Shown here in pieces: positions 1 through 64,000 of a stretch of 64,000 nt of DNA. Source of the stretch: an uncultured Treponema sp. (GTDB taxonomy: Bacteria; Spirochaetota; Spirochaetia; Treponematales; Treponemataceae); NCBI GenBank assembly GCA_947166355.1, contig CAMVDX010000003.1, forward strand, positions 1 to 64,000, in the 5' to 3' direction. The stretch's first letter is position 1. The number at the start of each line of letters is the position of its first letter. The notes below the pieces were generated by a model. The model ran no database searches. It was not told the origin of the DNA and saw only the letters and a list, made by a program, of their open reading frames with translations. The translations under genes were made by a program, and so were the position numbers.

Positions 1-26
1 GCAGTCTTCTTAAATCAGTGATTTTT

Positions 27-1772
27 TTATTTGGATGCTGCATCAATAATCTTCTTGATATCAGCTGAGATTCCGTCACAAAGTACGCCTGCTTTTTTCT
101 TTGCATCAGCGAACCATGCATCTGAACCATCACCTGCAGGAATCATAGAGTTGATGTAGAATTTGATTTTTGGTTCGGTTCCAGAAGGACGTGCACTTAC
201 GATTGTTCCGCTTTCAAGATAGAACTGAAGTACGTTGCTCTTTGGAAGGTCCGGGTCGCACATAAGGTCGCGAACCTTTACAACCTTTTCACCGCCAAGA
301 CTTGCCGGAGGATTACTTCTCATGTTAGCCATCATAGCCTTCATAGTTTCTCCACCAGAAGCACCAGGGAAGTTCTGAGAAATTGCGCGGTCTTCAAAGT
401 AGCCGAACTCTTTATACATATCATCAAGGTGCTCGAGCAGGCTCTTACCCTGACTTCTCCAGTAAAGAATCATTTCTGCACACATAGCGGCAGCAGAAAC
501 GCCGTCTTTATCCATTACTTCCTTTTCAACCTTGTAGCCGTAGCTCTCTTCGAGACCGAATACATAATTGTGTGAACCGTCCTTTTCAAAGGCAGCTTCT
601 TTAGCGGCAATCCACTTAAAGCCTGTAAGACAGTCGAGCATTGCAACATTGTATTTTTTACAGATATAGTCACCGAATGGAGAGGTTACGATAGAGCGGA
701 TGATTGCAGGATTTGCCGGCATAGTTCCAAGTTCTGTTCGTGAGCGGAGAACATAGTCAATAAGAAGGGCTCCCATCTGGTTTCCGCTGAGGAGTACGAA
801 GTTTCCGTCCTTGTCCGGGAAGGCTGTACCAAAGCGGTCTGCATCAGGGTCAGTAGCCATTACACCGTCTGCCTTTTCTTTCTTTGCAAGTTCAACTGCA
901 AGAGTAAGGGCTGGTTTTTCTTCTGGATTTGGCTTTTCAACAGTAGGGAAGTTTCCGTCTGGTTTTCTCTGTTCTGGAACAGTAATGATGTTAAGTCCGA
1001 GGTCCCCAAGAACTTTTTCAACATGCATAGCACCAGTTCCGTGGAGTGGTGTGTAAACAATGCGAACATCCTTTGCCTTTTCCTTAATAAGATCAGGTCG
1101 GAAGAGCTGAGCTTTACACATAGCCCAGAATGGTTCATCAATTTCTTTGTCGATAATTACAAGCTTACCAGATTTGATAGCCTCGTCGCGAGACATAGAC
1201 TTTACTTCTGTAACCTTGTTTACTTCTTCAATAATTCCAACATCATGAGGCTCGATTACCTGAGCACCGTCATCCCAGTAAGCCTTGTAACCGTTGTACA
1301 TTCTTGGGTTATGTGATGCTGTAACAACAACACCGGTCTGAGCTTTAAGGGTACGGATTGCAAAAGACAATTCTGGAGTAGGGCGGAGACCTGAGAAAAG
1401 GTATGCCTTAATTCCGTTAGCGGCAAAAATGAGGGCTGTAGCTTCTGCAAAAACATCTGAGTTCAGGCGGCTGTCATAAGCAACAACTGCGCTCAAAGTG
1501 CCGGCTTTTGCCTTGTCCGGGAATGCCTTAAGAACATAGTTTGCAAGTCCCTGGGTTGCCATATTGATTTCGAGGGTGTTCATGCGGTTTGTTCCGCCAC
1601 CCATAATTCCGCGGAGTCCACCAGTTCCAAATTCGAGAGTCTGATAGAAGCGGTCTTCAAGTTCCTTATAATCTTCTTTAGCAATAAGTTCTTCAACTTC
1701 CTTGCTGAATCTTTCATCTTTTTCTGCGGCAATGTATGCTTTTGCACGCTTTAAGATTTCTTCTTTTTCCAT
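27..1772 (-). CDS. Phosphohexomutase (phosphoglucomutase/phosphomannomutase family)
   Basis: Alpha-D-phosphohexomutase that interconverts hexose 1- and 6-phosphates in the cytoplasm, feeding glycolysis and sugar-nucleotide synthesis. The catalytic phosphoserine motif TASHNP is near residues 151-156 (Ser153), the metal-binding loop DPDADR near 308-313, a sugar-recognition GLEESYG loop near 405, and the phosphate-binding RPSGTEPK loop near 540. At 581 residues it fits the long PgcA-like bacterial subgroup. AGGAGC lies five bases before the ATG. A second, divergent phosphohexomutase lies immediately upstream on the same strand, separated by a large palindrome. Substrate (glucose or mannose phosphate) cannot be decided from the motifs. 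Confidence 0.93.
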   Translation of the reverse strand: MEKEEILKRAKAYIAAEKDERFSKEVEELIAKEDYKELEDRFYQTLEFGTGGLRGIMGGGTNRMNTLEINMATQGLANYVLKAFPDKAKAGTLSAVVAYDSRLNSDVFAEATALIFAANGIKAYLFSGLRPTPELSFAIRTLKAQTGVVVTASHNPRMYNGYKAYWDDGAQVIEPHDVGIIEEVNKVTEVKSMSRDEAIKSGKLVIIDKEIDEPFWAMCKAQLFRPDLIKEKAKDVRIVYTPLHGTGAMHVEKVLGDLGLNIITVPEQRKPDGNFPTVEKPNPEEKPALTLAVELAKKEKADGVMATDPDADRFGTAFPDKDGNFVLLSGNQMGALLIDYVLRSRTELGTMPANPAIIRSIVTSPFGDYICKKYNVAMLDCLTGFKWIAAKEAAFEKDGSHNYVFGLEESYGYKVEKEVMDKDGVSAAAMCAEMILYWRSQGKSLLEHLDDMYKEFGYFEDRAISQNFPGASGGETMKAMMANMRSNPPASLGGEKVVKVRDLMCDPDLPKSNVLQFYLESGTIVSARPSGTEPKIKFYINSMIPAGDGSDAWFADAKKKAGVLCDGISADIKKIIDAASK

Positions 1773-1820
1773 TTATAGCTCCTGTATTGAATTATTATAC
1801 AAATTTATTTATTTTTTGTC

Positions 1821-1939
1821 ATAGTGGTTTCGATACGTAAGGTGCTTTAACACCTTACTACTCAACCACCCGAAATCTTCCTAACGTCCGGTGGTTGAGT
1901 AGTACGGTGCTGACGCACCTATCGTATCGAAACCACTAT
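1821..1939. repeat. Large palindromic element between the two phosphohexomutase genes
   Basis: Perfect 17-bp outer arms (1821-1837 and 1923-1939, atagtggtttcgatacg and its complement) enclose nested inverted pairs: a small hairpin around taaggtgctttaacacctta and a second pair containing ctcaaccacc / ggtggttgag. There is no open reading frame. It is probably a dispersed structured intergenic repeat. It could form a cruciform in DNA, or a long hairpin in a transcript reading through from the upstream phosphohexomutase. Confidence 0.85.
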
Positions 1940-3703
1940 TTATTTGTCTGCTTTCTTAATAAGCTCAGTTTCCCACTCAAGCAGTGCCTTTTCCATATCA
2001 GGCTTGTTGCCCTTTACGTCGCACATGATACGGAAAACAGGCTCGGTTCCGCTTCCACGCATCCAGATAAAGGCAACAGGCTTTGAATCCTTATCTTTGA
2101 AAATGATTTTTAAGCCGCCTTTTTGGGATTCTGAAAAGTCTTTTACACCGCGGGTTTCAACAGTTCCCTTTGTGATAACTGCTTCCCAAGTTTCAATGTC
2201 GTATTTATTTTTGAGGTCTGAAGCTTTTTTCTTCCAGTCTGCCTCAAAAGCCTTCTGGAAATTAGCCTTGAGCTTTGCATGGTCTGTAGTTTTTACCTTA
2301 AGAACTGCACGCGGTTCTGAAACTCCTGTAGTTGTATATACCGGCAGAGATGCAATTACATCAGTCAGTGTAAAATCAGGATTATATTTCTGACCGGATT
2401 TTGTGCACCACATTTCGTAGAGGCCGCTTTCTCTCATCATCAAAAGCTTGAGAAGGGCAAAGATTGTATTTAGCGGGTCGCGGACTGCTGCAGGGTAGGT
2501 AATTGTTCCACCGTTTGAGCCTTCTCCAAGAATGCGAATTGTATAGCCTTGCTGTCGTTTTTCGCGGGCAAGGTTTACGACATTTGCTTCGCCAACTTCG
2601 GCACGGAAAACTTCTGCGCCAAGGGCTGAAGCAATTTCGTTTATACGCATAGAGGTAGGGCAGTTTACAGCAACAGCAGGCTTAAAATCTTTTTCGTCAC
2701 TATGCTGCCAGATTGAATATGTAAGTTCTGCAAGGACTGAAAGACTGAATACTTCCTGTGCCTTAAGAATTACAGCCTTGCCGGCTTTTTCATCCCAGTA
2801 TACGATGTTTCCACGGTCGCCATCGCAATCCGGCATATAACCGAGGACAACTTCTGAGTGGCCTTCCTTATGAAGCTTTTCCATTTCCGCAGCTACGTGA
2901 ACAAGATTTTCTGCTTCAGGAATAATTTCATGGGCAATTTCAAATTCATTTATTGAATAAAAGTTGATTTTGCGTTCTTTGAAGTAATCTCTGTCTATGC
3001 TCTGATATCGTGAGCTTCCGTTAAAATCACAGACAACACCAAGCGGATTTTGCGCAATAAAGGTGTCCAGCATTCCGAAAAAATCGGTCTGGTACTCTTT
3101 ATTGTCCGTGCCGGTTATAGTCTCATTAATAAAGTTGCGGTAAGCATAAAGGGCGTTGTGTTTAGAACTGTCTTTAATATCATAAACCTGCTTGAGCTCA
3201 GAAGTAGTGCAGGTAAATGCCTTTTTTACGGCAGCTTCAACGCCCTCATCATCAGAAAGCCGTTCCGTAAAATCTTTTACAAGCTTAGCGTTTTCAGTTC
3301 CACTTAAAACACCACCATCATTAATTCCGAATTTTATACCATTATGACCGATAGGATTATGACTTGCCGAAATATAAATAAAACCGTCAAGTTTTTTGGC
3401 ATAAGCCATAATTTCTGGAGCAGCAGTTACTCCGCTGTACTGGATAATTGCACCTTTTTTTATAAGGGCATGAATCATTGCATCGGCAATTGCAGGGCCT
3501 GTAGGACGTGCATCAATGCCAAGCGCAATTACAGGGGCAGCCTGATTTGTAAGCGCTGAAAGATAATCAAAGAATACATCTGCGGCAATTACAGCAAGTT
3601 TTTTATCATTGTCATTAATCTGTGGATTTCTGTCCTGCTCATCGCCGGAAGCAGCAAATACTTTACGCCAGCCGGAAGCTGACAAAATCATATTGTGTTC
3701 CAA
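1940..3703 (-). CDS. Phosphohexomutase paralogue (phosphomannomutase/phosphoglucomutase type)
   Basis: Second alpha-D-phosphohexomutase, 587 residues and clearly divergent from its neighbour. It has the phosphoserine motif ISASHNP (Ser114), a metal loop MPDCDGDR around residue 290 and the C-terminal phosphate loop MRGSGTEP near 556. The start is a TTG: GGGAG lies six bases upstream of it, while the first ATG, four codons in, would be too far from that ribosome site. A sigma-70-like promoter precedes it (3733-3761). Exact substrate is unknown; phosphomannomutase or phosphoglucomutase are the obvious options. Confidence 0.9.
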   Translation of the reverse strand: MEHNMILSASGWRKVFAASGDEQDRNPQINDNDKKLAVIAADVFFDYLSALTNQAAPVIALGIDARPTGPAIADAMIHALIKKGAIIQYSGVTAAPEIMAYAKKLDGFIYISASHNPIGHNGIKFGINDGGVLSGTENAKLVKDFTERLSDDEGVEAAVKKAFTCTTSELKQVYDIKDSSKHNALYAYRNFINETITGTDNKEYQTDFFGMLDTFIAQNPLGVVCDFNGSSRYQSIDRDYFKERKINFYSINEFEIAHEIIPEAENLVHVAAEMEKLHKEGHSEVVLGYMPDCDGDRGNIVYWDEKAGKAVILKAQEVFSLSVLAELTYSIWQHSDEKDFKPAVAVNCPTSMRINEIASALGAEVFRAEVGEANVVNLAREKRQQGYTIRILGEGSNGGTITYPAAVRDPLNTIFALLKLLMMRESGLYEMWCTKSGQKYNPDFTLTDVIASLPVYTTTGVSEPRAVLKVKTTDHAKLKANFQKAFEADWKKKASDLKNKYDIETWEAVITKGTVETRGVKDFSESQKGGLKIIFKDKDSKPVAFIWMRGSGTEPVFRIMCDVKGNKPDMEKALLEWETELIKKADK

Positions 3704-3732
3704 GTTTTACTCCCATTAAACTTAATTATATT

Positions 3733-3761
3733 ATTTTAACACGAAATTCTGTATTTAACAA
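3733..3761 (-). promoter_or_regulatory. Predicted sigma-70 promoter of the second phosphohexomutase
   Basis: Read on the minus strand: TTGTTA (3756-3761), 17-bp spacer, TAAAAT (3733-3738). It places the start of transcription about 24 bases before the TTG start codon. Confidence 0.6.
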
Positions 3762-3809
3762 ATATAATATGGAAAATATGAATAAGTTGGAAATCTGGGG
3801 ATTGTAAAT

Positions 3810-4002
3810 GATTTATGTAATATTGGTACGAGGGAGCAGGGCGTGGGGCAAAAACACTCTTTTTGTGGCTGCCGCGGAAGCGGCAGGTGTAATAGTTTCT
3901 ATACCACAAAAAGCGTGTAGCGCATTATTGCGCGGTTTTGTACCACGAAGCCGCGACCGGAAGCCATGTTTTCACAAATTAGTTTTATAATGCGGAAGCC
4001 CT
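3810..4002. repeat. Structured ~195 bp dispersed repeat, copy A
   Basis: Almost the same sequence recurs at 6060-6251 in the same orientation, with only scattered substitutions. Internally it is palindromic: stretches such as ctctttttgtgg / ccacaaaaag and cgcattattgcg can pair. It ends in ttttataatgcggaagccct (3983-4002). The short open frame through it is not supported as a gene because copy B does not keep it. Copies A and B bracket the two envelope genes at 4026-5973. Confidence 0.85.
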
Positions 4003-4025
4003 GAATAAGTTAAGAGTCTTACAAT

Positions 4026-4895
4026 TTATTTAATTATAATACTGTAATTAAGCTGTTTTACGTTGCCGAGAAAATCTGTAATTACAAGACCTAGTGTTGC
4101 GCGTCCAGGAGTAAACATCGCCTCTCCAATCAGCTGAAGGTTTTCTTCTGGGAAAACATCATTACTTGTATATTTCTTTTTGCCGATTATACAAAGCTTG
4201 TTATTTTCCTGAGTTATTGTGTCATAAGAAATCTGATCAACGATTAAGCCATTTATGGAAATAGAAGTTTTATAAGGAGCCGCTATAGCATTTCGCTTAA
4301 AATATACTTTATAAAGGCCGGAATTAAAGGTTTTGTAGGTGTTAATATCATAGAAATCTTTATTCTTACTTTGAATTATAATTCCTGAAAGTGAAAGAGG
4401 AATTTCCGATTCTGAACGCGGCATAAGAACCTTTGGATTTATTGCAGATTTATTCTTGGCATCAACAATCTGGAATTCCAGATTTCCATTATTATTCTGA
4501 TAGCCCGAATTGCCGCTTTGACCTAATATAGCTCCTGCTTCAATTGTTTTTTCAGTTTCATTTAAGGAAAGACTGTCTTTATCAATATTTCCATAAACCG
4601 AAAGAAGATTATCATCATGTGCAAGAATTACGGCAGTTCCAAGTGTAGATGGAAAAAACTCAGAATCATCATTATTTTCCGTAAGTATTGCCAGAATATA
4701 GCCGTCTTCTGCTGCCTTGATTTCGGCAGGTTCAGAAAAAATAACTGAAGTACTAAGAATATTACCGCGATTTTGTCCAAAGTAAGAAGTAAAGGAATCT
4801 TTTGTTACTTCGTCCTGCGGCCAGTCAAAAGCAGCTGTCTGGAAAATCAGAAAAATTGAAACAAAAAGTAATGCAAATATTTTAATTTTTTTCAT
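4026..4895 (-). CDS. Exported LytM/M23-like domain protein, probably catalytically dead
   Basis: 289-residue exported protein with an N-terminal signal peptide (about residues 1-22). Residues ~30-150 follow the fold pattern of M23 (LytM) peptidases, including LGTAVILAHDDNLLSVYGNI and GAILGQSGNSG. The zinc ligands are missing: the first His/Asp pair is not visible and the final HxH strand reads LEFQIVD. The rest may be a beta-rich C-terminal domain. Such degenerate LytM proteins usually regulate amidases or bind peptidoglycan; that role is an inference here. AGGAT precedes the ATG. It lies 13 bp downstream of the beta-propeller gene, so the two are likely cotranscribed. Confidence 0.7.
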   Translation of the reverse strand: MKKIKIFALLFVSIFLIFQTAAFDWPQDEVTKDSFTSYFGQNRGNILSTSVIFSEPAEIKAAEDGYILAILTENNDDSEFFPSTLGTAVILAHDDNLLSVYGNIDKDSLSLNETEKTIEAGAILGQSGNSGYQNNNGNLEFQIVDAKNKSAINPKVLMPRSESEIPLSLSGIIIQSKNKDFYDINTYKTFNSGLYKVYFKRNAIAAPYKTSISINGLIVDQISYDTITQENNKLCIIGKKKYTSNDVFPEENLQLIGEAMFTPGRATLGLVITDFLGNVKQLNYSIIIK

Positions 4896-4908
4896 ATTAA
4901 ATCCTATG

Positions 4909-5973
4909 TTATTCTTTGCTGACTGTTAATCTTGAAATTGTGTTGTCTTTTCCAAGGTAAATATCATTTCCTATTGCGTGAACAAAAGCAGATTCTGCTG
5001 TAAATGAAAAAGAACCTTCCTGGGTATTTGTGTCATCAATTATAGTAAGAGTGTAATTCGTTTTGTCTTTTCCAAGAAGAATGACAAAGTTCTCTGTTTC
5101 TTCTACAGAAATAATCTTATCTTTTATAGCAATTGTTTTTTCTGTTTTATTATCAATATCATAAACTCCCAGCCCCTCATAAAAATTATAGAAGATTCTT
5201 TTCCCATCATTGCAGAAATGAACCACTGTACGGTATGGAGAATCATGTTCAAAGAATTTATGATAGACGATTTTCTGCTGGTTTTCTTCGCGATGAGAGA
5301 GTACAAATCTTTGCTGATTATGACCTGAAATTGAGGCAATGTACTGACCGTCGTCAGAAATATCAAGTCCCAGAATTATAGGATAATCGCTTCCACCCGG
5401 AGCAAAATCTATAAGTGTATTGCCGGTTTCGTTATCAAGGACTTTTATAGTACCGTTTGCAAAGCCGATTGCAGTATAGTTTTTCTTGGCGGCAAAGGCT
5501 GTTATAGGAAGCGTTCCTTCAAAAGTCCATAAAATCTTTCCAGTTTCTGAACATTTTGAAAAAGAACAGCCTCCCGGAAGAAATACATAAATTAAGTCGT
5601 CTACAAAATATGGAAAACCACTTGCTTCTATCACGCCAGCTTTTTCACCATTGTTATGGAAGAATTCAGTGTTTTGAGCTTCTGAATCATAGGTTGCAAA
5701 GTAATAATCTGAAATTGAAACCTTAGACGGAAAGGTTTTGTAAACAGAAATATTTCCGTCTTCATCAAAATAACCGAGAGTTTGTCCCAGATGAAAGAAT
5801 TGACGCTTTTTATCCTGTGGAATTTCTTTTATTGCAGGATTTGAAGTGTTGATTTTCCATACTGGAGTAAACTGATATTCATAAGAAAGCGGCTTTACCG
5901 CAAGTAATATATAGATAATTGATATTAAAATGCCAAGGAAGATAAACAACCCGATGTATTTCTTAATTTTCAT
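4909..5973 (-). CDS. Membrane-anchored beta-propeller (WD40/PQQ-like) protein, function unknown
   Basis: 354 residues with one N-terminal hydrophobic segment (about 7-27), likely a signal anchor. The remainder shows repeated short beta-strand blades, for example GKILWTFEG and IKVLDNETGNTLIDFAPGG, typical of WD40/quinoprotein-like propellers. I recognise no catalytic motif. It is probably periplasmic and acts in protein-protein contacts. It is the first gene of a two-gene unit with the degenerate LytM protein, and a repeat copy lies on each side of the pair. Confidence 0.65.
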   Translation of the reverse strand: MKIKKYIGLFIFLGILISIIYILLAVKPLSYEYQFTPVWKINTSNPAIKEIPQDKKRQFFHLGQTLGYFDEDGNISVYKTFPSKVSISDYYFATYDSEAQNTEFFHNNGEKAGVIEASGFPYFVDDLIYVFLPGGCSFSKCSETGKILWTFEGTLPITAFAAKKNYTAIGFANGTIKVLDNETGNTLIDFAPGGSDYPIILGLDISDDGQYIASISGHNQQRFVLSHREENQQKIVYHKFFEHDSPYRTVVHFCNDGKRIFYNFYEGLGVYDIDNKTEKTIAIKDKIISVEETENFVILLGKDKTNYTLTIIDDTNTQEGSFSFTAESAFVHAIGNDIYLGKDNTISRLTVSKE

Positions 5974-6038
5974 AATTTTATAATATCCGATAAGAGGTAT
6001 TTTTTCAATTCATTACATGCTTAACAGGGGAGCCGCAC

Positions 6039-6251
6039 AGGGATTCCGCATTATAAAAGATTTACGTAATCTTGGCGCGAGGGAGCGGGGCGTGGTACAA
6101 AAACACTCTTTTTGTGGCTGCCGCGTAAGCGGCAGGTGTAATAGTTTCTATACCACAAAAAGCGTGTAGCGCATTATTGCGCGGTTTTGTACCACGAAGC
6201 CGTGACCGGAAGCCATGTTTTCAGAATTTTATTTTATAATGCGGAAGCCCT
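6039..6251. repeat. Structured ~195 bp dispersed repeat, copy B, with terminal inverted repeats
   Basis: 6060-6251 matches copy A (3810-4002). This copy also carries terminal inverted repeats: 6039-6058 (agggattccgcattataaaa) pairs with 6232-6251 with one mismatch. Inside, ggtacaaaaac pairs with gttttgtacc, so the whole element can fold into one long branched hairpin. It fills most of the gene-free stretch 5974-6362. This could be a miniature mobile element; no transposase is present here. Confidence 0.85.
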
Positions 6252-6281
6252 GGACATTCATTGCATGCTTGATGCTTCCTA

Positions 6282-6310
6282 TTGACAAAATACCGTAAAG
6301 TATGCAAAAT
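6282..6310 (+). promoter_or_regulatory. Predicted sigma-70 promoter of the HTH-EIIA gene
   Basis: TTGACA (6282-6287), 17-bp spacer, CAAAAT (6305-6310), about 50 bases before the preferred ATG. Confidence 0.5.
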
Positions 6311-6362
6311 ATTCTAAAGATTTCAAACAAAATTGAATAAAAGTTTAACAAAGGGGTTTCAG

Positions 6363-7010
6363 ATGGAAGACGATATCCTTACTATTGAAGAAGTAGCAAA
6401 GTATCTTCGTGTATCAGACAGAACTGTTTATGATTGGGCTCAGAAGGGCGAGATTCCTGCCGGTAAAATCGGTACGGTCTGGCGTTTTAAGAAATCTGAG
6501 GTAGAAAACTGGGTAAATGCGCGTCTTTCTTCTGATGCAGCAAAGCCTGCCGAAATTCAGGTTCAGGTAAGAAACATTCTTTCACCGGATCGTGTTGTAT
6601 TTATTTCTCAGACTTCAAAGCATGATGCTCTTGTAGAACTTGCAGATGTTCTTGCAACTGCTCCTCAGGTAAAGGATGGTCAGGAACTTATTCAGGAAAT
6701 CCTTAAGCGTGAAGAACTTATGTCTACAGCAATCGGTCGTGGAGTTGCAATTCCTCACGTACGCCTTTCTTCTGTTACAGACCTTGTAATGGCAGTTGGA
6801 GTATGCCGTAAACCAGTTGCTGATTATCAGACAATTGATGATCAGCCTGTAAATCTTCTCTTTATGATTGCAGCAGCTTATAATCAGCATTCATATTATC
6901 TAAAAACTATTTCACACTTCAGTGCTAAGTTTAAGGATAAGGATTTGCGTGATGCTATGCTGGGCTCACTGAACGAAAAAGAAGTTTATGATCTTTTGAT
7001 GAAGGCATAA
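6363..7010 (+). CDS. MerR/excisionase-type HTH fused to PTS EIIA (nitrogen/fructose type)
   Basis: 215-residue cytoplasmic protein. Residues 5-53 are an excisionase-type DNA-binding helix-turn-helix (TIEEVAKYLRVSDRTVYDWA, then WRFKKSEVENW). Residues ~70-215 are a phosphotransferase EIIA domain, with the expected phospho-accepting histidine in the motif AIPHVRL (His132). The pairing suggests that phosphorylation through HPr tunes DNA binding. No sugar-specific EIIB or EIIC is nearby, which favours a regulatory EIIA-Ntr-like role. The start at 6363 is preferred over an upstream in-frame start because AAAGGGG sits just before it. Confidence 0.88.
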   Translation: MEDDILTIEEVAKYLRVSDRTVYDWAQKGEIPAGKIGTVWRFKKSEVENWVNARLSSDAAKPAEIQVQVRNILSPDRVVFISQTSKHDALVELADVLATAPQVKDGQELIQEILKREELMSTAIGRGVAIPHVRLSSVTDLVMAVGVCRKPVADYQTIDDQPVNLLFMIAAAYNQHSYYLKTISHFSAKFKDKDLRDAMLGSLNEKEVYDLLMKA

Positions 7011-7069
7011 AAAGCAGCTTATATAAATACAGGGAATACAATCAGTTTTAAATGTTGTTTTCTCACGTA

Positions 7070-7119
7070 AAAAAATCCCTCAACCAACGTAAATGATGTT
7101 GTTTGAGGGATTTTTTTAT
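7070..7119. terminator. Bidirectional rho-independent terminator
   Basis: Stem aatccctcaaccaac / gttgtttgagggatt with one mismatch, flanked by A and T runs on both sides. It lies between two convergent genes and can serve both. Confidence 0.88.
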
Positions 7120-7173
7120 TCCGAAAAAGACATGAAGAGGTCAGTATTTTTTCTGTCTTTTTTTATCTGAGTT

Positions 7174-8361
7174 CTATTCATTGAAAGATACGGGAATCCA
7201 TTTTGTTCTGTCTGCGTGGTCGGCGGCGATGGTACCCCAGGTTACTTTGGCGGTGGTTTCGCCCATCAGATATTCACGGCCGTTTTCCATTGTAAATGTC
7301 TGTCCTGGAGCCGGAATATCTGTTACTACCATTGCATGTGAATAATCCCTCGAAATTAAAATTGCAGTATCAATACCTGTATAATTTAAGAGAACGCTTA
7401 CAAGCATGCTGCGGCTGTCACAGTCGTTTCCTTTTCCCTTTATTGCAGCCGGAAGACTCGTAAAATCTGATTCATTTTTAGTTTCAGCGCGGTTATAACT
7501 GAAGTTTTGTACCCAGCTTAAAAGAGCCTGAGCGTATTTTATATCAGCATCCTGGGAGTATTGAGCTTTCAATTCATAATATAGTTCATTGTAAATATCC
7601 TGCGAAACCTGTTTAAGACGCCCAGAGTTATCTCGATATATCATCCTGTAATAACGCTTCCAGGCTTCTTTCCAGAGCTTGTGATTTGCGTAAAGTTTTA
7701 AAACTGCATATTCAAGATCTATTGTAAATTTTGCGGCTTCTTCATCAACTTTGTCTATGGAAGTTGAAATTTGTTTTCCGCCAATATTAAGGATTACAGA
7801 ATCTTTTCCTTCTGGTGGAAAAGCATAGCTTGTAATAATTCCCGGGGTTTGAAGATATTTATTATCCAGACAAAGTGAATTGAGTGTAGAAATAATAAAC
7901 TGTTCACAGCCAGGTTTTGAGCTTGGAGCATAACACAAAAGGAGAATAAAATAGTCTTCAATTATCAAAGGTGCTGTAACTCCCCAGCCAAAATATTCGT
8001 CGTCAAGTGTCATTGTAAAATTACTGATACCACAGTTCTTTTTATTCCAGAAAAAAGAATCTGTATTTCCTTTTGCTCCAAGCTTTGTAAGATTATCCTG
8101 TAGCACTTTTGGAGCTGAATAAGTTGTCGGATCATTACAGATTTTCATGACGAGAGTAACAGGAATGTTTGGATGAGAAAAAATATATGACATTCCATCC
8201 TCAGTGTAATCAGCAACTTCAAAACCTTCTGGAATATCAAGGGAAAAGGAAAAGTCACGGTCGGTTATTTTTTCACAGAATGCGCGGGCGGTAAAAAAGA
8301 GTGCAAACAAAAAAATGATTAGTCGGCGAATCGTGTTTTGTTTCCTTGAAAATCTTGTCAT
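7174..8361 (-). CDS. Exported transglutaminase-like (papain-fold) protein
   Basis: 395 residues with an N-terminal signal sequence (about residues 8-29, ending FFTARAFC). The C-terminal part resembles the transglutaminase-like superfamily: Cys314 in KGNDCDSRSMLVSVLL, His342 in DYSHAMVV, and Glu368 in GETT as a possible third triad residue. Bacterial members act as cysteine proteases or peptide-bond enzymes of the envelope; the substrate here is unknown. The first ~200 residues are beta-rich and unrecognised. It is divergent from the RluA gene, whose -35 box overlaps the first codons of this one. Confidence 0.72.
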   Translation of the reverse strand: MTRFSRKQNTIRRLIIFLFALFFTARAFCEKITDRDFSFSLDIPEGFEVADYTEDGMSYIFSHPNIPVTLVMKICNDPTTYSAPKVLQDNLTKLGAKGNTDSFFWNKKNCGISNFTMTLDDEYFGWGVTAPLIIEDYFILLLCYAPSSKPGCEQFIISTLNSLCLDNKYLQTPGIITSYAFPPEGKDSVILNIGGKQISTSIDKVDEEAAKFTIDLEYAVLKLYANHKLWKEAWKRYYRMIYRDNSGRLKQVSQDIYNELYYELKAQYSQDADIKYAQALLSWVQNFSYNRAETKNESDFTSLPAAIKGKGNDCDSRSMLVSVLLNYTGIDTAILISRDYSHAMVVTDIPAPGQTFTMENGREYLMGETTAKVTWGTIAADHADRTKWIPVSFNE

Positions 8362-8383
8362 TTTATAAAGCCTCCGTTATTAT
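8355..8383 (+). promoter_or_regulatory. Predicted promoter of the RluA-family gene
   Basis: TTGTCA (8355-8360), 17-bp spacer, TATTAT (8378-8383). The predicted transcript start near 8390 leaves only about six bases before the ATG and no Shine-Dalgarno sequence, so the mRNA is nearly leaderless. Confidence 0.5.
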
Positions 8384-8395
8384 TATCGGTATATT

Positions 8396-9037
8396 ATGAT
8401 TCCTGTTATATATGAGAATAACGAAATATTTATTATAGATAAACCTGCAGGACTTGCAGTGCAGGGGGGGCAGGGAGTAGTACATTCTGTAGATTCTGAT
8501 TTTGCCAAACAGACAGGGCAGAAGGTTTACCTTGTTCATCGCCTTGATAAAGATACTTCAGGTCTTATGATTGTTGCAAAGAATTCTACAGCAGCAGGTA
8601 AATGGACAAAAATCATTGGTTCAAAAATTGCACGTAAGGAATACCTGGCCTTATGTGCTGGACGCTTAAATCCGAAAAACGGTGTTATAAAAGAAAATAT
8701 TGTTCAGCACGGCGAAGAAAAATCTGCAGTAACTCATTATTCTGTTGAAAAAGAATGGAATGTGACTTATGAAGGAGAAAATGGCGTGGAAGAAATTCCT
8801 TTGTCATTAATCAGGCTTCAACTGGAAACAGGCCGCATGCATCAGATTCGCATTCATCTTGCCAAAAATGGCTGCCCGATTGCTGGTGATGACCAGCATG
8901 GAAATTTTAAGCTGAACAAACTGCTAAAAAAAGTCTGCAAAATAAAAAGATTGCAGCTGGCGGCTGTAAGACTAACAATTCCCCTTGAGGGAAAAGAAAG
9001 AGTGTTTGAAGTAAAAGAACCGTTTCAAATTTTATAA
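8396..9037 (+). CDS. RluA-family RNA pseudouridine synthase
   Basis: Converts uridine to pseudouridine in rRNA or tRNA. At 213 residues it is a short RluA-family enzyme without an N-terminal S4 domain. The catalytic motif HRLDKDTSG is at residues 49-57, with Asp51 as nucleophile. The family's second conserved block follows as ETGRMHQIRIHLAKNGCPIAGDDQHG. The target site cannot be inferred. Confidence 0.92.
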   Translation: MIPVIYENNEIFIIDKPAGLAVQGGQGVVHSVDSDFAKQTGQKVYLVHRLDKDTSGLMIVAKNSTAAGKWTKIIGSKIARKEYLALCAGRLNPKNGVIKENIVQHGEEKSAVTHYSVEKEWNVTYEGENGVEEIPLSLIRLQLETGRMHQIRIHLAKNGCPIAGDDQHGNFKLNKLLKKVCKIKRLQLAAVRLTIPLEGKERVFEVKEPFQIL

Positions 9038-9078
9038 AGATGTAGATTATCTTCATACTTTCATTGTTTCTTTATATA

Positions 9079-9087
9079 TGCTATAAT
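9079..9087 (+). promoter_or_regulatory. Extended -10 promoter giving a leaderless rmlB mRNA
   Basis: TGcTATAAT (9079-9087). Counting from the -10 box, the predicted +1 is 9094, which is the A of the preferred ATG. No good -35 box is seen, as expected for an extended -10 promoter. Confidence 0.6.
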
Positions 9088-9093
9088 AAAAGA

Positions 9094-10209
9094 ATGCGAA
9101 AACTTAAAAACATTCTTATCACAGGTGGAGCCGGATTCATCGGTTCAAATTTTATTCATTATCTATTTAATATGTCTTCTGCAGAAGGTAATCTTTTTAA
9201 CGATGCAAACTTTAACGGTACAGTCGTAAATGTTGACTGTCTTACCTATGCAGGAAATCTTGAATCTCTTAAAGATGTTGAAGCTCAGTTCGGCGGAAAA
9301 CGTTATTTCTTTGAAAAGGTTGATATCTGTGACCGCGAAAATATTGAACGTATTTTCAAGCAGTATGATATTGATACTGTAATTCATTTTGCAGCAGAAA
9401 GTCATGTAGACCGCTCAATTCTTGGTCCTGAAGCCTTTATGAAAACAAACGTAATGGGAACTTTCACATTACTTGATGTTGCCCGCAATTACTGGAAAAA
9501 GGAAGACGGCAGCATTCGTGACGATGTTCTTTTCCATCATATTTCAACAGATGAAGTTTACGGTTCTCTTGGTGAAACAGGATACTTCCGCGAGGATACA
9601 CCTTATGATCCGCGCAGCCCTTACTCTTCATCAAAAGCAAGTTCTGACCACATTGTTATGGCATACTTTCATACATACGGCCTTCCAATCACTTTATCTA
9701 ACTGTACAAATAACTATGGCCCATACCAGTTCCCGGAAAAACTTCTTCCTTTGATGATTTCGAATATCCGCGACGGAAAGAACCTTCCTGTTTACGGAAA
9801 GGGCGATAATATCCGCGACTGGATTTATGTAGAAGATCACAACCGCGCTGTATGGCTTATTGTAAACAAGGGCGTAACCGGTGAAAAATATAATATCGGC
9901 GGTGAAAATGAATGGCAGAATATCAAGCTGCTTCATAAGGTAATTGAACTTACTGCTGCTGCAACAGGAAAATCAGTTGAAGAAGTTGAAAAGACAATCA
10001 CTTATGTAAAAGACCGTCCTGGTCATGACAAGCGCTATGCAATCGACTGTACAAAAATTAAGACTCAGCTTGGCTGGGAACGCAAGATGACCTTTGAAGA
10101 GGGCTTGCAGGAAACTGTAAAGTGGTACCTTAAAAATACTGACTGGATTAATAATATCTTAAATGGTAATTATAAACAGTGGGTTGAAAAGAACTATTCA
10201 AACAGATAA
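9094..10209 (+). CDS. rfbB: dTDP-glucose 4,6-dehydratase
   Basis: Makes dTDP-4-keto-6-deoxyglucose from dTDP-glucose, the second step to dTDP-rhamnose and related sugars. 371 residues of an extended short-chain dehydrogenase: NAD-binding GGAGFIG at 11-17, STDEVYG with the catalytic Asp-Glu pair, and the YSSSK catalytic Tyr-Lys motif. The ATG at 9094 is chosen because it places the Rossmann motif at the usual position; an upstream TTG frame start would only add ten odd residues. The partner genes rmlA, rmlC and rmlD are not in this window. No Shine-Dalgarno sequence is visible, in line with a leaderless transcript. Confidence 0.93.
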   Translation: MRKLKNILITGGAGFIGSNFIHYLFNMSSAEGNLFNDANFNGTVVNVDCLTYAGNLESLKDVEAQFGGKRYFFEKVDICDRENIERIFKQYDIDTVIHFAAESHVDRSILGPEAFMKTNVMGTFTLLDVARNYWKKEDGSIRDDVLFHHISTDEVYGSLGETGYFREDTPYDPRSPYSSSKASSDHIVMAYFHTYGLPITLSNCTNNYGPYQFPEKLLPLMISNIRDGKNLPVYGKGDNIRDWIYVEDHNRAVWLIVNKGVTGEKYNIGGENEWQNIKLLHKVIELTAAATGKSVEEVEKTITYVKDRPGHDKRYAIDCTKIKTQLGWERKMTFEEGLQETVKWYLKNTDWINNILNGNYKQWVEKNYSNR

Positions 10210-10233
10210 AATTAAAAAAGGTAAAAGATTTCT

Positions 10234-10608
10234 ATGTTTGATGTAAAAGATACAGATTTTTTTGATATGGAAGACGAGGCATTTGATACTATTGTTGAAA
10301 ATGATATCTCGTTTACCGGTTCCATAAAAATGAAAAAAGCATTTATGATTCGCGGAAAGGTAAATGGTTCGATTGATTCCACCAGTGACCTTGTAATAGA
10401 TACGGAAGCAGTCGTAAATGCAGATATAAATGCTGAGCGGGTTCTTGTACGCGGAAAAGTAAAAGGTAATGTTGTAGGAAATAAATTAATTTTTGTAACT
10501 TCTACTGGTTCTCTTGATGGTGATATTACTACCGGCAAGGTTGTTCTTGAACCGGGATGTATATTTACTGGAAAATGTACAATGGTGAGAAATGAAAATG
10601 AAAAATAG
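10234..10608 (+). CDS. Bactofilin (polymer-forming cytoskeletal protein)
   Basis: 124-residue bactofilin: short beta-helix repeats run through the protein (SIKMKKAFMIRGKVNGSI, AERVLVRGKVKGNVVGNKL, GSLDGDITTGKVVLEPGCIFTG). Bactofilins form non-polar filaments and act in cell shape and peptidoglycan placement. The N-terminal ~28 residues are acidic and probably disordered. AAAGGTAAAAG provides the ribosome site. Its end overlaps the start of the next gene by 17 bases, so they are translated together. A second bactofilin lies at 52554. Confidence 0.88.
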   Translation: MFDVKDTDFFDMEDEAFDTIVENDISFTGSIKMKKAFMIRGKVNGSIDSTSDLVIDTEAVVNADINAERVLVRGKVKGNVVGNKLIFVTSTGSLDGDITTGKVVLEPGCIFTGKCTMVRNENEK

Positions 10609-11227
10609 AATCTGTATTCTGGCAGTTTTTCTGCTTTCCCTTACATCTTTATATGCACAGTCTGCTGCAAAACAGGACGCTCTTGTTCTTTATCATAATG
10701 GAAAATATAGAGAGGCTGTTCAGGTTTGTGAAGAAGAACTTGCAGAGAATCCTAATCGTGTTGAATCTTATGTAGTAATGTGTTGGGCTCTCGTAAAAAA
10801 TAAACAGTACGCAGAAGCTGAACAGCGTGCAACTGAAGGTCTAAAAGTAAGCCCTTATGATTTACGACTTATAGAAATTCTTGGCGAAGCAAAATATTAT
10901 CTTGGAAAAAATATAGGGGCAATGGATCAGTTTCAAAAGTATGTAGCCAGTGCTCCAGAAAGTGGTTCAAGAGTTGGAATTGCTTATTATTTTATGGGAG
11001 AAATTTTCATCCGACAGGCACGATATCAGCATGCAGACATTGCACTTTCTTCTGCCGTAAAAAAAGAACCTCTGCTTGATACCTGGTGGATAAGACTTGG
11101 TTATGCAAGAGAGATGGCTGGTAACTATTATGAAGCGGTTACTGCCTATGATGAAGCATTGCGTCTTAATTCTTCTTCTGTAGACGCTTCTCGTGGACGC
11201 GAACGCGTTAGTACAAAGTTACAGTAA
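10592..11227 (+). CDS. Exported TPR-repeat protein
   Basis: 211 residues. A signal peptide (about 1-22, ending SLYAQS) is followed by tandem tetratricopeptide repeats, for example YHNGKYREAVQVCEEELAENPNRVESYVVM and GNYYEAVTAYDEALRLNSSSVDA. It is likely a periplasmic scaffold protein. GGTGAG precedes the ATG. It overlaps the bactofilin gene and directly precedes mtaB, so the three appear to form one transcription unit. Confidence 0.82.
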   Translation: MKMKNRICILAVFLLSLTSLYAQSAAKQDALVLYHNGKYREAVQVCEEELAENPNRVESYVVMCWALVKNKQYAEAEQRATEGLKVSPYDLRLIEILGEAKYYLGKNIGAMDQFQKYVASAPESGSRVGIAYYFMGEIFIRQARYQHADIALSSAVKKEPLLDTWWIRLGYAREMAGNYYEAVTAYDEALRLNSSSVDASRGRERVSTKLQ

Positions 11228-11231
11228 TATT

Positions 11232-12668
11232 GTGAGTGAAATTCGAATAGAAACTCTGGGCTGCAGATTAAATCAGATTGAAAGTGAATCTATGGCCCGT
11301 ATTTTTTTAGACAAAGGATTTTCTGTCAGTATGGAAGGTGTAACCTCTAGTTCTCCAGAAGATTCGAAAACTCTAATCTGTATAATCAATACCTGTACGG
11401 TAACCCAGAAAGCCGAACAGAAAGCACGCCGGTTAATCCGTTTAATTTTAAAAAAATATCCTGTCTGTACTCTTATTGCAACCGGGTGTTATGCACAACT
11501 TTCTTCAGCTCAGATAGAATCAATGGATAACAGAATCTGTGTAATAGGCGGCCAGATAAAAAGTAGAATTTCTGAAATCCCTGAACTTTTACTAAATCTA
11601 CTAAATGAAAAAAAATCTTCATGGAATCCTGTTTCTTTTGCAAATCAGATAAAAACTTCAATTGCAGCAAAGCCTCAGACAAAATTGAATTTTCCTGAGG
11701 AATCGTTTAAGCTTGCGGCTTCTACCTTTCTTTCTCATAGTCGTCCAAGCTTAAAGATTCAAGATGGCTGTAACAGTAACTGTTCTTACTGCGCAATTCA
11801 TATTGCCCGTGGTCATAGTGTTTCCCTTGATGTTCAAACTGCAATTGACCGTGTACAGGAACTGGAATCAAAGGGACATGAAGAAGTTGTACTCACATCT
11901 GTAAATATTGGTCAGTATAAAGCTGAGTACGAAGGCCATTATATAAATTTTACAAAACTGCTTGCTTTGCTGCTGGAAAAAACAAACAAAATACATTTTA
12001 GAATTTCAAGCCTTTATCCGGATGTAGTTGATGATGATTTTTGCCGGGTAATTTCAAATGAAAGGGTTCAGCCTCATTTTCATATTTCCGTTCAAAGCGG
12101 TAGTACAAAAATTCTTGAAGCAATGAACAGACCTTACAGCAGAGAGTCTATAATAAATGCCTGTAAAAATCTGAGAGAAGCAAAAAACAACCCTTTTATT
12201 GCCTGTGATATTATAACAGGTTTTCCCGGTGAAAGTGATGAAGATTTTGAAAAAACTATGCAGCTTTGTTCTGAATGTGATTTTGCGTGGGTTCATGCTT
12301 TTCCTTTTTCAGAACGCCCGGGCACAATAGCTGCCAGTATGAAAAATAAAGTAGCTCAGTCGGTCTCAGGTGAACGTGCAAAAAGGCTTACTGAATGGGC
12401 TATAAATCAAAAAATCAAATATGTAAAAAGCTTTTCTGGAAGCGAGCATAAGGCCGTCTTAGAAACTGTAAAAAGACCTTTAGTTTTGTCTGCAAAAGGA
12501 GAAGGAAAAATTATATATCATGCCGTTACTGATAATTTTATTCACTGTGAAATAATTTCAAACAGAATTCTAGAAGCAAATAAAATGATTTCCATTCGAA
12601 TAACAAATGTTCTTGAAGACCGAATAAAAAAAGGCGGCGACATAGAAGCTGCCGCCGAATTTATTTAA
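11232..12668 (+). CDS. mtaB: tRNA (t6A37) methylthiotransferase MtaB
   Basis: Radical-SAM enzyme that adds a methylthio group to t6A37 of tRNAs reading ANN codons. From the GTG at 11232 it has 478 residues. The N-terminal MTTase domain begins IETLGCRLNQIES with later cluster cysteines (INTCTVT, ATGCY). The radical SAM cysteines are in GCNSNCSYC. The MtaB wording GCRLNQ, rather than the MiaB GCQMN, supports the subfamily. The start is uncertain: GTG at 11193 inside the previous gene is an alternative, and neither has a clear ribosome site. Confidence 0.88.
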   Translation: MSEIRIETLGCRLNQIESESMARIFLDKGFSVSMEGVTSSSPEDSKTLICIINTCTVTQKAEQKARRLIRLILKKYPVCTLIATGCYAQLSSAQIESMDNRICVIGGQIKSRISEIPELLLNLLNEKKSSWNPVSFANQIKTSIAAKPQTKLNFPEESFKLAASTFLSHSRPSLKIQDGCNSNCSYCAIHIARGHSVSLDVQTAIDRVQELESKGHEEVVLTSVNIGQYKAEYEGHYINFTKLLALLLEKTNKIHFRISSLYPDVVDDDFCRVISNERVQPHFHISVQSGSTKILEAMNRPYSRESIINACKNLREAKNNPFIACDIITGFPGESDEDFEKTMQLCSECDFAWVHAFPFSERPGTIAASMKNKVAQSVSGERAKRLTEWAINQKIKYVKSFSGSEHKAVLETVKRPLVLSAKGEGKIIYHAVTDNFIHCEIISNRILEANKMISIRITNVLEDRIKKGGDIEAAAEFI

Positions 12669-12674
12669 TCCGAA

Positions 12675-13394
12675 TCAGAGACTGCACATTGTTTCATAAA
12701 AGCCTGGAATTAACGAAGTAGCGAGTATCATTGATACAGTCGCAAAATCGAGTAGTGCGTGTCCAATCATAATTGGTAATGGATTTCTTTTTTTATAATA
12801 TTGCCAGCATAGAATAATTGTAAGTGGTAAAAAAGATAAGAACCTGTATATTATAAATTTCACATCTAACAAAGTTGGAATAAAACTGTGCTGCAGGGCA
12901 AAGAAAAAGGCTGGAATAAAAATTGCTGCATATTTATTTTTTATCTGATTTACTCCACAGCCTAAATAAACTCCCTCTTCTGCAAAAGCTGTAGAAACTG
13001 GGAGAATGAAGAAATTACAGACCGCAAGTACAGGAGGAAGCGGAGCAATCATAGCAGGCGGTGAATAAGGAATTAACCCATAACAGATAAAGCCTGCAAG
13101 GTACATTCCAATCATACCAACTGGAAAAATAATAAGAAGAGTCAAAAAAATCTCTCTGACTTTTGTTTTGCCTTTCTCATAATTTATCAATTTACCAAAA
13201 TCAGAGCCTGTTTTTTTAGTAATTATAATCAGCAACAATAAAATGATAATATTCACTATGCTTGCAGCAATAGACCACCAGTTACTTATTTCACTCAGAG
13301 CTTTTTTTAATGACAGACTTCCGGTTATAAAAATCAGGAAAAATGCAAGGCTGCGTAATGGTAAAAAAAAAGCAGGCAAAATTTTATTCTTCAT
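12675..13394 (-). CDS. CPBP-family (Abi/CAAX-like) intramembrane protein
   Basis: 239-residue integral membrane protein with about six to seven hydrophobic helices. The CPBP motifs are recognisable: the glutamate pair in FAEEGVYLG and the FxxxH motif in FFFALQHSF. The arginine usually following the EE motif is replaced, so protease activity is uncertain. Members include prenyl endopeptidases and bacteriocin-immunity proteins; the role here is unknown. It is followed downstream by nothing on its strand and lies 9 bp after the small secreted protein gene, likely in the same transcript. Confidence 0.72.
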   Translation of the reverse strand: MKNKILPAFFLPLRSLAFFLIFITGSLSLKKALSEISNWWSIAASIVNIIILLLLIIITKKTGSDFGKLINYEKGKTKVREIFLTLLIIFPVGMIGMYLAGFICYGLIPYSPPAMIAPLPPVLAVCNFFILPVSTAFAEEGVYLGCGVNQIKNKYAAIFIPAFFFALQHSFIPTLLDVKFIIYRFLSFLPLTIILCWQYYKKRNPLPIMIGHALLDFATVSMILATSLIPGFYETMCSL

Positions 13395-13403
13395 TAAAAA
13401 CTC

Positions 13404-13838
13404 CTAAAAGGAAAACAACTCCATCGTAAGTACTGAATCATTTGAAATACTTACCTTTAATTTACTGAATTTAGGAATGCTTTTACCGTTATAATTATTC
13501 ATCGCAACCGGCTCCTTAGGCATTCCAAACATTCCTTCATCGAGTTTATCATTATTGTTAATGTCATGAAAAATTGCAAATAGATAATCTCCATCTGGTA
13601 ATTCAACGTCAAATTCAGTTTTATCTTTAGTTGGAATTATTATTGTAGTATAACAGGGATCTTTTTTATTAAAACATTTTTCAGAATTATAAACACTTAC
13701 GAAAAGTTTGCCATCTTCCGATATTACGTTAGCCAATTCAACTTTTACCTTGTTCTGTTTTGACTGTGCAAAAGCCTGAGAAAAGCTTAATGCCAGAATA
13801 GAAATAATAATTGTTTTGATTAAAAATTTTTTATTCAT
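13404..13838 (-). CDS. Small exported DUF2141-like protein
   Basis: 144 residues with a signal peptide (about 1-24, ending SQAFAQS). The mature part is an immunoglobulin-like beta-sandwich with the typical sequence YLFAIFHDINNNDKLDEGMFGMPKEP, which matches DUF2141 proteins. Function is unknown. The start at 13838 is preferred: AAGGGAAAG lies just upstream and the signal peptide begins at once. A longer in-frame start would run back into the tRNA-derived repeat. Confidence 0.75.
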   Translation of the reverse strand: MNKKFLIKTIIISILALSFSQAFAQSKQNKVKVELANVISEDGKLFVSVYNSEKCFNKKDPCYTTIIIPTKDKTEFDVELPDGDYLFAIFHDINNNDKLDEGMFGMPKEPVAMNNYNGKSIPKFSKLKVSISNDSVLTMELFSF

Positions 13839-13904
13839 TTTTCTTTCCCTTATGTTTTTGTTGTATATTAATAAAACACTTAAGTAAAAGCTTTTTGTTA
13901 CTGA

Positions 13905-13966
13905 AGTTAAATAAAAAAGACTTCCCATAAAGAGAAGTCTACTATCGGGCAAGAGGGATTTGAACC
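13905..13966 (-). repeat. Truncated copy of the tRNA-Pro 3' end plus terminator
   Basis: 13946-13966 repeats the last 21 bases (T-loop to acceptor 3' strand) of the complete tRNA-Pro at 14138-14158, at an offset of exactly 192 bp. The following minus-strand segment repeats too: a hairpin with agacttc / gaagtct arms (13918-13940) and an A-rich tract, matching the terminator of the real tRNA gene in position though not in stem sequence. The rest of the tRNA is absent, so this is not a functional tRNA gene. Between the copies (13967-14096) lie two hairpins and an inverted piece of the tRNA (14072-14083). Confidence 0.88.
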
Positions 13967-14136
13967 TGCTCTTATAGAAAATCCGTTAAGAAAAATTGTG
14001 CGACAGCGCAATTTTTTAGGATTAACAAAAAAATGCTCCGAGCGAGACTTGCGAGCGAGGCCGACATCCGAAGGATGTCGGGGGTAAGAACTCTGTAGTT
14101 AAATAAAAAAGACTCTCAATTATGAGAGTCTAAATC

Positions 14137-14209
14137 TCGGGCAAGAGGGATTTGAACCCCCGACATCCTGGTCCCAAACCAGACGCGCTACCAGCTGCGC
14201 TATTGCCCG
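14137..14209 (-). tRNA. tRNA-Pro (anticodon TGG)
   Basis: Full cloverleaf on the minus strand: acceptor CGGGCAA / TTGCCCG, D arm with AGCTGGTA, anticodon stem TCTGG / CCAGG around loop TTTGGGA (anticodon TGG), T arm GGGGG TTCGAAT CCCTC, discriminator A at 14137. CCA is not encoded. It is followed by a hairpin terminator (agactctca / tgagagtct, 14110-14131) with a T-rich tail on the minus strand. Confidence 0.97.
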
Positions 14210-14222
14210 TTGCGTGATTAAT

Positions 14223-14251
14223 AATATATACTTTTTACGAGAGTTAATCAA
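14223..14251 (-). promoter_or_regulatory. Predicted promoter of tRNA-Pro
   Basis: Minus strand: TTGATT (14246-14251), 17-bp spacer, TATATT (14223-14228), ending about 13 bases before the tRNA 5' end. Confidence 0.65.
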
Positions 14252-14289
14252 GAGCAAAATGCTAAAAATGCTAAAAAATCAAAAATATT

Positions 14290-16107
14290 TTATTTACCTG
14301 TTGAAAATCCATTAATCATATCTGCAACTTTGTTTGTGGCAGAGAGATTTCTGTCTGATGCCGTGGAGGTTGCTTCTGCGGTATTTTTCATTTCTTCCAT
14401 TCGGGCTGTAACATTTGTTGATTTATTCATAGTGCTTTCTGCAAGTTCATTCAACGCACGTATGCCTTCAAATACGAGTTCACTTTCTCCTTTCATATGC
14501 GATGAAGCAGAGGTAATATCGTTTGTGGTTCCTTCAAGGGTAATCATTGAATTCAGAATATTTTCTGCGCCAAGGCGTTCTTCGTTCATTCCAGACTGAA
14601 CCTGATTAATAAGCTCTTCGAGATGTTTAATTTTTTCTGCAACACTTGCAAAGTTGGATGCAGATTTATTTGAAGATTCAACAATTCCACTGATTGCGTC
14701 GGTAATACTTTGCAAAAGGTGAGAAATCGAATCGGATTGTTTAGCAGAAGTTTCAGCAAGCGTTCTGATTTCTCCCGCAACAACTGCAAAGCCTTTTCCA
14801 GCTTCTCCTGCGTGTGATGCTTCAATTGCCGCATTCATAGCAAGAAGGTTAGTTTGCTTCGCAATAGAAGAAATCGATGCATTGGCCAAAAGCAGGTGTT
14901 CACTTTGTTGAGCAATGTTACCAATCTGCTTTGTTACACTGTTCTGCTGTGATTGTCCATCTGTTGCCTCTTTTACAAGAAGCTTATATTCACTTATGAT
15001 TTCATTAACATTTGAATCTACAGATTTAATGCTGTCTGTAATTCCTCCTATTATAGAAGAAGACTGTTGTATTGCCTCAGATTGCTGACTAAGCTTCTGA
15101 TCAAGACTTCTGATTTCACTTTCTACAGACTGCATACCATTAGTAATTCCTTCAACCTTACCTGACTGCTCTGTAATACTTGTAGAAATTTCTTCTATAT
15201 CTTTAGTTGCAGCCGAAAGAACTTTTATATGCTCTGACATTTTGGTAGAAAGTTCACTTCCTGTTTCATTTAAGATTCCAGTTTCACCCTGCAGCTGTGT
15301 TATCAGAGTATGTAAGCTTGATATAACTCCGTTACAATGTTTTGCCAGTGTAGATAGTTCATTATTACCATGTTCAGGAATTCTAAAAGTCAGGTCAGCT
15401 TTTCCGGAGGCAATTTTTTCCATAGCAAGTGAAATAATCTTCATCGTTCCAAATATTCGGGATGTAAAAAGAAAAACAAGACCAATTCCAATTATAAGAA
15501 CTATAATACTTACTATGGCAATACTTATAATTCTTCGTTTCAGCATTTGAAGAATTGTTTCAACATTAAAATCAACTCCGATAAAGCCGACAACTTTTCC
15601 GGCAGAGTTTTTAATTCCTTTATATGTTGAAATTGTGTAGCCCCACTGATCCTGTTTTTCAAGCCCAGACGAATGAAAGCCTCCGTCCTGCATTGCAAGA
15701 AGCGGACCTTCACCATAATCAGAAATATCTTCATGAGTTCCTAAATCAGAAAAGTTTTCAGTATCGCTCGGATCGCAGGAACCATCAATAATATACTTAA
15801 AAATTGTTCCACCTGCAGGCGCCATTGTATAAAGATATGAACATTTAATTGTTTCTTTTATTTCCAGGAGAGCAAGACGGGCTTCTTCATAATAAGGATT
15901 ATTTACAGAAGGATTTAATACAAGTTCTTCAAACTTATCGCCATCCAATACTTCATCAGCTTTTTGTGCAATTGGAATTCCTTGTTCAGAACAAAGTGCA
16001 ACTCCAGTATTTATAATACTATATGCAGAAAAAACGCCCATTATAGTACTAGAAAGAAGAATGAAGAGTCCAAAAATTACAATAAAACGTGTGCGTAGCG
16101 AATGCAT
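14290..16107 (-). CDS. Methyl-accepting chemotaxis protein
   Basis: 605-residue chemoreceptor. A first membrane helix (about 8-30), a periplasmic sensor region probably of the Cache type, a second helix (about 192-215), a HAMP linker (about 216-270) and a long cytoplasmic coiled coil. The conserved signalling tip reads [26 protein letters not shown] in two parts around residue 420. It couples ligand sensing to CheA/CheW and flagellar rotation; the ligand is unknown. GAGG lies six bases before the ATG and is contained in the terminator of thrS, the upstream gene on the same strand. Confidence 0.93.
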
Positions 16108-16155
16108 AAAAAACCTCGATGTAAAATCTTAATATTTAATTTTACACCGAGGTTT
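16108..16155 (-). terminator. thrS terminator overlapping the chemoreceptor ribosome site
   Basis: Arms 16139-16155 and 16111-16127 pair at 16 of 17 positions around an 11-base loop, followed on the minus strand by six Ts (16113-16108) and then the ATG. The 3' arm contains the GAGG used by the chemoreceptor gene, so folding the terminator hides that Shine-Dalgarno sequence. Confidence 0.85.
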
Positions 16156-16182
16156 AATGTTTTTCAAATTAATAGATTGTTA

Positions 16183-17937
16183 TTAGATGTCAGTACCTTT
16201 TTCTTCGTTTTTCTTCTGAACATAAGCAATGAATTCTTCAATCTTCATTGTCTTCTGTTCAAGCCCGCTGTTCTGACGGAAGCGAACGGTTACAGTACCT
16301 TCCTTCTGTTCATTTTCACCAACAATCAGGATGTAAGGAGTTTTGTGTTCCTTTGTGATTGTCTTAATCTTGTTTCTCATGTTCTCTGTAGAAAGATATG
16401 CATTTGCACGGATATCTGCACCAATCAAAGATTCATATACCTTCTTAGCATAATCATCAAAATCATTTGAAACAGGAACAATTGCTGCCTGCTCAAAAGC
16501 GAGCCAGGTAGGGAAGTTACCTGCAAAGTTTTCAATGAGGATTCCAAGGAAGCGCTCGAAAGAACCAAGGATAGCGCGGTGAAGCATAACTGGGTGATGC
16601 TTCTGGTTATCTGCACCAATGTAAGTAGCATCAAGGCGTTCTGCAGATGGCAGCTGATAGTCTACCTGAATTGTACCGCACTGCCATTCACGTCCGATGC
16701 AGTCGTAAAGCTTAAATTCAAGCTTTGGACCGTAGAAGGCACCTTCACCAGGCTGAATCTCATATTCAAGACCAGCTTCGTGACATGCGTCAGCCAGTCC
16801 TTTTTCTGCTCTTTCCCAGGTTGCAAGGTCACCAACGTGATCTTCTGGCATTGTAGAGAATTTTACTACAAGGTCATTAAAGCCAAAGTCATGGTAAACC
16901 TGCTTTAAAAGCTTACAGAACTTTGCAACTTCCGGGCCAATCTGTTCTTCTGTACAAAGAATATGAGCATCATCCTGAACAAAACCGCGAACACGCATTA
17001 CACCGTGGAGAGTTCCGCTTGCTTCGTTTCTTACGTCGTGACCAAACTCTGCAAGACGGAGTGGAAGATCCTTATAAGAACGCTGTCGGCTCTTGAAAAT
17101 CTCAAGGGCTCCTGGGCAGTTCATAGGCTTAATAGCGAACATACGTTTTTCAGATTCAGTGATAAACATGTTCTGCTGATAGTGTCCCCAGTGACCAGAG
17201 CGCTCCCAGAGAGAGCGTGGCATGATAGCAGGAGTATTTACTTCCTGATAACCGTCGCGGCGGATCATCTTACGCATATAGTCCTGCATAACAGTGTAGA
17301 TAGTCCATCCGTTTGGATGCCAGAAAATCTGACCAGGATCTTCAGGGTCAAGGTGGAAGAGATCCATTTCCTGACCAAGCTTACGGTGGTCGCGTTTTTC
17401 TGCCTCAGCAAGCATAGCAAGATAATCTTTAAGATCATTTGGCTTTTCAAAACAGAGAGCGTAAACGCGGGTAAGCATAGTGCGGTTTGAGTCACCACGC
17501 CAGTAAGCGCCTGCAACACGGTCAAGTTTGAATGCCTGTCCGTTGATTTCTTTTGTAGATGCTACGTGTGGACCACGGCAAAGGTCAAGATATCCATCCT
17601 GTTCGTAAGTAGAGATAGTTTCTCCCTCAGGCAAGTCGTTAATCAATTCAATCTTATAAGGCTGGTCTGCAAAAAGCTTGAGCGCCTCTTCCTTTGAGAT
17701 TTCCTTGCGGACAAATTCATGATTTCCGGCAAGGATTCTTCTCATTTCTTTTTCAACGGTAGCAAAATCGGTCTCGGTGAAGCGGGTGTCGGTTGGAAAT
17801 TCAAAGTCATAGTAAAATCCGTTTTCGATAGCAGGTCCGATAGCAATCTTTGTGCCCGGGTAAAGCTTCAAAATAGCTTCTGCCATCACATGAGCGCAGC
17901 TGTGTCTTACAGTCTGCAAGTGTTCATCAATAGCCAT
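16183..17937 (-). CDS. thrS: Threonyl-tRNA synthetase
   Basis: Class II aminoacyl-tRNA synthetase charging tRNA-Thr. From the ATG at 17937 (AGAGGT just upstream) it has 584 residues. It begins directly with the N2 editing/SAD domain ([11 protein letters not shown], His-rich zinc site), continues with the catalytic core ([29 protein letters not shown]) and ends with the anticodon-binding domain. The ~60-residue N-terminal TGS domain of the usual ~640-residue enzyme is missing. Extending the frame upstream adds only non-TGS sequence over the promoter. Confidence 0.96.
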
Positions 17938-17971
17938 TTTTGTACCTCTTATAATTAAAAAATGTTTATCT

Positions 17972-18000
17972 ATTATACCGCTTTGATTGTAAGTATTCAA
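17972..18000 (-). promoter_or_regulatory. Predicted sigma-70 promoter of thrS
   Basis: Minus strand: TTGAAT (17995-18000), 17-bp spacer, TATAAT (17972-17977). It overlaps the divergent hslO promoter, so the two polymerase sites should compete. Confidence 0.7.
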
Positions 18001-18015
18001 TAAATCTACTATATT
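17987..18015 (+). promoter_or_regulatory. Predicted hslO promoter, leaderless transcript
   Basis: TTGTAA (17987-17992), 17-bp spacer, TATATT (18010-18015). The predicted +1 is 18022, the A of an ATG codon. The box overlaps the divergent thrS promoter. Confidence 0.6.
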
Positions 18016-18021
18016 ATGTTT

Positions 18022-18990
18022 ATGATAAAAGCACAAATTACAGATAAAGAGCTTACTGCTCACTTAGATAAAATTGAAGCCGATCAGCTTCGCATTTTTA
18101 CAATGGCTGATGGTCGTATCCGCGGAGCACTTTTTCACGGAACAAGATTTGTAAACCAGATGAGAGCACAGCACAATTTGGGAATTCTCGAAACCTATAT
18201 TCTGGGGCAGGCCAGCCTTTGCGGTGCCCTTACAATTCCTATGATGAAGGGTATGGAGCATACCCTGATTCGTTTTGAAGGTACAGGTCCTGCTGATGGA
18301 TACACTGTAGAAGCTGATTCAACCGGTTATGTAAGAAGCTACCTTGAAAACGAACATATTCCTATTGAAAAACCTTTAGAAAACTGGAACTTAAAGCCAT
18401 TTCTTGGACATGGAAATATTACTTTTTCACGCATTCATAAAGATGATAAATATCCTCAGTCTTCTACAGTAGACGTAGACGGTGAAAATATTGCAATAGA
18501 TTTTGCATCTTATTTTGCCCAGAGCGAACAGATTAACACTGCCTTTAATTCAAGCATTCAGTTTGATAAGGCGGGTAGGGTAATAGGAGCCGGTGCAATG
18601 TACATTCAGATTATGCCAAAGACCGGTGGTACTGCAGAACTCGGTTCTCAGGTAGACAGTCATGCCGAAGAAGATGCTGATGAAGAAGATTTATTACGCC
18701 GTGTAGAAAACGCCTTCCGAGCCTGCCCGAGCATAGGTCAGCTTTACAGCGAAGGAGAAGTTGATTCTGAAGATATTATTCTGGGACTTTTCAGAGAATT
18801 TAATCCTATAATTACAATGAAACGTGATATAGTTTTTGACTGCCCATGCAGTAAGGAATACTACATAGAACACATAAGAGGTCTCCCGGCAAAAGACCTT
18901 GAAGATATCAGAAAGAACGGCCCCGACCCTCTGGAAGTTGTGTGTCGTAAATGCGGCTCTGTTTACCACATTCCGGTAAGCGAGATCTAA
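18022..18990 (+). CDS. hslO: Hsp33 redox-regulated chaperone
   Basis: Cytoplasmic holdase chaperone switched on by oxidation. 322 residues from the ATG at 18022; an ATG two codons earlier (18016) lies inside the -10 region and is less likely. The C-terminal zinc centre is intact: Cys274 and Cys276 (CPC) with Cys308 and Cys311 (CRKC). The N-terminal domain shows the family's [13 protein letters not shown]-type stretch. There is no Shine-Dalgarno sequence; the promoter geometry predicts a leaderless mRNA. Confidence 0.93.
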
Positions 18991-18998
18991 GAAGAATG

Positions 18999-19113
18999 GA
19001 TTGCGGCTTGATAATGCATTTCAAGCCGCAAAACGAGTGAGTCAAGGCTTTAAGCGAAAGCGTGCCTTGACCACTCGTATTGCCACGTCGCCCTACGGGC
19101 TCCTCGCAATGAC
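18999..19113. repeat. Hairpins and dispersed repeat units downstream of hslO
   Basis: Three units in a row. A perfect 9-bp hairpin (gcggcttga / tcaagccgc, 19004-19030). A longer palindrome (19033-19079) containing gtcaaggc / gccttgac, which recurs at 19391-19436. Then 19078-19113, a unit with ctcctcgcaatgacg that is nearly the reverse complement of 62049-62082. No gene is seen. Confidence 0.75.
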
Positions 19114-19174
19114 GCTTCCGCGCGAAAGATATAGAATATAATCATTTAGAGATTTAATAAATAAACTGTAAATG

Positions 19175-19306
19175 CAAAATAAAATGTGCGCGAGCGAATC
19201 GAGGCTACAAACTGCATTGATGGGCGCGAGCCGAAGGCGAGTCAAATTCCACTAAGCCCATCACCGCAGTTTGCAGACTCGAGCAGCGGAAGCACATTTT
19301 ATTTTG
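19175..19306. repeat. 132-bp palindromic element
   Basis: Perfect 15-bp outer arms (caaaataaaatgtgc at 19175-19189 and its complement at 19292-19306). An inner pair contains caaactgc / gcagtttg and gatgggc / gcccatc. The short frame through it has no other support. Confidence 0.82.
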
Positions 19307-19329
19307 TAAGATTTCAATTCTTTTTTTAC

Positions 19330-19358
19330 TTGACGGTAATCAATAATATGATTATATT
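19330..19358 (+). promoter_or_regulatory. Predicted promoter of tmRNA
   Basis: TTGACG (19330-19335), 17-bp spacer, TATATT (19353-19358). Predicted start near 19365, giving an ~86-base 5' leader that must be removed by processing. Confidence 0.65.
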
Positions 19359-19359
19359 C

Positions 19360-19437
19360 AAGGTTGATAATTATTTTATCAACCTTGAAAACGACTGAGT
19401 CAAGGCTTTAAGCAAAGCGTGCCTTGACCAGGCGTAT
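19360..19437 (+). repeat. Hairpin and repeat unit in the tmRNA 5' leader
   Basis: A perfect 11-bp hairpin (aaggttgataa / ttatcaacctt, 19360-19386) is followed by a second copy (19391-19436) of the gtcaaggc / gccttgac palindrome found at 19033-19079. Both lie between the predicted promoter and the mature tmRNA 5' end. Confidence 0.7.
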
Positions 19438-19450
19438 TCATATATCGTAA

Positions 19451-19832
19451 GGGGGTGTCCCGGTTTCGACGGAATTGGGAAATCTTGTACTGCAGGTAGG
19501 GGTGAAGGTCCCTTAAACTGACGACAAAATAACTGCAATTTTCGCAAGAAAAGAAGAAGAAGCTGATGAGGCTTCTTTCGAAGCAGAAGCACTCGCTGCG
19601 TAAGTAGCCGTGCAGGAACTCAGGTGGCCCTGTTCCGCGTTGCCTGATGTTCTTTTACCTTATCGGGACTTGCTGTGCATTGTGTCTGGTCTTTGCACGG
19701 GACTTTTAATCAGAATACGGAGGCGACGCTTGTTATGCTGCTACCGGCTCCCGACAACCACCTCGCATAACTAAACTTGTAGATGTACCTGGTTTACTTT
19801 TTCGGACGGGAGTTCAATTCTCCCCACCTCCA
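19451..19832 (+). ncRNA. ssrA: Transfer-messenger RNA (tmRNA)
   Basis: Rescues stalled ribosomes and tags the nascent protein for proteolysis. The tRNA-like ends pair as GGGGGTG (19451-19457) with CACCTCC (19825-19831), discriminator A at 19832, CCA not encoded. The T arm reads GGGAG TTCAATT CTCCC and the 5' part has GGTTTCGACGG. A tag frame runs to TAA at 19601-19603 and ends FEAEALAA. If the resume codon is GCA at 19535 the tag has 22 residues and begins AIFARK. If it is GCA at 19544 the tag has 19. Both are longer and more acidic than usual. Confidence 0.97.
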
Positions 19833-19834
19833 GT

Positions 19835-19866
19835 AAAAGCTTCGTGGAAACACGAAGCTTTTTTTA
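19835..19866 (+). terminator. tmRNA terminator
   Basis: Perfect stem aaaagcttcgtg / cacgaagctttt with loop gaaa and a T run, two bases after the tmRNA 3' end. Confidence 0.92.
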
Positions 19867-19880
19867 TGTACTGTGTTATG

Positions 19881-20024
19881 GGAGAATTGAACTCCGCGGA
19901 GTGAGCGCCGAGCGAATAGCGAGGAAAAGGCGCCATGGATGGCGCCGGAAGCGAACGTAGACGGGGTGGAGGGATAAAACAGGATGTTTTAGCCCGTAGC
20001 CCAGTTCAATTCTCCCCACCTCCA
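19881..20024 (+). repeat. Insert ending in a direct copy of the tmRNA 3' end
   Basis: 20003-20024 repeats the last 22 bases of tmRNA (19811-19832) at an offset of exactly 192 bp. Near the other end, 19881-19893 (ggagaattgaact) is an inverted copy of the tmRNA T arm. Between them lie palindromic repeat units (ggcgccatggatggcgcc, 19930-19947). A related unit recurs at 20111-20165. The rest of tmRNA is not duplicated, so this is not a second gene. Confidence 0.88.
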
Positions 20025-20064
20025 AATAAAAAATGACTTTGCTTAACAAAGTCATTTTTTATTT
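20024..20064 (+). terminator. Second terminator, behind the tmRNA 3'-end copy
   Basis: Perfect 18-bp stem (aaataaaaaatgactttg and its complement) with a five-base loop and T-rich tail. It follows the duplicated tmRNA end just as the first terminator follows the real one, but the stem sequence differs. Confidence 0.85.
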
Positions 20065-20065
20065 A

Positions 20066-20170
20066 ACTAGTTTTTGCTTTGCAAAAACTAGCTTGTGAAC
20101 TATTAATTTCTCCGCGGAGTGAGCGCTGAGCGAATAGCGAGGAATAGGCGCCAGGGATGGCGCCGACCGT
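20066..20170. repeat. Hairpin plus second copy of the tmRNA-linked repeat unit
   Basis: Contains ctagtttttgctttgcaaaaactag (split hairpin, 20066-20091) and, at 20111-20165, a near copy of 19895-19950: gcggagtgagcgc, gagcgaatagcgagga and ggcgcca-ggatggcgcc in the same order. No gene is seen in 20065-20224. Confidence 0.75.
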
Positions 20171-20224
20171 ATTTGTGCGCCTTTCCGCTATCATTTACGG
20201 AGACTGACAGAGGGTTACTTTATT

Positions 20225-22219
20225 TTAAACTAATTTTTTTAGAATTATATAAGTAATATCATCATTAAAATTATCAGTGCCTGAGAATTTTTCAAGAGCA
20301 GCGGGAAGCGCATTTACCTGAGATTCAACATTTTTCCAGATATTTTCCTTAAATACTGATAAAACTCCATCTACACCAAAATATTGTTTTTCTGAATTTG
20401 TACATTCCGTAATTCCATCAGTATAAAGTACAAGCTCATCGCCTTTATTCATATTAAACTTTACAGTTTCAAAATTTATAGGAAAGTCTGGAATTCCAAT
20501 TGCGCCAAACTGATTTATACCTTCCTGCTCAATTGGAGCAACTTCACCTGCCTGTGACTTATATAAAATCGCCTTAGGATGTCCTGCATTTACAAGTTCA
20601 TAATTATCTTTATTAAAGCGAATCAGCATACCTGTAAGGTAGTTTTCAATACTTCCTTTTTCGGTAATGATTCTGTCATTAATTTTAGTCATTACTTCAT
20701 TCAAAGGCTTTTTAATACCTTTACGAAATTCCTGTTCAATTATATTTTTTACGAGCATTGTAACAAGTCCCGAAGCAATTCCATGACCCGAGATATCAAA
20801 AATACCAATACCGTCAAGTTTATTTTCAGACATAAAGACAATATATAAGTCTCCGGAAACTCCTGCCATTGCCTTAAATGCAATGTTTAGTTCCCAATCC
20901 TTTAATTCACTTGTATCAATTTTATAAAAACTCTTTTGAACAAAGCCTGCAAGTTCTATTTCCTGTAAAGCTCTGTCTTTTTCTTTTTCCAGAGCATCAG
21001 TTCTGTCAGAAACAAGCTGTTCAAGGTTTTTGTTCATGTATTCAACTTTATTTGCAAGATTTACAAATCGTATAATAAGCATGCTGAGAAAAAGAAAGAT
21101 AACGATAATCCAGCTGCTGGCAAGCATAAGAGAATTTACATTTTTCTTAAAACATAAATAAGCTATCGCCTGAACTAGCAGTGAAAAATATATCGGTACA
21201 AAGCCAAGAATAAAATGAAGAATCTTTTTTTCTTTATTCTTTATTGATATAACGAATATTTTAATAGGGAAAATGAAAAGAATTATCATTATAATAAAGC
21301 CAATACGAAGAAGTTTTCTTGTAATAACAATATCTGAGCCCATGAACATAAGCCCTACGGCAAATACAGTCATTGCAAGGCGAAAAGCTTTACCAAATGT
21401 TTTTTCTTTATAACCGAGAAAATCTCTTGTAAAATTAATGATACAATAGCAGGTGAATAGAGGAGCCGCACCATTAAAAACTTTTTCGAATAAAAGAAAC
21501 GAATACTTATTTTTGTAAATTACTGAATATTCACCTATGTAAAAAACAAGAAGGTAAAAAGCCGTTGAAAGACAGAGAACCGCAAAAGACAAATTTTCTT
21601 TTTCAGATCTGCGTAATACATAAAGGAAAAAATATATAAGGAAAACAATTAAAAGTACGACTGAAAAAATCATGTAAATCTTTGAATTTACAAGATTGTC
21701 AAATTCAGCCTTATGAACTATATCTTCATAATCAGAAAAGAAAGGAACAGATCTGATTGTTCCATAATCATGACACCATATACATATAGTAATAGTATTT
21801 GTTCCAGAAAAGTTTATATAATCTTTTGGAACTTTATAATATGAAGAACGTTCACCTTCTGTAAACTCATGAGGTGGGAAAAAACCTGACTGACCGATAA
21901 GATTATCGTTAATATAGACTTTTGACGCAATTTTAAGGCGTCCGACAAAAAGACCGAAATCTTTATGCTTATAAGCTTGAGGAAGCGTAAAGTTCTTTTT
22001 CAAAAAAATATAGCCGGTACGATTTTCAAGCAGCGAAGAAAGATGAGTTAAATCATCATTAGGTAAATCATAAAATTCTGCAGGTCCACCGACATCTGAA
22101 TATTTCCAGCCGGAAGTAAGATATACACGATTATTCAGAATATTAGAATTTTCTTTACATGAAAAAAGAAAACAAGAGAAGAAAATAAATATTGATAAAA
22201 AAAGGACTCTGTTTTTCAA
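20225..22219 (-). CDS. Membrane sensor with SpoIIE-type PP2C phosphatase
   Basis: 664 residues. The N-terminus looks like a lipoprotein or signal sequence (FLFSCKEN around residue 20). Residues ~30-160 form an extracytoplasmic beta-rich sensor of the 7TMR-DISM type, followed by seven membrane helices (about 180-390), a short coiled coil, and a SpoIIE-like PP2C phosphatase (~430-664; GDLYIVFM, FDISGHGIASGL, LYTDGITE). It should dephosphorylate a STAS protein in response to an outside signal; the STAS gene is two genes upstream. TTG is the start, with GGGG four bases before it. Last gene of the signalling operon. Confidence 0.85.
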   Translation of the reverse strand: MKNRVLFLSIFIFFSCFLFSCKENSNILNNRVYLTSGWKYSDVGGPAEFYDLPNDDLTHLSSLLENRTGYIFLKKNFTLPQAYKHKDFGLFVGRLKIASKVYINDNLIGQSGFFPPHEFTEGERSSYYKVPKDYINFSGTNTITICIWCHDYGTIRSVPFFSDYEDIVHKAEFDNLVNSKIYMIFSVVLLIVFLIYFFLYVLRRSEKENLSFAVLCLSTAFYLLVFYIGEYSVIYKNKYSFLLFEKVFNGAAPLFTCYCIINFTRDFLGYKEKTFGKAFRLAMTVFAVGLMFMGSDIVITRKLLRIGFIIMIILFIFPIKIFVISIKNKEKKILHFILGFVPIYFSLLVQAIAYLCFKKNVNSLMLASSWIIVIFLFLSMLIIRFVNLANKVEYMNKNLEQLVSDRTDALEKEKDRALQEIELAGFVQKSFYKIDTSELKDWELNIAFKAMAGVSGDLYIVFMSENKLDGIGIFDISGHGIASGLVTMLVKNIIEQEFRKGIKKPLNEVMTKINDRIITEKGSIENYLTGMLIRFNKDNYELVNAGHPKAILYKSQAGEVAPIEQEGINQFGAIGIPDFPINFETVKFNMNKGDELVLYTDGITECTNSEKQYFGVDGVLSVFKENIWKNVESQVNALPAALEKFSGTDNFNDDITYIILKKLV

Positions 22220-22325
22220 ATTTCCCCAAAAAAAATACCTGTAAAACTTATATTAGCCTTAGTAATAAAACGGACTCTTTATAAATTTTTACAGGTACTT
22301 TTATAATAAAAAAAATAAAGTTTAA

Positions 22326-22880
22326 TTACTCGCCGTCGTGGTTCGCATTATGGAATTTCTGCTGATACTTTTTAAGCATTGCAACAGCATTTCTTTTTCC
22401 ATTATAAACAAAGCCGCCATTCCAATATTCAAGAGCAGCAAAAAGCGCATTACCACCATCCTGACTGTCTGATTCCTTTGTTCGGAATGAAACGTAGTTT
22501 GAAAGTTCCATGAAATCATTGTTGTGAAGACATTCAAGACGCTTTTTATTAAAGTCGTTCCATTTTTCCAAATCCTGGAAACCTTCACCTTCATCTTGTA
22601 CAATTATATGAGCATGTGTAGGGCTGAATGAATACCATACAGTTACTTTTTTGTTAATGTCACAGTGGTTACCGTGTTTTACAGCATTCTTAATAACTTC
22701 ACTAATCTGCTGTTCGAGAAGATTCAATTCTTTGATTTCTGTAGGTGCCGACTGAACAATCAGCAAGGTAAAATAGCGAATCTGTCTGAAATCAGAAGGA
22801 AATTCCTTCTTAAGCATATTCGTTTTGTCAAATAAAGGGTCATTCTCATCCGATCTGAGTTCCTTAAATTCCTGAACCAT
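22326..22880 (-). CDS. RsbW/SpoIIAB-like serine kinase (HATPase)
   Basis: 184-residue GHKL ATPase of the anti-sigma-factor kinase type. The N box is EVIKNAVKHGN (Asn65) and the G1 box VQDEGEGF (about 97-104). The first ~40 residues and the C-terminal ~50 are not typical of classical RsbW and may carry a partner-binding role. AGGAGG lies before the ATG. It sits between the STAS gene and a phosphatase gene, as expected for a partner-switching module. No sigma factor gene is adjacent, so its target is unknown. Confidence 0.85.
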   Translation of the reverse strand: MVQEFKELRSDENDPLFDKTNMLKKEFPSDFRQIRYFTLLIVQSAPTEIKELNLLEQQISEVIKNAVKHGNHCDINKKVTVWYSFSPTHAHIIVQDEGEGFQDLEKWNDFNKKRLECLHNNDFMELSNYVSFRTKESDSQDGGNALFAALEYWNGGFVYNGKRNAVAMLKKYQQKFHNANHDGE

Positions 22881-22930
22881 TCCAGTTCCTCCTGCAGTTG
22901 TTTACTTAAATTAAATGGATGGTGATAATA

Positions 22931-23269
22931 TTATTCTTTCACCATAAGAAGAGCTTCTTCAATACTGTTTGCAATAGGGAAGTAGCCCATGAGTTTGGTA
23001 AGTTCAATTACCTTTTTAACAGAACCATGAATATTTGCAATGGCAAGATTCAGATTCATCTTTTTGATTGTAGAACAGATATAAATAAGGGCACCAATTC
23101 CAGACGAATCGATGTAGTCTACCTGCTCGAGATTGATGACAAAGTTCTTTACATTTTTTTCAAGCATTTTCATAACCAGCTCTTTAAGCTTATATGAATT
23201 GTAAAGATCCATCTCACCGGTTACGTCAATGATGTAAACATCACCATTTTTTCGTATTTTAAGTTCCAT
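22931..23269 (-). CDS. STAS-domain anti-sigma factor antagonist
   Basis: 112-residue single STAS domain (SpoIIAA/RsbV type). The phosphorylation site lies in the motif DYIDSSGIGALI (DSSG at 54-57). Phosphorylated by the downstream RsbW-like kinase and dephosphorylated by the SpoIIE-type phosphatases on either side, it would switch partner binding. AAGGAG gives a strong ribosome site. Confidence 0.93.
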   Translation of the reverse strand: MELKIRKNGDVYIIDVTGEMDLYNSYKLKELVMKMLEKNVKNFVINLEQVDYIDSSGIGALIYICSTIKKMNLNLAIANIHGSVKKVIELTKLMGYFPIANSIEEALLMVKE

Positions 23270-23300
23270 ATTGAATCTCCTTTTTAACTCCTAATTTTAA

Positions 23301-24974
23301 TTATTGTATTTTTACAACCAAAAGGCTCTGATCATCATATTGCTGAGCAGCTCCACAATACTTTTTCAGATCATCTTTTACACGGTTAGAGATGTCTTTT
23401 GCAGCGGCACCGCTGTTCTTTACAATAACCTTTTTGAGATTTTCAATTGAGTATTGTACACCATTTTCATTGAGAGATTCAAGTAATCCGTCAGTACAAG
23501 TTACAAGAATATCTCCAGAATTAAGTTTAAGAGCAAAATTGCTGAATACAGTATCTTTTGTAACACCCATTGGTTCACTTGGAGAAGAAACCTGCTTCAT
23601 AGTTCCATCAGCAGCAGAGAAGTGGAATACAGGATTATTTCCACAGGTACTGATTTCGGCTTCTTTTGCAGTAGCATCATAATTAATAAGAGCAATACTT
23701 GCAAAGTGGTCAATCTTTGAGCTTTCAAGACAGATTCCACGGTTTGCCCATGACATAATTGTTGATGCAGACTGTGCTGTATGAACTGCAAGACGCAGAA
23801 TAGCACGAATCATAATCATTACGATAAGGGAGTTCATTCCCTTTCCTGCAACATCGGCCATTACAAATGAAATACGGTCTTTTCTTGAAACAAGAATATC
23901 ATAATAGTCACCGCAGACATTTTCTGCAGGCTGTGAATAGCAGCCGATTGAAAGGCCTGGAATAACAGGAAGCTTTGCAGGAAGCATATCTTTTTGATAT
24001 TTAGAAGCAATACTACCACCCTTGTTCAATTCAGTATGTTCAGCATAATCAAGGAAGCTGTAAAGCGGTTTCATTGCATTAGAAATTGCATCAGCAAGCA
24101 TTGTTGCATCATCAAAATCATCTTTATTGAATTTTTCGCTTTCAGGCTTTCTTGCAAGAGCAAGGAGACCGACAACTGAATCAAGCTGTCTAATTGGTGC
24201 GAATATATAGCTTCCACAGCGAAGGAATTCTTCAGGGCCGTTCTGATATACACGAGGATCTTTTACAGAGTCTGTAATAAGAACCGGCTGACCCTCTGTA
24301 AAAATCTGACCAAAAATATTTTCCTGTAACGGGAACTGAGCAAAACGGAGGTTTGTTTCTACACGGATTGGCTTGTGTGGAAGGTCTTCCGGCAGCTTAT
24401 ATGGAGGCGGGAAAGCACCCTTAAAGGATTTTACAGCAAGTGTGTTATCATAATCATCTGCAATAAGTATAATACAACCGTCAGCTTTAACTTTTTCTGT
24501 TACAAGGTCATTACAGTATTCGAGGAAGTTTTCCATACTGTTGTTATTTGTAAAGAATGTAGAAAGCTTTGCAATGAGGTTTTTGTTTATTTCATTGTAT
24601 TTTTGATTCTTTTCTTCAATCTGCTGAATAACGGCACGATTTACCATGTCATTATCGCGAGATGCAGTGATTTCTGCAGCTTTTTTTGCGGCTTTTTTCT
24701 CTTCAATCTTTTGCGGATTAATAAATGCCTTAATTATCAGATAAGGCAGAATAATCAGTTCTGCGAGAATGATTGTAAATACCAGATAGGTATAAAAACC
24801 ACTGATATTACAGTAGATTGAGCCTATTGCCATAACAAGTGATGCAATAAAAAATGCCAGACTTACTTTAGCTTTGTTTCTTAACTTGATAATCAGAAGA
24901 AAGATGAACAAAATTACACTGACACCGGCTGCAATAAAGAGCGGAATGTTGATGAAAGAATCAATTGTATACAA
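23301..24974 (-). CDS. Membrane GAF-SpoIIE-type PP2C phosphatase
   Basis: 557 residues. About three membrane helices in the first ~90, a short coiled coil, a GAF domain (~140-305; binds small ligands) and a SpoIIE-type PP2C phosphatase (~340-557; GDYYDILVS, ADVAGKGMNSL, CTDGLLE). It probably dephosphorylates the STAS protein encoded next to it. TTG is the start codon, six bases after AGGAG; no ATG is near. First gene of the operon, with a promoter and a structured leader at 25025-25094. Confidence 0.88.
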   Translation of the reverse strand: MYTIDSFINIPLFIAAGVSVILFIFLLIIKLRNKAKVSLAFFIASLVMAIGSIYCNISGFYTYLVFTIILAELIILPYLIIKAFINPQKIEEKKAAKKAAEITASRDNDMVNRAVIQQIEEKNQKYNEINKNLIAKLSTFFTNNNSMENFLEYCNDLVTEKVKADGCIILIADDYDNTLAVKSFKGAFPPPYKLPEDLPHKPIRVETNLRFAQFPLQENIFGQIFTEGQPVLITDSVKDPRVYQNGPEEFLRCGSYIFAPIRQLDSVVGLLALARKPESEKFNKDDFDDATMLADAISNAMKPLYSFLDYAEHTELNKGGSIASKYQKDMLPAKLPVIPGLSIGCYSQPAENVCGDYYDILVSRKDRISFVMADVAGKGMNSLIVMIMIRAILRLAVHTAQSASTIMSWANRGICLESSKIDHFASIALINYDATAKEAEISTCGNNPVFHFSAADGTMKQVSSPSEPMGVTKDTVFSNFALKLNSGDILVTCTDGLLESLNENGVQYSIENLKKVIVKNSGAAAKDISNRVKDDLKKYCGAAQQYDDQSLLVVKIQ

Positions 24975-24992
24975 GTTTTTCTCCTAATAGTT

Positions 24993-25055
24993 CGGCGTTA
25001 GCCTGCGGATAATTAAATCCGAACGCCGATAATATAGTATTACTATATTATCGGC
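24993..25055 (-). promoter_or_regulatory. Structured leader or operator of the partner-switching operon
   Basis: 25025-25055 is a perfect palindrome with 15-base arms (gccgataatatagta) around one central base. It begins about four bases after the predicted transcript start. A second hairpin follows (24994-25027; ggcgtt / aacgcc outside, cggat / atccg inside) and shares its border with the first, so the two could be mutually exclusive. It could act as a repressor operator or as a 5' UTR control element. Confidence 0.75.
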
Positions 25056-25065
25056 ATTATTTATG

Positions 25066-25094
25066 ATTTTAGCATTGAAATTTTCAGCAGTCAA
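25066..25094 (-). promoter_or_regulatory. Predicted promoter of the partner-switching operon
   Basis: Minus strand: TTGACT (25089-25094), 17-bp spacer, TAAAAT (25066-25071); predicted +1 near 25059. Confidence 0.7.
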
Positions 25095-25189
25095 GTTTTA
25101 TAAACATATATTTCGCAGTTAGAGGAAATGCCTTATGCAGCCATATGTCTGTTTTAGCTGGAATCTGTATGAAATCTACATTTTTAATA

Positions 25190-26134
25190 TCAGTTTTCTT
25201 CTTCAAGCTCCGGATTTAAGTTACTTATAGCCTTTCTGAGTATGATTCCCTTGGTTTTATTGAGAATTCTCTTGGTAAATGGGATTTTATACTGTTTTTT
25301 AAAGCCTGTAACTGCCTGATCCATAGGAACAGAATCGCCGAATTTCTGTTTGAGGTCGTCCCAGTAGCGAACTGTCCACACGTAAAGGTCTCCAAGCGTT
25401 CTGCCAGGGAAGTCTCGCAGAATAAACTTTTCACGGATAATCGAAACAAGCGGAAAATATACGTTATAAAACCAGGATTTTATAGCTTCTTCCATAGAAA
25501 CTTCGGTTGTACGGTTCTGATTCATGTAATATTTATGGGTCAGAATATGATTATAGATTACGTCGTAACGACCTGCCCTTGAAAAGTCAAGACACCAGTA
25601 ATCTGTTATATCTCCAAAATTAGTTTCACTGTAAAAAACACGTTTTTCATAGTTGATAATCTGTTTCTGGATTTCTTTTAAGGAATCAGCCTTACGGAGC
25701 TTTATTTCACTCTGAAGAGATACTACCTCTGCATCGATAAACTCTGTTCCACGTGCTTTTGCAACAGAAACGCGGTGATTTCCGTCTCGAACAAAATATA
25801 AACCTGCAATTTCGTAAACTTTAATTGGAGGCAGGGTAATATCCTGAATGGCTGCTTCGTCTACATGCTGCCAGCGGTTTTTAAGGTGAGAGCTTTTAGG
25901 AAAAAAACGGTTGTCAAAGTCGTTGTATCGGCCTTCGCTTCCTACTATTTTATCAATAGGAATAACCTTCATTCCGATATATGTTTCTGCACTTGCCTTA
26001 ATCATCTGTTTTACGTCATTAAGGGAAATTAAAGATGCTTCTTCTGGAGAAAGCAGATGTTGTATTTCATTAATAAACGCTTTTGTATGCGCTTTGTTAA
26101 AATCATCTTCTGATTGTGTTTTTGAAAAATCCAT
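25190..26134 (-). CDS. ParB/sulfiredoxin-like domain protein
   Basis: 314 residues. Residues ~60-140 contain a ParB-like N-terminal fold with the motif FVRDGNHRVSVAKARG, similar to the nucleotide-binding GxxRxxA box of ParB and sulfiredoxin. The rest (~150-314) is helical, aromatic-rich and unrecognised. There is no helix-turn-helix or parS-type partner, and no ParA next door, so chromosome partitioning is not implied. The start lies 2 bp after the metallophosphoesterase stop, so both belong to one operon with the TPR protein upstream. Confidence 0.7.
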   Translation of the reverse strand: MDFSKTQSEDDFNKAHTKAFINEIQHLLSPEEASLISLNDVKQMIKASAETYIGMKVIPIDKIVGSEGRYNDFDNRFFPKSSHLKNRWQHVDEAAIQDITLPPIKVYEIAGLYFVRDGNHRVSVAKARGTEFIDAEVVSLQSEIKLRKADSLKEIQKQIINYEKRVFYSETNFGDITDYWCLDFSRAGRYDVIYNHILTHKYYMNQNRTTEVSMEEAIKSWFYNVYFPLVSIIREKFILRDFPGRTLGDLYVWTVRYWDDLKQKFGDSVPMDQAVTGFKKQYKIPFTKRILNKTKGIILRKAISNLNPELEEEN

Positions 26135-26136
26135 TC

Positions 26137-26868
26137 TTAGTTGTCCTTCTTTTCTGATGTTTTTTGTGGCAGTTCAATTACACAATGTGCGTATGCATTG
26201 ACTACTGTAGTATCAAAATATTTTCCAATCCGTTCTTCTCTTAAATCATACAGATGAATGTGACCGTGAACCATATAAGTAGGCTTAAAACGCTGAATAA
26301 ACCAGTTAAAACATTCAAAACCTATATGGCACGGGTCTTCGTGGTCATGTATGTGCCGCGGAGAAGCATGTGTCATAAAAATATCAAGATACCTTCCGTA
26401 CTTTATTCTATTATATATAAGTCTTGGAACAAGGCGAAGCAGACGGGTTTTCATCTGGAACTCGGAAAACTGGCAAAGTCCATTATTATATTTGCGGGTA
26501 CCTGAAACTCCTGCGATAAGTAAAGGGGTTGGTTTGCCGTTTTGCGGATCTATATATGAAAGAGCTTCGTTTACAAAAGCCTTGAATCCAAGATAGGTTG
26601 CTCCGTGAGCATGAGAAACATCATGCATTTCATGAATTGACTTTTCTGTCAGGGTACGGTTATCGCGGTGATAAAAATGATAATCCTTAAGGTCATGATT
26701 TCCGAATACAAAATAGGTAGGCTTGTTGAATACAGTGACAATGAAATCAACATAATCCATAGGCAGATCGCCTGCACATAAGATTAAATCTATGTCGGAA
26801 AAAGAGTTTTTTACGTTCTGGTTGTAAATCAACGGATCTACATAATCTGAAACGCAGAGAATTTTCAT
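26137..26868 (-). CDS. Calcineurin-like metallophosphoesterase
   Basis: 243 residues with all metallophosphoesterase motifs: DYVD near residue 7, CAGDLPMD, FGNHD, MTHASPRH and MVHGHIH. It hydrolyses a phosphodiester or phosphomonoester with two metal ions; substrate unknown. Its ATG overlaps the stop of the upstream TPR gene by four bases (ATGA), indicating translational coupling. Confidence 0.9.
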   Translation of the reverse strand: MKILCVSDYVDPLIYNQNVKNSFSDIDLILCAGDLPMDYVDFIVTVFNKPTYFVFGNHDLKDYHFYHRDNRTLTEKSIHEMHDVSHAHGATYLGFKAFVNEALSYIDPQNGKPTPLLIAGVSGTRKYNNGLCQFSEFQMKTRLLRLVPRLIYNRIKYGRYLDIFMTHASPRHIHDHEDPCHIGFECFNWFIQRFKPTYMVHGHIHLYDLREERIGKYFDTTVVNAYAHCVIELPQKTSEKKDN

Positions 26869-28226
26869 TTGCTGCCAGCTTTTGAGAGAAGTGCTTCAAG
26901 CTTATCTTTTTCTACAAGTTCAACAGGGCGGTTTTCTGCAAAGCGTTTTGCCGCAGTATTAAAGCCGGAACTTGAAAAAAGAAATGCTTTTACGCTGTTC
27001 ATGGATTTCATCTGATCGAGAGATTCATGAATCTGAGGTTCTGCAATAGGTTCAGGATCCCGATAAAATCGGATGAAGATTACCTGTTTTCTTACAGCCA
27101 TCCAGGATTCATCACTTTTATTCACTGCTGTAAGCTGACAACCCCATTTTTTTGCATCACACGAAAGAACCTGAAGACCAATGCCTTTTACAACCGAATT
27201 TTTGCAAATCATAGGGAATTCTTCATTACTGCAGGTAAGGTAATCTTTTAGGAAGTCATTTGCCTGTAAATCTTTATATTCAGAAAGCTTAGCGGAAACA
27301 TCGCGAAAGCCTTTATTGCGTTTGTAAATTGCTTCCCACTGTTCTATAGCCTTGTCAATTTTGCGGTTTTTTTCAAAACAAGTGGCAAGAAAATAACGGG
27401 CATAAAGAGTTTCCGGCTGAGAATCACTTTTATCAAGCTCAATAGCGCGCTGGAAGTCTACAATAGCATTGTCGTAACGGTTTGCAATCATATAGCAGGA
27501 ACCGTGTTCGATAATTGCTTTCTGTTTAATATCCTGATCACGCTGAGCCTTTTCAAAAGCCTTAATAGCTCCCTGCAGGTCTTTTGCATCCTTAAGAATT
27601 TTCCCAAGATAATAATATGATGAATAAGTTTCTGGACTCAGCTTGAGGGCAAGGTCAATTTCTTTTTTTGCTTCATTAAACTGCTTTGTTCGATAGAGCA
27701 TGAGACCGATTTCCGCATGAGCTTTTGCGTGTTTTTTATCCAGCATTGCACACTTCTGCATAAACCCAAGGGCAATATCATAACGGTTCTGCTGCTCGTA
27801 AATATAGCCTACCTGATAAAAATTATCTGCATTCTGAGGATCGAGTTTTGTGAGCAGGAGAAAGTTTTTTAAAGCTTCATTCTGCTGATTATATTTTAAA
27901 AGAAGCTGAGAGTATTCACGGCGGAAAGAAAGTTCATTTATTCCTTCACCGAAAAGTGCGTTATCATTTACATTTTTGTATTCGATTATTGCAAGTTCTG
28001 TTTTATTTTCCTTTACATAAGCCTTACCTAGATAATAATGCGCCAGATAGTTTTTTGAATCCTTTGCAAGAATCTGTTTGGCAAGCTTAATTGCATTCTG
28101 AGTTTTTCCCTGCTTGATAAGGCGTGGTACAGCTTCTATTCTTTTTGGAGAAATAAAATTTTTTAATATGAGGAAAATGAGTGCAAGAACCACAAAGACA
28201 AGAAAAACAATGACAACAATAATCAT
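26865..28226 (-). CDS. Membrane-anchored TPR protein
   Basis: 453 residues: one N-terminal membrane helix (about 3-23), then a run of about eight tetratricopeptide repeats (~40-320), then a C-terminal domain (~340-453) without recognised motif. The ATG at 28226 is preferred; a TTG six codons upstream would leave no ribosome site because it overlaps GGGAG. First gene of the operon with the phosphoesterase and ParB-like genes, and divergent from another TPR gene at 28358. Confidence 0.82.
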   Translation of the reverse strand: MIIVVIVFLVFVVLALIFLILKNFISPKRIEAVPRLIKQGKTQNAIKLAKQILAKDSKNYLAHYYLGKAYVKENKTELAIIEYKNVNDNALFGEGINELSFRREYSQLLLKYNQQNEALKNFLLLTKLDPQNADNFYQVGYIYEQQNRYDIALGFMQKCAMLDKKHAKAHAEIGLMLYRTKQFNEAKKEIDLALKLSPETYSSYYYLGKILKDAKDLQGAIKAFEKAQRDQDIKQKAIIEHGSCYMIANRYDNAIVDFQRAIELDKSDSQPETLYARYFLATCFEKNRKIDKAIEQWEAIYKRNKGFRDVSAKLSEYKDLQANDFLKDYLTCSNEEFPMICKNSVVKGIGLQVLSCDAKKWGCQLTAVNKSDESWMAVRKQVIFIRFYRDPEPIAEPQIHESLDQMKSMNSVKAFLFSSSGFNTAAKRFAENRPVELVEKDKLEALLSKAGSK

Positions 28227-28357
28227 CTTTATAACTACTCCCAAAAAAGAATCTGAACTGATATAATGATATTTGTGCAGATTAAGTCTTAACAGAATCT
28301 TTCGATAATAAGAGTAGTAAATTTATGTCACTATGTCAAACCTGAAGGGCAATAAAT

Positions 28358-29677
28358 ATGAAGAATAAAAAGAACACATTGAAGGTATTTGCATTTATAC
28401 TTATTTTTCCGGCAGCACTGTGTTTTTCACAGAATAAAGATTTTTATGGGGCAGGTACAGGTGCTGGCGGAAATCTTAGTCAGGGAGAATCTCTTTTTAA
28501 GGAAAATAATGCAAAAGATGCGGTTCAGGTTCTTGAATATGAAATTCAAAATGGAACGGTTTCTGGTAATACTTATAATTTTCTTGGACTTGGTTATTAT
28601 CAGTTAGGAGATTTTGAAAAATCTATTGATGCTTTCAGACGTGGCTTAAAGGCTCAGCCTGATAATGTAAAGCTTCTTTCTTATAATCTTGGAAATACTT
28701 ATTATGCAATGAAGTCTTATGAGGAAGCTTTGCAGTGTTATTCTGATTCGCTGAACTCTGATCCATTTTTTTATGAAGCTCTTTTAAATCGTGCAAATGC
28801 CTTATTAATGCTGGACAGACTTGTTTCTGCAAAAGAGGATTATGTGGAATTTGTTGCAAAATGTCCGGATGATCCTCAGTATGAAAAAATTGAGCTTTTA
28901 ATTGCAGCTCTTGATACTGAAATTGCACGCCGAGAAGAAGAAGCAAGACTTCTGGCTGAGCAGGAAAAAGCAAAATGGGAAGAGTTTGACGGTGCTCTTG
29001 CAGAAAAAAAAGATGATGATGGGATGCCTGACTGGGAAGAGATTGATGGCCTGCTTGAAAAGAACTCTGTTGAAACTGTAGCTGAATGGGAGCGCATAAA
29101 TAGTGAACAGGATCCAGATATTAGTGAAGTTGCGGAAAGCGCTGAGAACTCTGGGAATGAAGAGGGCGCGGAAGAATGGGAAGAACTAACTCCTCAAGAA
29201 AAAATTGCAAAAACCGAAGAAGTTGAAAAATCAGACAAGGTATCTGACGAGCTGAAAAAGCAATGGGAAACAATTGAAAAAAATGAAGTTCCGGATGTAG
29301 AAGAAAAACTGGATGATGAAGAACTTCTTGCTTTTGAAGATTGGGAAGATCTTGGAGATGAACAGCTGGAAGAAATAAAAGCTCTTGATGAAGAAAGCCG
29401 CCGTGAGAGAGAGAACTGGCTTAAGCAGAAGCAGCGTGAGGAAGAAGATCGAATTGCCCGAGAAAACGCACAACGCCTAAAGGAAAAAGTTCAGGCAGAA
29501 GAGGATGAACGTAAACGCCGCGAGGAACTTCTGGAAGAACTGAGAAAATCAGAAGAAGACAGACGTAAGAAGCTTCTGGAAGATGTTGCAAACAGTCTGC
29601 AGAATGGAGAGTCCACAAACCTTACTTCTGGAGCAGAAGATCTTATGGATTATGATTTGGAAGGGGAACTTGATTAA
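28358..29677 (+). CDS. Exported TPR protein with acidic coiled-coil tail
   Basis: 439 residues. Signal peptide (about 1-24, ending CFSQ), three to four TPRs (~40-190), then a highly charged region rich in Glu (~190-440), predicted coiled coil. The tail repeats short modules such as WEEIDGLL, EEWEELT, WETIEKN and FEDWEDL. It is likely periplasmic. GAAGGG precedes the ATG. The next gene follows after 2 bp and is also a TPR coiled-coil protein, so they may form a complex. Confidence 0.78.
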   Translation: MKNKKNTLKVFAFILIFPAALCFSQNKDFYGAGTGAGGNLSQGESLFKENNAKDAVQVLEYEIQNGTVSGNTYNFLGLGYYQLGDFEKSIDAFRRGLKAQPDNVKLLSYNLGNTYYAMKSYEEALQCYSDSLNSDPFFYEALLNRANALLMLDRLVSAKEDYVEFVAKCPDDPQYEKIELLIAALDTEIARREEEARLLAEQEKAKWEEFDGALAEKKDDDGMPDWEEIDGLLEKNSVETVAEWERINSEQDPDISEVAESAENSGNEEGAEEWEELTPQEKIAKTEEVEKSDKVSDELKKQWETIEKNEVPDVEEKLDDEELLAFEDWEDLGDEQLEEIKALDEESRRERENWLKQKQREEEDRIARENAQRLKEKVQAEEDERKRREELLEELRKSEEDRRKKLLEDVANSLQNGESTNLTSGAEDLMDYDLEGELD

Positions 29678-29679
29678 CG

Positions 29680-31755
29680 ATGAAGAAAAAAAACAGGGAG
29701 CCGGTAAATCCGGAAAAGCAGGTTATAAATCAGGATGAAAAAAGAAAAAAACTCCTAAAACAAATTGGTATAGCGGCTGCCATTATTTTACTCATCATGT
29801 TAATACTTCTTTTGATGAAATGTGAAGGCTGTTCTTCTGAAAGCAGCAAAAATCGTAATTGGGAAAAAAACGGCCATTCTTATGAGTCAAAGCTGGACGG
29901 TTCAGAGCTCTTTGGTGATGGCAGCGAATATGATAATACTGATTATGGCAAAATGAACTTTGATGCTTCAGATGAAGAAAGTGCTCGTCTGGAAAAAGAA
30001 AGACTCGAAAAAGAACGACTTGAAAAAGAAAGGCGCGATAAAGAACGACTTGATAAAGAACAGCTTGAAAAGGAAGAAAAGCGTCGTGCCGAAGAAGCCA
30101 AAAAGAAAGCTGAAGAAGAAAAGCGTCTGAAGGCTGAAGAAGAAAAAAGACTTAAAGCTGAACAAAAAAGACTCGCCGATGAAGAAAAGGCCCGCAAGGC
30201 TGAAGCGAAAAAAGCTGCTGAAGAAGAAAAAAAACGCAAAGCAGCAGAAGAGGCGGCCCGAAAGGCCGAAGAAGATAAACGCAAGGCTGAAGAAGAAGCA
30301 AAAAAAATTGAAGAAAAACGCAGAGCAGAGGAAGCGGCTCTAAAGGCAGAGGAAGAAAAACGTAAAGCAGATGAAGCAGCTAAAAAATCTCTGGAAGCTG
30401 CCCGCAAAAAGGCTGAAGCAGATAATGCTTTAAGTGAAAAAATGAAAAAGATAGCAGAACGCTATATGAATTCTGAATCTGAATCAGAAAAAGCAAAACT
30501 GCTGGATGAAGGCGCGGCTTTAGCTCAGGAAATTCTTAAGAAAAATCCTGATGATGATTCTGCACATTATATGCTTGCACAGGATGCTCTTAAAAAGAAA
30601 AAATATCAGAATGCGCTGGATGAAATTTTAAAGGCAATTGCCCTTAATGAAACAAATTATTTGTATCATTATGATGCCGGAAAAATACAGTATATTTTAA
30701 AGCGTTATGAAGATGCCGGTGGTTCTTTTTCACGTTCTTGTGAGCTTAATAATCAGTATGCTCCAAGCCGCTATAATCTTGGGCTTACTTATATCAAACT
30801 TAATAATGAAGATAAAGCTCTTGAGGCTTTTAAGCAATCTGTAAAAATCAATCCTGAATATGAAAAGGGGTATCTTGAACAGGCGCGGGTTTATAATCGT
30901 CAGGGAAAACTTGCAGAATGTGTAAAAGCTTATGATACTCTTATTACAAAATTCCCGGATAATATTTCTGCCATGATGGAACTTGGCTCAGTTTATTATC
31001 AGAATGGAAAACTTGATGAATCTGAAGCACAGTATAGAAAGGCTCTTTTAGGACTTAATAAAAGTGAAGAAAGAACTCTTACAGAATATAATCTTTCGCG
31101 TGTGCTTTACGATAAGGAAATTCTTGAAGAAGCTCGTAAATATGCGTGGCTTGCGTATGATGAACGAGATTTTGTTCTTAATGACATTCAGCAGGCAAAT
31201 ATTATATATAATTATGCTTTAATTCAGGAAGATTTTGGAAAAACAGATGAAGCTGTAAGACTTTACAATGAAGCACTTGTTCATAATCCGAATCATGTAA
31301 AGTCAAAAGTAAATCTGAGTGCAATTTATATGGCGCAGGAAGAACCTGATGCAGATAAAGCACTGGAGCTTTTGCTTGAGGCATATAAAACTGATAAAAA
31401 TGATTTTAGTGTAAATAATAATCTCGGAACTGCATATTTCCTAAAAAATGATAATCAGAAGGCTGTAGATTTTTATAAGAGGGCTCTTTCTATAGAACCT
31501 CTTGATACAAGCGCAATGCTGAATCTGGCAAATGTGTATACAAAGGATTCTATTGTTGATGATGCAGCTGATTTGTACAATAAAGTAATTGTACTTGAAC
31601 CTGAAAATCTTGAAGCTTATGTTGGGCTTGCAAAAATCCAGATTCAAAAAGGTGAAGCCCAGGGCGCTTACCGAAATCTTCTTTATGTTCGCGGCAAAAA
31701 TCCTTCATTCAGAAAAGCTGAGGTAGATAGTCTGATTGCCGTGCTTGAGAATTAG
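29680..31755 (+). CDS. TolA-like coiled-coil TPR membrane protein
   Basis: 691 residues: a short cytoplasmic N-terminus, one membrane helix (about 30-47, LLIMLILLLMK), then a long charged coiled coil (~105-255) of KAEEEKR / KERLEKE repeats as in TolA, then about ten TPRs to the C-terminus. It probably spans the inner membrane with the TPR domain in the periplasm. The gene starts 2 bp after the previous stop. The coiled coil is low complexity, so homology searches there would mislead. Confidence 0.8.
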   Translation: MKKKNREPVNPEKQVINQDEKRKKLLKQIGIAAAIILLIMLILLLMKCEGCSSESSKNRNWEKNGHSYESKLDGSELFGDGSEYDNTDYGKMNFDASDEESARLEKERLEKERLEKERRDKERLDKEQLEKEEKRRAEEAKKKAEEEKRLKAEEEKRLKAEQKRLADEEKARKAEAKKAAEEEKKRKAAEEAARKAEEDKRKAEEEAKKIEEKRRAEEAALKAEEEKRKADEAAKKSLEAARKKAEADNALSEKMKKIAERYMNSESESEKAKLLDEGAALAQEILKKNPDDDSAHYMLAQDALKKKKYQNALDEILKAIALNETNYLYHYDAGKIQYILKRYEDAGGSFSRSCELNNQYAPSRYNLGLTYIKLNNEDKALEAFKQSVKINPEYEKGYLEQARVYNRQGKLAECVKAYDTLITKFPDNISAMMELGSVYYQNGKLDESEAQYRKALLGLNKSEERTLTEYNLSRVLYDKEILEEARKYAWLAYDERDFVLNDIQQANIIYNYALIQEDFGKTDEAVRLYNEALVHNPNHVKSKVNLSAIYMAQEEPDADKALELLLEAYKTDKNDFSVNNNLGTAYFLKNDNQKAVDFYKRALSIEPLDTSAMLNLANVYTKDSIVDDAADLYNKVIVLEPENLEAYVGLAKIQIQKGEAQGAYRNLLYVRGKNPSFRKAEVDSLIAVLEN

Positions 31756-31781
31756 TTGATTGAGAATCAGGGGGTTGAGGA

Positions 31782-33692
31782 TCAGGTGCGTTTTACTAAT
31801 TCAAAAAGTTTTTCACGGCTGATGACAGTGTAAATTGGACGGCCATGAGGGCAATGCGGGTCTTCAAGTGTAAATGCCTGTTCTACAAGTCGTGCTGCCG
31901 TTATGTCGTCGAGAACGTAGCCGTCTTTTACGGCTGCTTTACATGCTGTCATTGCGGCAATTGAACGAATAATCTGACTTGGCTCAACCTGTTTTACAAA
32001 AAGAAGAGTGCGAAGATCGTACTCTGTTCCTGTCCAGCGTTCCGGGATTGTTTTGATTTCCCATAAACCGTCTGCTGTGTGCTCTGTTTCAAAGCCGATT
32101 CTGTTTAATTCTGGCTTTAGCTTTTCCAGCTGGTTATCCTGACTTTTTGATTCTGTTTTGATTTTATAAGGAATTAAAAGCGGTTGACGACCGGATTCAC
32201 CCTGAGAGTTCATAAGACGGTCAAAAAGAATACGTTCATGTACTGCATGCTGGTCAATTATATAGAGACTGTTGTTTTTTTCAGCAAGAAGGAAGGTTCC
32301 AAGGCATGAACCTATGTAACGGACTTTCGGAGCATTTGTAAAGCCTTCGGAATTCGCATTGTTTCCCGTCTGCCCAAAAGACTTCGCCGCGGCGAGTGCC
32401 TGCTCTGCAAGGCTCCGTGTTGTATTGTAATTTTGCGAGGTCTCGCTGCTTTTTATACCAAGATACTTCGAACGGAAATCAGATAAAGCGTCGGACTTAG
32501 TTTCTGAAGCTTTGTAAGAAATATGTTTTTCGTAAACAGAAGGTGTATCTGCAGAGTCTTTTGCATTTAGAGAATTCTCTGCATAGCTTGCGTTTTTATT
32601 ATTTGATGAAGCAGAGTTTTCTGGAATCTCTGGTGTAAAATCAAATTCCTGCGCCCGTTCTTCGTCTGCGGGTTTATCTTCCTTAAAATTAGAATAAGTA
32701 TATTGATGAAAGAAAGTTCTGATACAACTGCTCAGACCATGGTGAAGGGCAGAAATATCAGAAAAACGGGCTTCTCTTTTTGCCGGGTGAATATTGAAGT
32801 CTATAAGATCCGGGCGAACCTGAGCAAATACTACGGCCACCGGGTAAGTTCCGTTTGGGAAAAAGCCTTGACCGCCGTATTCAACAGCCTGTACAAGTGA
32901 GTATTCCTGAATGCGCCTTCCGTTTGCATAAATAAAAATTTCTTTTTTGTTAGTGCGGCTAACAGCGGGCTCTCCGATTACAACAGTAAAAGACCATTCC
33001 GGATTGCTGCCTCCTGATGACTGACCGAACTCATAAAAAAGCTGTGCGTCTTTGTTATAATTGTTAGCCATAACAAACCTGTCTTTTATAGACTGGCCGG
33101 CAGGAAGGTCTAGTTTAGTTTCTCCGTCTGCAACAAAACGGAATGCAATATCCGGGCGGGCGAGAGCTTTTTCGATAAAGGTGTTACGGCACATAATTCC
33201 TTCTGTAGCCGGGCGTTTTAAAAACTGGCGGCGGGCAGGGAAGTTTTCGAAAAGTCCTTCGGATTGAACGATTGTTCCTTTGAGAGGGGCTGACTGTTCT
33301 ATTATATGATCTTCTGTTATGCTAGCCCGCATTTTATAGCCGCCGCTCTGAATTGAAAGACGTGAAACTGCCGCAATGGAAGCCAGGGCTTCGCCACGAA
33401 AGCCGAGAGTTGAAAGATTCATTAAATCTACTTCAGATTCAATTTTGCTTGTGGCATGCGGGCGGGCACAGTTTTTAAGGTCGTCCTGAGTCATGCCTGC
33501 ACCGTCATCTATAATTCTGATTTTGTCGATACCGCCGCCTGTGATTTCTACCGTAATACTTTTTGCTCCGGCGTCTATGGAGTTATCCATAAGCTCGCGG
33601 ATTATGGCGTTGGGGCGGTCAATAACTTCTCCGGCAGCAATTTTTCTTGCTACCTCAGGATTCAGAGTGCGGACAGGTCTTGCTTGGCTCAT
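31782..33692 (-). CDS. mutL: DNA mismatch repair protein MutL
   Basis: Links MutS mismatch recognition to strand removal. 636 residues: N-terminal GHKL ATPase (KIAAGEVIDRP, RELMDNSIDAGA, DDGAGM, TLGFRGEAL) and C-terminal dimerisation/endonuclease domain. The C-terminal metal motif reads DQHAVHERILFD, with ACKAAV and CPHGRP also present, so an endonuclease-type MutL is likely, although the last acidic residue of the DQHA motif is Asp instead of Glu. Residues ~340-440 form a variable linker. Its start overlaps the end of xseB by four bases. Confidence 0.96.
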   Translation of the reverse strand: MSQARPVRTLNPEVARKIAAGEVIDRPNAIIRELMDNSIDAGAKSITVEITGGGIDKIRIIDDGAGMTQDDLKNCARPHATSKIESEVDLMNLSTLGFRGEALASIAAVSRLSIQSGGYKMRASITEDHIIEQSAPLKGTIVQSEGLFENFPARRQFLKRPATEGIMCRNTFIEKALARPDIAFRFVADGETKLDLPAGQSIKDRFVMANNYNKDAQLFYEFGQSSGGSNPEWSFTVVIGEPAVSRTNKKEIFIYANGRRIQEYSLVQAVEYGGQGFFPNGTYPVAVVFAQVRPDLIDFNIHPAKREARFSDISALHHGLSSCIRTFFHQYTYSNFKEDKPADEERAQEFDFTPEIPENSASSNNKNASYAENSLNAKDSADTPSVYEKHISYKASETKSDALSDFRSKYLGIKSSETSQNYNTTRSLAEQALAAAKSFGQTGNNANSEGFTNAPKVRYIGSCLGTFLLAEKNNSLYIIDQHAVHERILFDRLMNSQGESGRQPLLIPYKIKTESKSQDNQLEKLKPELNRIGFETEHTADGLWEIKTIPERWTGTEYDLRTLLFVKQVEPSQIIRSIAAMTACKAAVKDGYVLDDITAARLVEQAFTLEDPHCPHGRPIYTVISREKLFELVKRT

Positions 33693-33946
33693 TTTCTGGT
33701 TCCGTTTACTTCGCCGTCGTCGCTGAAAAGATCCATTTGAGGCGGATTTTCTTTTGTCATAGGATTTGGCTCGTTCATGAGAATCTGGATCTTGCCTTCG
33801 ATTTCATCCAGCTGCTTTTCCATTCCAGAAGCAAGCTTAATTCCTTCTTCGAAGTCTTTAAGCGCGTCTTCGAGCGAAATGTCGCTGCGTTTGATATCTG
33901 ATGTAAGCTGTTCGAGCTTCTGTAAATTTTGTTCAAATGAATTCAA
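33689..33946 (-). CDS. xseB: Exodeoxyribonuclease VII small subunit
   Basis: 85 residues. The typical coiled-coil XseB motif LEQLTSDIKRSDISLEDALKDFEEG is present (in two consecutive parts), followed by a charged tail. It binds XseA to form the processive single-strand nuclease. It is translationally coupled to mutL and separated from xseA by a repeat. Confidence 0.93.
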   Translation of the reverse strand: MNSFEQNLQKLEQLTSDIKRSDISLEDALKDFEEGIKLASGMEKQLDEIEGKIQILMNEPNPMTKENPPQMDLFSDDGEVNGTRK

Positions 33947-33967
33947 TTTGATATACCTCCAGATTAA

Positions 33968-34053
33968 GTCGTTGCGAGGAGCGAACTCAGTGAGCGGCGG
34001 GACAATTTATTGAATAAATTGCTCCACATTGCCCTGTTCGTGTTCGCAATGAC
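33968..34053. repeat. Dispersed palindromic repeat between xseA and xseB
   Basis: Ends read gtcgttgcgagg and cgcaatgac, an imperfect inverted pair of the GTCATTGCGAGG family seen elsewhere in the window; an inner hairpin has caatttattgaataaattg. Confidence 0.72.
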
Positions 34054-34058
34054 GGTGT

Positions 34059-35264
34059 TTATTTTGTTACTACTGCGTTAATTTTTCCTTCCGCAGGTGT
34101 TATAATCAATTTTGTACCCTCAGTAACTTGTTTATCACTTCGAATAATTTTTCCATTTTCATCACAAACCATAGAATATCCCCGGTCGAAGATTGTCTGT
34201 GGACTTGCATTTTCCAAAACCGTGCGGCTTTGTGCTATGCGAACGCGAAGGTCGCGGATTTTTTCCTGTAAGTTTTGAGGAAGCGCTTCGCGGGCAGCGG
34301 CAAAACGGTTTAACAGCGGCTGCTGGATATTTCTGAAGCGCACTTCAAGGCTTTCAGGATTAAAGGCTTTTACCATAAGTCTGGTGTTTTTGATTCTGGC
34401 AGAAATTGTGTCGTAAAAGCCTGTTTTATAGGCTGCGAGGTTTTGTTTGAGGTCGGCCAGCAGCGGTACGGCCATTTCTGCGGCGGCGGATGGGGTTGGA
34501 GCGCGGCGGTCTGCCGAATAATCGCACAATGCCCAGTCAATTTCGTGTCCTACTGCGCTGATTGTAGGAATACGGGACTCAGCTACGGCGCGCACTACGC
34601 TTTCTTCGCTGAAAGGAAGCAAATCTTCAAGAGAACCACCGCCTCGGCCAACAATCAGGACATCGCAAAGTTCATAAAAGTTTGCAATTTCAATCATCTT
34701 GCAGATTGTCTGAGCAGCACCTTCGCCTTGAACAATAGCCGGTAGTACCAGAATGTTTACACCGGGATTGCGGCGTTTTGTAACATTCAATATATCACGT
34801 ATGGCAGCACCTGTCGGGCTTGTAACAACTCCAATTGTGCGGGGAAAGAGCGGCAGGGGCTTTTTGCGGTTTTCATCAAAAAGACCTTCGGCTGCAAGCT
34901 TTCTTTTGCGTTCTTCGAGCATCTGAAGAATATTGCCGGCTCCCGCAATTTCCATAGTATTTACTATTATCTGGTAATTTCCCTGAGGTGCATAAACCGA
35001 AATGCTTCCCCTGCAGCGAACTTTGTCTCCATCTTTCGGGCGGAAGTTCAACTTCATTGCGGCACCGCGGAATATTACTGCTTTTATCTGAGCATTATTA
35101 TCTTTAAGGGTAAAATAGATGTGGCCTGCGGCACTAGGTCTCCAGTTAGAAATTTCTCCTTCGATAGTAATAGTGCGGAAGGAGGTTTCTAAAATTTCTT
35201 TGATTAAATCTGTAATCTGCGAAACGCTGAAAACAATGTCCTGTGGTAATTCCGGTGCGTTCAT
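34059..35264 (-). CDS. xseA: Exodeoxyribonuclease VII large subunit
   Basis: Catalytic subunit of ExoVII, which degrades single-stranded DNA from both ends. 401 residues: OB-fold (~5-100, SNWRPSAAGHIYFTLKD), catalytic domain with GVVTSPTGAAIRD, VGRGGGSLEDL and AVGHEIDWALCDYSADRRAPTPSAAAE (two blocks), and a short C-terminal coiled coil. Followed by xseB and mutL on the same strand, which forms a DNA repair cluster. Confidence 0.96.
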   Translation of the reverse strand: MNAPELPQDIVFSVSQITDLIKEILETSFRTITIEGEISNWRPSAAGHIYFTLKDNNAQIKAVIFRGAAMKLNFRPKDGDKVRCRGSISVYAPQGNYQIIVNTMEIAGAGNILQMLEERKRKLAAEGLFDENRKKPLPLFPRTIGVVTSPTGAAIRDILNVTKRRNPGVNILVLPAIVQGEGAAQTICKMIEIANFYELCDVLIVGRGGGSLEDLLPFSEESVVRAVAESRIPTISAVGHEIDWALCDYSADRRAPTPSAAAEMAVPLLADLKQNLAAYKTGFYDTISARIKNTRLMVKAFNPESLEVRFRNIQQPLLNRFAAAREALPQNLQEKIRDLRVRIAQSRTVLENASPQTIFDRGYSMVCDENGKIIRSDKQVTEGTKLIITPAEGKINAVVTK

Positions 35265-35280
35265 TTTCCCCTCAGCTTGA

Positions 35281-35369
35281 ATGGATTGCTTCGGCTATGC
35301 CTCGCAATGACATTATTGCGAGACCGTAAGTCCTGTCATTGCGAGGAGCGCAGCGACGAAGCAATCCAT
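35281..35369. repeat. Dispersed repeat with 13-bp inverted ends
   Basis: Outer arms atggattgcttcg (35281-35293) and cgaagcaatccat (35357-35369) are perfect complements. Inside are further cgcaatgaca and tgtcattgcg pairs. It lies between the divergent xseA and spiro-SPASM genes. Confidence 0.82.
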
Positions 35370-35434
35370 TTTACGTCAATTTCAACTTACCTTATTTTAT
35401 TAACTTATTCAATGAAATGCCGATAAAGAATTTG

Positions 35435-36961
35435 ATGAAAACCATAGTAATTTTTTATTCCGAAGACTCAAAATATGCCGCAGAAAAGGCTTTTAAGGGT
35501 AAATCAGCTGTAGAACTGACTTCTGAATGGGCTGAATCCCTCAATTTGGCCTCATATACAGTAAAATCTCCGACTTTATCAGAGCTTTTAACCGATATGA
35601 AAAAACTCTGCGAAGAAAATCAGGCAGAAACAGTTCTTTTTTCTTATAATGATCTTCCATACCTAAATAAGGAGCTTTCACAAAAAATCCTTAATTCTCA
35701 AATCGAATATAAATCAGAATATACCTTTGCAGACGGTTATCCTTATGGTTTTGCGCCGGAAGCCTTAAATGCAGGCACAATCGGAATACTTGCCGAGCTC
35801 TCAAAAACAACTCAGAAACCCCTCGGCGATTCACCGGTTTCCCGCGACGCTATTTATAATCTCATTAAAACAGACATTAATTCCTTTGATGTAGAAACGA
35901 TTATTGCCGAATCGGACTGGCGTCTTTTGCGTTTAGCGTTTCATTGCGGAAAAAAAGATAACTTTATGCAGTGCAAGGCCTTGTTTGAAGAGGCTTCCGG
36001 CGATGCAAATGCTTTAGCTGATGTAGAACAGCTTTCAGAGCTGGCATCAAAAAATCTAGCCTGCTTAAAAACTGTTCCGGGCTTTTATAATATTCAGATT
36101 TCAGACAAAGTGAACTTTGAATCAATTTATCTGCCAGAACTGGAATATTCAAAAAGTACAATGCCATATGAAAAGTGCGCAGAACTTATAGAAAAAATTG
36201 CCGCTTTCAGTGAAAAGGCTGTAATCAGTCTTTCAGCCTTTGGAGAGCCTCTTTTGAATGCTGATTTTCTGAAAATTGTTGAAAAAATTCTTTCTTATAA
36301 AGGCCTTTCAGTATTTTTTGAAACTGACGGTCTTATGGTAACACAGGATTTTGCAGAAAAAATGGCCGTGCTTGAAAAATCAGCAAGCCCACGCACAAAC
36401 GGCTGGCAGAAAATCATGATAGCTGTAATTCTGGATGCTGCAAGCGAACAGACTTATCAGAAAATTCATAAAAACAGCCCGTCTAAGGCTTTTCAGACAG
36501 CAGTAAATGCGGCAGCACTTTTGCAGACTGCTATACCCGGCTCTGTTTACCCGCAGTTTGTGCGCATGAACGAAAATGAATCAGAGCTAGAAGCCTTTTA
36601 CCGTTACTGGAATGAAAAATCAAATCCATCTGGTGGAAACCTTATAATCCAGAAATACGATGATTTTGCAGGACTGCTTCCTCCTTGTAAGCCGGCTGAT
36701 CTTTCACCATTAGAACGCGATCCTTGCTGGCATCTTCGCCGTGACATGACAATTCTATTTAACGGCGATGTTCCTGCATGTCATTCCTGCTGCAAAGATC
36801 ATATTATGGGAAATGCTTTTACACAGAGTCTCGAAGAAATCTGGCATAAGTCAGATGTGCTTCTTGAAAATCATATAAATAAAAACTATTGCTGCAACGG
36901 AAAAACCGTAGAATGTGCAAATTGTGAGAAATGCGATGAATGGTATACCTTTAACTTTTAG
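35435..36961 (+). CDS. Spiro-SPASM protein
   Basis: 508 residues. The C-terminus is a SPASM-type auxiliary iron-sulfur domain with many Cys (ACHSCCKDH, NYCCNGKTVECANCEKC), and residues ~200-390 resemble the radical SAM barrel. The CxxxCxxC cluster motif of radical SAM enzymes is absent at the expected place, which is the hallmark of the spirochaete spiro-SPASM family. Function is unknown. ATG at 35417 is an alternative start; neither has a strong ribosome site. It overlaps the next gene by 26 bases, first in a four-gene sugar-related operon. Confidence 0.82.
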   Translation: MKTIVIFYSEDSKYAAEKAFKGKSAVELTSEWAESLNLASYTVKSPTLSELLTDMKKLCEENQAETVLFSYNDLPYLNKELSQKILNSQIEYKSEYTFADGYPYGFAPEALNAGTIGILAELSKTTQKPLGDSPVSRDAIYNLIKTDINSFDVETIIAESDWRLLRLAFHCGKKDNFMQCKALFEEASGDANALADVEQLSELASKNLACLKTVPGFYNIQISDKVNFESIYLPELEYSKSTMPYEKCAELIEKIAAFSEKAVISLSAFGEPLLNADFLKIVEKILSYKGLSVFFETDGLMVTQDFAEKMAVLEKSASPRTNGWQKIMIAVILDAASEQTYQKIHKNSPSKAFQTAVNAAALLQTAIPGSVYPQFVRMNENESELEAFYRYWNEKSNPSGGNLIIQKYDDFAGLLPPCKPADLSPLERDPCWHLRRDMTILFNGDVPACHSCCKDHIMGNAFTQSLEEIWHKSDVLLENHINKNYCCNGKTVECANCEKCDEWYTFNF

Positions 36962-37901
36962 TGAACATCAGATAAACAGAACAGTTCTGGGAGGACGGGT
37001 AAATCAGAATCCGTCAGCCCTTAATATATCTGTAATACTTCTCAATAGTAGTGGAAGCCATTTTAAGCTTCACGTTTTTGAAAATTTATTGCAGTGTAAT
37101 TTTCAGTCAATTATTTCAATTGAACATGATTCAAGTAATTTTACAGACGATGTTTCAAAAAAATATCCGATGATAAAGTTTATAATTCCTCAGGAAAAAA
37201 CAACTGATGGAGAACTTATAAATCTTGCAATGGGAGAAATTCAGTCTGATTATGTTTTAGTACTTCGTGACAGCTTAAATATTCCTTCCGGTTTTTTACA
37301 GCCTCATCTTGCAGAAAGAATTACAGAAGGTTCTCCATACTGTATAGTTCCACGACTTATGGATAAAAACAACATAGCATTGCCTTGTGCTTTTTCTCCA
37401 GGAGCAGAGTATTCTCATTTTGTAGTAGATTCTTCTTCTGAAATCACAAATGGCAAGAAAACACTTTTTCCTTTTGATTTTATTGCACTTTATAATAGAA
37501 AAAAATTTATAGAGCTCGGTGGTTTTGACTGGACAATCACTTCTCCTTACTGGCAGAATCTGGATCTTTCACTGCGTTCCTGGTTATGGGGAGAAAGAAT
37601 AACACTGACTTCCCTGATTCAGTTTTCATATATTGATGAAGTGCCTGTTAATGATACTACCTATAATCTTGATTATTTAAGATATTATCTAAAGAATGAG
37701 CTTCCAAAAATCAAAATGGAACAGGGCTATATAAAAAGAACTGCTTTTCCGGGCTTTATGTTTCGCTCTTCATGTGGATTTATGGAAGCCCGCCGTCAGT
37801 TTAATGCTGCAAAAATCTGGGTAGAAAACAATAAATTCCGTTTCAAAATGGATTTACAGACTTTTGTTCAAAACTGGAGTCGTGATTATGAAGACAAATA
37901 G
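36936..37901 (+). CDS. Glycosyltransferase-family-2-like protein
   Basis: 321 residues. The N-terminal third resembles a GT-A fold (ISVILLNSSGSH, QSIISIEHDSS, LINLAMGEIQSDYVLVLRDSL). A second block FDFIALYNRKKFIELGGFDWTI matches the acceptor region of GT2 enzymes. The metal-binding DxD appears as LRDS, so activity is uncertain. The ATG lies inside the spiro-SPASM gene, and the end overlaps the next gene by 14 bases. It likely acts in the same surface sugar pathway. Confidence 0.65.
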   Translation: MNGIPLTFSEHQINRTVLGGRVNQNPSALNISVILLNSSGSHFKLHVFENLLQCNFQSIISIEHDSSNFTDDVSKKYPMIKFIIPQEKTTDGELINLAMGEIQSDYVLVLRDSLNIPSGFLQPHLAERITEGSPYCIVPRLMDKNNIALPCAFSPGAEYSHFVVDSSSEITNGKKTLFPFDFIALYNRKKFIELGGFDWTITSPYWQNLDLSLRSWLWGERITLTSLIQFSYIDEVPVNDTTYNLDYLRYYLKNELPKIKMEQGYIKRTAFPGFMFRSSCGFMEARRQFNAAKIWVENNKFRFKMDLQTFVQNWSRDYEDK

Positions 37902-40347
37902 AACCGTTATTGTACAGTGCAGATTATCTTCTACAAGATTACCTGGTAAAGCCTTAAAAGACCTTGGCGGTAACAGTGTACTTGCCAGAGTTCTTTCTGC
38001 AATGAAGAATGTAAAGGCAGATTATTATTATGTTGCAACTGATGAAGACTCTTATGAACAGCTTCTGCCTGTTTGCCGTGAGAATGGCTTTGAATGTTTT
38101 GCAGGACCTTTAGATGATGTTCTTTTACGTTTTACAATGCTGCTTGAAAAACTCAAGACAAAAACAGTAATCCGTGCTACAGCTGATAATCCATTTTTGT
38201 TTTATGAAGCAGCAGAAGAAAGCGCAGTTTTGTTTGAAGAAAAAAATAAAGGCAAGGGAAGCTGTGATTATCTGACTTTTTCAGGTCTTCCACATGGAAG
38301 CGGGGTAGAAGTCTTTTCTGCAGAATCTCTTATAAAGGCCGCAAAAGAAACTTCAGATCCTTATGATCATGAACATGTCGGACCTGCTCTTTATAATCAT
38401 AAAGAAAAATATAAATGTGAGTTTGTGCCGTCTCCACGCCGTTATGATTTTCCTGAACTGCGTACTACAATCGATACGTATTCAGATTATCTGCGTGCTG
38501 TTTCTATAATGACATATCTGCAAAAAAAAGGATATGAAGCTCCTTTTTCTACAGAACAAATTGTGGAAGCCTGCCGTTCGAACAGTGTGAAATTTCCGGT
38601 AGTTCTTGTACCATCAGTTGTAAAAGGTCATGGAACCGGCCACTTGAGACGCTGTCTTTCAGCTGCAAAACAGGGTGGATTTTTTGTATATATTCCGGAT
38701 GACAATACTCTTACAGAAACAGAAGCAATTATTTCAGAATACATTGCTGCTGGTCTTTCAAAAAATCAGATTATAAATTCTATTCCAGATGAATCTTATC
38801 TTCCTGCAATTATAACAGACACTTTTGAGCTTACAGAAAATCAGCTTAAGGAGCTTTCTAAAAACCGAAGTCTCATTTCAATAGATGAAGGCTCACGTTT
38901 TACAGATTACTGTGACTATCTTTTAGACATAATTCCTTCATATCAATGTGAACGACCGGCAAATATAAATGATTCTGGTTTTATAACAATGCCGGAAAAT
39001 ATTCGCGAAGCTTCTTCTGCTGAAAGAAAGGTAGAAAATGTACTGATTTGTCTTGGTGGTGAAGATCCTGCAAATCTTACAGTTCCGGCTGCAAAAGCAT
39101 TTATGCGGAAATTTCCACAGGCAAAGATTACTGCTATCGTTTCAAATGAACAAAGCCCATATGTTGATTATGCAGGCGGCCCGAATGTTGAGTTTACAAA
39201 GCCGATACCAGAGCTGCGTGAAAAGCTTTATGAATTTGATATTGTCGTAACTCATTATGGCCTCACAGCATTTGAAGCAGTTTATGCTGGTTGCGGTGTA
39301 ATTCTTCTTCCTACAACAAAGCTCCATAAAAAGCTTGCAGAAAAATATAACTTTGCTTATGTTGGCGAAAAAGAAATTTCTGTTTCTGCGCTTCAGACGG
39401 CTCTTGATTCAAAAAATCTGTATCCTGAAAAAATCCTTAACGGGGAGAAAAAAGACCTCGGAGAATTTCTTCGTTATCTTGCAAACGGCAAGAGACTATG
39501 CTGCCCTGTATGTGGTAAATTTTCCGAAACGCCAGATGAAGTTATTTCACGAAATGAAACCAGAACCTACCGGCGCTGTTCAAAGTGCGGAATGGTTTAT
39601 ATGGCCTTTACAACTCTCGAAGATAAAAAATATCAGAAATCATATTTTTTTGAAGATTATAAAAAACAATATGGAAAGACCTATGAAGAAGATTTTGATT
39701 CGATAAAGGCTCAGGGAATTCGCAGAATCAATATAATCAAAAATCTTATAGGTTCTGCAGGAGAGACCTTACTTGATATAGGTTGTGCTTACGGTCCATT
39801 TCTTGCAGCAGCGGCAGATAGCGGAATAAATCCTTTTGGTACGGATATAGCAGAGGATGCAGTTTCTTATGTTCAGCAGAAATTAAAATATCCTGCTGTT
39901 TGTTCTGAATTCCCAGAAATTGATACTGCTGAAGAGTTTGGAATTGCACAGTTTGATGTCGTTACCATGTGGTATGTAATAGAGCATTTTAAGGATTTAG
40001 GAAGTGTTTTGAGAAAGGTTTCATCTCTTATAAAAAAAGGAGGAATCTTTGCTTTTTCAACTCCGAGCGGTGAAGGTATATCAGCAGTAAGTGATAAAGA
40101 TCATTTTTATCAGATTAGTCCTACCGATCATTATACAATCTGGGAACCGGGAAGGGCAGACTCAATTCTGCATCAGTTTGGTTTTAAGGTAGAACGTATT
40201 GTTTCTACAGGTCATCATCCTGAAAGATTCCCAAGTATAAAAAAATGCGGTGCTAAACCCGGAAGTATAAAATGGAAAATGACTGATATGTTTAGCCGTG
40301 CAAAAAAACTGGGCGATACAGTAGAAATTTACTGCAAGAAAATATAA
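37888..40347 (+). CDS. Three-domain SpsF-SpsG-methyltransferase fusion
   Basis: 819 residues with three modules. Residues 1-~235: SpsF/NeuA-like cytidylyltransferase (VQCRLSSTRLPGKAL, RATADNPF). Residues ~240-525: PseG/SpsG-like nucleotide-sugar hydrolase or glycosyltransferase-B fold (KGHGTGHLRRC, VLICLGGEDPANLT, THYGLTAFEAVYAG). Residues ~537-819: zinc-ribbon (CPVC about 539, RCSKC about 563) leading a SAM methyltransferase (LLDIGCAYGPF about 628). The set resembles CMP-sugar pathways for flagellin or surface decoration, such as pseudaminic or legionaminic acid, but no synthase is in the window. GGAG precedes the ATG; overlaps its upstream neighbour. Confidence 0.85.
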   Translation: MKTNRTVIVQCRLSSTRLPGKALKDLGGNSVLARVLSAMKNVKADYYYVATDEDSYEQLLPVCRENGFECFAGPLDDVLLRFTMLLEKLKTKTVIRATADNPFLFYEAAEESAVLFEEKNKGKGSCDYLTFSGLPHGSGVEVFSAESLIKAAKETSDPYDHEHVGPALYNHKEKYKCEFVPSPRRYDFPELRTTIDTYSDYLRAVSIMTYLQKKGYEAPFSTEQIVEACRSNSVKFPVVLVPSVVKGHGTGHLRRCLSAAKQGGFFVYIPDDNTLTETEAIISEYIAAGLSKNQIINSIPDESYLPAIITDTFELTENQLKELSKNRSLISIDEGSRFTDYCDYLLDIIPSYQCERPANINDSGFITMPENIREASSAERKVENVLICLGGEDPANLTVPAAKAFMRKFPQAKITAIVSNEQSPYVDYAGGPNVEFTKPIPELREKLYEFDIVVTHYGLTAFEAVYAGCGVILLPTTKLHKKLAEKYNFAYVGEKEISVSALQTALDSKNLYPEKILNGEKKDLGEFLRYLANGKRLCCPVCGKFSETPDEVISRNETRTYRRCSKCGMVYMAFTTLEDKKYQKSYFFEDYKKQYGKTYEEDFDSIKAQGIRRINIIKNLIGSAGETLLDIGCAYGPFLAAAADSGINPFGTDIAEDAVSYVQQKLKYPAVCSEFPEIDTAEEFGIAQFDVVTMWYVIEHFKDLGSVLRKVSSLIKKGGIFAFSTPSGEGISAVSDKDHFYQISPTDHYTIWEPGRADSILHQFGFKVERIVSTGHHPERFPSIKKCGAKPGSIKWKMTDMFSRAKKLGDTVEIYCKKI

Positions 40348-40423
40348 TTTATTGACATTGTCAGATTTGAGCCGGCATTGTGTCATGTTCGGACTTGACT
40401 CGACAATCTATAGAGGTGGGAAA

Positions 40424-42157
40424 ATGAATATTTTAGTTCTTGGAGCAGGTCTTATGCAAAAGCCTGCAATTCTAAGTGCAAAGGAAGCAGGCTTTACCGT
40501 TCATGTAATTGATGCAGATTCAAAGGCTGTTGCAATTCCTTATGCAGATACCTTCAGACAAATTGATTTAAAAGATAAAGAAGGAATCCTGAATTATGCA
40601 AAAGAACTTAAGAATAGTGAAGGCGGGCTTTCTGCAGTTTTTACGGCTGGAACTGATTTTTCTGCCAGCGTAAGTTATGTATGCGAAGCTTTAGGATTAC
40701 CAGCACATTCTTATGAGGCAGCTATAAATGCAAGCGTAAAGACAACGATGCGGCAATGTTTTGAAACTGCCGGAGTTCCATCGCCTGCCTTTGTCCGGGT
40801 AGGCCGGGAAGACCTGAAACTTTGCGAGCCGCAATCTCCTTCTCGTCATTGCGAACCACAATCCCCATCTCGTCATTGCGAGCCGCAATCCCCATCTCGT
40901 CATTGCGAGCCGCAGGCGAAGCAATCAATACTAAATAACATTCTCAATAAAATCTCTCTTCCTCTCGTTGTAAAACCTGTAGACAATATGGGGGCGCGTG
41001 GTTGTCGTATGGTTCGTACAGAAGAGGAACTTTTACCTGCTGTAAAAGCAGCTGTTGCATGCAGCCGTACCGGTTATGCAATCATAGAAGAATATATGGA
41101 AGGTCCAGAGTTCTCAATTGATGCATTGGTATATAACGGCACATTTACAGTTACAGGCTTTGCAATCCGCCATATAAAATATCCTCCATATTTTATTGAA
41201 GTTGGGCATACAATGCCGGCAGAACTAGACAAAAAAACACATGATGAACTTATTTCTGTTTTTGCTCTTGGTGCAAAGGCCCTTGGTCTTAGTTGCGGAG
41301 CCGCAAAAGCAGATATCAAATATACAAAAGACGGGCCTATGATTGGCGAAATTGCAGGACGTCTTTCTGGCGGCTATATGTCCGGCTGGACCTATCCGTA
41401 TGCTTCAGATTTAAATCTTACCAAACAGGGAATTCTCATAGCAGCAGGTTGCGAGCCGAAAGATTTAATTGAAAAACGAAAGCCTGTTGTTTACACTCCA
41501 AGTGAGCTTTGTAAAAATGCTGAGCAGCCTTATGAACTCTTTGAAGTTCCATGTGTGCGAACTTCAGCAGAGCGTGCCTGGATAAGCATTCCTGGAACCG
41601 TAAAATATATAGAAAATATTAAGGATTATTCTGACAGGGCTGTTTTTGACATATTGCCGCGTGCTACCGTAAGTATTGGTAGTGAAGTAGATTTTCCACG
41701 CAATAATGTTGAAAAGTGCGGTAATATAATTGCTGTAAGTCATAGTCGCGAAAGTGCAATTGAAGTTGCACAGGATGCCGTTTCAGATATTTTTATTACA
41801 CTTGAACCCAAAAACGCTAAAACAGAAAATTTTCTTATGCGAACAGAACTTGATGATGAAAAAGATTTTCCGCCGTCAGCATTTGGAAGTCTTTCGAAAG
41901 AACAGGCAGAAACTATTACAGGTGTAATTCCACAGAATCAAAAAGTTGAAGAAGTTATTCCAGAAGTCTTGCAAACTGCCGAATATATAAACATAACCGA
42001 CTGGAATTACAACACAATCAAAGCTACGGCACAAAAATTTGATATTTTACGCCCAAAGCATCCTGCATTAGATGCCGCACGATTTTGGAATGCCGTATTG
42101 AGAGGTGGAATTCAAGCCGCAGTTTATGTTTCTGATACTGCTGAAATAACCTCATAA
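40424..42157 (+). CDS. ATP-grasp ligase-like protein with repeat insertion
   Basis: 577 residues. N-terminal Rossmann-like pre-ATP-grasp domain (MNILVLGAGLMQKPAIL), then an ATP-grasp domain (LPLVVKPVDNMGARG, IEEYMEGPEFSIDALVYNG, GEIAGRLSGG), then a C-terminal region (~380-577) that I do not recognise. Such enzymes join a carboxylate to an amine or other nucleophile with ATP; substrate unknown. AGGTGGG precedes the ATG. Residues ~134-168 are an in-frame dispersed repeat insertion (see separate entry) in the linker between the two domains, probably tolerated. Last gene of the sugar-type operon. Confidence 0.82.
   Translation: MNILVLGAGLMQKPAILSAKEAGFTVHVIDADSKAVAIPYADTFRQIDLKDKEGILNYAKELKNSEGGLSAVFTAGTDFSASVSYVCEALGLPAHSYEAAINASVKTTMRQCFETAGVPSPAFVRVGREDLKLCEPQSPSRHCEPQSPSRHCEPQSPSRHCEPQAKQSILNNILNKISLPLVVKPVDNMGARGCRMVRTEEELLPAVKAAVACSRTGYAIIEEYMEGPEFSIDALVYNGTFTVTGFAIRHIKYPPYFIEVGHTMPAELDKKTHDELISVFALGAKALGLSCGAAKADIKYTKDGPMIGEIAGRLSGGYMSGWTYPYASDLNLTKQGILIAAGCEPKDLIEKRKPVVYTPSELCKNAEQPYELFEVPCVRTSAERAWISIPGTVKYIENIKDYSDRAVFDILPRATVSIGSEVDFPRNNVEKCGNIIAVSHSRESAIEVAQDAVSDIFITLEPKNAKTENFLMRTELDDEKDFPPSAFGSLSKEQAETITGVIPQNQKVEEVIPEVLQTAEYINITDWNYNTIKATAQKFDILRPKHPALDAARFWNAVLRGGIQAAVYVSDTAEITS
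40823..40927 (+). repeat. In-frame tandem 27-bp repeat of the GTCATTGCGAG family
   Basis: Three full 27-bp units (40823-40849, 40850-40876, 40877-40903) and a partial fourth encode C-E-P-Q-S-P-S-R-H per unit, ending QAKQSI. The DNA unit, containing cgtcattgcgagccgcaatc, matches the intergenic repeats of this window. It adds about 35 residues without breaking the frame. Confidence 0.9.
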
Positions 42158-42174
42158 AAAACGGGAAGAAATAT

Positions 42175-43206
42175 ATGAAGCTGAAAAGATTTGCAATATT
42201 AGTAAGTACAATTTTTCTCTATGCAGCATTGTTTGCCTCAAATGATATTGCACTTATGGATAAGTGTAAAAATTCAGGAATGACAATCTATTGGGACAGC
42301 CTTTCAGAAACAGGCATGCTGGAAAAAAACGGGCATCAGATTTCGTTCCGTAATGGAGAAGGAATGGTGCTGCTTGACAGCATCCGCATGATGATAACTG
42401 ATGCGCCGGAGCTCCGTGATAATCAGCTTTATGTGTCTCAGAAATTTTTAGATGACAGTGAAGAGTTTTTTAATCAGAAATCTGAACTGCCGTTTAAAGT
42501 CGGTGCAATCCTTATTGATGCAGGCCACGGCGGAAAAGATCCTGGTGCTCTAAAGACTTATAAAATAAACGGAAAGAATGTAACAATTCAGGAAAAAGAC
42601 ATTACGCTCAAAGTTTCAAAAATGCTCGCTGAACGCTTAAAAGCCGCATATCCTGGAAAGCAGATAATTCTAACTCGTGATAAAGATGTATTCCTTACTC
42701 TTGGTGAACGAACAGACATCGCCAACAGCGTTAAGGTAGGTGAAAACGAAGCGGTGCTTTTCATCTCAGTGCATGTCAATTCGTCATTAAATAAAACTTC
42801 ATCCGGTTATGAAGTCTGGTATCTTTCACCGGGCTATAGACGTAACGTGCTGGATAAATCAGCTGTAGATGGAGATGAAAATCTCTTTCCGATTTTAAAC
42901 TCAATGATGGAAGAAGAATATACTACTGAAAGTATAATGATTGCAAAATTTATTATGGATGGTCTGCAGGGACAAATCGGCAAGGAATCTACAGCCAGAG
43001 GAATTAAAGCCGAAGAATGGTTTGTAGTTCGTAATTCAAACATGCCTAGCGTTTTGATAGAACTGGGCTTTGTTTCAAATGAAAAAGAAGCCCTTTTATT
43101 AAATGATGAAAGATACTTGAAAAAAGCTACCCTTGGAATATATAATGGCATTGCAGCGTTTATTACACACTTTGAACGTTCACAAGGATTTACTTCGATA
43201 AAATGA
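42175..43206 (+). CDS. N-acetylmuramoyl-L-alanine amidase (AmiC/CwlD type)
   Basis: Zinc amidase that cuts the lactyl bond between glycan and peptide in peptidoglycan. 343 residues: signal peptide (about 1-22), a small N-terminal domain, then an Amidase_3 domain (~115-335) with IDAGHGGKDPGA (zinc His), FISVHVNSS (second His) and VLIELGFVSNEKEA (catalytic Glu). It is exported and may act in cell separation. Its stop overlaps the next start by four bases. Confidence 0.93.
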   Translation: MKLKRFAILVSTIFLYAALFASNDIALMDKCKNSGMTIYWDSLSETGMLEKNGHQISFRNGEGMVLLDSIRMMITDAPELRDNQLYVSQKFLDDSEEFFNQKSELPFKVGAILIDAGHGGKDPGALKTYKINGKNVTIQEKDITLKVSKMLAERLKAAYPGKQIILTRDKDVFLTLGERTDIANSVKVGENEAVLFISVHVNSSLNKTSSGYEVWYLSPGYRRNVLDKSAVDGDENLFPILNSMMEEEYTTESIMIAKFIMDGLQGQIGKESTARGIKAEEWFVVRNSNMPSVLIELGFVSNEKEALLLNDERYLKKATLGIYNGIAAFITHFERSQGFTSIK

Positions 43207-43685
43207 GTTTGAATGCGGTTCAGATAAAATCAACAATCAAAAATCATATTTTTTACTCAACCATAATTCTATTAATAACTTTGATTTTTGTTTTCTCATT
43301 TATCAGTTATTTAGCAGGAAGAAAAGGTGTCAGACGTACTTTTATTTTCCCGTCAGCAGAAAGCGGAAAATATATTATTGAGTACAGAACCCTTTCTAAA
43401 AATCCGCATCAGGGAGACATTCATTTTTTTATTGATGAAATACTTCTTGGTTCAACAGTTGAACGTACAAAACTGCTTTTTACTCCGGGTACAAAATTGC
43501 TTTCGTGTTTTGAACGCGATGAAATTTTATATTTAAATCTGTCTTCTGATTTACTTTTTATGGGAGATGGAGTAATAGAAATAAAGGAAGGAATTGACCT
43601 TCTGGAGAGGAATATAGAGCTGAATTTTCCAAAAATCAATAAAACAGAAATTTTTATTGAAGGAAAATCTGCTTTTGAAAAATAA
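43203..43685 (+). CDS. GerMN-domain membrane protein
   Basis: 160 residues: one membrane helix (about 17-38), then a GerMN-like domain (RTFIFPSAESGKYIIEYR, GDIHFFIDEILLGST, LFTPGTKLLSCFERDEILYLNLS). GerMN domains bind or support peptidoglycan-related complexes; here it is coupled to an amidase by a four-base overlap, so an envelope role is likely. Exact function is unknown. Confidence 0.75.
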   Translation: MSLNAVQIKSTIKNHIFYSTIILLITLIFVFSFISYLAGRKGVRRTFIFPSAESGKYIIEYRTLSKNPHQGDIHFFIDEILLGSTVERTKLLFTPGTKLLSCFERDEILYLNLSSDLLFMGDGVIEIKEGIDLLERNIELNFPKINKTEIFIEGKSAFEK

Positions 43686-43691
43686 AAAACA

Positions 43692-43720
43692 TTGACAAAA
43701 CGGTGTACTTATTAGATAAT
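43692..43720 (+). promoter_or_regulatory. Predicted sigma-70 promoter of flaA
   Basis: TTGACA (43692-43697), 17-bp spacer, GATAAT (43715-43720); predicted start near 43727, leaving a ~43-base leader with AAAGGAG. No sigma-28-type boxes are seen. Confidence 0.72.
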
Positions 43721-43769
43721 TAATTTAATACAAGGCTACATCGATTTAGTATAAAAAAAGGAGCTTCAA

Positions 43770-44852
43770 ATGAAGAAGACTTTGGGTTTAATCGCAGCTG
43801 CTATGCTGCTTGTTGGTGGAGTTGCTTTCGCTGATGAAGCAATCCTCATCGATTTTACACTTCTGGATGCTGACTGCTGTGCTGATGAAAATGGAAATCC
43901 AACACAGAATAGTCGCACAGTTATGGACTACTCTGTAAGCGCTGGTGCAACTTTCACACAAGATCAGAAAGATCTTATGAAAACTTCATTGGCACTTCCA
44001 GAATGGGAAGTTAAGCTGAACTCATCTGCAAAGACAGTTGCAAGCTTGGCTGACTCTACAGTTGTTGCCGCTCCTGTAAAAGGTGAAGCAGATGTTCCAT
44101 TTGCTGGCAAGAATGTAATGGGTGTTCGCATCGTATTCCCTCAGTGGAACTCAAACGCAAATGCCCGCATCGATCCTCCGTTCGATATTCCTGCTTATGA
44201 GCCACTTTCTTCTGCTGATGAAAATGGTAACCGCCAGGAACCAACAGACGAAGAAAAAGCAAGCGGAAAAACACTTTTCGAAGAAGGATATGGTGTTGTA
44301 AAGAACGTAGGAACAGTAAAATCTATTGCTGTAACAACAATGGGTATGAACTATCCTCACGGACTTTATGTTCTTATGGCTGATAATGACGGTGTAGAAC
44401 GCCGCTACTTTATGGGTTACCTTGGTTTCGACGGATGGAAAGAACTCCGCTGGAACAACCCACAGTATATTTCTGAAATCCGTAACCGCGAAATCCGCGT
44501 TTACCCAATCTATCCTCGCGGACTTCCATTTGTAAAGTTCACAGGTTTCCAGATTACTCGTGACGCAGCTCACATTGGTGGAGATTTCATTGGTTACTTC
44601 AAAGATGTAAAGGTTATTTACGACAAGGCTCTCCTTACAAGCGACCGCGACATTGCTGATGAAGACCTCTGGGGAATCATTGGTAAGAAAGAAAAGGCTC
44701 GCCAGAATGCTGAGATGCAGAAGTTCGGAAATAAACAGGTTAACCGTTATCTTGAAAGAGCTAAGCTCGCATCTGAAGATGAATTCACTTCTTCTTTGAA
44801 TGCTGAAGGTGGCTCAAATGCACAGAGTAACGGCGGACAGGCTGCTAACTAA
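43770..44852 (+). CDS. flaA: Periplasmic flagellar filament outer layer protein FlaA
   Basis: 360 residues with a clear signal peptide (1-21, ending GGVAFA). The mature sequence has the spirochaete FlaA pattern: ILIDFTLLDAD, NVMGVRIVFPQWNSNANARIDPPFDIP (two blocks), GVVKNVGTVKSIAVTTMGMNYPHGLYVLMADNDG (consecutive) and RGLPFVKFTGFQI. FlaA is exported by Sec and sheathes the FlaB core of the periplasmic flagellum. Codon use is highly biased and the ribosome site strong, as expected for an abundant protein. It has its own promoter and terminator. Confidence 0.95.
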   Translation: MKKTLGLIAAAMLLVGGVAFADEAILIDFTLLDADCCADENGNPTQNSRTVMDYSVSAGATFTQDQKDLMKTSLALPEWEVKLNSSAKTVASLADSTVVAAPVKGEADVPFAGKNVMGVRIVFPQWNSNANARIDPPFDIPAYEPLSSADENGNRQEPTDEEKASGKTLFEEGYGVVKNVGTVKSIAVTTMGMNYPHGLYVLMADNDGVERRYFMGYLGFDGWKELRWNNPQYISEIRNREIRVYPIYPRGLPFVKFTGFQITRDAAHIGGDFIGYFKDVKVIYDKALLTSDRDIADEDLWGIIGKKEKARQNAEMQKFGNKQVNRYLERAKLASEDEFTSSLNAEGGSNAQSNGGQAAN

Positions 44853-44871
44853 TTAGCCTATAGCCGAAATA

Positions 44872-44922
44872 CACGCCTTGGAAAGTTATTTGTAAATGGT
44901 AATTTTCCAGGGCGTTTTTTTT
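44872..44922 (+). terminator. flaA terminator
   Basis: Stem acgccttggaaa / ttttccagggcgt around an A/T-rich loop, followed by nine or more Ts. Confidence 0.88.
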
Positions 44923-44954
44923 TAACTAAACAGTAACTTAAACGGATTTTACTT

Positions 44955-46202
44955 ATGGAAACTGCCAATTTAATTTCAAAGCGTCAGATTCGAGAAATTT
45001 ACGAATCTTATACAGATTATTTTTATGACATCATGGCAAAGGTTGTGGAGCGTCTTCAGCAGAATATCAAACTTTCTGCGCAGCCAACTTATAAAAGCCG
45101 TGTAAAAAGTTTTGAAAGTTATTACAAAAAGATTTTGCGATTAAAGCCTCAGCAGCTGGAAGAAAATAAATCCCTGATTTATCTCACAGATATGATGGGA
45201 ATTCGTATGATCTGTGCTTTTCTTGAAGATATAAATCTTGGTGTAGAACAGATAAAAAAGCTTTTTGAAATCAAAGAAGTAGAAGTAAAAGGGGCTGAAA
45301 AGAAGTTTTCTGAATTCGGTTATGAATCTGTTCATGTGCTTGTTAAAATTCCGGATGAGTTTAAACCGGAGCTTACTGGAAAATACGAAGGACTGGCACC
45401 AATTTCAGATGAAATTGTCTGCGAAATCCAGATTCGCACAATTCTTCAGGATGCCTGGGCAGAAGTAGAACATGAATTAATTTATAAAATCGACTTTAAT
45501 CCTTTTGATAAGCCTCTACGACGTAAGCTTGCCTCAATTAATGCCTCTCTGACCCTTGCAGATATTACTTTCCAGGAAATCCGTGATTATCAGAATAAGC
45601 TTCAGCGTGAACTGGATGAACGTCGCCGTTCTTTCTATTCGCTTGCAGATGGATTTTTGAATGATAAAACTGAAAAACCTGAAGAAGATATTAATCGTGT
45701 AAATCCATTTGTTCAGGGAACTATTGATGATTTAATTCTTAAAGCAATTGAAGCTCATAACGAAGGTCATCTTTCAGAAGCTGTTGATATTTATACACGT
45801 ATTCTTGATGCAGTTGCTGATGGTGACAAAAATGTACTTGCTGTAATACATAAACACAGAGGTATGGCATTCTTTGCTATGAATAATCTTGAAGCTGCTC
45901 TTGATGATTTTCAGAAAAGTATTGATGCTGATCCAAAGGCGTTCCGTTCTTATTATTACAAGGGAATTGTTTATTCAATTCTTAAAAAATATAAAGAAGC
46001 AATTGAATGTTATTCTAAATCTCTGGAAATCAATGAATTTCAGGCTCATGCAAACTTCCGTCGTTCTATGGCATACTATGAGCTGGGTGAATATGAGCAG
46101 GCAATGAATGATCTTGATGTTGCACTAAAACTCGGAATGAATCCGGACGAGTGTAAGGGACTTCAGGAAAAGCTTGTAAAGAAATTCGGCATGAATATGT
46201 AA
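44955..46202 (+). CDS. RelA/SpoT-domain (p)ppGpp synthetase-like protein with TPRs
   Basis: 415 residues. Residues ~20-235 are a RelA/SpoT synthetase domain (YKSRVKSFESYYKKI, LTDMMGIRMICAFLEDI, FGYESVHVLVKI, EIQIRTILQDAWAEVEHELIYK). Residues ~255-400 contain three to four TPRs. There is no HD hydrolase, TGS or ACT domain, so it differs from the long Rel/SpoT enzymes and resembles small alarmone synthetases with a protein-binding tail. Activity would need testing. Only a weak ribosome site is visible. Confidence 0.87.
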   Translation: METANLISKRQIREIYESYTDYFYDIMAKVVERLQQNIKLSAQPTYKSRVKSFESYYKKILRLKPQQLEENKSLIYLTDMMGIRMICAFLEDINLGVEQIKKLFEIKEVEVKGAEKKFSEFGYESVHVLVKIPDEFKPELTGKYEGLAPISDEIVCEIQIRTILQDAWAEVEHELIYKIDFNPFDKPLRRKLASINASLTLADITFQEIRDYQNKLQRELDERRRSFYSLADGFLNDKTEKPEEDINRVNPFVQGTIDDLILKAIEAHNEGHLSEAVDIYTRILDAVADGDKNVLAVIHKHRGMAFFAMNNLEAALDDFQKSIDADPKAFRSYYYKGIVYSILKKYKEAIECYSKSLEINEFQAHANFRRSMAYYELGEYEQAMNDLDVALKLGMNPDECKGLQEKLVKKFGMNM

Positions 46203-46231
46203 AAAAATTTTAAAAATAAGGGTTCTTGCTA

Positions 46232-46260
46232 TTGACGAAAAATGTCGAAACTGATATATT
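46232..46260 (+). promoter_or_regulatory. Predicted promoter of tRNA-Glu
   Basis: TTGACG (46232-46237), 17-bp spacer, TATATT (46255-46260); predicted start about 17 bases before the tRNA. Confidence 0.72.
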
Positions 46261-46283
46261 ATTCAAAGTCAGCAATGACATAT

Positions 46284-46355
46284 GTCTCCTTCGTCTAGTG
46301 GTTAGGACATCGGGTTTTCATCCCGACAACAGCAGTTCAATTCTGCTAGGAGATG
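46284..46355 (+). tRNA. tRNA-Glu (anticodon TTC)
   Basis: Acceptor GTCTCCT / AGGAGAT, D arm with CTAGTGGTTAGGAC, anticodon arm CGGG TTTTCAT CCCG (anticodon TTC), T arm GCAG TTCAATT CTGC, discriminator G at 46355. CCA is not encoded. Unlike tRNA-Pro and tmRNA, no copy of its 3' end follows. Confidence 0.97.
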
Positions 46356-46362
46356 GTCGTTC

Positions 46363-46406
46363 AAACAAAAAAAAGACGCTCATTGAGCGTCTTTTTTTTG
46401 TTTGAA
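46363..46406 (+). terminator. tRNA-Glu terminator
   Basis: Perfect stem caaacaaaaaaaagacgctc / gagcgtcttttttttgtttg with loop att. Two further hairpins follow before the helicase gene (46410-46430 and 46440-46470). Confidence 0.92.
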
Positions 46407-46499
46407 CTTACCCAGTTTGCTTTGCAAACTGGTGTTCTGGCGAGTTTTGCCGCAAGCGGCAAAACTCGTGGTTTCGTTAGTAAAAAGTTGGGTGGGGAT

Positions 46500-48632
46500 G
46501 TGGAAGATTCAGAAGAAAAAGTTGAATACAAAAAAATAAATGAACTCGAAGCCGGCGGGTATATTTCGCAGGGTGGTACGCTTTCAAAACTTTCTGATTC
46601 ATTTGAAGAACGTCCCGTACAGGTAGAACTGCTGCAGAATATTGTCCGTGCTTTTAACGAAAATAAAATTGCCGTGTTCGAAGCCGGAACTGGTGTCGGA
46701 AAATCCTATTCTTATTTAATTCCTTCAATGCTGTGGGCACTGGTAAATCATGAGCGTGTAATTATTTCCACAGGTACAATAAATCTTCAGCAGCAGCTTT
46801 GTGAAAAAGATGTTCCTGCTGTAGAAAAAATCATAGGTCAGAAAATTAAATATGTTCTGATGAAAGGACGCCAGAATTATATTTGTGTACGTCGTCTGAA
46901 TGATGCTGCTTCAATTCTTGATTTATTTGAAGGGGAGAGTGACGAGCTAAAAAAAATTGCTGAATGGGCGCAGAATTCCCCAACCGGTAGTAAAAGTGAT
47001 TTGCCTTTTATGCCTGGTGAAAATGTCTGGTCAAAGGTTAATTCTGAAAGTGATGCCTGTATGGGAAAAAAATGTCCTTTCTTCAATGAATGTTTTGTGA
47101 TGAAAGTAAGAAAGGAAGCTGCTGCTGCAAATCTTATAATTGTCAATCATCATCTGTTATTTGCAGACATTGAATCAAGGCTTGGCGGTGCCGGATATGA
47201 GGATGCCGCTGTTCTTCCTCCTTATCGTCATATTATTTTTGATGAGGCTCATGGTATTGAAAATGCGGCTACCAGTTTTTTTAGTGAAAGTGTAAATCGT
47301 TTTAAGCTGAATAAACTGATTAACCAAATGTATCGTCGAAGGAAAAATTCAGAGTCTGGACATCTGTTCAGTCTGGCAGTTCTTTCTTCAAATGAAGAAA
47401 AGGCTGGAGAAGCTTATGAAATCACTAATAAAATAAAGCTTTCGATTTCCAATGTTGAAATTGCGGCTAAAGATTTGTTGAATCGTGAATATACAATGCG
47501 TCTTTACGAAGGAACAGCAAGAGATTTTGGTCCACTTCTTGTAGCAATCGGGGAACTTGCAAGAGCTCTAGGTTCTTTTACTGGAATTATTCGTGAGATT
47601 ATGGATGGAATTGATGAAGATGATAAGGATGCTCCTTTCTACTGGGAGTCAAAAATAATTCTCAGACATCTTGAAGATTATGTGATTCTATTAAAGAATT
47701 TTTCTGTGTGGAATGAAAAACCGGATGATGTTTTCTGGATTCAAAAAAAACGGCTGCCACCTGATTTACAGCGGGATGGCGCAGATGCAGAATATGTTAC
47801 TCTTACTCAGACTCCACTTGATATTTCGCACCTTATGAATGAAGGTGTATTTGAGCAGATGTCTACTGTTGTATGTACTTCAGCAACACTTAAAACGGGA
47901 CGTGATTTTTCGTATTGGATGCATCGTACCGGAGTTTCTCTCTCGGAAGAAGAGCGTGTGATTAAGGGGGAGTTTCCGTCTCCATTTCCATATAATAAAA
48001 ATATGCTGTTTGTTGTTCCAAAGGATGCTCCTTTTCCTGATAACATTCAGTATCAGCAGTGGATTGAAATGGCAATTCCGCGTCTTATTCAGGCGGCGGC
48101 TGGAAGAACTCTGGTTTTGTTTACTTCTTATGAGTCTCTTAAGAGTGCACACAGGGCTGCTGTTGCAAGTTTACCGGGCTTTCCAGGCCGCGTAATGAAA
48201 CAGGGTGAAGATGATAACGGAAAACTACTTGAGGCTTTTAAAAAAGAAAACGAGAGTGTACTTTTTGCTACGGATTCATTCTGGCAGGGTGTGGATATTC
48301 CTGGAGAATCGCTCTCACAGGTGATAATTGTAAAACTGCCGTTTACAGTACCTAATGACCCTGTTTTTGTTGCAAGGGCTGAGGCGATTGAAAAGCGCGG
48401 CGGAAGTTCTTTTATGGAATTAAGTGTTCCAGAAGCTGTAATTAAATTCCGACAGGGCATTGGAAGACTGATACGCCGTTCAGATGATAAGGGTGTTGTT
48501 GTTGTTCTGGATCGGCGCATTTATGAAAAGAAATACGGCTGGAATTTTATTGCAAATTTGAATGACTGTAAGCAGCTTTATGAACCGCTTTCAGAACTTA
48601 CTGGCAGAATAAATTCCTTTATTTTTGACTGA
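46500..48632 (+). CDS. DinG/XPD-type ATP-dependent DNA helicase
   Basis: Superfamily 2 iron-sulfur helicase, 710 residues from GTG 46500. Walker A EAGTGVGKSYSYL, a four-Cys iron-sulfur region (CVRRLN followed by ACMGKKCPFFNEC), NHHLLFADI, DEAH box FDEAHGIE, and C-terminal motifs FATDSFWQGVDIPGE and FRQGIGRLIRR. It probably unwinds R-loops or branched DNA. An open frame continues upstream into the tRNA-Glu and its terminator, so the GTG after GGTGGGG is preferred, though that ribosome site is close to the start codon. Confidence 0.88.
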   Translation: MEDSEEKVEYKKINELEAGGYISQGGTLSKLSDSFEERPVQVELLQNIVRAFNENKIAVFEAGTGVGKSYSYLIPSMLWALVNHERVIISTGTINLQQQLCEKDVPAVEKIIGQKIKYVLMKGRQNYICVRRLNDAASILDLFEGESDELKKIAEWAQNSPTGSKSDLPFMPGENVWSKVNSESDACMGKKCPFFNECFVMKVRKEAAAANLIIVNHHLLFADIESRLGGAGYEDAAVLPPYRHIIFDEAHGIENAATSFFSESVNRFKLNKLINQMYRRRKNSESGHLFSLAVLSSNEEKAGEAYEITNKIKLSISNVEIAAKDLLNREYTMRLYEGTARDFGPLLVAIGELARALGSFTGIIREIMDGIDEDDKDAPFYWESKIILRHLEDYVILLKNFSVWNEKPDDVFWIQKKRLPPDLQRDGADAEYVTLTQTPLDISHLMNEGVFEQMSTVVCTSATLKTGRDFSYWMHRTGVSLSEEERVIKGEFPSPFPYNKNMLFVVPKDAPFPDNIQYQQWIEMAIPRLIQAAAGRTLVLFTSYESLKSAHRAAVASLPGFPGRVMKQGEDDNGKLLEAFKKENESVLFATDSFWQGVDIPGESLSQVIIVKLPFTVPNDPVFVARAEAIEKRGGSSFMELSVPEAVIKFRQGIGRLIRRSDDKGVVVVLDRRIYEKKYGWNFIANLNDCKQLYEPLSELTGRINSFIFD

Positions 48633-48708
48633 TAATGTATTATAATTAAAACAATAAAAAAATATGAAATTGTTGTGCTAAAAACAACTATCTTATTCGG
48701 GTGGTATT

Positions 48709-49470
48709 ATGTCAAGGTTTCTGACGCTTATATGTTTATTCTCCATGGTTATACCGGCTTCTATTGCCAATGTACTGGCATATCCTGTCAGCAGAAAATT
48801 AAGCATCAGAATATCAGATTATATCGTACGTGTTTTAGCTCCACGTTTATTTGCAATTCTCTATACATACAGAAAATTTCATTTCTGGGGATATGAAAAA
48901 GGAAAAGCTGAGCTCCCTGAAAATTTCATTTTAATTTCAAATCATCAAAGTCTTTTAGACATTCCGGTTTACATGAAATTTTTGCCGGAAAAAGAAATTC
49001 GTTTTATAGCAAAAGATACTCTTGGCCGTCATATTCCGTTGGTTTCAGAAATGCTGCGTGCTCAGGAACACTGCCTTATTCCTAGAAAAGCAAAGCCTAT
49101 GGAAGCAATGAGGTATATTTCTGATTTTGGAAAGAGGGTAGTAGAAAGAAAGCAGGTTCCTATCCTTTTCCCGGAAGGTTCAAGAACACGTGATGGAAAT
49201 GTAGGAAAATTCTTTTCTGCTGGATTCCGTCAGCTTTCTGAGTCTACAGGACTTCCTGTTGTAGTATGTGCTCTTGATGGTGGCTGGCAGCTTCGCGATT
49301 TAAGAAAGCTCATGAAAAATCTTAAGCATGGATGTTATCGTGTAAAGATTCTAAAGGTTTATAATCCGCCTGCAACAAAAGAAGAGTGTAATGAGCTTCT
49401 TGAAGAAGCAAGAATCCTTATGCAGCAACAGATTGAATACTGGCGCCAGCTGCCGGCAAATAAGAAATAG
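48709..49470 (+). CDS. 1-acyl-glycerol-3-phosphate acyltransferase (PlsC-like)
   Basis: Adds the second fatty acid in phospholipid synthesis. 253 residues: N-terminal hydrophobic segment, then the acyltransferase motifs NHQSLLDIP (HX4D catalytic) and FPEGSRTRDG. GGTGG precedes the ATG. It is a membrane enzyme acting on lysophosphatidate; related acceptors cannot be ruled out. Confidence 0.9.
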   Translation: MSRFLTLICLFSMVIPASIANVLAYPVSRKLSIRISDYIVRVLAPRLFAILYTYRKFHFWGYEKGKAELPENFILISNHQSLLDIPVYMKFLPEKEIRFIAKDTLGRHIPLVSEMLRAQEHCLIPRKAKPMEAMRYISDFGKRVVERKQVPILFPEGSRTRDGNVGKFFSAGFRQLSESTGLPVVVCALDGGWQLRDLRKLMKNLKHGCYRVKILKVYNPPATKEECNELLEEARILMQQQIEYWRQLPANKK

Positions 49471-49583
49471 ATTGTCGGGTCAAACCCGACGATGGCAGAT
49501 TCTGCAAATCCGATATTTTTTATGCCATTGTGAGTAGCGGCGTATTTTGTCATTGCGAGGTGAAAAGCGACAAAACAATCCAT
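49471..49583. repeat. Hairpin and GTCATTGCGAGG-family repeat
   Basis: Begins with the hairpin gtcgggtcaaacccgac (49474-49490) and contains gtcattgcgagg (49549-49560) and caatccat (49576-49583). A half-related motif, cggacttgactcgacaatc, sits before the ATP-grasp gene at 40391-40409. Confidence 0.7.
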
Positions 49584-49624
49584 AAAAAAAACCGTACGGT
49601 TCATGATTCCGTACGGTTTTATTT
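49584..49624. terminator. Terminator between plsC-like and zinc-ribbon genes
   Basis: Perfect stem aaaaccgtacgg / ccgtacggtttt with A run before and T-rich tract after; may work in both directions for these convergent genes. Confidence 0.85.
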
Positions 49625-49627
49625 CCC

Positions 49628-49799
49628 AAGTCGGCAAGCACAGCTTGCCTCTGAGCCGATTTTTCGATAATCCTAAAACGACCCTGTGTAAGCCCGCTGG
49701 CGGGCGGTGTTCAATAGCAGAGCGTTAAAAAAATTGCGGAAGCAATTTTTAGCTCTACTATATAAAAGCTCGTTTTTTAACGGATTTTCGATTTTAGGC
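49628..49799. repeat. Long dispersed repeat, copy 1 (inverted relative to 52983-53195)
   Basis: About 110 bases in the middle are identical to the reverse complement of the second copy, including cctaaaacgaccctgtgtaa, cccgctggcgggcgg and ctctactatataaaagctcg. Both copies end in cggattttcgatttta. Inner hairpins (attgcggaagcaat) are present. It abuts the stop codon of the zinc-ribbon gene. Confidence 0.9.
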
Positions 49800-49800
49800 T

Positions 49801-49974
49801 TTATTTGAAATCCTTAGGTCTTCTTTCAACACGCTTGCATTTCTGGCATTCTGCCTGATTACGAAGTCTGCCGTTTTCAATCATTGTTTTCATTATGATT
49901 TCGCCACCACAGTCAGGGCAAATGAATTTTTGTGTTGCAACAGTTGTACGAGAGTTTTTACTAGCTCCAGCCAT
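49801..49974 (-). CDS. Small zinc-ribbon protein
   Basis: 57 residues with two Cys pairs in the order CPDCGG and CQKC, a basic tail (KRVERRPKDFK) and a polar N-terminus. GGAGG six bases before the ATG at 49974 supports this start over a longer frame. It is probably a small RNA-, ribosome- or DNA-associated zinc protein; I do not recognise a named family. It is divergent from rpsT. Confidence 0.75.
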   Translation of the reverse strand: MAGASKNSRTTVATQKFICPDCGGEIIMKTMIENGRLRNQAECQKCKRVERRPKDFK

Positions 49975-50065
49975 TATGTGCCTCCAATCGAATATTCGTA
50001 TCAAACATAATAATGAGATATGCCACTAGTGTCAATAATTCAAGTCCAAAATTTCCAAACTTTAA

Positions 50066-50094
50066 TTGACACAGAATATGTAATTTGATAATAT
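50066..50094 (+). promoter_or_regulatory. Predicted rpsT promoter
   Basis: TTGACA (50066-50071), 17-bp spacer, TAATAT (50089-50094), about 30 bases before the start codon. Confidence 0.65.
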
Positions 50095-50130
50095 ATCAGA
50101 CAGTTAACTATTAATTTTGGGGGTCTCCAA

Positions 50131-50400
50131 TTGGCAAAATCATCTGCAGAGAAAAGACACGCACAGAGCGAAGTTCGCAGACTTCATAATAAAGCAATTA
50201 AGAGCACTTGTAGAACTTATGCAAAGCAGTTTGTAGAAGCTGTTCAGGCTAAAGATCAGAAACTTGCTGAAGAAAAATACAAGCAGCTTCAGAAAGAACT
50301 TGATTCTGCTCGCAGCAAGGGTGTTTTGAAGAGAAATGCTGTGTCTCGCAAAAAGTCAAGAATGATGAATCTGTATAATGCTACATTCGCAGCAAAATAA
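50131..50400 (+). CDS. rpsT: 30S ribosomal protein S20
   Basis: 89 residues, basic and helical, with the family's KSSAEKRHAQSEVRRLHNKA and GVLKRNAVSRKKSRMM blocks. It binds 16S rRNA early in small-subunit assembly. Translation starts at TTG, after GGGGG; no ATG is near. A rare UUG start is also known for E. coli rpsT, where it takes part in autoregulation, so the same may apply here. Confidence 0.96.
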   Translation: MAKSSAEKRHAQSEVRRLHNKAIKSTCRTYAKQFVEAVQAKDQKLAEEKYKQLQKELDSARSKGVLKRNAVSRKKSRMMNLYNATFAAK

Positions 50401-50422
50401 CATTTTTGATTAATGATTATGG

Positions 50423-50455
50423 AAAACCAGTTGAAAAAATCAACTGGTTTTTTTG
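50423..50455 (+). terminator. rpsT terminator
   Basis: Stem aaaaccagttga / tcaactggtttt with a T run. Confidence 0.9.
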
Positions 50456-50546
50456 TCTTCGTAGGTTTTTTACAAAATCTAAAGACCGCAGAGTCTAGGC
50501 TTGAATTGTAAGAGTGCCATGACTTAAAGTTTAAAATAAATTAATT

Positions 50547-50864
50547 ATGGATGAGTGTAAAATTACTAAAAGTGATATTGTAGATGCAGTTTATAAATCT
50601 ACTGACATTGAAAAAAAAGTTATAGCGCAGGTAGTAGACAGTTTTCTCGAAAACTTAAGAGAATTTATGGAAGAGGGAAATACTATTGAATTACGAGGTT
50701 TTGGAACTTTTGAAGCAAGGCTTAGAAAAGGTCGCAGTATTGCCAGAAATCCACGTACTGGAGAAAAACTGAGTATTGAACCGCATTATGTTGCTGTTTT
50801 TCGGGCTGGAAAGGTTTTAAAAGATAAATTATGGAGTCTTAAGAAAAAGAAAAATGAAAAATAA
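50547..50864 (+). CDS. HU/IHF-family DNA-binding protein
   Basis: 105 residues. The HU fold is clear: N-terminal helices, ELRGFGTFEARLRKGRSIARNPRTGEKL (in two blocks: beta-arm region), and a C-terminal basic extension of about ten residues. It bends and compacts DNA as a dimer. No Shine-Dalgarno sequence is visible; TAAAAT at 50532-50537 would start the mRNA within a few bases of the ATG, but without a good -35. Its end overlaps lnt by 11 bases. Confidence 0.93.
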   Translation: MDECKITKSDIVDAVYKSTDIEKKVIAQVVDSFLENLREFMEEGNTIELRGFGTFEARLRKGRSIARNPRTGEKLSIEPHYVAVFRAGKVLKDKLWSLKKKKNEK

Positions 50865-52536
50865 TTACCGTTCAGCCTCAAAAATGGCAGGCGGTTTTCA
50901 GATTTTTCTACTTCTTTGTGCAGCCTGCATTTTGTTCTGGCTTTCAAATCCTAATATTATATTTAAGGATGGTCTGGGCTTTCTTGCTTTTTTTAACTGG
51001 CTGCCTGTTCTTTTTGCCATAAAAAAATCAAATATAAAAAATACTTTCTTATGGGGCGGTTTATATGGTGCTGCCTCTTACGGACTTTATGGTTACTGGC
51101 TTAATTCCTTTCATCCTCTTGGTCTCATAATAGTCTGCATCGGATATTTTATAATTTGTGCAGTGGTTTTTACTGTATTAAAGTTTGCAGATTTAATCAG
51201 TCCGAAAAATGGATGGCTTTTAGAATTTCTGATTATATGCAGTTATGAATATCTTAAAACCCTTGGTTTTTTCGGAATGAATTATGGCGTTACGGCCTAT
51301 ACTCAATGGAAAAATCTTTATTTCATTCAGATTTGTTCATTAGTTGGAGTTTTTGGACTTAATCTTCTTGTAATTTTTCCTTCTGCTTTTTTGTTTTGTG
51401 TAATAACGAAAAAAAGGGAACGAAATAAGCTTATAAATAATGTTGCCGCTGAAACTAAATCTCATATATCTTCATATGTTGGAAAAGAAAAGTCACTTTC
51501 ACTTACATCTTTAAAGACAGCTAATTTTTTATTTGGTATCTGGATAGTACTGATTTTTTGTTCGTATTTTTATGGTATTTGTGAGTCGAAAAAAAATTAT
51601 TCTTCTAAATATGTCAAGGTTGCGGCAATTCAAAATAATGAAAGTCCCTGGAAAAATGGAATAGATGAATACTCTCAGAATGTCAGAAATCTTATTCAAC
51701 TGACAGAAGAGGCACAGTCTCTTTCTGCTGATATTGATTTTATAATCTGGCCGGAAACTGCTGTTGCTCCGTCAATTATTTATAATTATGATTACGGCAC
51801 TGATGTGCGCCGCTTTATGCTTGTTTCTCAGCTTTTAAATTTTATTGATGAAAATAATGCTGTTTTTGTAATCGGTAATTCACATGAAATTGATATAAAA
51901 ACTGGAGATCGTGCACGATATAACAGTGCCCTGGTTTTTGAATCTGGAAAAAATGTGCATCCTCCAAAGCCTGATATCTATTCAAAAATACATCTTGTTC
52001 CTTTTGCAGAAAGTTTTCCTTTAAAGCATTATTTTCCATATCTTTATATTTTGCTCTTAAATGGTGATACTCACATGTGGGAAAAAGGTGATGAATATAA
52101 TGTCTTTGATTACCGCGGACTGAGATTTTCTACACCGATATGTTTTGAAGATACCTTCAGTTCAATTTGCCGTCAGATGGTTTTAAATGGTTCCTGCTGT
52201 TTTATGAATTTGAGTAATGATTCCTGGTCTGAAAGTATACCTTGTCAGAGGCAGCATCTTGCAATGGCAGTTTTTCGTTCCGTAGAAAACAGAGTTCCTT
52301 CTGTCAGGAGTACAGCAAGCGGAGTAACCTGTATAATTAGTCCGTTTGGAAGAATAGAAAAAGCTGCACCAGAATTCTGTCCTGCTTATGTGATTGGTCA
52401 GGTTCCTGTTATAAAAAATAAGACTCAGACTTTTTTTACAAGAACCGGAGATTTTGCAGGAATGGCAGAAGTTGTGCTTTGTGGTGTAATATTGATAATA
52501 CAAACAATTATTGTTATAATTAAAAAAAATAAATAA
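50854..52536 (+). CDS. lnt: Apolipoprotein N-acyltransferase
   Basis: Adds the third acyl chain to lipoproteins at the outer face of the inner membrane. 560 residues: about six to seven membrane helices (~13-245), then a nitrilase-like domain with the Glu-Lys-Cys triad in WPETAVAPS (about residue 301), KIHLVPFAE (about 377) and CFEDTF (about 428), and a final C-terminal membrane helix. Residues ~190-215 form an extra loop. It overlaps the HU gene and precedes a bactofilin gene by 17 bp. Confidence 0.93.
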   Translation: MKNNYRSASKMAGGFQIFLLLCAACILFWLSNPNIIFKDGLGFLAFFNWLPVLFAIKKSNIKNTFLWGGLYGAASYGLYGYWLNSFHPLGLIIVCIGYFIICAVVFTVLKFADLISPKNGWLLEFLIICSYEYLKTLGFFGMNYGVTAYTQWKNLYFIQICSLVGVFGLNLLVIFPSAFLFCVITKKRERNKLINNVAAETKSHISSYVGKEKSLSLTSLKTANFLFGIWIVLIFCSYFYGICESKKNYSSKYVKVAAIQNNESPWKNGIDEYSQNVRNLIQLTEEAQSLSADIDFIIWPETAVAPSIIYNYDYGTDVRRFMLVSQLLNFIDENNAVFVIGNSHEIDIKTGDRARYNSALVFESGKNVHPPKPDIYSKIHLVPFAESFPLKHYFPYLYILLLNGDTHMWEKGDEYNVFDYRGLRFSTPICFEDTFSSICRQMVLNGSCCFMNLSNDSWSESIPCQRQHLAMAVFRSVENRVPSVRSTASGVTCIISPFGRIEKAAPEFCPAYVIGQVPVIKNKTQTFFTRTGDFAGMAEVVLCGVILIIQTIIVIIKKNK

Positions 52537-52553
52537 TTCTTACAGGTGAATTG

Positions 52554-52982
52554 ATGGCTGAAAAAAACGAGAACGAAAAAAAGAATATTACTGTATTCGG
52601 TGAAGAAACTGAATTTGATGGTGTACTTGAATTCAAAGACCGTCTCGTAATTACTGGAAAATTCAGTGGAAAAATCAATGCGCCTGAAGGTGATCTGGAA
52701 ATTGCTAAAAATGCCGTTTGTAAGGTAGATAAGATTGATGCAAATTCAATTATTGTTTCCGGTGAAGTAAATGGGGATATGAATGCGGCAGAACGTGTAG
52801 AAATCTGTTCGGGTAGTAAAGTAAGCGGAAATATTTCAACTGCCAGAATTCGTATTGCAAATAATGTTGAATTCAGTGGTGATGTTAATATGCTTGAAAA
52901 AGAACCGGAGGTAGATTTATTTTCAGTTGCCTCAGCAGAATATAAGCAGGCAATGATTATTCATAGCGATGTTATAAAATAA
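52554..52982 (+). CDS. Bactofilin (second copy in window)
   Basis: 142-residue bactofilin with a short charged N-terminus, a beta-helix core (VLEFKDRLVITGKFSGKINA, IIVSGEVNGDMNAAERVEI, GSKVSGNISTARIRIANNVEFSG) and a C-terminal tail. ATG at 52554 is chosen over the adjoining TTG because AGGTG is better spaced. Last gene of the HU-lnt unit. Confidence 0.9.
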   Translation: MAEKNENEKKNITVFGEETEFDGVLEFKDRLVITGKFSGKINAPEGDLEIAKNAVCKVDKIDANSIIVSGEVNGDMNAAERVEICSGSKVSGNISTARIRIANNVEFSGDVNMLEKEPEVDLFSVASAEYKQAMIIHSDVIK

Positions 52983-53195
52983 GGCTAAAATCGAAAATCC
53001 GCAAGTTTTGGGACAAAACTTGGTAAGCAACTTGTTGCGTCTTAAAACAACGAGCTTTTATATAGTAGAGCTAAAAATTGCTTCCGCAATTTTTTTAACG
53101 CTCTGCTATTGAACACCGCCCGCCAGCGGGCTTACACAGGGTCGTTTTAGGATTATCGAGAAAATGCCTCAGAGGCAAGCTGTGCTTGCCGACTT
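52983..53195. repeat. Long dispersed repeat, copy 2 (inverted), with ~44-bp insertion
   Basis: Reverse complement of copy 1 at 49628-49799. Relative to copy 1 it carries about 44 extra bases near its left end containing the hairpin-forming caagttttgggacaaaacttg region. It starts at the bactofilin stop codon. No gene is seen in 53196-53354; TATAAT at 53324-53329 might serve rho. Confidence 0.9.
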
Positions 53196-53354
53196 AGCTG
53201 AAATTTATTGACAGAAATGCTAAAAAACATAATAATACAAATATAGGGAATTTTTTAATGCATATCTTTTCCCGAAAATAATCTTTTAAATCTGGTGTTA
53301 TTTTTTTACTAAAAAAATCAAAATATAATTCTAATTTTTTATGAGGAATCTTTA

Positions 53355-55112
53355 ATGGCAGGATTAAGAAAACGCCGTACAGACGATGCTAATGCAGCAA
53401 AAGAGCCTGTAGAAGACGCACAGGCAACACTTGACTTTGGTTCAGAAGTTGAATCAGAAAATCAGAACGAACAGACGGATTCAGCTGTTCATAATGAACA
53501 GGCTTCAGAGGTTGTAAAAGATGTTGCGTCTGAGTCACCAGAAGAAGAACAGAATGAAGAAGGTGCTGACACAGGTCGTGTTGTTGTAAAACGTCGGCGT
53601 GTTGTTAAAAAAACAGAAGATGCAGAAAGCAGTCAGCAGTCACAAAATACATCAGAAGAAAAACCAAATAATAATTTTCGATATCAGAACAATCAAAACA
53701 GATATAATAACAACAGACGCGGACCTGGAATGAGAAAATCTTATGGCAGAAATTCTTATACTCCGCCTAGTGCAGAAATGGCAGAAATGCTTGCCGCAGA
53801 GGCCGCAGCTGCTGCAGAAGAAAATGCTGGAAAGCCACGTCTTTTAATTAATGAGCTTACAATAAAATCTATGCCAGAGCTCCGTGATATGGCTATGGAA
53901 TTCGGTTTTACAGCAGATGATCTTGCCCCAATGAAAAAGCAGGATTTGATTTTTGTAATTCTTAAAGCACATACAGAACACGGCGGAATTATTTTTGCTT
54001 CCGGCTCTCTTGAGATTTTGCCAGATGGATATGGCTTCCTTCGTTCTCCTCAGAATTCATATCTTCCAGGACCAGATGATATATATATCAGTCCAAGTCA
54101 GATTCGTCTTTTTAATTTAAAGACTGGTGATACAGTTTACGGTCAGACACGCTCTCCAAAAGAAGGTGAAAGATTCTTTGCGCTTTTGCGTATTGAAACT
54201 GTAAATATGGATGAACCTCGCATTGCACAGACTCGAGTTCCATTTGAAAACCTTACACCTCTTTATCCGAATGAAAAGCTTCGTCTTGAAACTGTTTCAA
54301 CAGAAGTTTCTACTCGAATTGTTGATTTATTTGCACCGATCGGTAAAGGTCAGCGTCTTTTAATTGTTGCTCCTCCAAAGGCTGGTAAGACAATTTTGAT
54401 GCAAAAAATTGCAAATGCAATTACTACAAATAATCCTGAAGTTTATCTTATTGTACTTTTGATTGATGAGCGTCCTGAGGAAGTTACAGAAATGCAGCGC
54501 GCAATCAAGGGAGAAGTTGTTTCTTCTACTTTTGATGAGCAGGCAACTCGCCATGTTCAGGTTGCAGAAATGGTTCTTGAAAAGGCAAAGCGTCTTGTTG
54601 AACATAAACGCGATGTTGTAATTCTTCTTGACTCGATTACACGTCTTGCACGTGCTTACAACCAGACTGTTCAGACCTCTGGTAAGGTTCTTTCTGGTGG
54701 TGTTGATTCTAACGCTTTGTTCAAGCCAAAGAGATTCTTTGGTGCTGCCCGCAATGTAGAAGAGGGCGGTTCACTTACAATTATCTCCACTGCTTTGATT
54801 GAAACCGGAAGCCGCATGGATGAGGTTATTTTTGAAGAGTTCAAGGGAACCGGTAACTCAGAAATCAACCTTGATCGAAAACTCGCAGAGCGTCGTCTCT
54901 TCCCGGCAATCAATATCAAAAAATCTGGTACTCGTAAGGAAGAGCTTTTACTTACAGAAACTGAACTTCAGAAAATCTGGATTCTGCGAAAGGTACTCAA
55001 TCCTATGGAAGATGTTGATGTTACAGAGCTCATTCTTGACCGTATGAAGAAGAGTAAGACAAACGAAGCCTTCCTCAACAGTATGAATGCCGGCACTGCG
55101 GGGATAGAGTAA
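53355..55112 (+). CDS. rho: Transcription termination factor Rho
   Basis: Hexameric RNA helicase that ends transcription. 585 residues: a long acidic, then Asn/Arg-rich N-terminal extension (~1-150), RNA-binding domain (~165-300, [17 protein letters not shown]) and ATPase core with [11 protein letters not shown] (Walker A), [12 protein letters not shown] and [15 protein letters not shown] (Walker B). About 165 residues longer than E. coli Rho, all of it N-terminal. AGGAAT precedes the ATG. Confidence 0.97.
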
Positions 55113-55157
55113 AGAATATAACAAGAAATAACGATGATTAAAACGGCTGAGTGCGGA

Positions 55158-55209
55158 ATAAAAAATGACTGAGGACAACATCATCCTGTTGGCCGCAGTC
55201 ATTTTTTAT
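55158..55209 (+). terminator. rho terminator
   Basis: Perfect 14-bp stem (ataaaaaatgactg and its complement) with an inner aggacaacatcatcct hairpin. Confidence 0.8.
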
Positions 55210-55241
55210 GGGAGCAATCAGACGTTTTGAGACTTCGATTA

Positions 55242-55270
55242 TTGACTATATGTATTGTTTTTTTTATAAT
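55242..55270 (+). promoter_or_regulatory. Strong predicted rpmE promoter
   Basis: TTGACT (55242-55247), 17-bp spacer, TATAAT (55265-55270); predicted start near 55277. Confidence 0.75.
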
Positions 55271-55276
55271 AATATA

Positions 55277-55397
55277 ATCATTTTTATCTTGTGATATTAT
55301 TTATGGAATTAGTTGACGGTAGCGGAATGATGGATGCTGTAAAGCAAGCCAGTGGCAGCCGGGCGTAATATCGGGCAAGAATATAGGAGTTATAATT
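55277..55397 (+). promoter_or_regulatory. rpmE 5' leader with possible 21-codon upstream ORF
   Basis: About 120 untranslated bases lie between the promoter and rpmE. They contain ATG 55303 to TAA 55368, a possible 21-residue peptide ([10 protein letters not shown]..., no ribosome site), and GC-rich gcagccgggcgtaatatcgggc. Autoregulatory L31 leaders are known in other bacteria. Whether this region is such a leader is an inference. Confidence 0.4.
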
Positions 55398-55607
55398 ATG
55401 AAAAAGGGAATTCACCCAGACTACCAGCTTACAAAAATTACCTGCGTTTGCGGTAATGTAATCGAAACACGTTCAACTGTAAAAGACATTCACGTTGAAA
55501 TTTGTTCAGCTTGCCACCCGTTCTATACTGGTAAGCAGAAACTCGTTGATACTGCAGGTCGTATTGATCGCTTCAACAAGCGCTACGGTATCAAGGACAA
55601 TAAATAG
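55398..55607 (+). CDS. rpmE: 50S ribosomal protein L31 (zinc-binding form)
   Basis: 69 residues: [20 protein letters not shown], then [22 protein letters not shown] and [10 protein letters not shown]. The CVC and CSAC cysteines mark the zinc-containing (C+) type, whose zinc-free paralogue can replace it under zinc limitation. TAGGAG precedes the ATG. It has its own promoter and a structured leader. Confidence 0.97.
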
Positions 55608-55625
55608 TTCATACTTGAATACAGA

Positions 55626-55651
55626 AAAGGCTTCCGTTTACGGAGGCCTTT
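55626..55651 (+). terminator. rpmE terminator
   Basis: Stem aaaggcttccg / cggaggccttt with one mismatch and a weak T-rich tail. Confidence 0.7.
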
Positions 55652-55662
55652 ATAATTTTAAA

Positions 55663-55747
55663 TGTCACACGGATTCGAAACGACTAACGTCGTTTCATTT
55701 TTTTTATTTTTAAAGGAATTGCGTAGCAATTCCGAATCCGTGTGACA
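55663..55747. repeat. 85-bp palindromic element with nested hairpins
   Basis: Perfect 15-bp outer arms (tgtcacacggattcg, 55663-55677 and 55733-55747) enclose two inner hairpins: aaacgac / gtcgttt and ggaattgcgtagcaattcc. It fills the gap between convergent genes and may also terminate the methyltransferase transcript. Confidence 0.85.
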
Positions 55748-55751
55748 ATAT

Positions 55752-56897
55752 CTATTTTAATGTGAACTCCCAGACTTTATGTGGGCGGCGGCCAGCGAAG
55801 TCTACGGGAATTGTTGATTCTGTAATTTCCTTGCAGGTGAATTCGGTGCCGGCGGCGGTTTTTGGCGGAATTTTGGAAATGTCGAATTTTATTCTTTCTG
55901 AGTTTGTTGAAAAATAGAGCGTTCCGCCTGGAGCCAGAATGTTGAGACAATCTTTTACGAGTTGCGGCCAGTCACGGTTAATATCAAGTACATCTGTTGT
56001 TGCCTTACTGTTAGAGAAGGTTGGGGGATCTAAAATTATCAAATCATAAAGTTCTTCTGCCGCAAGCTTTTCGCCCTTTGCGGCTACAGCTTTTTCCTGT
56101 AGAAAACGCATGCAGTCTGCACGGGTAAACTCATAACGTTTTTTATCTGTAAAACCATTTAGCTCCATGTTATCTTTGGCCCAGGAAAGATAGGTATTAG
56201 ACAAATCAACTGATTCAACAAAAGCGGCATTTCCCTGGGCGGCATAAACTGAAAAACTTCCTGTATAGCAGAAAAGATTCAGTACTCTTTTTTTACTTGC
56301 TGTATCCCGTACAGTTGCACGAAGACTTCTGTGGTCAAAGAAAAGTCCGGTATCAAGATAACTTGTGAGGTCGAGGCGGAAGAGCTGGCCCTGTTCCTGT
56401 ACGAGGCCTTCGACTGCTATCTGATTTTCGTTTTTCTGATACTGTTCATCATCCTTGTGACTTTTATGGCCTCGGGATTTTTTTATTATATGAGATTTAT
56501 CAATTCCAATCACACTGGCTGCTGAGTCTGCCATTGCATCAAGCCATAAAGCTTCTTCATCATCAGATTTTTCGTAAGGACGTTCATACAAATAAAGAAC
56601 AGCATAAGTTCTTTCTTTGATTTCTTTTTCTACTGCCGGATCGTTTGCAGAAAGCCGTTCATTCTGTGCGGCCATAAAGCGGGCTGCTTCAAGAACAGAA
56701 TCAACTCCGTCCGGCAAAAACTCGTATAAATCAAGGGAAACTGGAACTTCGGGAATATCACGATCATAAAGTCTGTAGCAGCTGACGCGGTTTTTGCGCA
56801 TTTGCTTACGAAGTTCTTTATATTTTCGTTTAAGGCGGTTAGAAAAAAGCTCTGCCTGATAATTTGTTTTATTATTCTGATTATTTGAATTATTCAT
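55752..56897 (-). CDS. Class I SAM-dependent RNA methyltransferase (RlmK/RlmI-like)
   Basis: 381 residues. SAM-binding LFCYTGSFSVYAAQGNA, DLSNTYLSWAKDN and catalytic DLIILDPPTFSNSK are typical of 23S rRNA guanine or cytosine methyltransferases of the RlmI/RlmL group. The N-terminal ~120 residues resemble the RlmK half rather than a PUA domain. The methylated base cannot be assigned. Confidence 0.87.
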   Translation of the reverse strand: MNNSNNQNNKTNYQAELFSNRLKRKYKELRKQMRKNRVSCYRLYDRDIPEVPVSLDLYEFLPDGVDSVLEAARFMAAQNERLSANDPAVEKEIKERTYAVLYLYERPYEKSDDEEALWLDAMADSAASVIGIDKSHIIKKSRGHKSHKDDEQYQKNENQIAVEGLVQEQGQLFRLDLTSYLDTGLFFDHRSLRATVRDTASKKRVLNLFCYTGSFSVYAAQGNAAFVESVDLSNTYLSWAKDNMELNGFTDKKRYEFTRADCMRFLQEKAVAAKGEKLAAEELYDLIILDPPTFSNSKATTDVLDINRDWPQLVKDCLNILAPGGTLYFSTNSERIKFDISKIPPKTAAGTEFTCKEITESTIPVDFAGRRPHKVWEFTLK

Positions 56898-56918
56898 GTG
56901 GCGATTTTAACATATATC

Positions 56919-56927
56919 TGATATAAT
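56919..56927 (+). promoter_or_regulatory. Extended -10 promoter giving a leaderless small mRNA
   Basis: TGaTATAAT (56919-56927). The predicted +1 is 56934, the A of the ATG of the 65-residue gene. No convincing -35 is present. Confidence 0.6.
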
Positions 56928-56933
56928 TTATAT

Positions 56934-57131
56934 ATGACTGCTACAGAAAAATATCTTGCTATGAATAATGAATTCTGCAGATTTCGTGATGCGATTTATG
57001 AAAGTGATGTCGTAGAAGCAGATGAAGATCCTCAGATTCAAAAAACGGTTGAAGCCGCACTTGGTATCTTATGCCAGTATCTTGATTATTATAAAGAATT
57101 AAATAAGGTAAAAAGCCGCGAAAAAAAATAA
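56934..57131 (+). CDS. Small conserved-looking protein, function unknown
   Basis: 65 residues, largely helical and charged (NNEFCRFRDAIYESDVVEADEDPQ... QYLDYYKELNKVKSREKK). No known motif. Support comes from a consensus extended -10 box positioned for a leaderless mRNA at the ATG, and from ordinary codon use. No Shine-Dalgarno sequence is present. Confidence 0.6.
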   Translation: MTATEKYLAMNNEFCRFRDAIYESDVVEADEDPQIQKTVEAALGILCQYLDYYKELNKVKSREKK

Positions 57132-57191
57132 TTTATTTCGCGGTGGATATATTAACAATTAAACAGACCAGAATGGTCAGGGAGTTTTATA

Positions 57192-58202
57192 ATGAAAAAA
57201 ATCTGTTCGATTTTGCTCAGCATTCTTTTTGCTGTTTGTCTTTTGGGTACACTTTTGCTTTCTGTTGTACGTAACAATTTCAGTTATTCAAAGCTTGTAA
57301 AAATGGCAGGCGAAATGATGAAGCCTGTTTCAAAAATTGAACCAGTTAATGATGGACTTTTTCATCCTGGAGATAGAAAGTATTCTCTTGCTGCTTATGA
57401 AGAGTATGGTGATTATGGTGATTTTGATTTTAGTCAGCTGGATTTGAGTTCAATTGACCTTTCAAATATGGATGTGAATGAAATTGTTCAGTCTTATCTT
57501 GATGTGGCTGGAGTTGAAGTTGAACCGGAATTTATTGCAGAGGTTCTTGCTTCTCCTGAGGTTTCTGAATTTGTAGACCAGTATGTTGGTGAAATTGTTG
57601 ATTATGTTACCGGTAATTCTGAAGAGCTTACAATTAATACAGATGATATTTTGAAGGTTATGAATAAATCTCTTGATATGTATGAAGAGCATACAGGTGA
57701 AGTTGTTGACAGATCAGGTATGAAGGAAGCTGTAGAAAGTAGTGTTGTTGAAGCAAAAGCTGCAATTCAGGAAAGTCTTGATGTCGTAAAAGAAGAAAAT
57801 GCAGAAAGCCTTGAATCACTTAAACAGATAGATTTCTTCCTTTCCATGAAGTTCTTCCTTATTTGTGCCGGTGTCTGCCTTCTTCTTGCTTTGCTTATTC
57901 TTTTGATAAACCGAAACATTTTTGCATGGCTGAAGTATGTATTTATGCCTTGCTTTATTGATGGAGTTGTTCTCTTTATTGCTGCTTGTGTAGCAGGCGG
58001 AATCCTTCCAGGTATTATTAAAACTGCACTTGAGGCATACACACTTCCAAAGGGTGTTTATGAAGGAATCTGGAGCCTTGTTTCTACAATTCTTGGACAG
58101 ATGAAGATTTACGGTATTGTCGCTGCTGTACTTGGAATCGGACTATTTGTTCTGGGGACAACGCTTGGAAAAAAGAGCAGTGTAGAGACTGTTTCTGAAT
58201 AA
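57192..58202 (+). CDS. Multi-pass membrane protein with acidic extracytoplasmic domain
   Basis: 336 residues. An N-terminal hydrophobic segment (about 5-26), a large acidic region (~30-215; FDFSQLDLSSIDLSNMDVNEI), then three to four membrane helices (~217-330). No enzyme motif is recognised. GGGAG precedes the ATG. Possibly spirochaete-specific; function unknown. Confidence 0.75.
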   Translation: MKKICSILLSILFAVCLLGTLLLSVVRNNFSYSKLVKMAGEMMKPVSKIEPVNDGLFHPGDRKYSLAAYEEYGDYGDFDFSQLDLSSIDLSNMDVNEIVQSYLDVAGVEVEPEFIAEVLASPEVSEFVDQYVGEIVDYVTGNSEELTINTDDILKVMNKSLDMYEEHTGEVVDRSGMKEAVESSVVEAKAAIQESLDVVKEENAESLESLKQIDFFLSMKFFLICAGVCLLLALLILLINRNIFAWLKYVFMPCFIDGVVLFIAACVAGGILPGIIKTALEAYTLPKGVYEGIWSLVSTILGQMKIYGIVAAVLGIGLFVLGTTLGKKSSVETVSE

Positions 58203-58330
58203 TAGATTGCCACGCCTTCGGCTTGCAATATATACACAACTTTCAAAAAACATTATAATAGTAGTCTCATAAATTGCATTTATCCCACGGCCTGTGTGTA
58301 CGTGCGGTAAAAAAATATATTTTGCGTTAG

Positions 58331-58419
58331 CGCTGGGAGCCCCGAAGTACTGCGAAGCAGTATGAGCGGTAGCGAAGGGCGGACATAGCGACGGCAACTT
58401 GTTGCCGGAACGCCCAGCG
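58331..58419. repeat. GC-rich palindromic intergenic repeat
   Basis: Outer arms cgctggg / cccagcg enclose hairpins actgcgaagcagt and cggcaacttgttgccg. It sits directly before the ribosome site of the DEAD-box gene, so it would be in that mRNA leader. The remaining part of 58203-58330 shows nothing clear. Confidence 0.7.
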
Positions 58420-58432
58420 GAAAAGGAATCTT

Positions 58433-60112
58433 ATGGATTTTACAGAATTTGGTCTTGATGAAAGACTTTTGAAGGGAATTGAAGCCGCCGGTTATGTTAC
58501 ATGTACTCCGGTTCAGGAACAGGTTATTAAGGCTTCTAAGGCTAACGAGGGCGCTAAAGGCCCTGATTTGTATGTTCAGTCTCAGACTGGAACTGGTAAA
58601 ACCTGCGCATATCTTGTTGCTGTAATTGGTGAAATGCTCAAAGAGCAGAATGCAGGTAAAAAGTGTTTGATTCTTGCTCCGACACGTGAGCTTGCAGTTC
58701 AGATTGAAGAAGAAGCAAAAGTTCTTGTTGGAACGAGCGGACTTAAAGCTTTCTCAGTTTATGGTGGCGTTGGTTACGAAAAGCAGATTGCAGCTCTTAA
58801 AAAAGGAGTGGACATTGTAATTGGAACTCCTGGTCGTGTAATTGATTTGAACGAAGGCGGAAACCTTGACCTCAGTAATTCTCACTTCTGCGTAATTGAT
58901 GAAGCAGACCGCATGTTTGATATGGGATTTTATGATGACCTCCGTAAAATCTTGAAAAAGCTTCCGGAAGCAGAAACAAGACAGACTATGCTTTTCTCTG
59001 CAACTCTAAACACTTATGTAAAGAACCTTGCCTGGGAATATACTCGTGACCCTATTGAAATTACAATTGAAGCAGAAAATATTACTGTAAGCGAGATTCA
59101 GCAGGAGCTTCTTCATGTTTCAAGCGATGAAAAAATGAAGCTTCTCTGCGGTATTCTTAAACACGAAAATCCAGAATCAGCAATCATCTTCTGTAATACA
59201 AAAAGAAGCTGCGAAGTTATTGCAAAGCGTCTTGTGATAAATGAGATTCAGGCTGAGTTTATGATTGGAGACCTTCCGCAGAGCAAGCGCCTTGCAATTT
59301 TGAAAAAGTTCAAGGCTGGAGAAATTAAGATTCTCGTCGCAACTGATGTTGCTGCCCGCGGTATCGACGTTGATGACCTTGCAATGGTAATTAACTACGA
59401 CCTTCCGGTTGAAGCTGAAAACTATGTTCACCGCATTGGTCGTACAGCCCGTGCCGGAAAATCTGGAAAAGCATATACCTTCTGTTCTGAACAGGATGTT
59501 TATAATCTTCCTGCAATTGAACGCTATATCGAAATGCAGATTCCTGCCACTGTTGCTTACCCTGAGCAGATGGAAGAAGATAAGTCTGCCGGTATGTATA
59601 TTAAGACAGAAAACTGGCGTGGAGATGATGATTATGATAACCGCGGCGGCTACCGTAAGGGTAAGGACGGCGATATTCATAACAGACGTCGTGATGGCCG
59701 CGATGACAGACACGGACATGGTGGACGTGATGGTCACGGAAAGAAAGGCGACGGATATAAAAAGGATTACAAGAAGGGCGGAAAAGGCCGTGATGAAAAA
59801 CGTGAGAGAAAGCCATATATCGATCCTTCAAAGCTTGCAGGTCTTTCTTATGAAGAGCGCATGAAGATGTATAAAGAGGCTTACGCCTCAGAAAATAGGG
59901 AACAGGGAAGAGGGGATAGTAAATATTCTAAGAACTCTGGATATAATAAGACCTATTCTGGTACTAAAAAGTCTGGATACAAAAAAGGTGATTATAAGAA
60001 GAATGGAAAAGGTGGTTTCGACAAGCTCAACCACCGTGATGGTAACCAGACACAGAAGGCTCCAGAAAAGAAGAGCTTCTGGCAGAAGGTAAAGTCTTTC
60101 TTCGGCAGGTAA
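58433..60112 (+). CDS. DEAD-box RNA helicase
   Basis: 559 residues. Core helicase (~1-380): Q motif with FTEFGLDERLLKGIEAAGY, Walker A QTGTGKTCAY, PTRELAVQ, DEAD variant VIDEADRMFD, SATL, and HRIGRTARAG. The C-terminal ~170 residues are a basic, Gly/His/Arg-rich unstructured tail (GRDDRHGHGGRDGHGKKGD) that likely binds RNA. RhlB/RhlE-like; roles in ribosome assembly or RNA decay are typical. AAGGAAT precedes the ATG. Confidence 0.94.
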   Translation: MDFTEFGLDERLLKGIEAAGYVTCTPVQEQVIKASKANEGAKGPDLYVQSQTGTGKTCAYLVAVIGEMLKEQNAGKKCLILAPTRELAVQIEEEAKVLVGTSGLKAFSVYGGVGYEKQIAALKKGVDIVIGTPGRVIDLNEGGNLDLSNSHFCVIDEADRMFDMGFYDDLRKILKKLPEAETRQTMLFSATLNTYVKNLAWEYTRDPIEITIEAENITVSEIQQELLHVSSDEKMKLLCGILKHENPESAIIFCNTKRSCEVIAKRLVINEIQAEFMIGDLPQSKRLAILKKFKAGEIKILVATDVAARGIDVDDLAMVINYDLPVEAENYVHRIGRTARAGKSGKAYTFCSEQDVYNLPAIERYIEMQIPATVAYPEQMEEDKSAGMYIKTENWRGDDDYDNRGGYRKGKDGDIHNRRRDGRDDRHGHGGRDGHGKKGDGYKKDYKKGGKGRDEKRERKPYIDPSKLAGLSYEERMKMYKEAYASENREQGRGDSKYSKNSGYNKTYSGTKKSGYKKGDYKKNGKGGFDKLNHRDGNQTQKAPEKKSFWQKVKSFFGR

Positions 60113-60123
60113 GCAGGGGCGTT

Positions 60124-60230
60124 ACGGGGGCTGGCCCCCGTTAGAAAGGGTAGCCCGCAATGAAATGCGGGCGCAGGGGATTTTGCACACGGCTCAGAAT
60201 GAGTCGTGTTTCGAGCAAGGCTTTCCCCTC
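60124..60230. repeat. Cluster of GC-rich hairpins
   Basis: Three hairpins: acgggggctggcccccgt (60124-60141), gcccgcaatgaaatgcgggc (60153-60172) and a larger one (60175-60230) with aggggatttt / ctttcccct arms around cacacggctc / gagtcgtgt. It lies between the helicase and the ABC-F gene; no gene is seen. Confidence 0.72.
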
Positions 60231-60255
60231 CTAAAATAATTTTAAGGATTATTGA

Positions 60256-61908
60256 ATGATTACAGTTAGTGATGTTAGTTTGTCCTTCAGCGAAAAACCG
60301 CTTTTTAAGGACGTTAATCTTAAATTTAATAAGGGAAACTGTTATGGAATTACCGGTGCCAATGGTGCGGGTAAATCTACATTTTTGAAGCTGCTCAGCG
60401 GTGAGCTCGAAAAGGATTCCGGTCAGATTTTTATGACTCCGGGCGAACGTATGGCAGTTTTGAAGCAGGATCACTTTGCGTTTGATGAATATTCTGTAAA
60501 AGAAACAGTTATGATGGGATATCCGAAGCTTTATGAAGTAAGCAAGGCTCGTGACGAAATCTATGCAAAATCGGATTTTACAGAAGAAGATGGAATTAAG
60601 TCTGCTGAGCTTGAGGCTGAGTTTGGAGAACTCGGTGGATACGAAGCAGAAAATGATATTGAACAGATGCTTTCTGGTCTTGGTCTTGAAGAAGAGTTCC
60701 ACGACAAGATGATGAGCGAGCTTGATGAAGGTCAGAAGGTTCGCGTTCTTTTGGCTCAGGCAATCTATGGTAATCCGGATGCTCTGCTTCTCGATGAGCC
60801 TACGAACGGTTTGGATATTGAATCTATTACCTGGCTTGAAAACTTTTTGCTGGACTTTGAAAACACAGTAATCGTAGTTTCGCATGACCGTCACTTTTTG
60901 AATACTGTTTGTACTTATATCTGTGATATCGACTTTGGAAAGATTACTCAGTTCAGTGGTAACTATGACTTCTGGTATCAGATGACTCAGATTATGCAGC
61001 GTCAGGCTCACGAGCAGCAGAAGAAGACTGAAGACAAAATGAAGGATTTGAAGGAATTTATTCAGCGCTTCAGTTCTAATGCTTCTAAGGCTAAGCAGGC
61101 AACTTCGCGCAAAAAGATTTACGATAAGCTTGCAGACAGCCTCGAAGAGATTCCGGTTTCTACTCGTAAGTTCCCTTATGTAAACTTTAAGGCTGACCGC
61201 GAAATTGGAAACAATGTTCTTGAAATTAAGAATCTGAATTATAAAGATGCAGATGGAAATCAGCTGTTAAAGGATTTCTCTCTGGTAGTAAACCGCACAG
61301 ATAAAATTGCTTTTGTCGGTATTGAGCATAATTCTGTAACTGCACTTTTTGATATTGTAAACGGTGTGAAAAAGCCTGATAGCGGAGAGTTCTTCTGGGG
61401 ACAGACAACTTCACAAACTTATCTGCCACGCGATAACAGTGAAAGCTTTAATAATGAACTGAACATTACAGAATGGCTTAAGCAGTATTCTAAGGAACAG
61501 GATGATGCTTATGTCCGCGGCTTCCTTGGTCGTATGCTTTTTACGGGTGATGAGTCCCTTAAAAAGGTAAAGGTTCTTTCGGGTGGTGAAAAGGTTCGCT
61601 GTATGCTTTCTAAATTGATGTTAAGTGGGGCTAACTGTATTACTATGGATGACCCGACAAACCATCTGGACCTCGAAGCAATTCAGTCTTTGAACGAAGG
61701 CTTGATAGCATTCCCTGGAGTAATTCTTTTCAGTTCTCACGACCACGAGTTTATTCAGTCTATTGCAAACCGCATTGTGGAAATAACTCCAAACGGAATT
61801 ATTGACCGCATGATGAGCTTTGATGATTATATTACCGACCCACAGGTTACTGAACTTAGAAAGAAGCTCTATGAGGGTACAGGTAAAAAGATTAAGTATA
61901 GAGTGTAA
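60256..61908 (+). CDS. ABC-F family ATPase (YbiT/YkpA-like)
   Basis: 550 residues, two nucleotide-binding domains without membrane helices; ABC-F proteins act on the ribosome. NBD1 (~1-240): Walker A GANGAGKST, signature SELDEGQ (degenerate), Walker B LLLDEPTNGLD. A helical linker (~245-310) follows. NBD2 (~320-530): Walker A replaced by GIEHNSVT, signature LSGGEK intact, Walker B TMDDPTNHLD with Asp in place of the catalytic Glu. AAGGATT precedes the ATG. Function is translation-related by family; antibiotic resistance is not implied. Confidence 0.92.
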   Translation: MITVSDVSLSFSEKPLFKDVNLKFNKGNCYGITGANGAGKSTFLKLLSGELEKDSGQIFMTPGERMAVLKQDHFAFDEYSVKETVMMGYPKLYEVSKARDEIYAKSDFTEEDGIKSAELEAEFGELGGYEAENDIEQMLSGLGLEEEFHDKMMSELDEGQKVRVLLAQAIYGNPDALLLDEPTNGLDIESITWLENFLLDFENTVIVVSHDRHFLNTVCTYICDIDFGKITQFSGNYDFWYQMTQIMQRQAHEQQKKTEDKMKDLKEFIQRFSSNASKAKQATSRKKIYDKLADSLEEIPVSTRKFPYVNFKADREIGNNVLEIKNLNYKDADGNQLLKDFSLVVNRTDKIAFVGIEHNSVTALFDIVNGVKKPDSGEFFWGQTTSQTYLPRDNSESFNNELNITEWLKQYSKEQDDAYVRGFLGRMLFTGDESLKKVKVLSGGEKVRCMLSKLMLSGANCITMDDPTNHLDLEAIQSLNEGLIAFPGVILFSSHDHEFIQSIANRIVEITPNGIIDRMMSFDDYITDPQVTELRKKLYEGTGKKIKYRV

Positions 61909-62082
61909 GTGGATTGCTTCCCACTTCGCTTTGCTCGTGGTCGCAATGACGTTTAGTAAGTGGATTGCTTCGCACTTCGTGCTCGCAATGACAGCGATAA
62001 GCGTCATTGCGAGAATGAAGTATTAAACAATGACAGCGATAGACGTCATTGCGAGGAGCCCGTAGGACGACGTGGCAATCCA
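61909..62082. repeat. Cluster of GTCATTGCGAGG-family repeat units
   Basis: At least four units carrying ggattgcttc, cgcaatgac or gtcattgcgag, in both orientations, fill the gap between two convergent genes and end at the stop codon of the helicase. The last unit (62049-62082) is nearly the reverse complement of 19078-19113. Confidence 0.85.
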
Positions 62083-64000
62083 TTACATTTTGGCTTTCAA
62101 CTGGCCGAGAAAATCTGAAAACATTGCGCCGGTTTCTTCTTCGGTGAGCTGCTTGGGCTCGTGGTATTCTACGAGGTTTGAAGGGATTTCGTCGAGGAAT
62201 CGGCTTGGCTCGGTTTCTACGGTCATCTGCTGGTGGCGGCGTTTGCGGCATGCTGAAATAAAAAGCTTGTCGCGCGCACGTGTAATCGCAACATAAAAAA
62301 GACGGCGCTCTTCTTCCACGTTGCCGTCGTTTTCTTCTACGGAGCGGGCGTGAGGAATCAGTCCTTCTTCTGCTCCCGCAATAAAAACAACCGGGAACTC
62401 CAGGCCTTTTGAAGCGTGAATTGTCATAAGGTTTACCTTTCCCTTGTCGCCTTCGTCGTCGCCGTTGTCGCGGCTCATAAGTGTGATGCGGTTGAGGTAG
62501 TTATAAAGATTAGGATTAGGATTATCCGGGTCATTCTCCCAGATTTCCATAAAGCGGATTAAATCTTCTATATTCTTAAGCTTAAAGCGTACAGCCTTTT
62601 CTGATTTTGAAAACTCAGTAAGCAGATGATCTTTATAGTTAATGTCTTCTACAAACTGGCGGACCTTTGCTGCAAGACCGCGGCCACTGAGGAGCTTCTG
62701 TCGGTTTCCTTCTATAATGTCAACAAAGCTCTGCAGGTCTTCTTTGAGAACATCGCTTGCCTGCGAGGCTTCAGCATGAATCAGATAATCAATTGCATTC
62801 CAGAGAGTACAGCCGTTGAGCTGGGCTGCGTCATTCATCAGCTGAATTGCGGCACGGCCAATTCCGCGCCGCGGTGTATTTATAATTCTCAGCAAATTAA
62901 TATCATCATCATGATTTGAAATGACACGAAGATAACTGATTACGTCTTTAATTTCCTTGCGCTCAAAAAAAGAAGTTCCGCCACTCATCGTGTATGGAAT
63001 ATTATTCTGCAAAAAGGCTTCTTCTATAAAGCGGCTCTGGGTGTTAGCCCGCATTAACACACCGAAGTCATCGTACTTGCGCTTTTCTTCAACGGCAATT
63101 CCTAGAATGCTTTCGGCAATAAAGTCGGCTTCGTCGGTTTCGTTTTCCGGCATAAAGATTTCGATTGGCTTACCGCCGCCGTTTCCGCTCCAGAGCTTTT
63201 TGTCCTTGCGGTTTGTGTTGTGGCTGATTACGCCGTTTGCGGCTTCGAGGATTGTCTCGGTAGAACGGTAATTCTGCTCCAGGCGGATTTCGGTAACATC
63301 AAAATCCTTTTCAAAATTGATGATATTCTGATAGTCTGCACCACGCCAGGAATAAATGGACTGGTCGTCGTCGCCAACAACAGCAACGTTTTTGTCGGCA
63401 AGCAGATGCATCATTTCGTACTGCTGATGGCTTGTGTCCTGAAACTCATCTACCATGATATACTTGTAACGTTCCCGGTAGCGTGCAAGAACCTCGGGGA
63501 ACTCGCGGAAAAGCTTTATCGGAAGAACTATGAGGTCGTCGAAGTCTACGGCATTATAAAGCTTGAGTCCTTCCTGGTACATTTCGTAAAGCGGACGGTA
63601 CATGTCGTTTGCGGTTTCCCAGTTTTTGCGGCCGGTTTTGATGTTGGAAATAAGGTTTCCGATGGTGTAAATATCCATGGCTTCAGGTGAAAACTTGAGT
63701 TCACGACCACATTCCTTGATAAGAGCTACGCGGTCTGTTTCATCATAAATAGAAAAGTTTTCACGCCAGCCGAGTTTATCAATATCCTGACGGAGAATTT
63801 TTACACCAAAGGCGTGAAAAGTAGAAACAGTAAGGTTCTGTAGTTTCTTTTCTGTGAGTGTTTTAATTCGGTCTGCCATTTCCTTTGCGGCTTTATTTGT
63901 AAAGGTGAGGGCAAGAATTGAGCTTTGTGGAATTCCCTTGTCGAGCATGTGGGCAATTCGGAATGTAATTACGCGGGTTTTGCCGCTGCCTGCACCGGCA
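62083..64000 (-). CDS. UvrD/PcrA-type DNA helicase, 5' end outside window
   Basis: Superfamily 1 3'-5' helicase. About 639 codons are visible; the frame runs off the right edge, which cuts just before Walker A (AGAGSGKTR at the edge). Motifs seen: ALTFTNKAAKEM, YIMVDEFQDTS, GDDDQSIYSWRGA, LEQNYRSTETIL, VNLMTIHASKGLEFPVVF and FYVAITRAR. It acts in nucleotide-excision and mismatch repair or replication restart. The stop codon abuts a repeat cluster. Confidence 0.93.
   Translation of the reverse strand, partial: AGAGSGKTRVITFRIAHMLDKGIPQSSILALTFTNKAAKEMADRIKTLTEKKLQNLTVSTFHAFGVKILRQDIDKLGWRENFSIYDETDRVALIKECGRELKFSPEAMDIYTIGNLISNIKTGRKNWETANDMYRPLYEMYQEGLKLYNAVDFDDLIVLPIKLFREFPEVLARYRERYKYIMVDEFQDTSHQQYEMMHLLADKNVAVVGDDDQSIYSWRGADYQNIINFEKDFDVTEIRLEQNYRSTETILEAANGVISHNTNRKDKKLWSGNGGGKPIEIFMPENETDEADFIAESILGIAVEEKRKYDDFGVLMRANTQSRFIEEAFLQNNIPYTMSGGTSFFERKEIKDVISYLRVISNHDDDINLLRIINTPRRGIGRAAIQLMNDAAQLNGCTLWNAIDYLIHAEASQASDVLKEDLQSFVDIIEGNRQKLLSGRGLAAKVRQFVEDINYKDHLLTEFSKSEKAVRFKLKNIEDLIRFMEIWENDPDNPNPNLYNYLNRITLMSRDNGDDEGDKGKVNLMTIHASKGLEFPVVFIAGAEEGLIPHARSVEENDGNVEEERRLFYVAITRARDKLFISACRKRRHQQMTVETEPSRFLDEIPSNLVEYHEPKQLTEEETGAMFSDFLGQLKAKM

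Follow-up and report, generated by a model that had tools for sequence, protein, structure and literature searches.

Bacterial mobile DNA lands mainly at transfer RNA (tRNA) and tmRNA genes, and the T loop is one of the sub-locations within a tRNA gene at which islands integrate. With its 7-bp loop between inverted repeats, the T arm is by nature a site for recombinases. Genomic islands use this T arm of tRNA genes (PMC4383910). Recombination through a folded single strand is described for the phage CTXphi, whose attP(+) recombines with dif through host XerCD: two opposite copies of the target, about 90 bp apart, form a forked hairpin that recreates the target stem, and the product holds one intact target and two non-functional copies (PMC3089051). 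In integrons the conserved fold of attC acts as single-stranded DNA, and the members of an array, all in the same orientation, follow a fixed double-stranded site (PMC4792948). Closest in appearance to the locus described here are the long-puzzling repeats at E. coli tyrT and tyrV (RtT; RF00391), which lie behind tRNA-Tyr in tandem 178-bp units with an inverted 22-nt copy of the T arm (86%), a GA-rich structured core and a 25-nt direct copy of the 3' end, and which are annotated as an sRNA processed from the tyrT transcript (PMC4986893).

We analysed a stretch of 64,000 nucleotides from an uncultured Treponema (the window), in which the 3' end of the tmRNA gene is duplicated behind the gene. 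We conclude with high confidence, as regards both family and fold, that this duplication is one copy of a widespread family of repeats of about 140 bases that lie behind tRNA and tmRNA genes in many phyla. The family is previously unannotated. We class it as a variant of the little-understood RtT-type repeats, and not as a member of RtT, attC, CTXphi or REP; it has a broader range than we found described for such repeats, a new core family and a DNA-level signature.

The tmRNA locus

The tmRNA gene of the window and the unit behind it consist of the following parts:

19451..19832, plus strand: tmRNA gene (ssrA), the target gene (ARAGORN; Rfam RF00023, 126.9 bits)
19808-19824, plus strand: T arm of the tmRNA, whose 3' end is 19811-19832
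19835..19867, plus strand: terminator 1 (intrinsic) in the gap between gene and unit, a 12-bp perfect inverted repeat and a T run
19880..19895, minus strand: left arm of the unit, an inverted T-arm copy of 16 nt, 100% complementary to 19809-19824
19897..19963, plus strand: 5' domain of the core, a three-way fold with tandem G.A motifs and the hairpin GGCGCC-ATGGAT-GGCGCC, supported by covariation
19964..20002, plus strand: 3' domain of the core, a long hairpin with an AGGA loop and a GGA/GGA internal loop, supported by covariation and the covariance model
20003..20024, plus strand: right arm of the unit, a direct copy of the tmRNA 3' end, 22/22 identical to 19811-19832
20024..20064, plus strand: terminator 2 (intrinsic), an 18-bp perfect inverted repeat
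20110..20214, plus strand: decayed second core, 95% identity over 56 nt, 40.1 bits to the covariance model (match 20115-20214)

The initial annotation of this DNA had reported that the last 22 bases of the tmRNA recur downstream and are followed by a second perfect terminator, and both statements are correct: the two copies are exact and 192 nt apart, and the stem at 20024-20064 is perfect over 18 bp. The inverted T-arm copy that had been placed at 19881-19893 is present and slightly longer (19880-19895), and in the predicted fold it pairs with 20003-20016 of the direct copy. The recurring "palindromic unit" turned out to be the 5' half of the core, since 19892-19947 appears again at 20110-20165 with 95% identity; this decayed second core keeps its 5' half up to 20165 and lacks the 3' half and the arms. 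Terminator 1 is a perfect 12-bp stem (19835-19862) followed by T7.

Against R1, a covariance model of the core built from 33 units of which the window sequence is itself one, the window core scores 116.5 bits (E 2.9e-23). Within the window the 22-nt 3'-end repeat has no further copy at up to 3 mismatches, and the core does not recur elsewhere (0.00 expected by shuffling in both cases). Open reading frames of at least 80 aa are absent from 19833-20224, the space between the tmRNA and the convergent gene ending at 20225.

Some further features of the neighbourhood are recorded here. Upstream of the tmRNA stand two near-identical copies of a hairpin repeat, GAGTCAAGGCTTTAAGC(G)AAAGCGTGCCTTGACCA, at 19038-19078 and 19396-19436. 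The Rfam TD-2 RNA has a sub-threshold match (36.5 vs 48.7 bits) on the minus strand at 20021-20120, which covers terminator 2 and the next hairpin. The window gene at 18016-18990, upstream of the tmRNA, sits convergently downstream of the tmRNA in the genomes G003 and G006, so the ssrA neighbourhood has undergone rearrangement.

Distribution across genomes

The initial annotation had proposed aligning ssrA loci, and had stated that absence of the arrangement from all related genomes would mark a one-off rearrangement. The same insert lies behind ssrA in G003, at 94% identity and with different terminators, and is found in many congeners; its presence behind ssrA of related genomes rules out a one-off event, and the arrangement reaches well beyond a local ssrA curiosity. 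In G002 and G015 the tmRNA gene leads straight into a single terminator with no insert directly behind it; G015 has the downstream gene in common with the window.

Matches to the window insert were found by blastn in 87 of 196 congeners, and R1 found the core in 140 of these 196 Treponema genomes, with up to 12 copies each, and in 72 of 116 genomes across the order, including other families. A pattern scan of GTDB, rescored with R1, recovered units in MAGs labelled Deltaproteobacteria, Omnitrophota, Elusimicrobia, Armatimonadetes, Firestonebacteria, Deferribacteraceae and Clostridia. These cross-phylum units lie nearly all immediately behind a tRNA or tmRNA gene, with 1-11 copies in each of 14 genomes, and in the phylum of one Omnitrophota match the Treponema-derived R1 matches 9 of 58 genomes. 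Since the search pattern was itself derived from Treponema, this taxonomic list is a lower bound.

Rfam gave no match over the core at gathering score, searches of open-access papers returned nothing on such a repeat family, and phage, plasmid and viral collections held no true match to the core. Matches of a 24-base pattern in viral contigs were discarded as chance, having unrelated flanks, no tRNA and no support from the covariance model.

Position and locally matched arms

A unit opens with a stretch of the local gene in inverted orientation, copied from about T54, continues with a conserved folded core of about 105 nt and closes with a direct copy of the gene from about C56 to its 3' end. 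Units lie on the strand of the gene and are often arranged in tandem, each repeat then having its own terminator. A tRNA or tmRNA gene on the same strand was present upstream, within the fetched locus, for 115 of 126 Treponema units, and the other 11 were at contig ends, behind tRNA fragments, next to a tRNA-Ala-like gene that is disrupted, or behind an island that had entered a tRNA. The distance from gene end to core is usually 65-86 nt, and in arrays multiples of a repeat are added. Besides tmRNA, the host genes include at least 11 tRNA isotypes (Met, Pro, Glu, Ala, Thr, Gln, Arg, Asn, Gly, Ser, Leu).

The arms follow the sequence of the gene beside which they lie. For 79 units next to a gene, drawn from a non-random sample of the best covariance-model matches and ten near-complete genomes, the inverted arm matches the local gene over a mean of 12.3 nt, compared with 5.9 nt when genes are permuted (permuted maximum 6.8), and the direct copy over 18.0 nt compared with 6.0 (permuted maximum 7.3); none of 2000 gene permutations came close to the observed values. 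Breakpoints cluster, with the T loop as the mode: in 50 of 105 units the first base of the direct copy corresponds to tRNA position 56, and in 46 of 101 the inverted copy extends to T54.

A tRNA-Ala-like gene at 1311-1448 of locus L005 (genome G000, contig C1, near 260.8 kb) has its anticodon arm replaced by an insertion of about 65 nt with a long hairpin; it scores 42.5 bits to the tRNA model and has a decayed unit behind it.

Core fold and DNA-like pairing

The core fold is strongly supported. In an alignment of 33 units (A2), with a structure of 29 pairs, standard pairs fill 93.7% of cells and 135 cells show double changes, compared with 37.8 in shuffles; all fold measures collapse when the partner is slid by one column. 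The helices are broken by tandem G.A and GGA/GGA motifs, with GA/GA at columns 7-8/57-58 in 32 of 33 units. With its arms, the window unit has a folding z of about -4.8 both as RNA and as DNA, and its complementary strand one of -4.15.

RNA helices under selection normally tolerate G-U pairs. Across 113 distinct units the core pairs include 2.0% G-U and 1.1% A-C, with a ratio of one-sided to double changes of 0.076, whereas tmRNA of the same genus, treated by the same method, gave 11.2% G-U, 0.5% A-C and a ratio of 0.405, and tRNA stems 8.1% G-U and 0.3% A-C. Mixed cross-phylum cores had 2.6% G-U and 1.0% A-C. The terminators of the same loci showed 8.3% G-U, and cores put through the same folding 3.3%. 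Because G-U is this rare in the core relative to the tmRNA, tRNA and terminator controls, selection seems to act on the fold in its DNA form and not on an RNA. The selected strand is most likely the tRNA-sense strand, as it is this strand that holds the G.A motifs.

Array dynamics

The number of units differs between relatives: the array behind tRNA-Ser(CGA) has 1, 1 and 3 units in G134, G147 and G157, with core identities of 96-98%. For 61 of 121 cores the nearest core lies at the same gene in another genome, the usual situation, so that much of the descent is vertical. For 11 cores the nearest one is in the same genome behind another tRNA, where 2.2 are expected; in G078, for example, the tRNA-Pro and tRNA-Ala cores are 91% identical, while arms and terminators are local to each gene. 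Arrays end cleanly in a direct copy in 55 of 74 cases, and the other 19 end in a truncated unit that has the inverted arm and the 5' part of the core; the window, too, ends in a truncated further unit. A single-unit locus closely related to a two-unit array still contains a core remnant.

Comparison with described systems

The Treponema units share with RtT the position behind a tRNA gene, the inverted T-arm copy, the structured core, the 3'-end copy and the tandem repetition. The sequences themselves differ: R1 gives 6.6 bits (E 0.59) on the RtT core, and the Rfam RtT model, with which the three E. coli copies score 121-134 bits, has no match at E <= 5 in the loci L037, L049 and L160. By these searches the two cores are not recognisable as homologous. 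RtT is moreover described as an RNA from the tyrT transcript, whereas the present family sits behind many tRNA genes in many phyla and has DNA-like pairing.

As in CTXphi, inverted target-like arms flank about 90-110 nt in a predicted forked hairpin; here, however, the target is the tRNA T arm and not dif, there is no phage genome or cargo, and no ORF of at least 80 aa lies in the unit. The single orientation of the arrays is reminiscent of attC, and the conserved core may, like attC, act as folded single-stranded DNA, as its pairing statistics point to DNA. Unlike attC, the units lack the GTTRRRY/RYYYAAC boxes, their arms being the T-arm sequences GTTCAAT / ATTGAAC with C or G at the purine/pyrimidine position, and they have neither genes nor an association with integron integrases. 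Islands inserted in tRNA genes by tyrosine integrases also duplicate the gene from the T loop to the 3' end, but the present unit is only about 190 bp, has no integrase in cis, and carries an inverted arm and a common folded core. With REP/RAYT sequences and the end hairpins of IS200/IS605 it shares the form of short extragenic folded DNA with a guide-like arm beside a hairpin; in contrast to them it has no constant foot, is tied to tRNA genes and shows no association with Y1 transposases.

Proposed mechanism and alternatives

We tentatively favour, with somewhat less than even confidence, the reading that the insert belongs to a family of cargo-free units which are directed to the 3' ends of tRNA and tmRNA genes, act as folded DNA and move by strand exchange at the T loop. 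Single-strand recombination is the favoured mechanism by analogy, because the geometry is that of CTXphi attP, attC acts single-stranded and the T arm suits recombinases. When the tRNA-sense strand becomes single, pairing of the arms would give a branched hairpin whose base reproduces the T-arm site in double-stranded form. A trans-acting recombinase would then exchange one strand at the T loop of a tRNA gene, between T55 and C56, and replication would complete the insertion. The gene would remain intact and be followed by two non-functional copies, one inverted and one direct, just as happens with CTXphi at dif and with integron cassettes at attI. Arrays could arise from repeated events or from unequal exchange.

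All units seen are without cargo. Y1 transposases were present in 46 of 140 element-positive and 15 of 56 negative genomes (p = 0.50), and integron integrases above the cut-off in 44 of 140 and 13 of 56 (p = 0.30), the window genome being below the cut-off; with no association across these 196 genomes, both were rejected as drivers. A host enzyme such as XerCD would show no such correlation. Some observations fit the proposal less well: the apparently moved cores of G078 (tRNA-Pro and tRNA-Ala) adjoin local terminators, which simple insertion of a circle at T55/C56 would not give; the truncated array ends fit tandem duplication and decay too; and comparison of empty and filled loci yielded no perfectly clean pair, as the single-unit relative keeps its core remnant.

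A serious rival, if in our judgement a rather unlikely one, combines slippage with a host function: the units would not be mobile at all, being repeats that the host maintains or tolerates and that change by slippage or unequal exchange, with the fold serving as a DNA structure of the host (e.g. a cruciform by heavily transcribed tRNA genes) or promoting the slippage. The variable unit numbers of tandem arrays among relatives, the truncated last units, the lack of an associated enzyme, and the vertical descent suggested by highly identical nearest neighbours at the same gene of other genomes are all in keeping with it. Yet a single core is found at tmRNA and at no fewer than 11 tRNA types, each time between new arms of local sequence, and nearest neighbours behind another tRNA of the same genome are five-fold over chance; slippage cannot relocate a core. 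It is improbable, in turn, that the units function as RNA, that is, as a structured read-through transcript on the model of RtT, whose antisense arm would bind the T arm of the gene or of its downstream copy. The fold is strong also as RNA, and RtT, which has the same architecture, carries an sRNA annotation. The initial annotation had likewise suggested that the inverted piece, if transcribed, could pair with either T arm. This complementarity does exist and is maintained in nearly all units, and in the predicted fold the inverted arm pairs with the downstream copy and so closes the element; an RNA role is doubtful because a strong terminator usually separates gene from unit and because the core pairs are almost never G-U, in contrast to three RNA controls from the same genomes. 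Nor does the core match any Rfam RNA family. A CsrA/RsmA sponge, considered for the CANGGANG loop, was set aside, as the units come after terminators and their pairing statistics do not resemble those of RNA.

The units might instead be remnants of islands, each the attL/attR scar of an island at a tRNA 3' end or an accumulated decoy att site. Their direct copies do run from the T loop to the gene end, as with tyrosine-integrase islands in tDNA (Islander, PMC4383910), and islands do enter the same genes, as at tRNA-Ala of G136 with a 44-bp att. But unrelated islands would not leave scars with one and the same covarying core in different phyla, the units are without an integrase, and the G136 island, which sits between gene and unit and has its own attR, is thus distinct from the unit. 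We regard this already disfavoured reading as very unlikely. An autonomous island carrying the core was also rejected, since G136, the sole fully mapped case, has its own 44-bp att repeat before the unit. This 8.7-kb island (L166, contig C13 of G136, 130-9005) encodes a putative integrase, lies in tRNA-Ala before an older unit, and has a 44-bp repeat that starts in the anticodon stem; the remaining 20-kb stretches (L165, L167-L169) were screened for tRNAs and ORFs only.

Returning to movement as folded DNA, a wider version of the proposal is possible, though doubtful: the family may represent a class of minimal mobile DNA, found across phyla, which travels in folded single-stranded form and for which the T arm of tRNA and tmRNA genes serves as universal attachment site. 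Such a system would resemble an integron with the tRNA gene as its platform and with units that lack genes, and the E. coli RtT repeats would be a remnant of it. Located exactly at the 3' ends of tRNA and tmRNA genes in many phyla, tracking the sequence of the host gene and seemingly selected as folded DNA, the units would be a new kind of genetic element. This would explain the tyrT repeats, would complicate the annotation of islands and of "RtT sRNAs" at tRNA loci, and makes single-strand recombination, as in integrons and CTXphi, testable at tRNA genes generally.

Other cores between the arms

Some arrays mix other structured cores between the same pair of arms; behind tRNA-Ala of G107 the order is A, B, B, A. 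In the tRNA-Ala array of G107 (L160) and the tRNA-Pro array of G078 (L155), tRNA-derived arms enclose a second structured core (..CCTAAAAC-hairpin-GTTTTTTAACGG..), and the same motif also occurs near tRNA genes outside arms. A third core was seen at tRNA-Met of G146 (L049). As second and third cores are found there, the slot between the arms can take more than one core. In the tmRNA unit of G134 (L142) the core is interrupted, at about 742-832 of the query, by a repeat of about 85 bp that is both dispersed and tandem in G147 and G157.

Follow-up and report, generated by a model that had tools for sequence, protein, structure and literature searches.

A conserved Treponema gene cluster beside flaA probably serves nonulosonic acid glycosylation of flagellin and encodes a spiro-SPASM protein that lacks its SAM-cluster motif

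We analysed a 64,000-nucleotide stretch of DNA (the window) that forms part of contig C3 in a 3.25-Mb Treponema genome, whose nearest named relative in our collection is Treponema bryantii NK4A124 (85% identity between the SPASM proteins). The product of a gene cluster in this window is probably a CMP-nonulosonic acid that bears a methylated acyl amide and that would be attached to FlaB by Maf proteins encoded elsewhere in the genome. In addition, predicted structures reveal a new domain architecture, in which spiro-SPASM is an N-terminal cytidylyltransferase-fold domain fused to a C-terminal BtrN-like radical-SAM/Twitch domain. A literature search on spiro-SPASM, TP0562 or the cluster locus gave nothing useful. 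If correct, this assignment would give the spiro-SPASM family a pathway and would name candidate genes for activation, methylation and acylation of a motility-essential flagellar glycan, both in T. denticola and in a very small T. pallidum-like genome.

Gene layout, conserved order and distribution

The cluster lies on the forward strand and opens with the gene for spiro-SPASM (35435-36961; 508 aa; TIGR04321 at 504 bits, cut-off 250), followed by genes for a GT2-like protein (36936-37901), a three-domain SpsF-SpsG-methyltransferase fusion (37888-40347) and an ATP-grasp ligase (40424-42157). The first two overlap by 26 nt, with the GT2-like start MN-G/T-IP conserved, the second and third overlap by 14 nt, and a gap of 76 nt precedes the ATP-grasp gene. 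Three conserved neighbours follow on the same strand, encoding an N-acetylmuramoyl-L-alanine amidase (42175-43206; Amidase_3, E 8e-47), a GerMN-domain protein (43203-43685; assigned from synteny and a Germane match of 23.5 bits against a cut-off of 23.0) and the flagellar sheath protein FlaA (43770-44852; PF04620, E 1e-78). The start of the conserved cluster is marked by a divergent reverse-strand gene (34059-35264), which we take to be xseA from recognition of its sequence and at whose place relatives have XseA matches. Apart from small corrections to start sites, this is the arrangement given in the earlier note: four genes, the first three overlapping, and then amidase, GerMN-like protein and FlaA. 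A gene for a RelA/SpoT-domain protein with TPR repeats (44955-46202 in the window) lies 3' of flaA, as it does in most Treponema loci.

Distant families of the class share the order xseA (reverse), SPASM, GT2-like, SpsF, SpsG-methyltransferase, ATP-grasp, amidase, GerMN and FlaA, and this order is complete in 45 of the 49 named Treponema loci with sufficient flank. SpsF is fused within the Treponema family and a separate gene outside it, while the SpsG-methyltransferase fusion was present in nearly every neighbourhood read. Among the 94 class genomes carrying both, the SPASM and ATP-grasp genes lie no more than 8 kb apart in 84 and on different contigs of draft assemblies in 6, with clear separation on one contig in four genomes only (two of the T. 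denticola group, the T. pallidum-like genome and G278); the ATP-grasp gene has been relocated away from the cluster in the T. pallidum- and T. denticola-like genomes. Co-occurrence across spirochaetes had been proposed as a check on the cluster, and in most relatives the genes are not scattered. The gene order from SPASM through FlaA is old, and because synteny holds across the class a chance arrangement is excluded. In the T. pallidum-like locus L037 (9235-14412) three genes lie, by position only, near the old Nichols split genes merged as TP0284_285, TP0286_287 and TP0288_289.

We examined 148 genomes of the class, 117 with flagellin and 31 without. The SPASM gene (over cut-off), the SpsF-SpsG-methyltransferase gene and the ATP-grasp ortholog were each found in 98 genomes, all of them flagellin-bearing, and in none of the 31 flagellin-less genomes (Fisher p 3.9e-19 for each gene, a value that ignores phylogeny). 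All three occurred together in 93 genomes, and one or two in nine. The flagellin-bearing genomes lacking a given gene were 11 Borrelia, from which all three sugar genes are absent, and eight others that are mostly incomplete assemblies. Here family f6 is taken to be Borrelia and f12 Sphaerochaeta-like; these labels, and that of a Brachyspira-like genome, are our assumptions drawn partly from gene content.

Likewise, strong NeuB matches accompany the gene set, with two flagellin-less genomes also carrying one, and Borrelia lacks NeuB. NeuB and four Maf genes were present in the complete genomes tested. Maf numbered four copies in each of 10 flagellated non-Borrelia class genomes tested and three in the Brachyspira-like genome outside the class, with none in the one Borrelia and one Sphaerochaeta-like genome tested. 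A simple rule describes the distribution: flagellated spirochaetes of the class have the set except for Borrelia, and Borrelia and the flagella-less lineages do not. A 1.14-Mb genome retains all the genes; G056 we take to be T. pallidum Nichols. In a 2,843,201-bp genome (G165), presumably T. denticola ATCC 35405, the sole NeuB gene lies at 982.6 kb, which is the expected place of TDE0960.

The genome of the window itself encodes four Maf copies and NeuB (G000:C32:17804-18511; E 8e-59). It also encodes a PseB-like/PseC-like pair, as does the T. pallidum-like genome, with scores below the equivalog cut-offs. NeuB scores alike against PseI and NnaB, in both cases below the equivalog cut-off, and with all three proteins below these thresholds the exact sugar is uncertain. 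NeuB appears solitary in seven genomes, where no clustering with other Pse genes was recognised among neighbours judged by eye.

Spiro-SPASM and the loss of its SAM-cluster motif

The fold model of spiro-SPASM has a pLDDT of 89. Its residues 1-219 (35435-36091, forward strand) are predicted to adopt a cytidylyltransferase fold, matching the Leptospira cytidylyltransferase 6oew_B with Z 20.8 over 203 residues at 2.5 Å, and hhalign pairs them with the profile of SpsF at a probability of 74.5 (E 2.7e-5), with HMM matches down to 1e-7. The R-x2-S-x-RLPxK nucleotide loop is kept by SpsF but not by this domain. For the C-terminal part the best PDB profile match was BtrN (E 9e-16; fold Z 21.3), consistent with a Radical SAM/Twitch fold, and the segment bearing the auxiliary-cluster cysteines C431, C449, C497 and C500 (C-x17-C ... 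C-x2-C; 36725-36934, forward strand) is conserved and aligns with that of BtrN. SuiB and SkfB score about equal to BtrN in the fold comparison, which does not decide the type of substrate and keeps a peptide maturase, the usual SPASM role, among the candidates. We do not favour that role, given that by sequence the domain comes closest to a dehydrogenase acting on a sugar and that it is fused to a cytidylyltransferase fold.

At the place of the CxxxCxxC motif (36110-36133, forward strand) comparison with homologues shows that the window's protein has V226, S230 and L233, so that it lacks the catalytic radical SAM motif. The earlier description of a SPASM protein without a radical SAM cluster therefore holds for this copy but not as a family trait, as the motif is intact in 86 of 225 distinct homologues and missing in 139, with widely differing replacements. 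This is not a misalignment artefact, since a pattern search of the unaligned segment again divided the homologues 86/139, without a single discordant protein. Nor can a single ancestral event explain it: on a tree computed with the motif region left out, motif state changed 27 times, against a mean of 69 when shuffled, with at least 17 independent contrasts on supported branches. The only columns conserved at ≥90% in motif-bearing and <55% in other members were the three cysteines. The four auxiliary cysteines, which are invariant in alignment A1, are all kept in 222 of the 225 proteins (86/86 motif-bearing and 136/139 motif-less).

A more speculative reading, which we consider less likely than not, is that spiro-SPASM is a radical-SAM enzyme that has repeatedly turned non-radical, losing only its SAM-cluster cysteines while the auxiliary-cluster cysteines, the attached cytidylyltransferase-like domain and its other conserved sites stay equally constrained. 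It would then represent a Twitch class that acts on a CMP-nonulosonic acid with no metal site but the auxiliary one. When all three motif cysteines of BtrN are replaced, the protein still has its auxiliary [4Fe-4S] cluster (PMC9012708), and the natural clusterless spiro-SPASM proteins resemble that mutant. This precedent, together with the survival of the four auxiliary cysteines and other strongly conserved residues, speaks for the clusterless protein still being an enzyme, working through the auxiliary cluster or another metal bound there, and not a scaffold. Such activity is possible, if doubtful, and would be a compatible variant of the pathway set out below. Against it, we know of no Twitch enzyme that functions without its SAM cluster. 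The repeated, selective loss of these three cysteines provides a sharp test case for the role of an auxiliary Fe-S site after radical chemistry has been lost.

Candidate pathway and the place of the GT2-like protein

The fusion protein comprises an SpsF-like cytidylyltransferase (about residues 1-235), an SpsG/PseG-like domain (236-520) and a zinc-ribbon methyltransferase (535-819). Its first domain matches CTP_transf_3 (PF02348, E 6.5e-28) and carries the loop RLSSTRLPGK, with key positions invariant, which identifies it as an SpsF-type cytidylyltransferase. The second keeps the GTGHLRR motif and scores 39.6 bits against TIGR03590 (the PseG equivalog), below the cut-off of 153.55, and is best termed PseG-like only. 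The ATP-grasp protein matches ATP-grasp_4 and LAL_C2 (PF13535 and PF18603, both over cut-off) and 3vot (E 9e-37), is of the L-amino-acid ligase type and is predicted to form an amide on an amino sugar. The domain matches for CTP_transf_3, PseG-like, methyltransferase and ATP-grasp bear out the earlier reading of an SpsF-SpsG-methyltransferase fusion beside an ATP-grasp enzyme. An insert at 40822-40914 of the window adds 27-nt repeat units (SPSRHCEPQ) in frame to the ATP-grasp gene; most relatives lack it, and T. bryantii NK4A124 has a shorter form in the same position. With one mismatch allowed, the repeat core GTCATTGCGAG has 14 occurrences in the window, where 0.95 would be expected.

Our observations concern gene content and order, co-occurrence, predicted folds and the pattern of motif loss; the catalytic steps, their order, their target and what spiro-SPASM does are inferred. 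In the proposed route a pseudaminic-type nonulosonic acid would be produced by NeuB and PseB/PseC-like enzymes encoded elsewhere, with the SpsG domain stripping the nucleotide ahead of the NeuB step and the SpsF domain subsequently adding CMP. The ATP-grasp enzyme would form an amide between a carboxylic acid and a free amine on the sugar, and O-methylation of the sugar or its acyl group would fall to the methyltransferase domain. The cytidylyltransferase-like domain of spiro-SPASM may bind the sugar or CMP-sugar; proteins bearing CxxxCxxC may in addition oxidise or isomerise the sugar by radical chemistry, as in BtrN, while in the window's protein and most other Treponema copies this step would be lost, leaving a binding or scaffold subunit, or one using only the auxiliary metal site. 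The four Maf transferases would finally transfer the finished sugar to serine or threonine of FlaB before export. In Aeromonas, glycosylation with pseudaminic acid depends on Maf (PMC4065374).

The earlier note had proposed a methylated, amidated sugar attached to a surface or flagellar protein. The conserved, flagella-tied operon and its predicted enzymes fit such a sugar, which can be refined to a nonulosonic acid as the most likely product because NeuB, PseB/PseC-like, PseG-like and cytidylyltransferase proteins are all present. The T. denticola glycan is reported (Kurniyati 2017) to be a Pse-type sugar with one acetyl group and a 2-methoxy-4,5,6-trihydroxyhexanoyl amide. The component masses of this structure total 450.185 Da, and its synthesis would call for cytidylyltransferase, methyltransferase and amide-forming activities. 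The flagellar tie likewise stands, with attachment better assigned to the four Maf proteins and FlaB as the likeliest target. FlaA is not favoured, since sheath proteins are reported as unglycosylated in the title of Wyss 1998 (cited in PMC13144727), and its linkage to the cluster may reflect shared timing instead of a shared target. The title of Sterba 2008 (cited in PMC6236881) reports Borrelia flagellin as not glycosylated.

The GT2-like protein matched no family over cut-off in profile scans. Its model (pLDDT 90) is closest in predicted fold to the GT27 polypeptide GalNAc-transferases, with Z about 19 over about 260 residues compared with about 15-16 for other GT-A enzymes, although identity is about 12% and the motifs appear different: by eye, most members have xxD at the place of the GT27 DxH metal site and YWQ at that of the WGGE glutamate. 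Nearly the whole class has the gene, Borrelia among them; matches in Sphaerochaeta-like genomes are weaker. The Borrelia copy precedes the genes for amidase, GerMN and FlaA, with the sugar genes missing, and the Sphaerochaeta-like copy precedes the amidase gene only. The Borrelia loci L053 (9731-13372) and L054 (9411-13008) show this row of four without sugar genes or NeuB, and in the flagellin-less genomes of L055-L058 the gene adjoins the amidase, which hints at a link between a glycosyltransferase and peptidoglycan cleavage. In two genomes outside the class (L070, 8792-10667; L071, 9846-11567) a distant GT2-like gene lies directly beside an SpsF gene.

This persistence beside the amidase in lineages that lack the sugar genes indicates that the GT2-like protein probably has a separate role and need not belong to the pathway, and its earlier placement as belonging specifically to the sugar genes was not upheld. 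It also makes unlikely that the four genes with amidase, GerMN and FlaA work as a single unit, with the GT2-like protein attaching the sugar to FlaA/FlaB; the conserved gene order and the nearest fold, that of polypeptide O-glycosyltransferases, would suit such a unit, but the WGGE glutamate, judged by eye, is not kept and four copies of Maf, the known flagellin transferases, are present. Still less probable is that the sugar goes into a polymer of the surface or periplasm, lipopolysaccharide-like or linked to peptidoglycan, with flaA nearby incidentally, as might be read from the cell-envelope proteins (amidase and GerMN) in the same run and from the GT2-like gene staying with the amidase in flagella-less genomes, given that the sugar genes occur in 0/31 flagellin-less genomes although these have envelopes, that Maf genes show the same distribution and that the T. 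pallidum-like genome retains the sugar genes.

Comparison with known systems

The C-terminal domain of spiro-SPASM resembles BtrN, a radical-SAM/Twitch 2-deoxy-scyllo-inosamine dehydrogenase whose substrate is a sugar-like aminocyclitol, but spiro-SPASM has an additional N-terminal cytidylyltransferase-like domain, and 139/225 members lack CxxxCxxC. We know of no SPASM protein or ATP-grasp gene in the Bacillus subtilis sps system. As in the window, SpsF and SpsG act there in a nonulosonic acid pathway (legionaminic acid; PMC7439481), although its product is destined for the spore crust and not for flagella.

An experimentally tested precedent comes from the Shewanella sfmABCDE genes, among which sfmD encodes a methyltransferase and sfmE an ATP-grasp protein; the flagellin there carries a 274-Da nonulosonic acid bearing a methylatable second group (PMC3765264). 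These genes share with the spirochaete set a methyltransferase, an ATP-grasp enzyme and a PseI-like gene, but they also include a TPP enzyme and a reductase, and SPASM, GT2-like, SpsF and SpsG proteins are not reported there (PMC3765264). A further close system is the FlaB glycan pathway of T. denticola, a member of the same taxonomic family, in which the NeuB/PseI-type gene (PseI, TDE0960) is required for flagella, according to a review (PMC9862357), and the FlaBs bear an essential 450.2-Da O-glycan (PMC9481697). This evidence comes from a species other than that of the window, whose nearest named relative is T. bryantii NK4A124.
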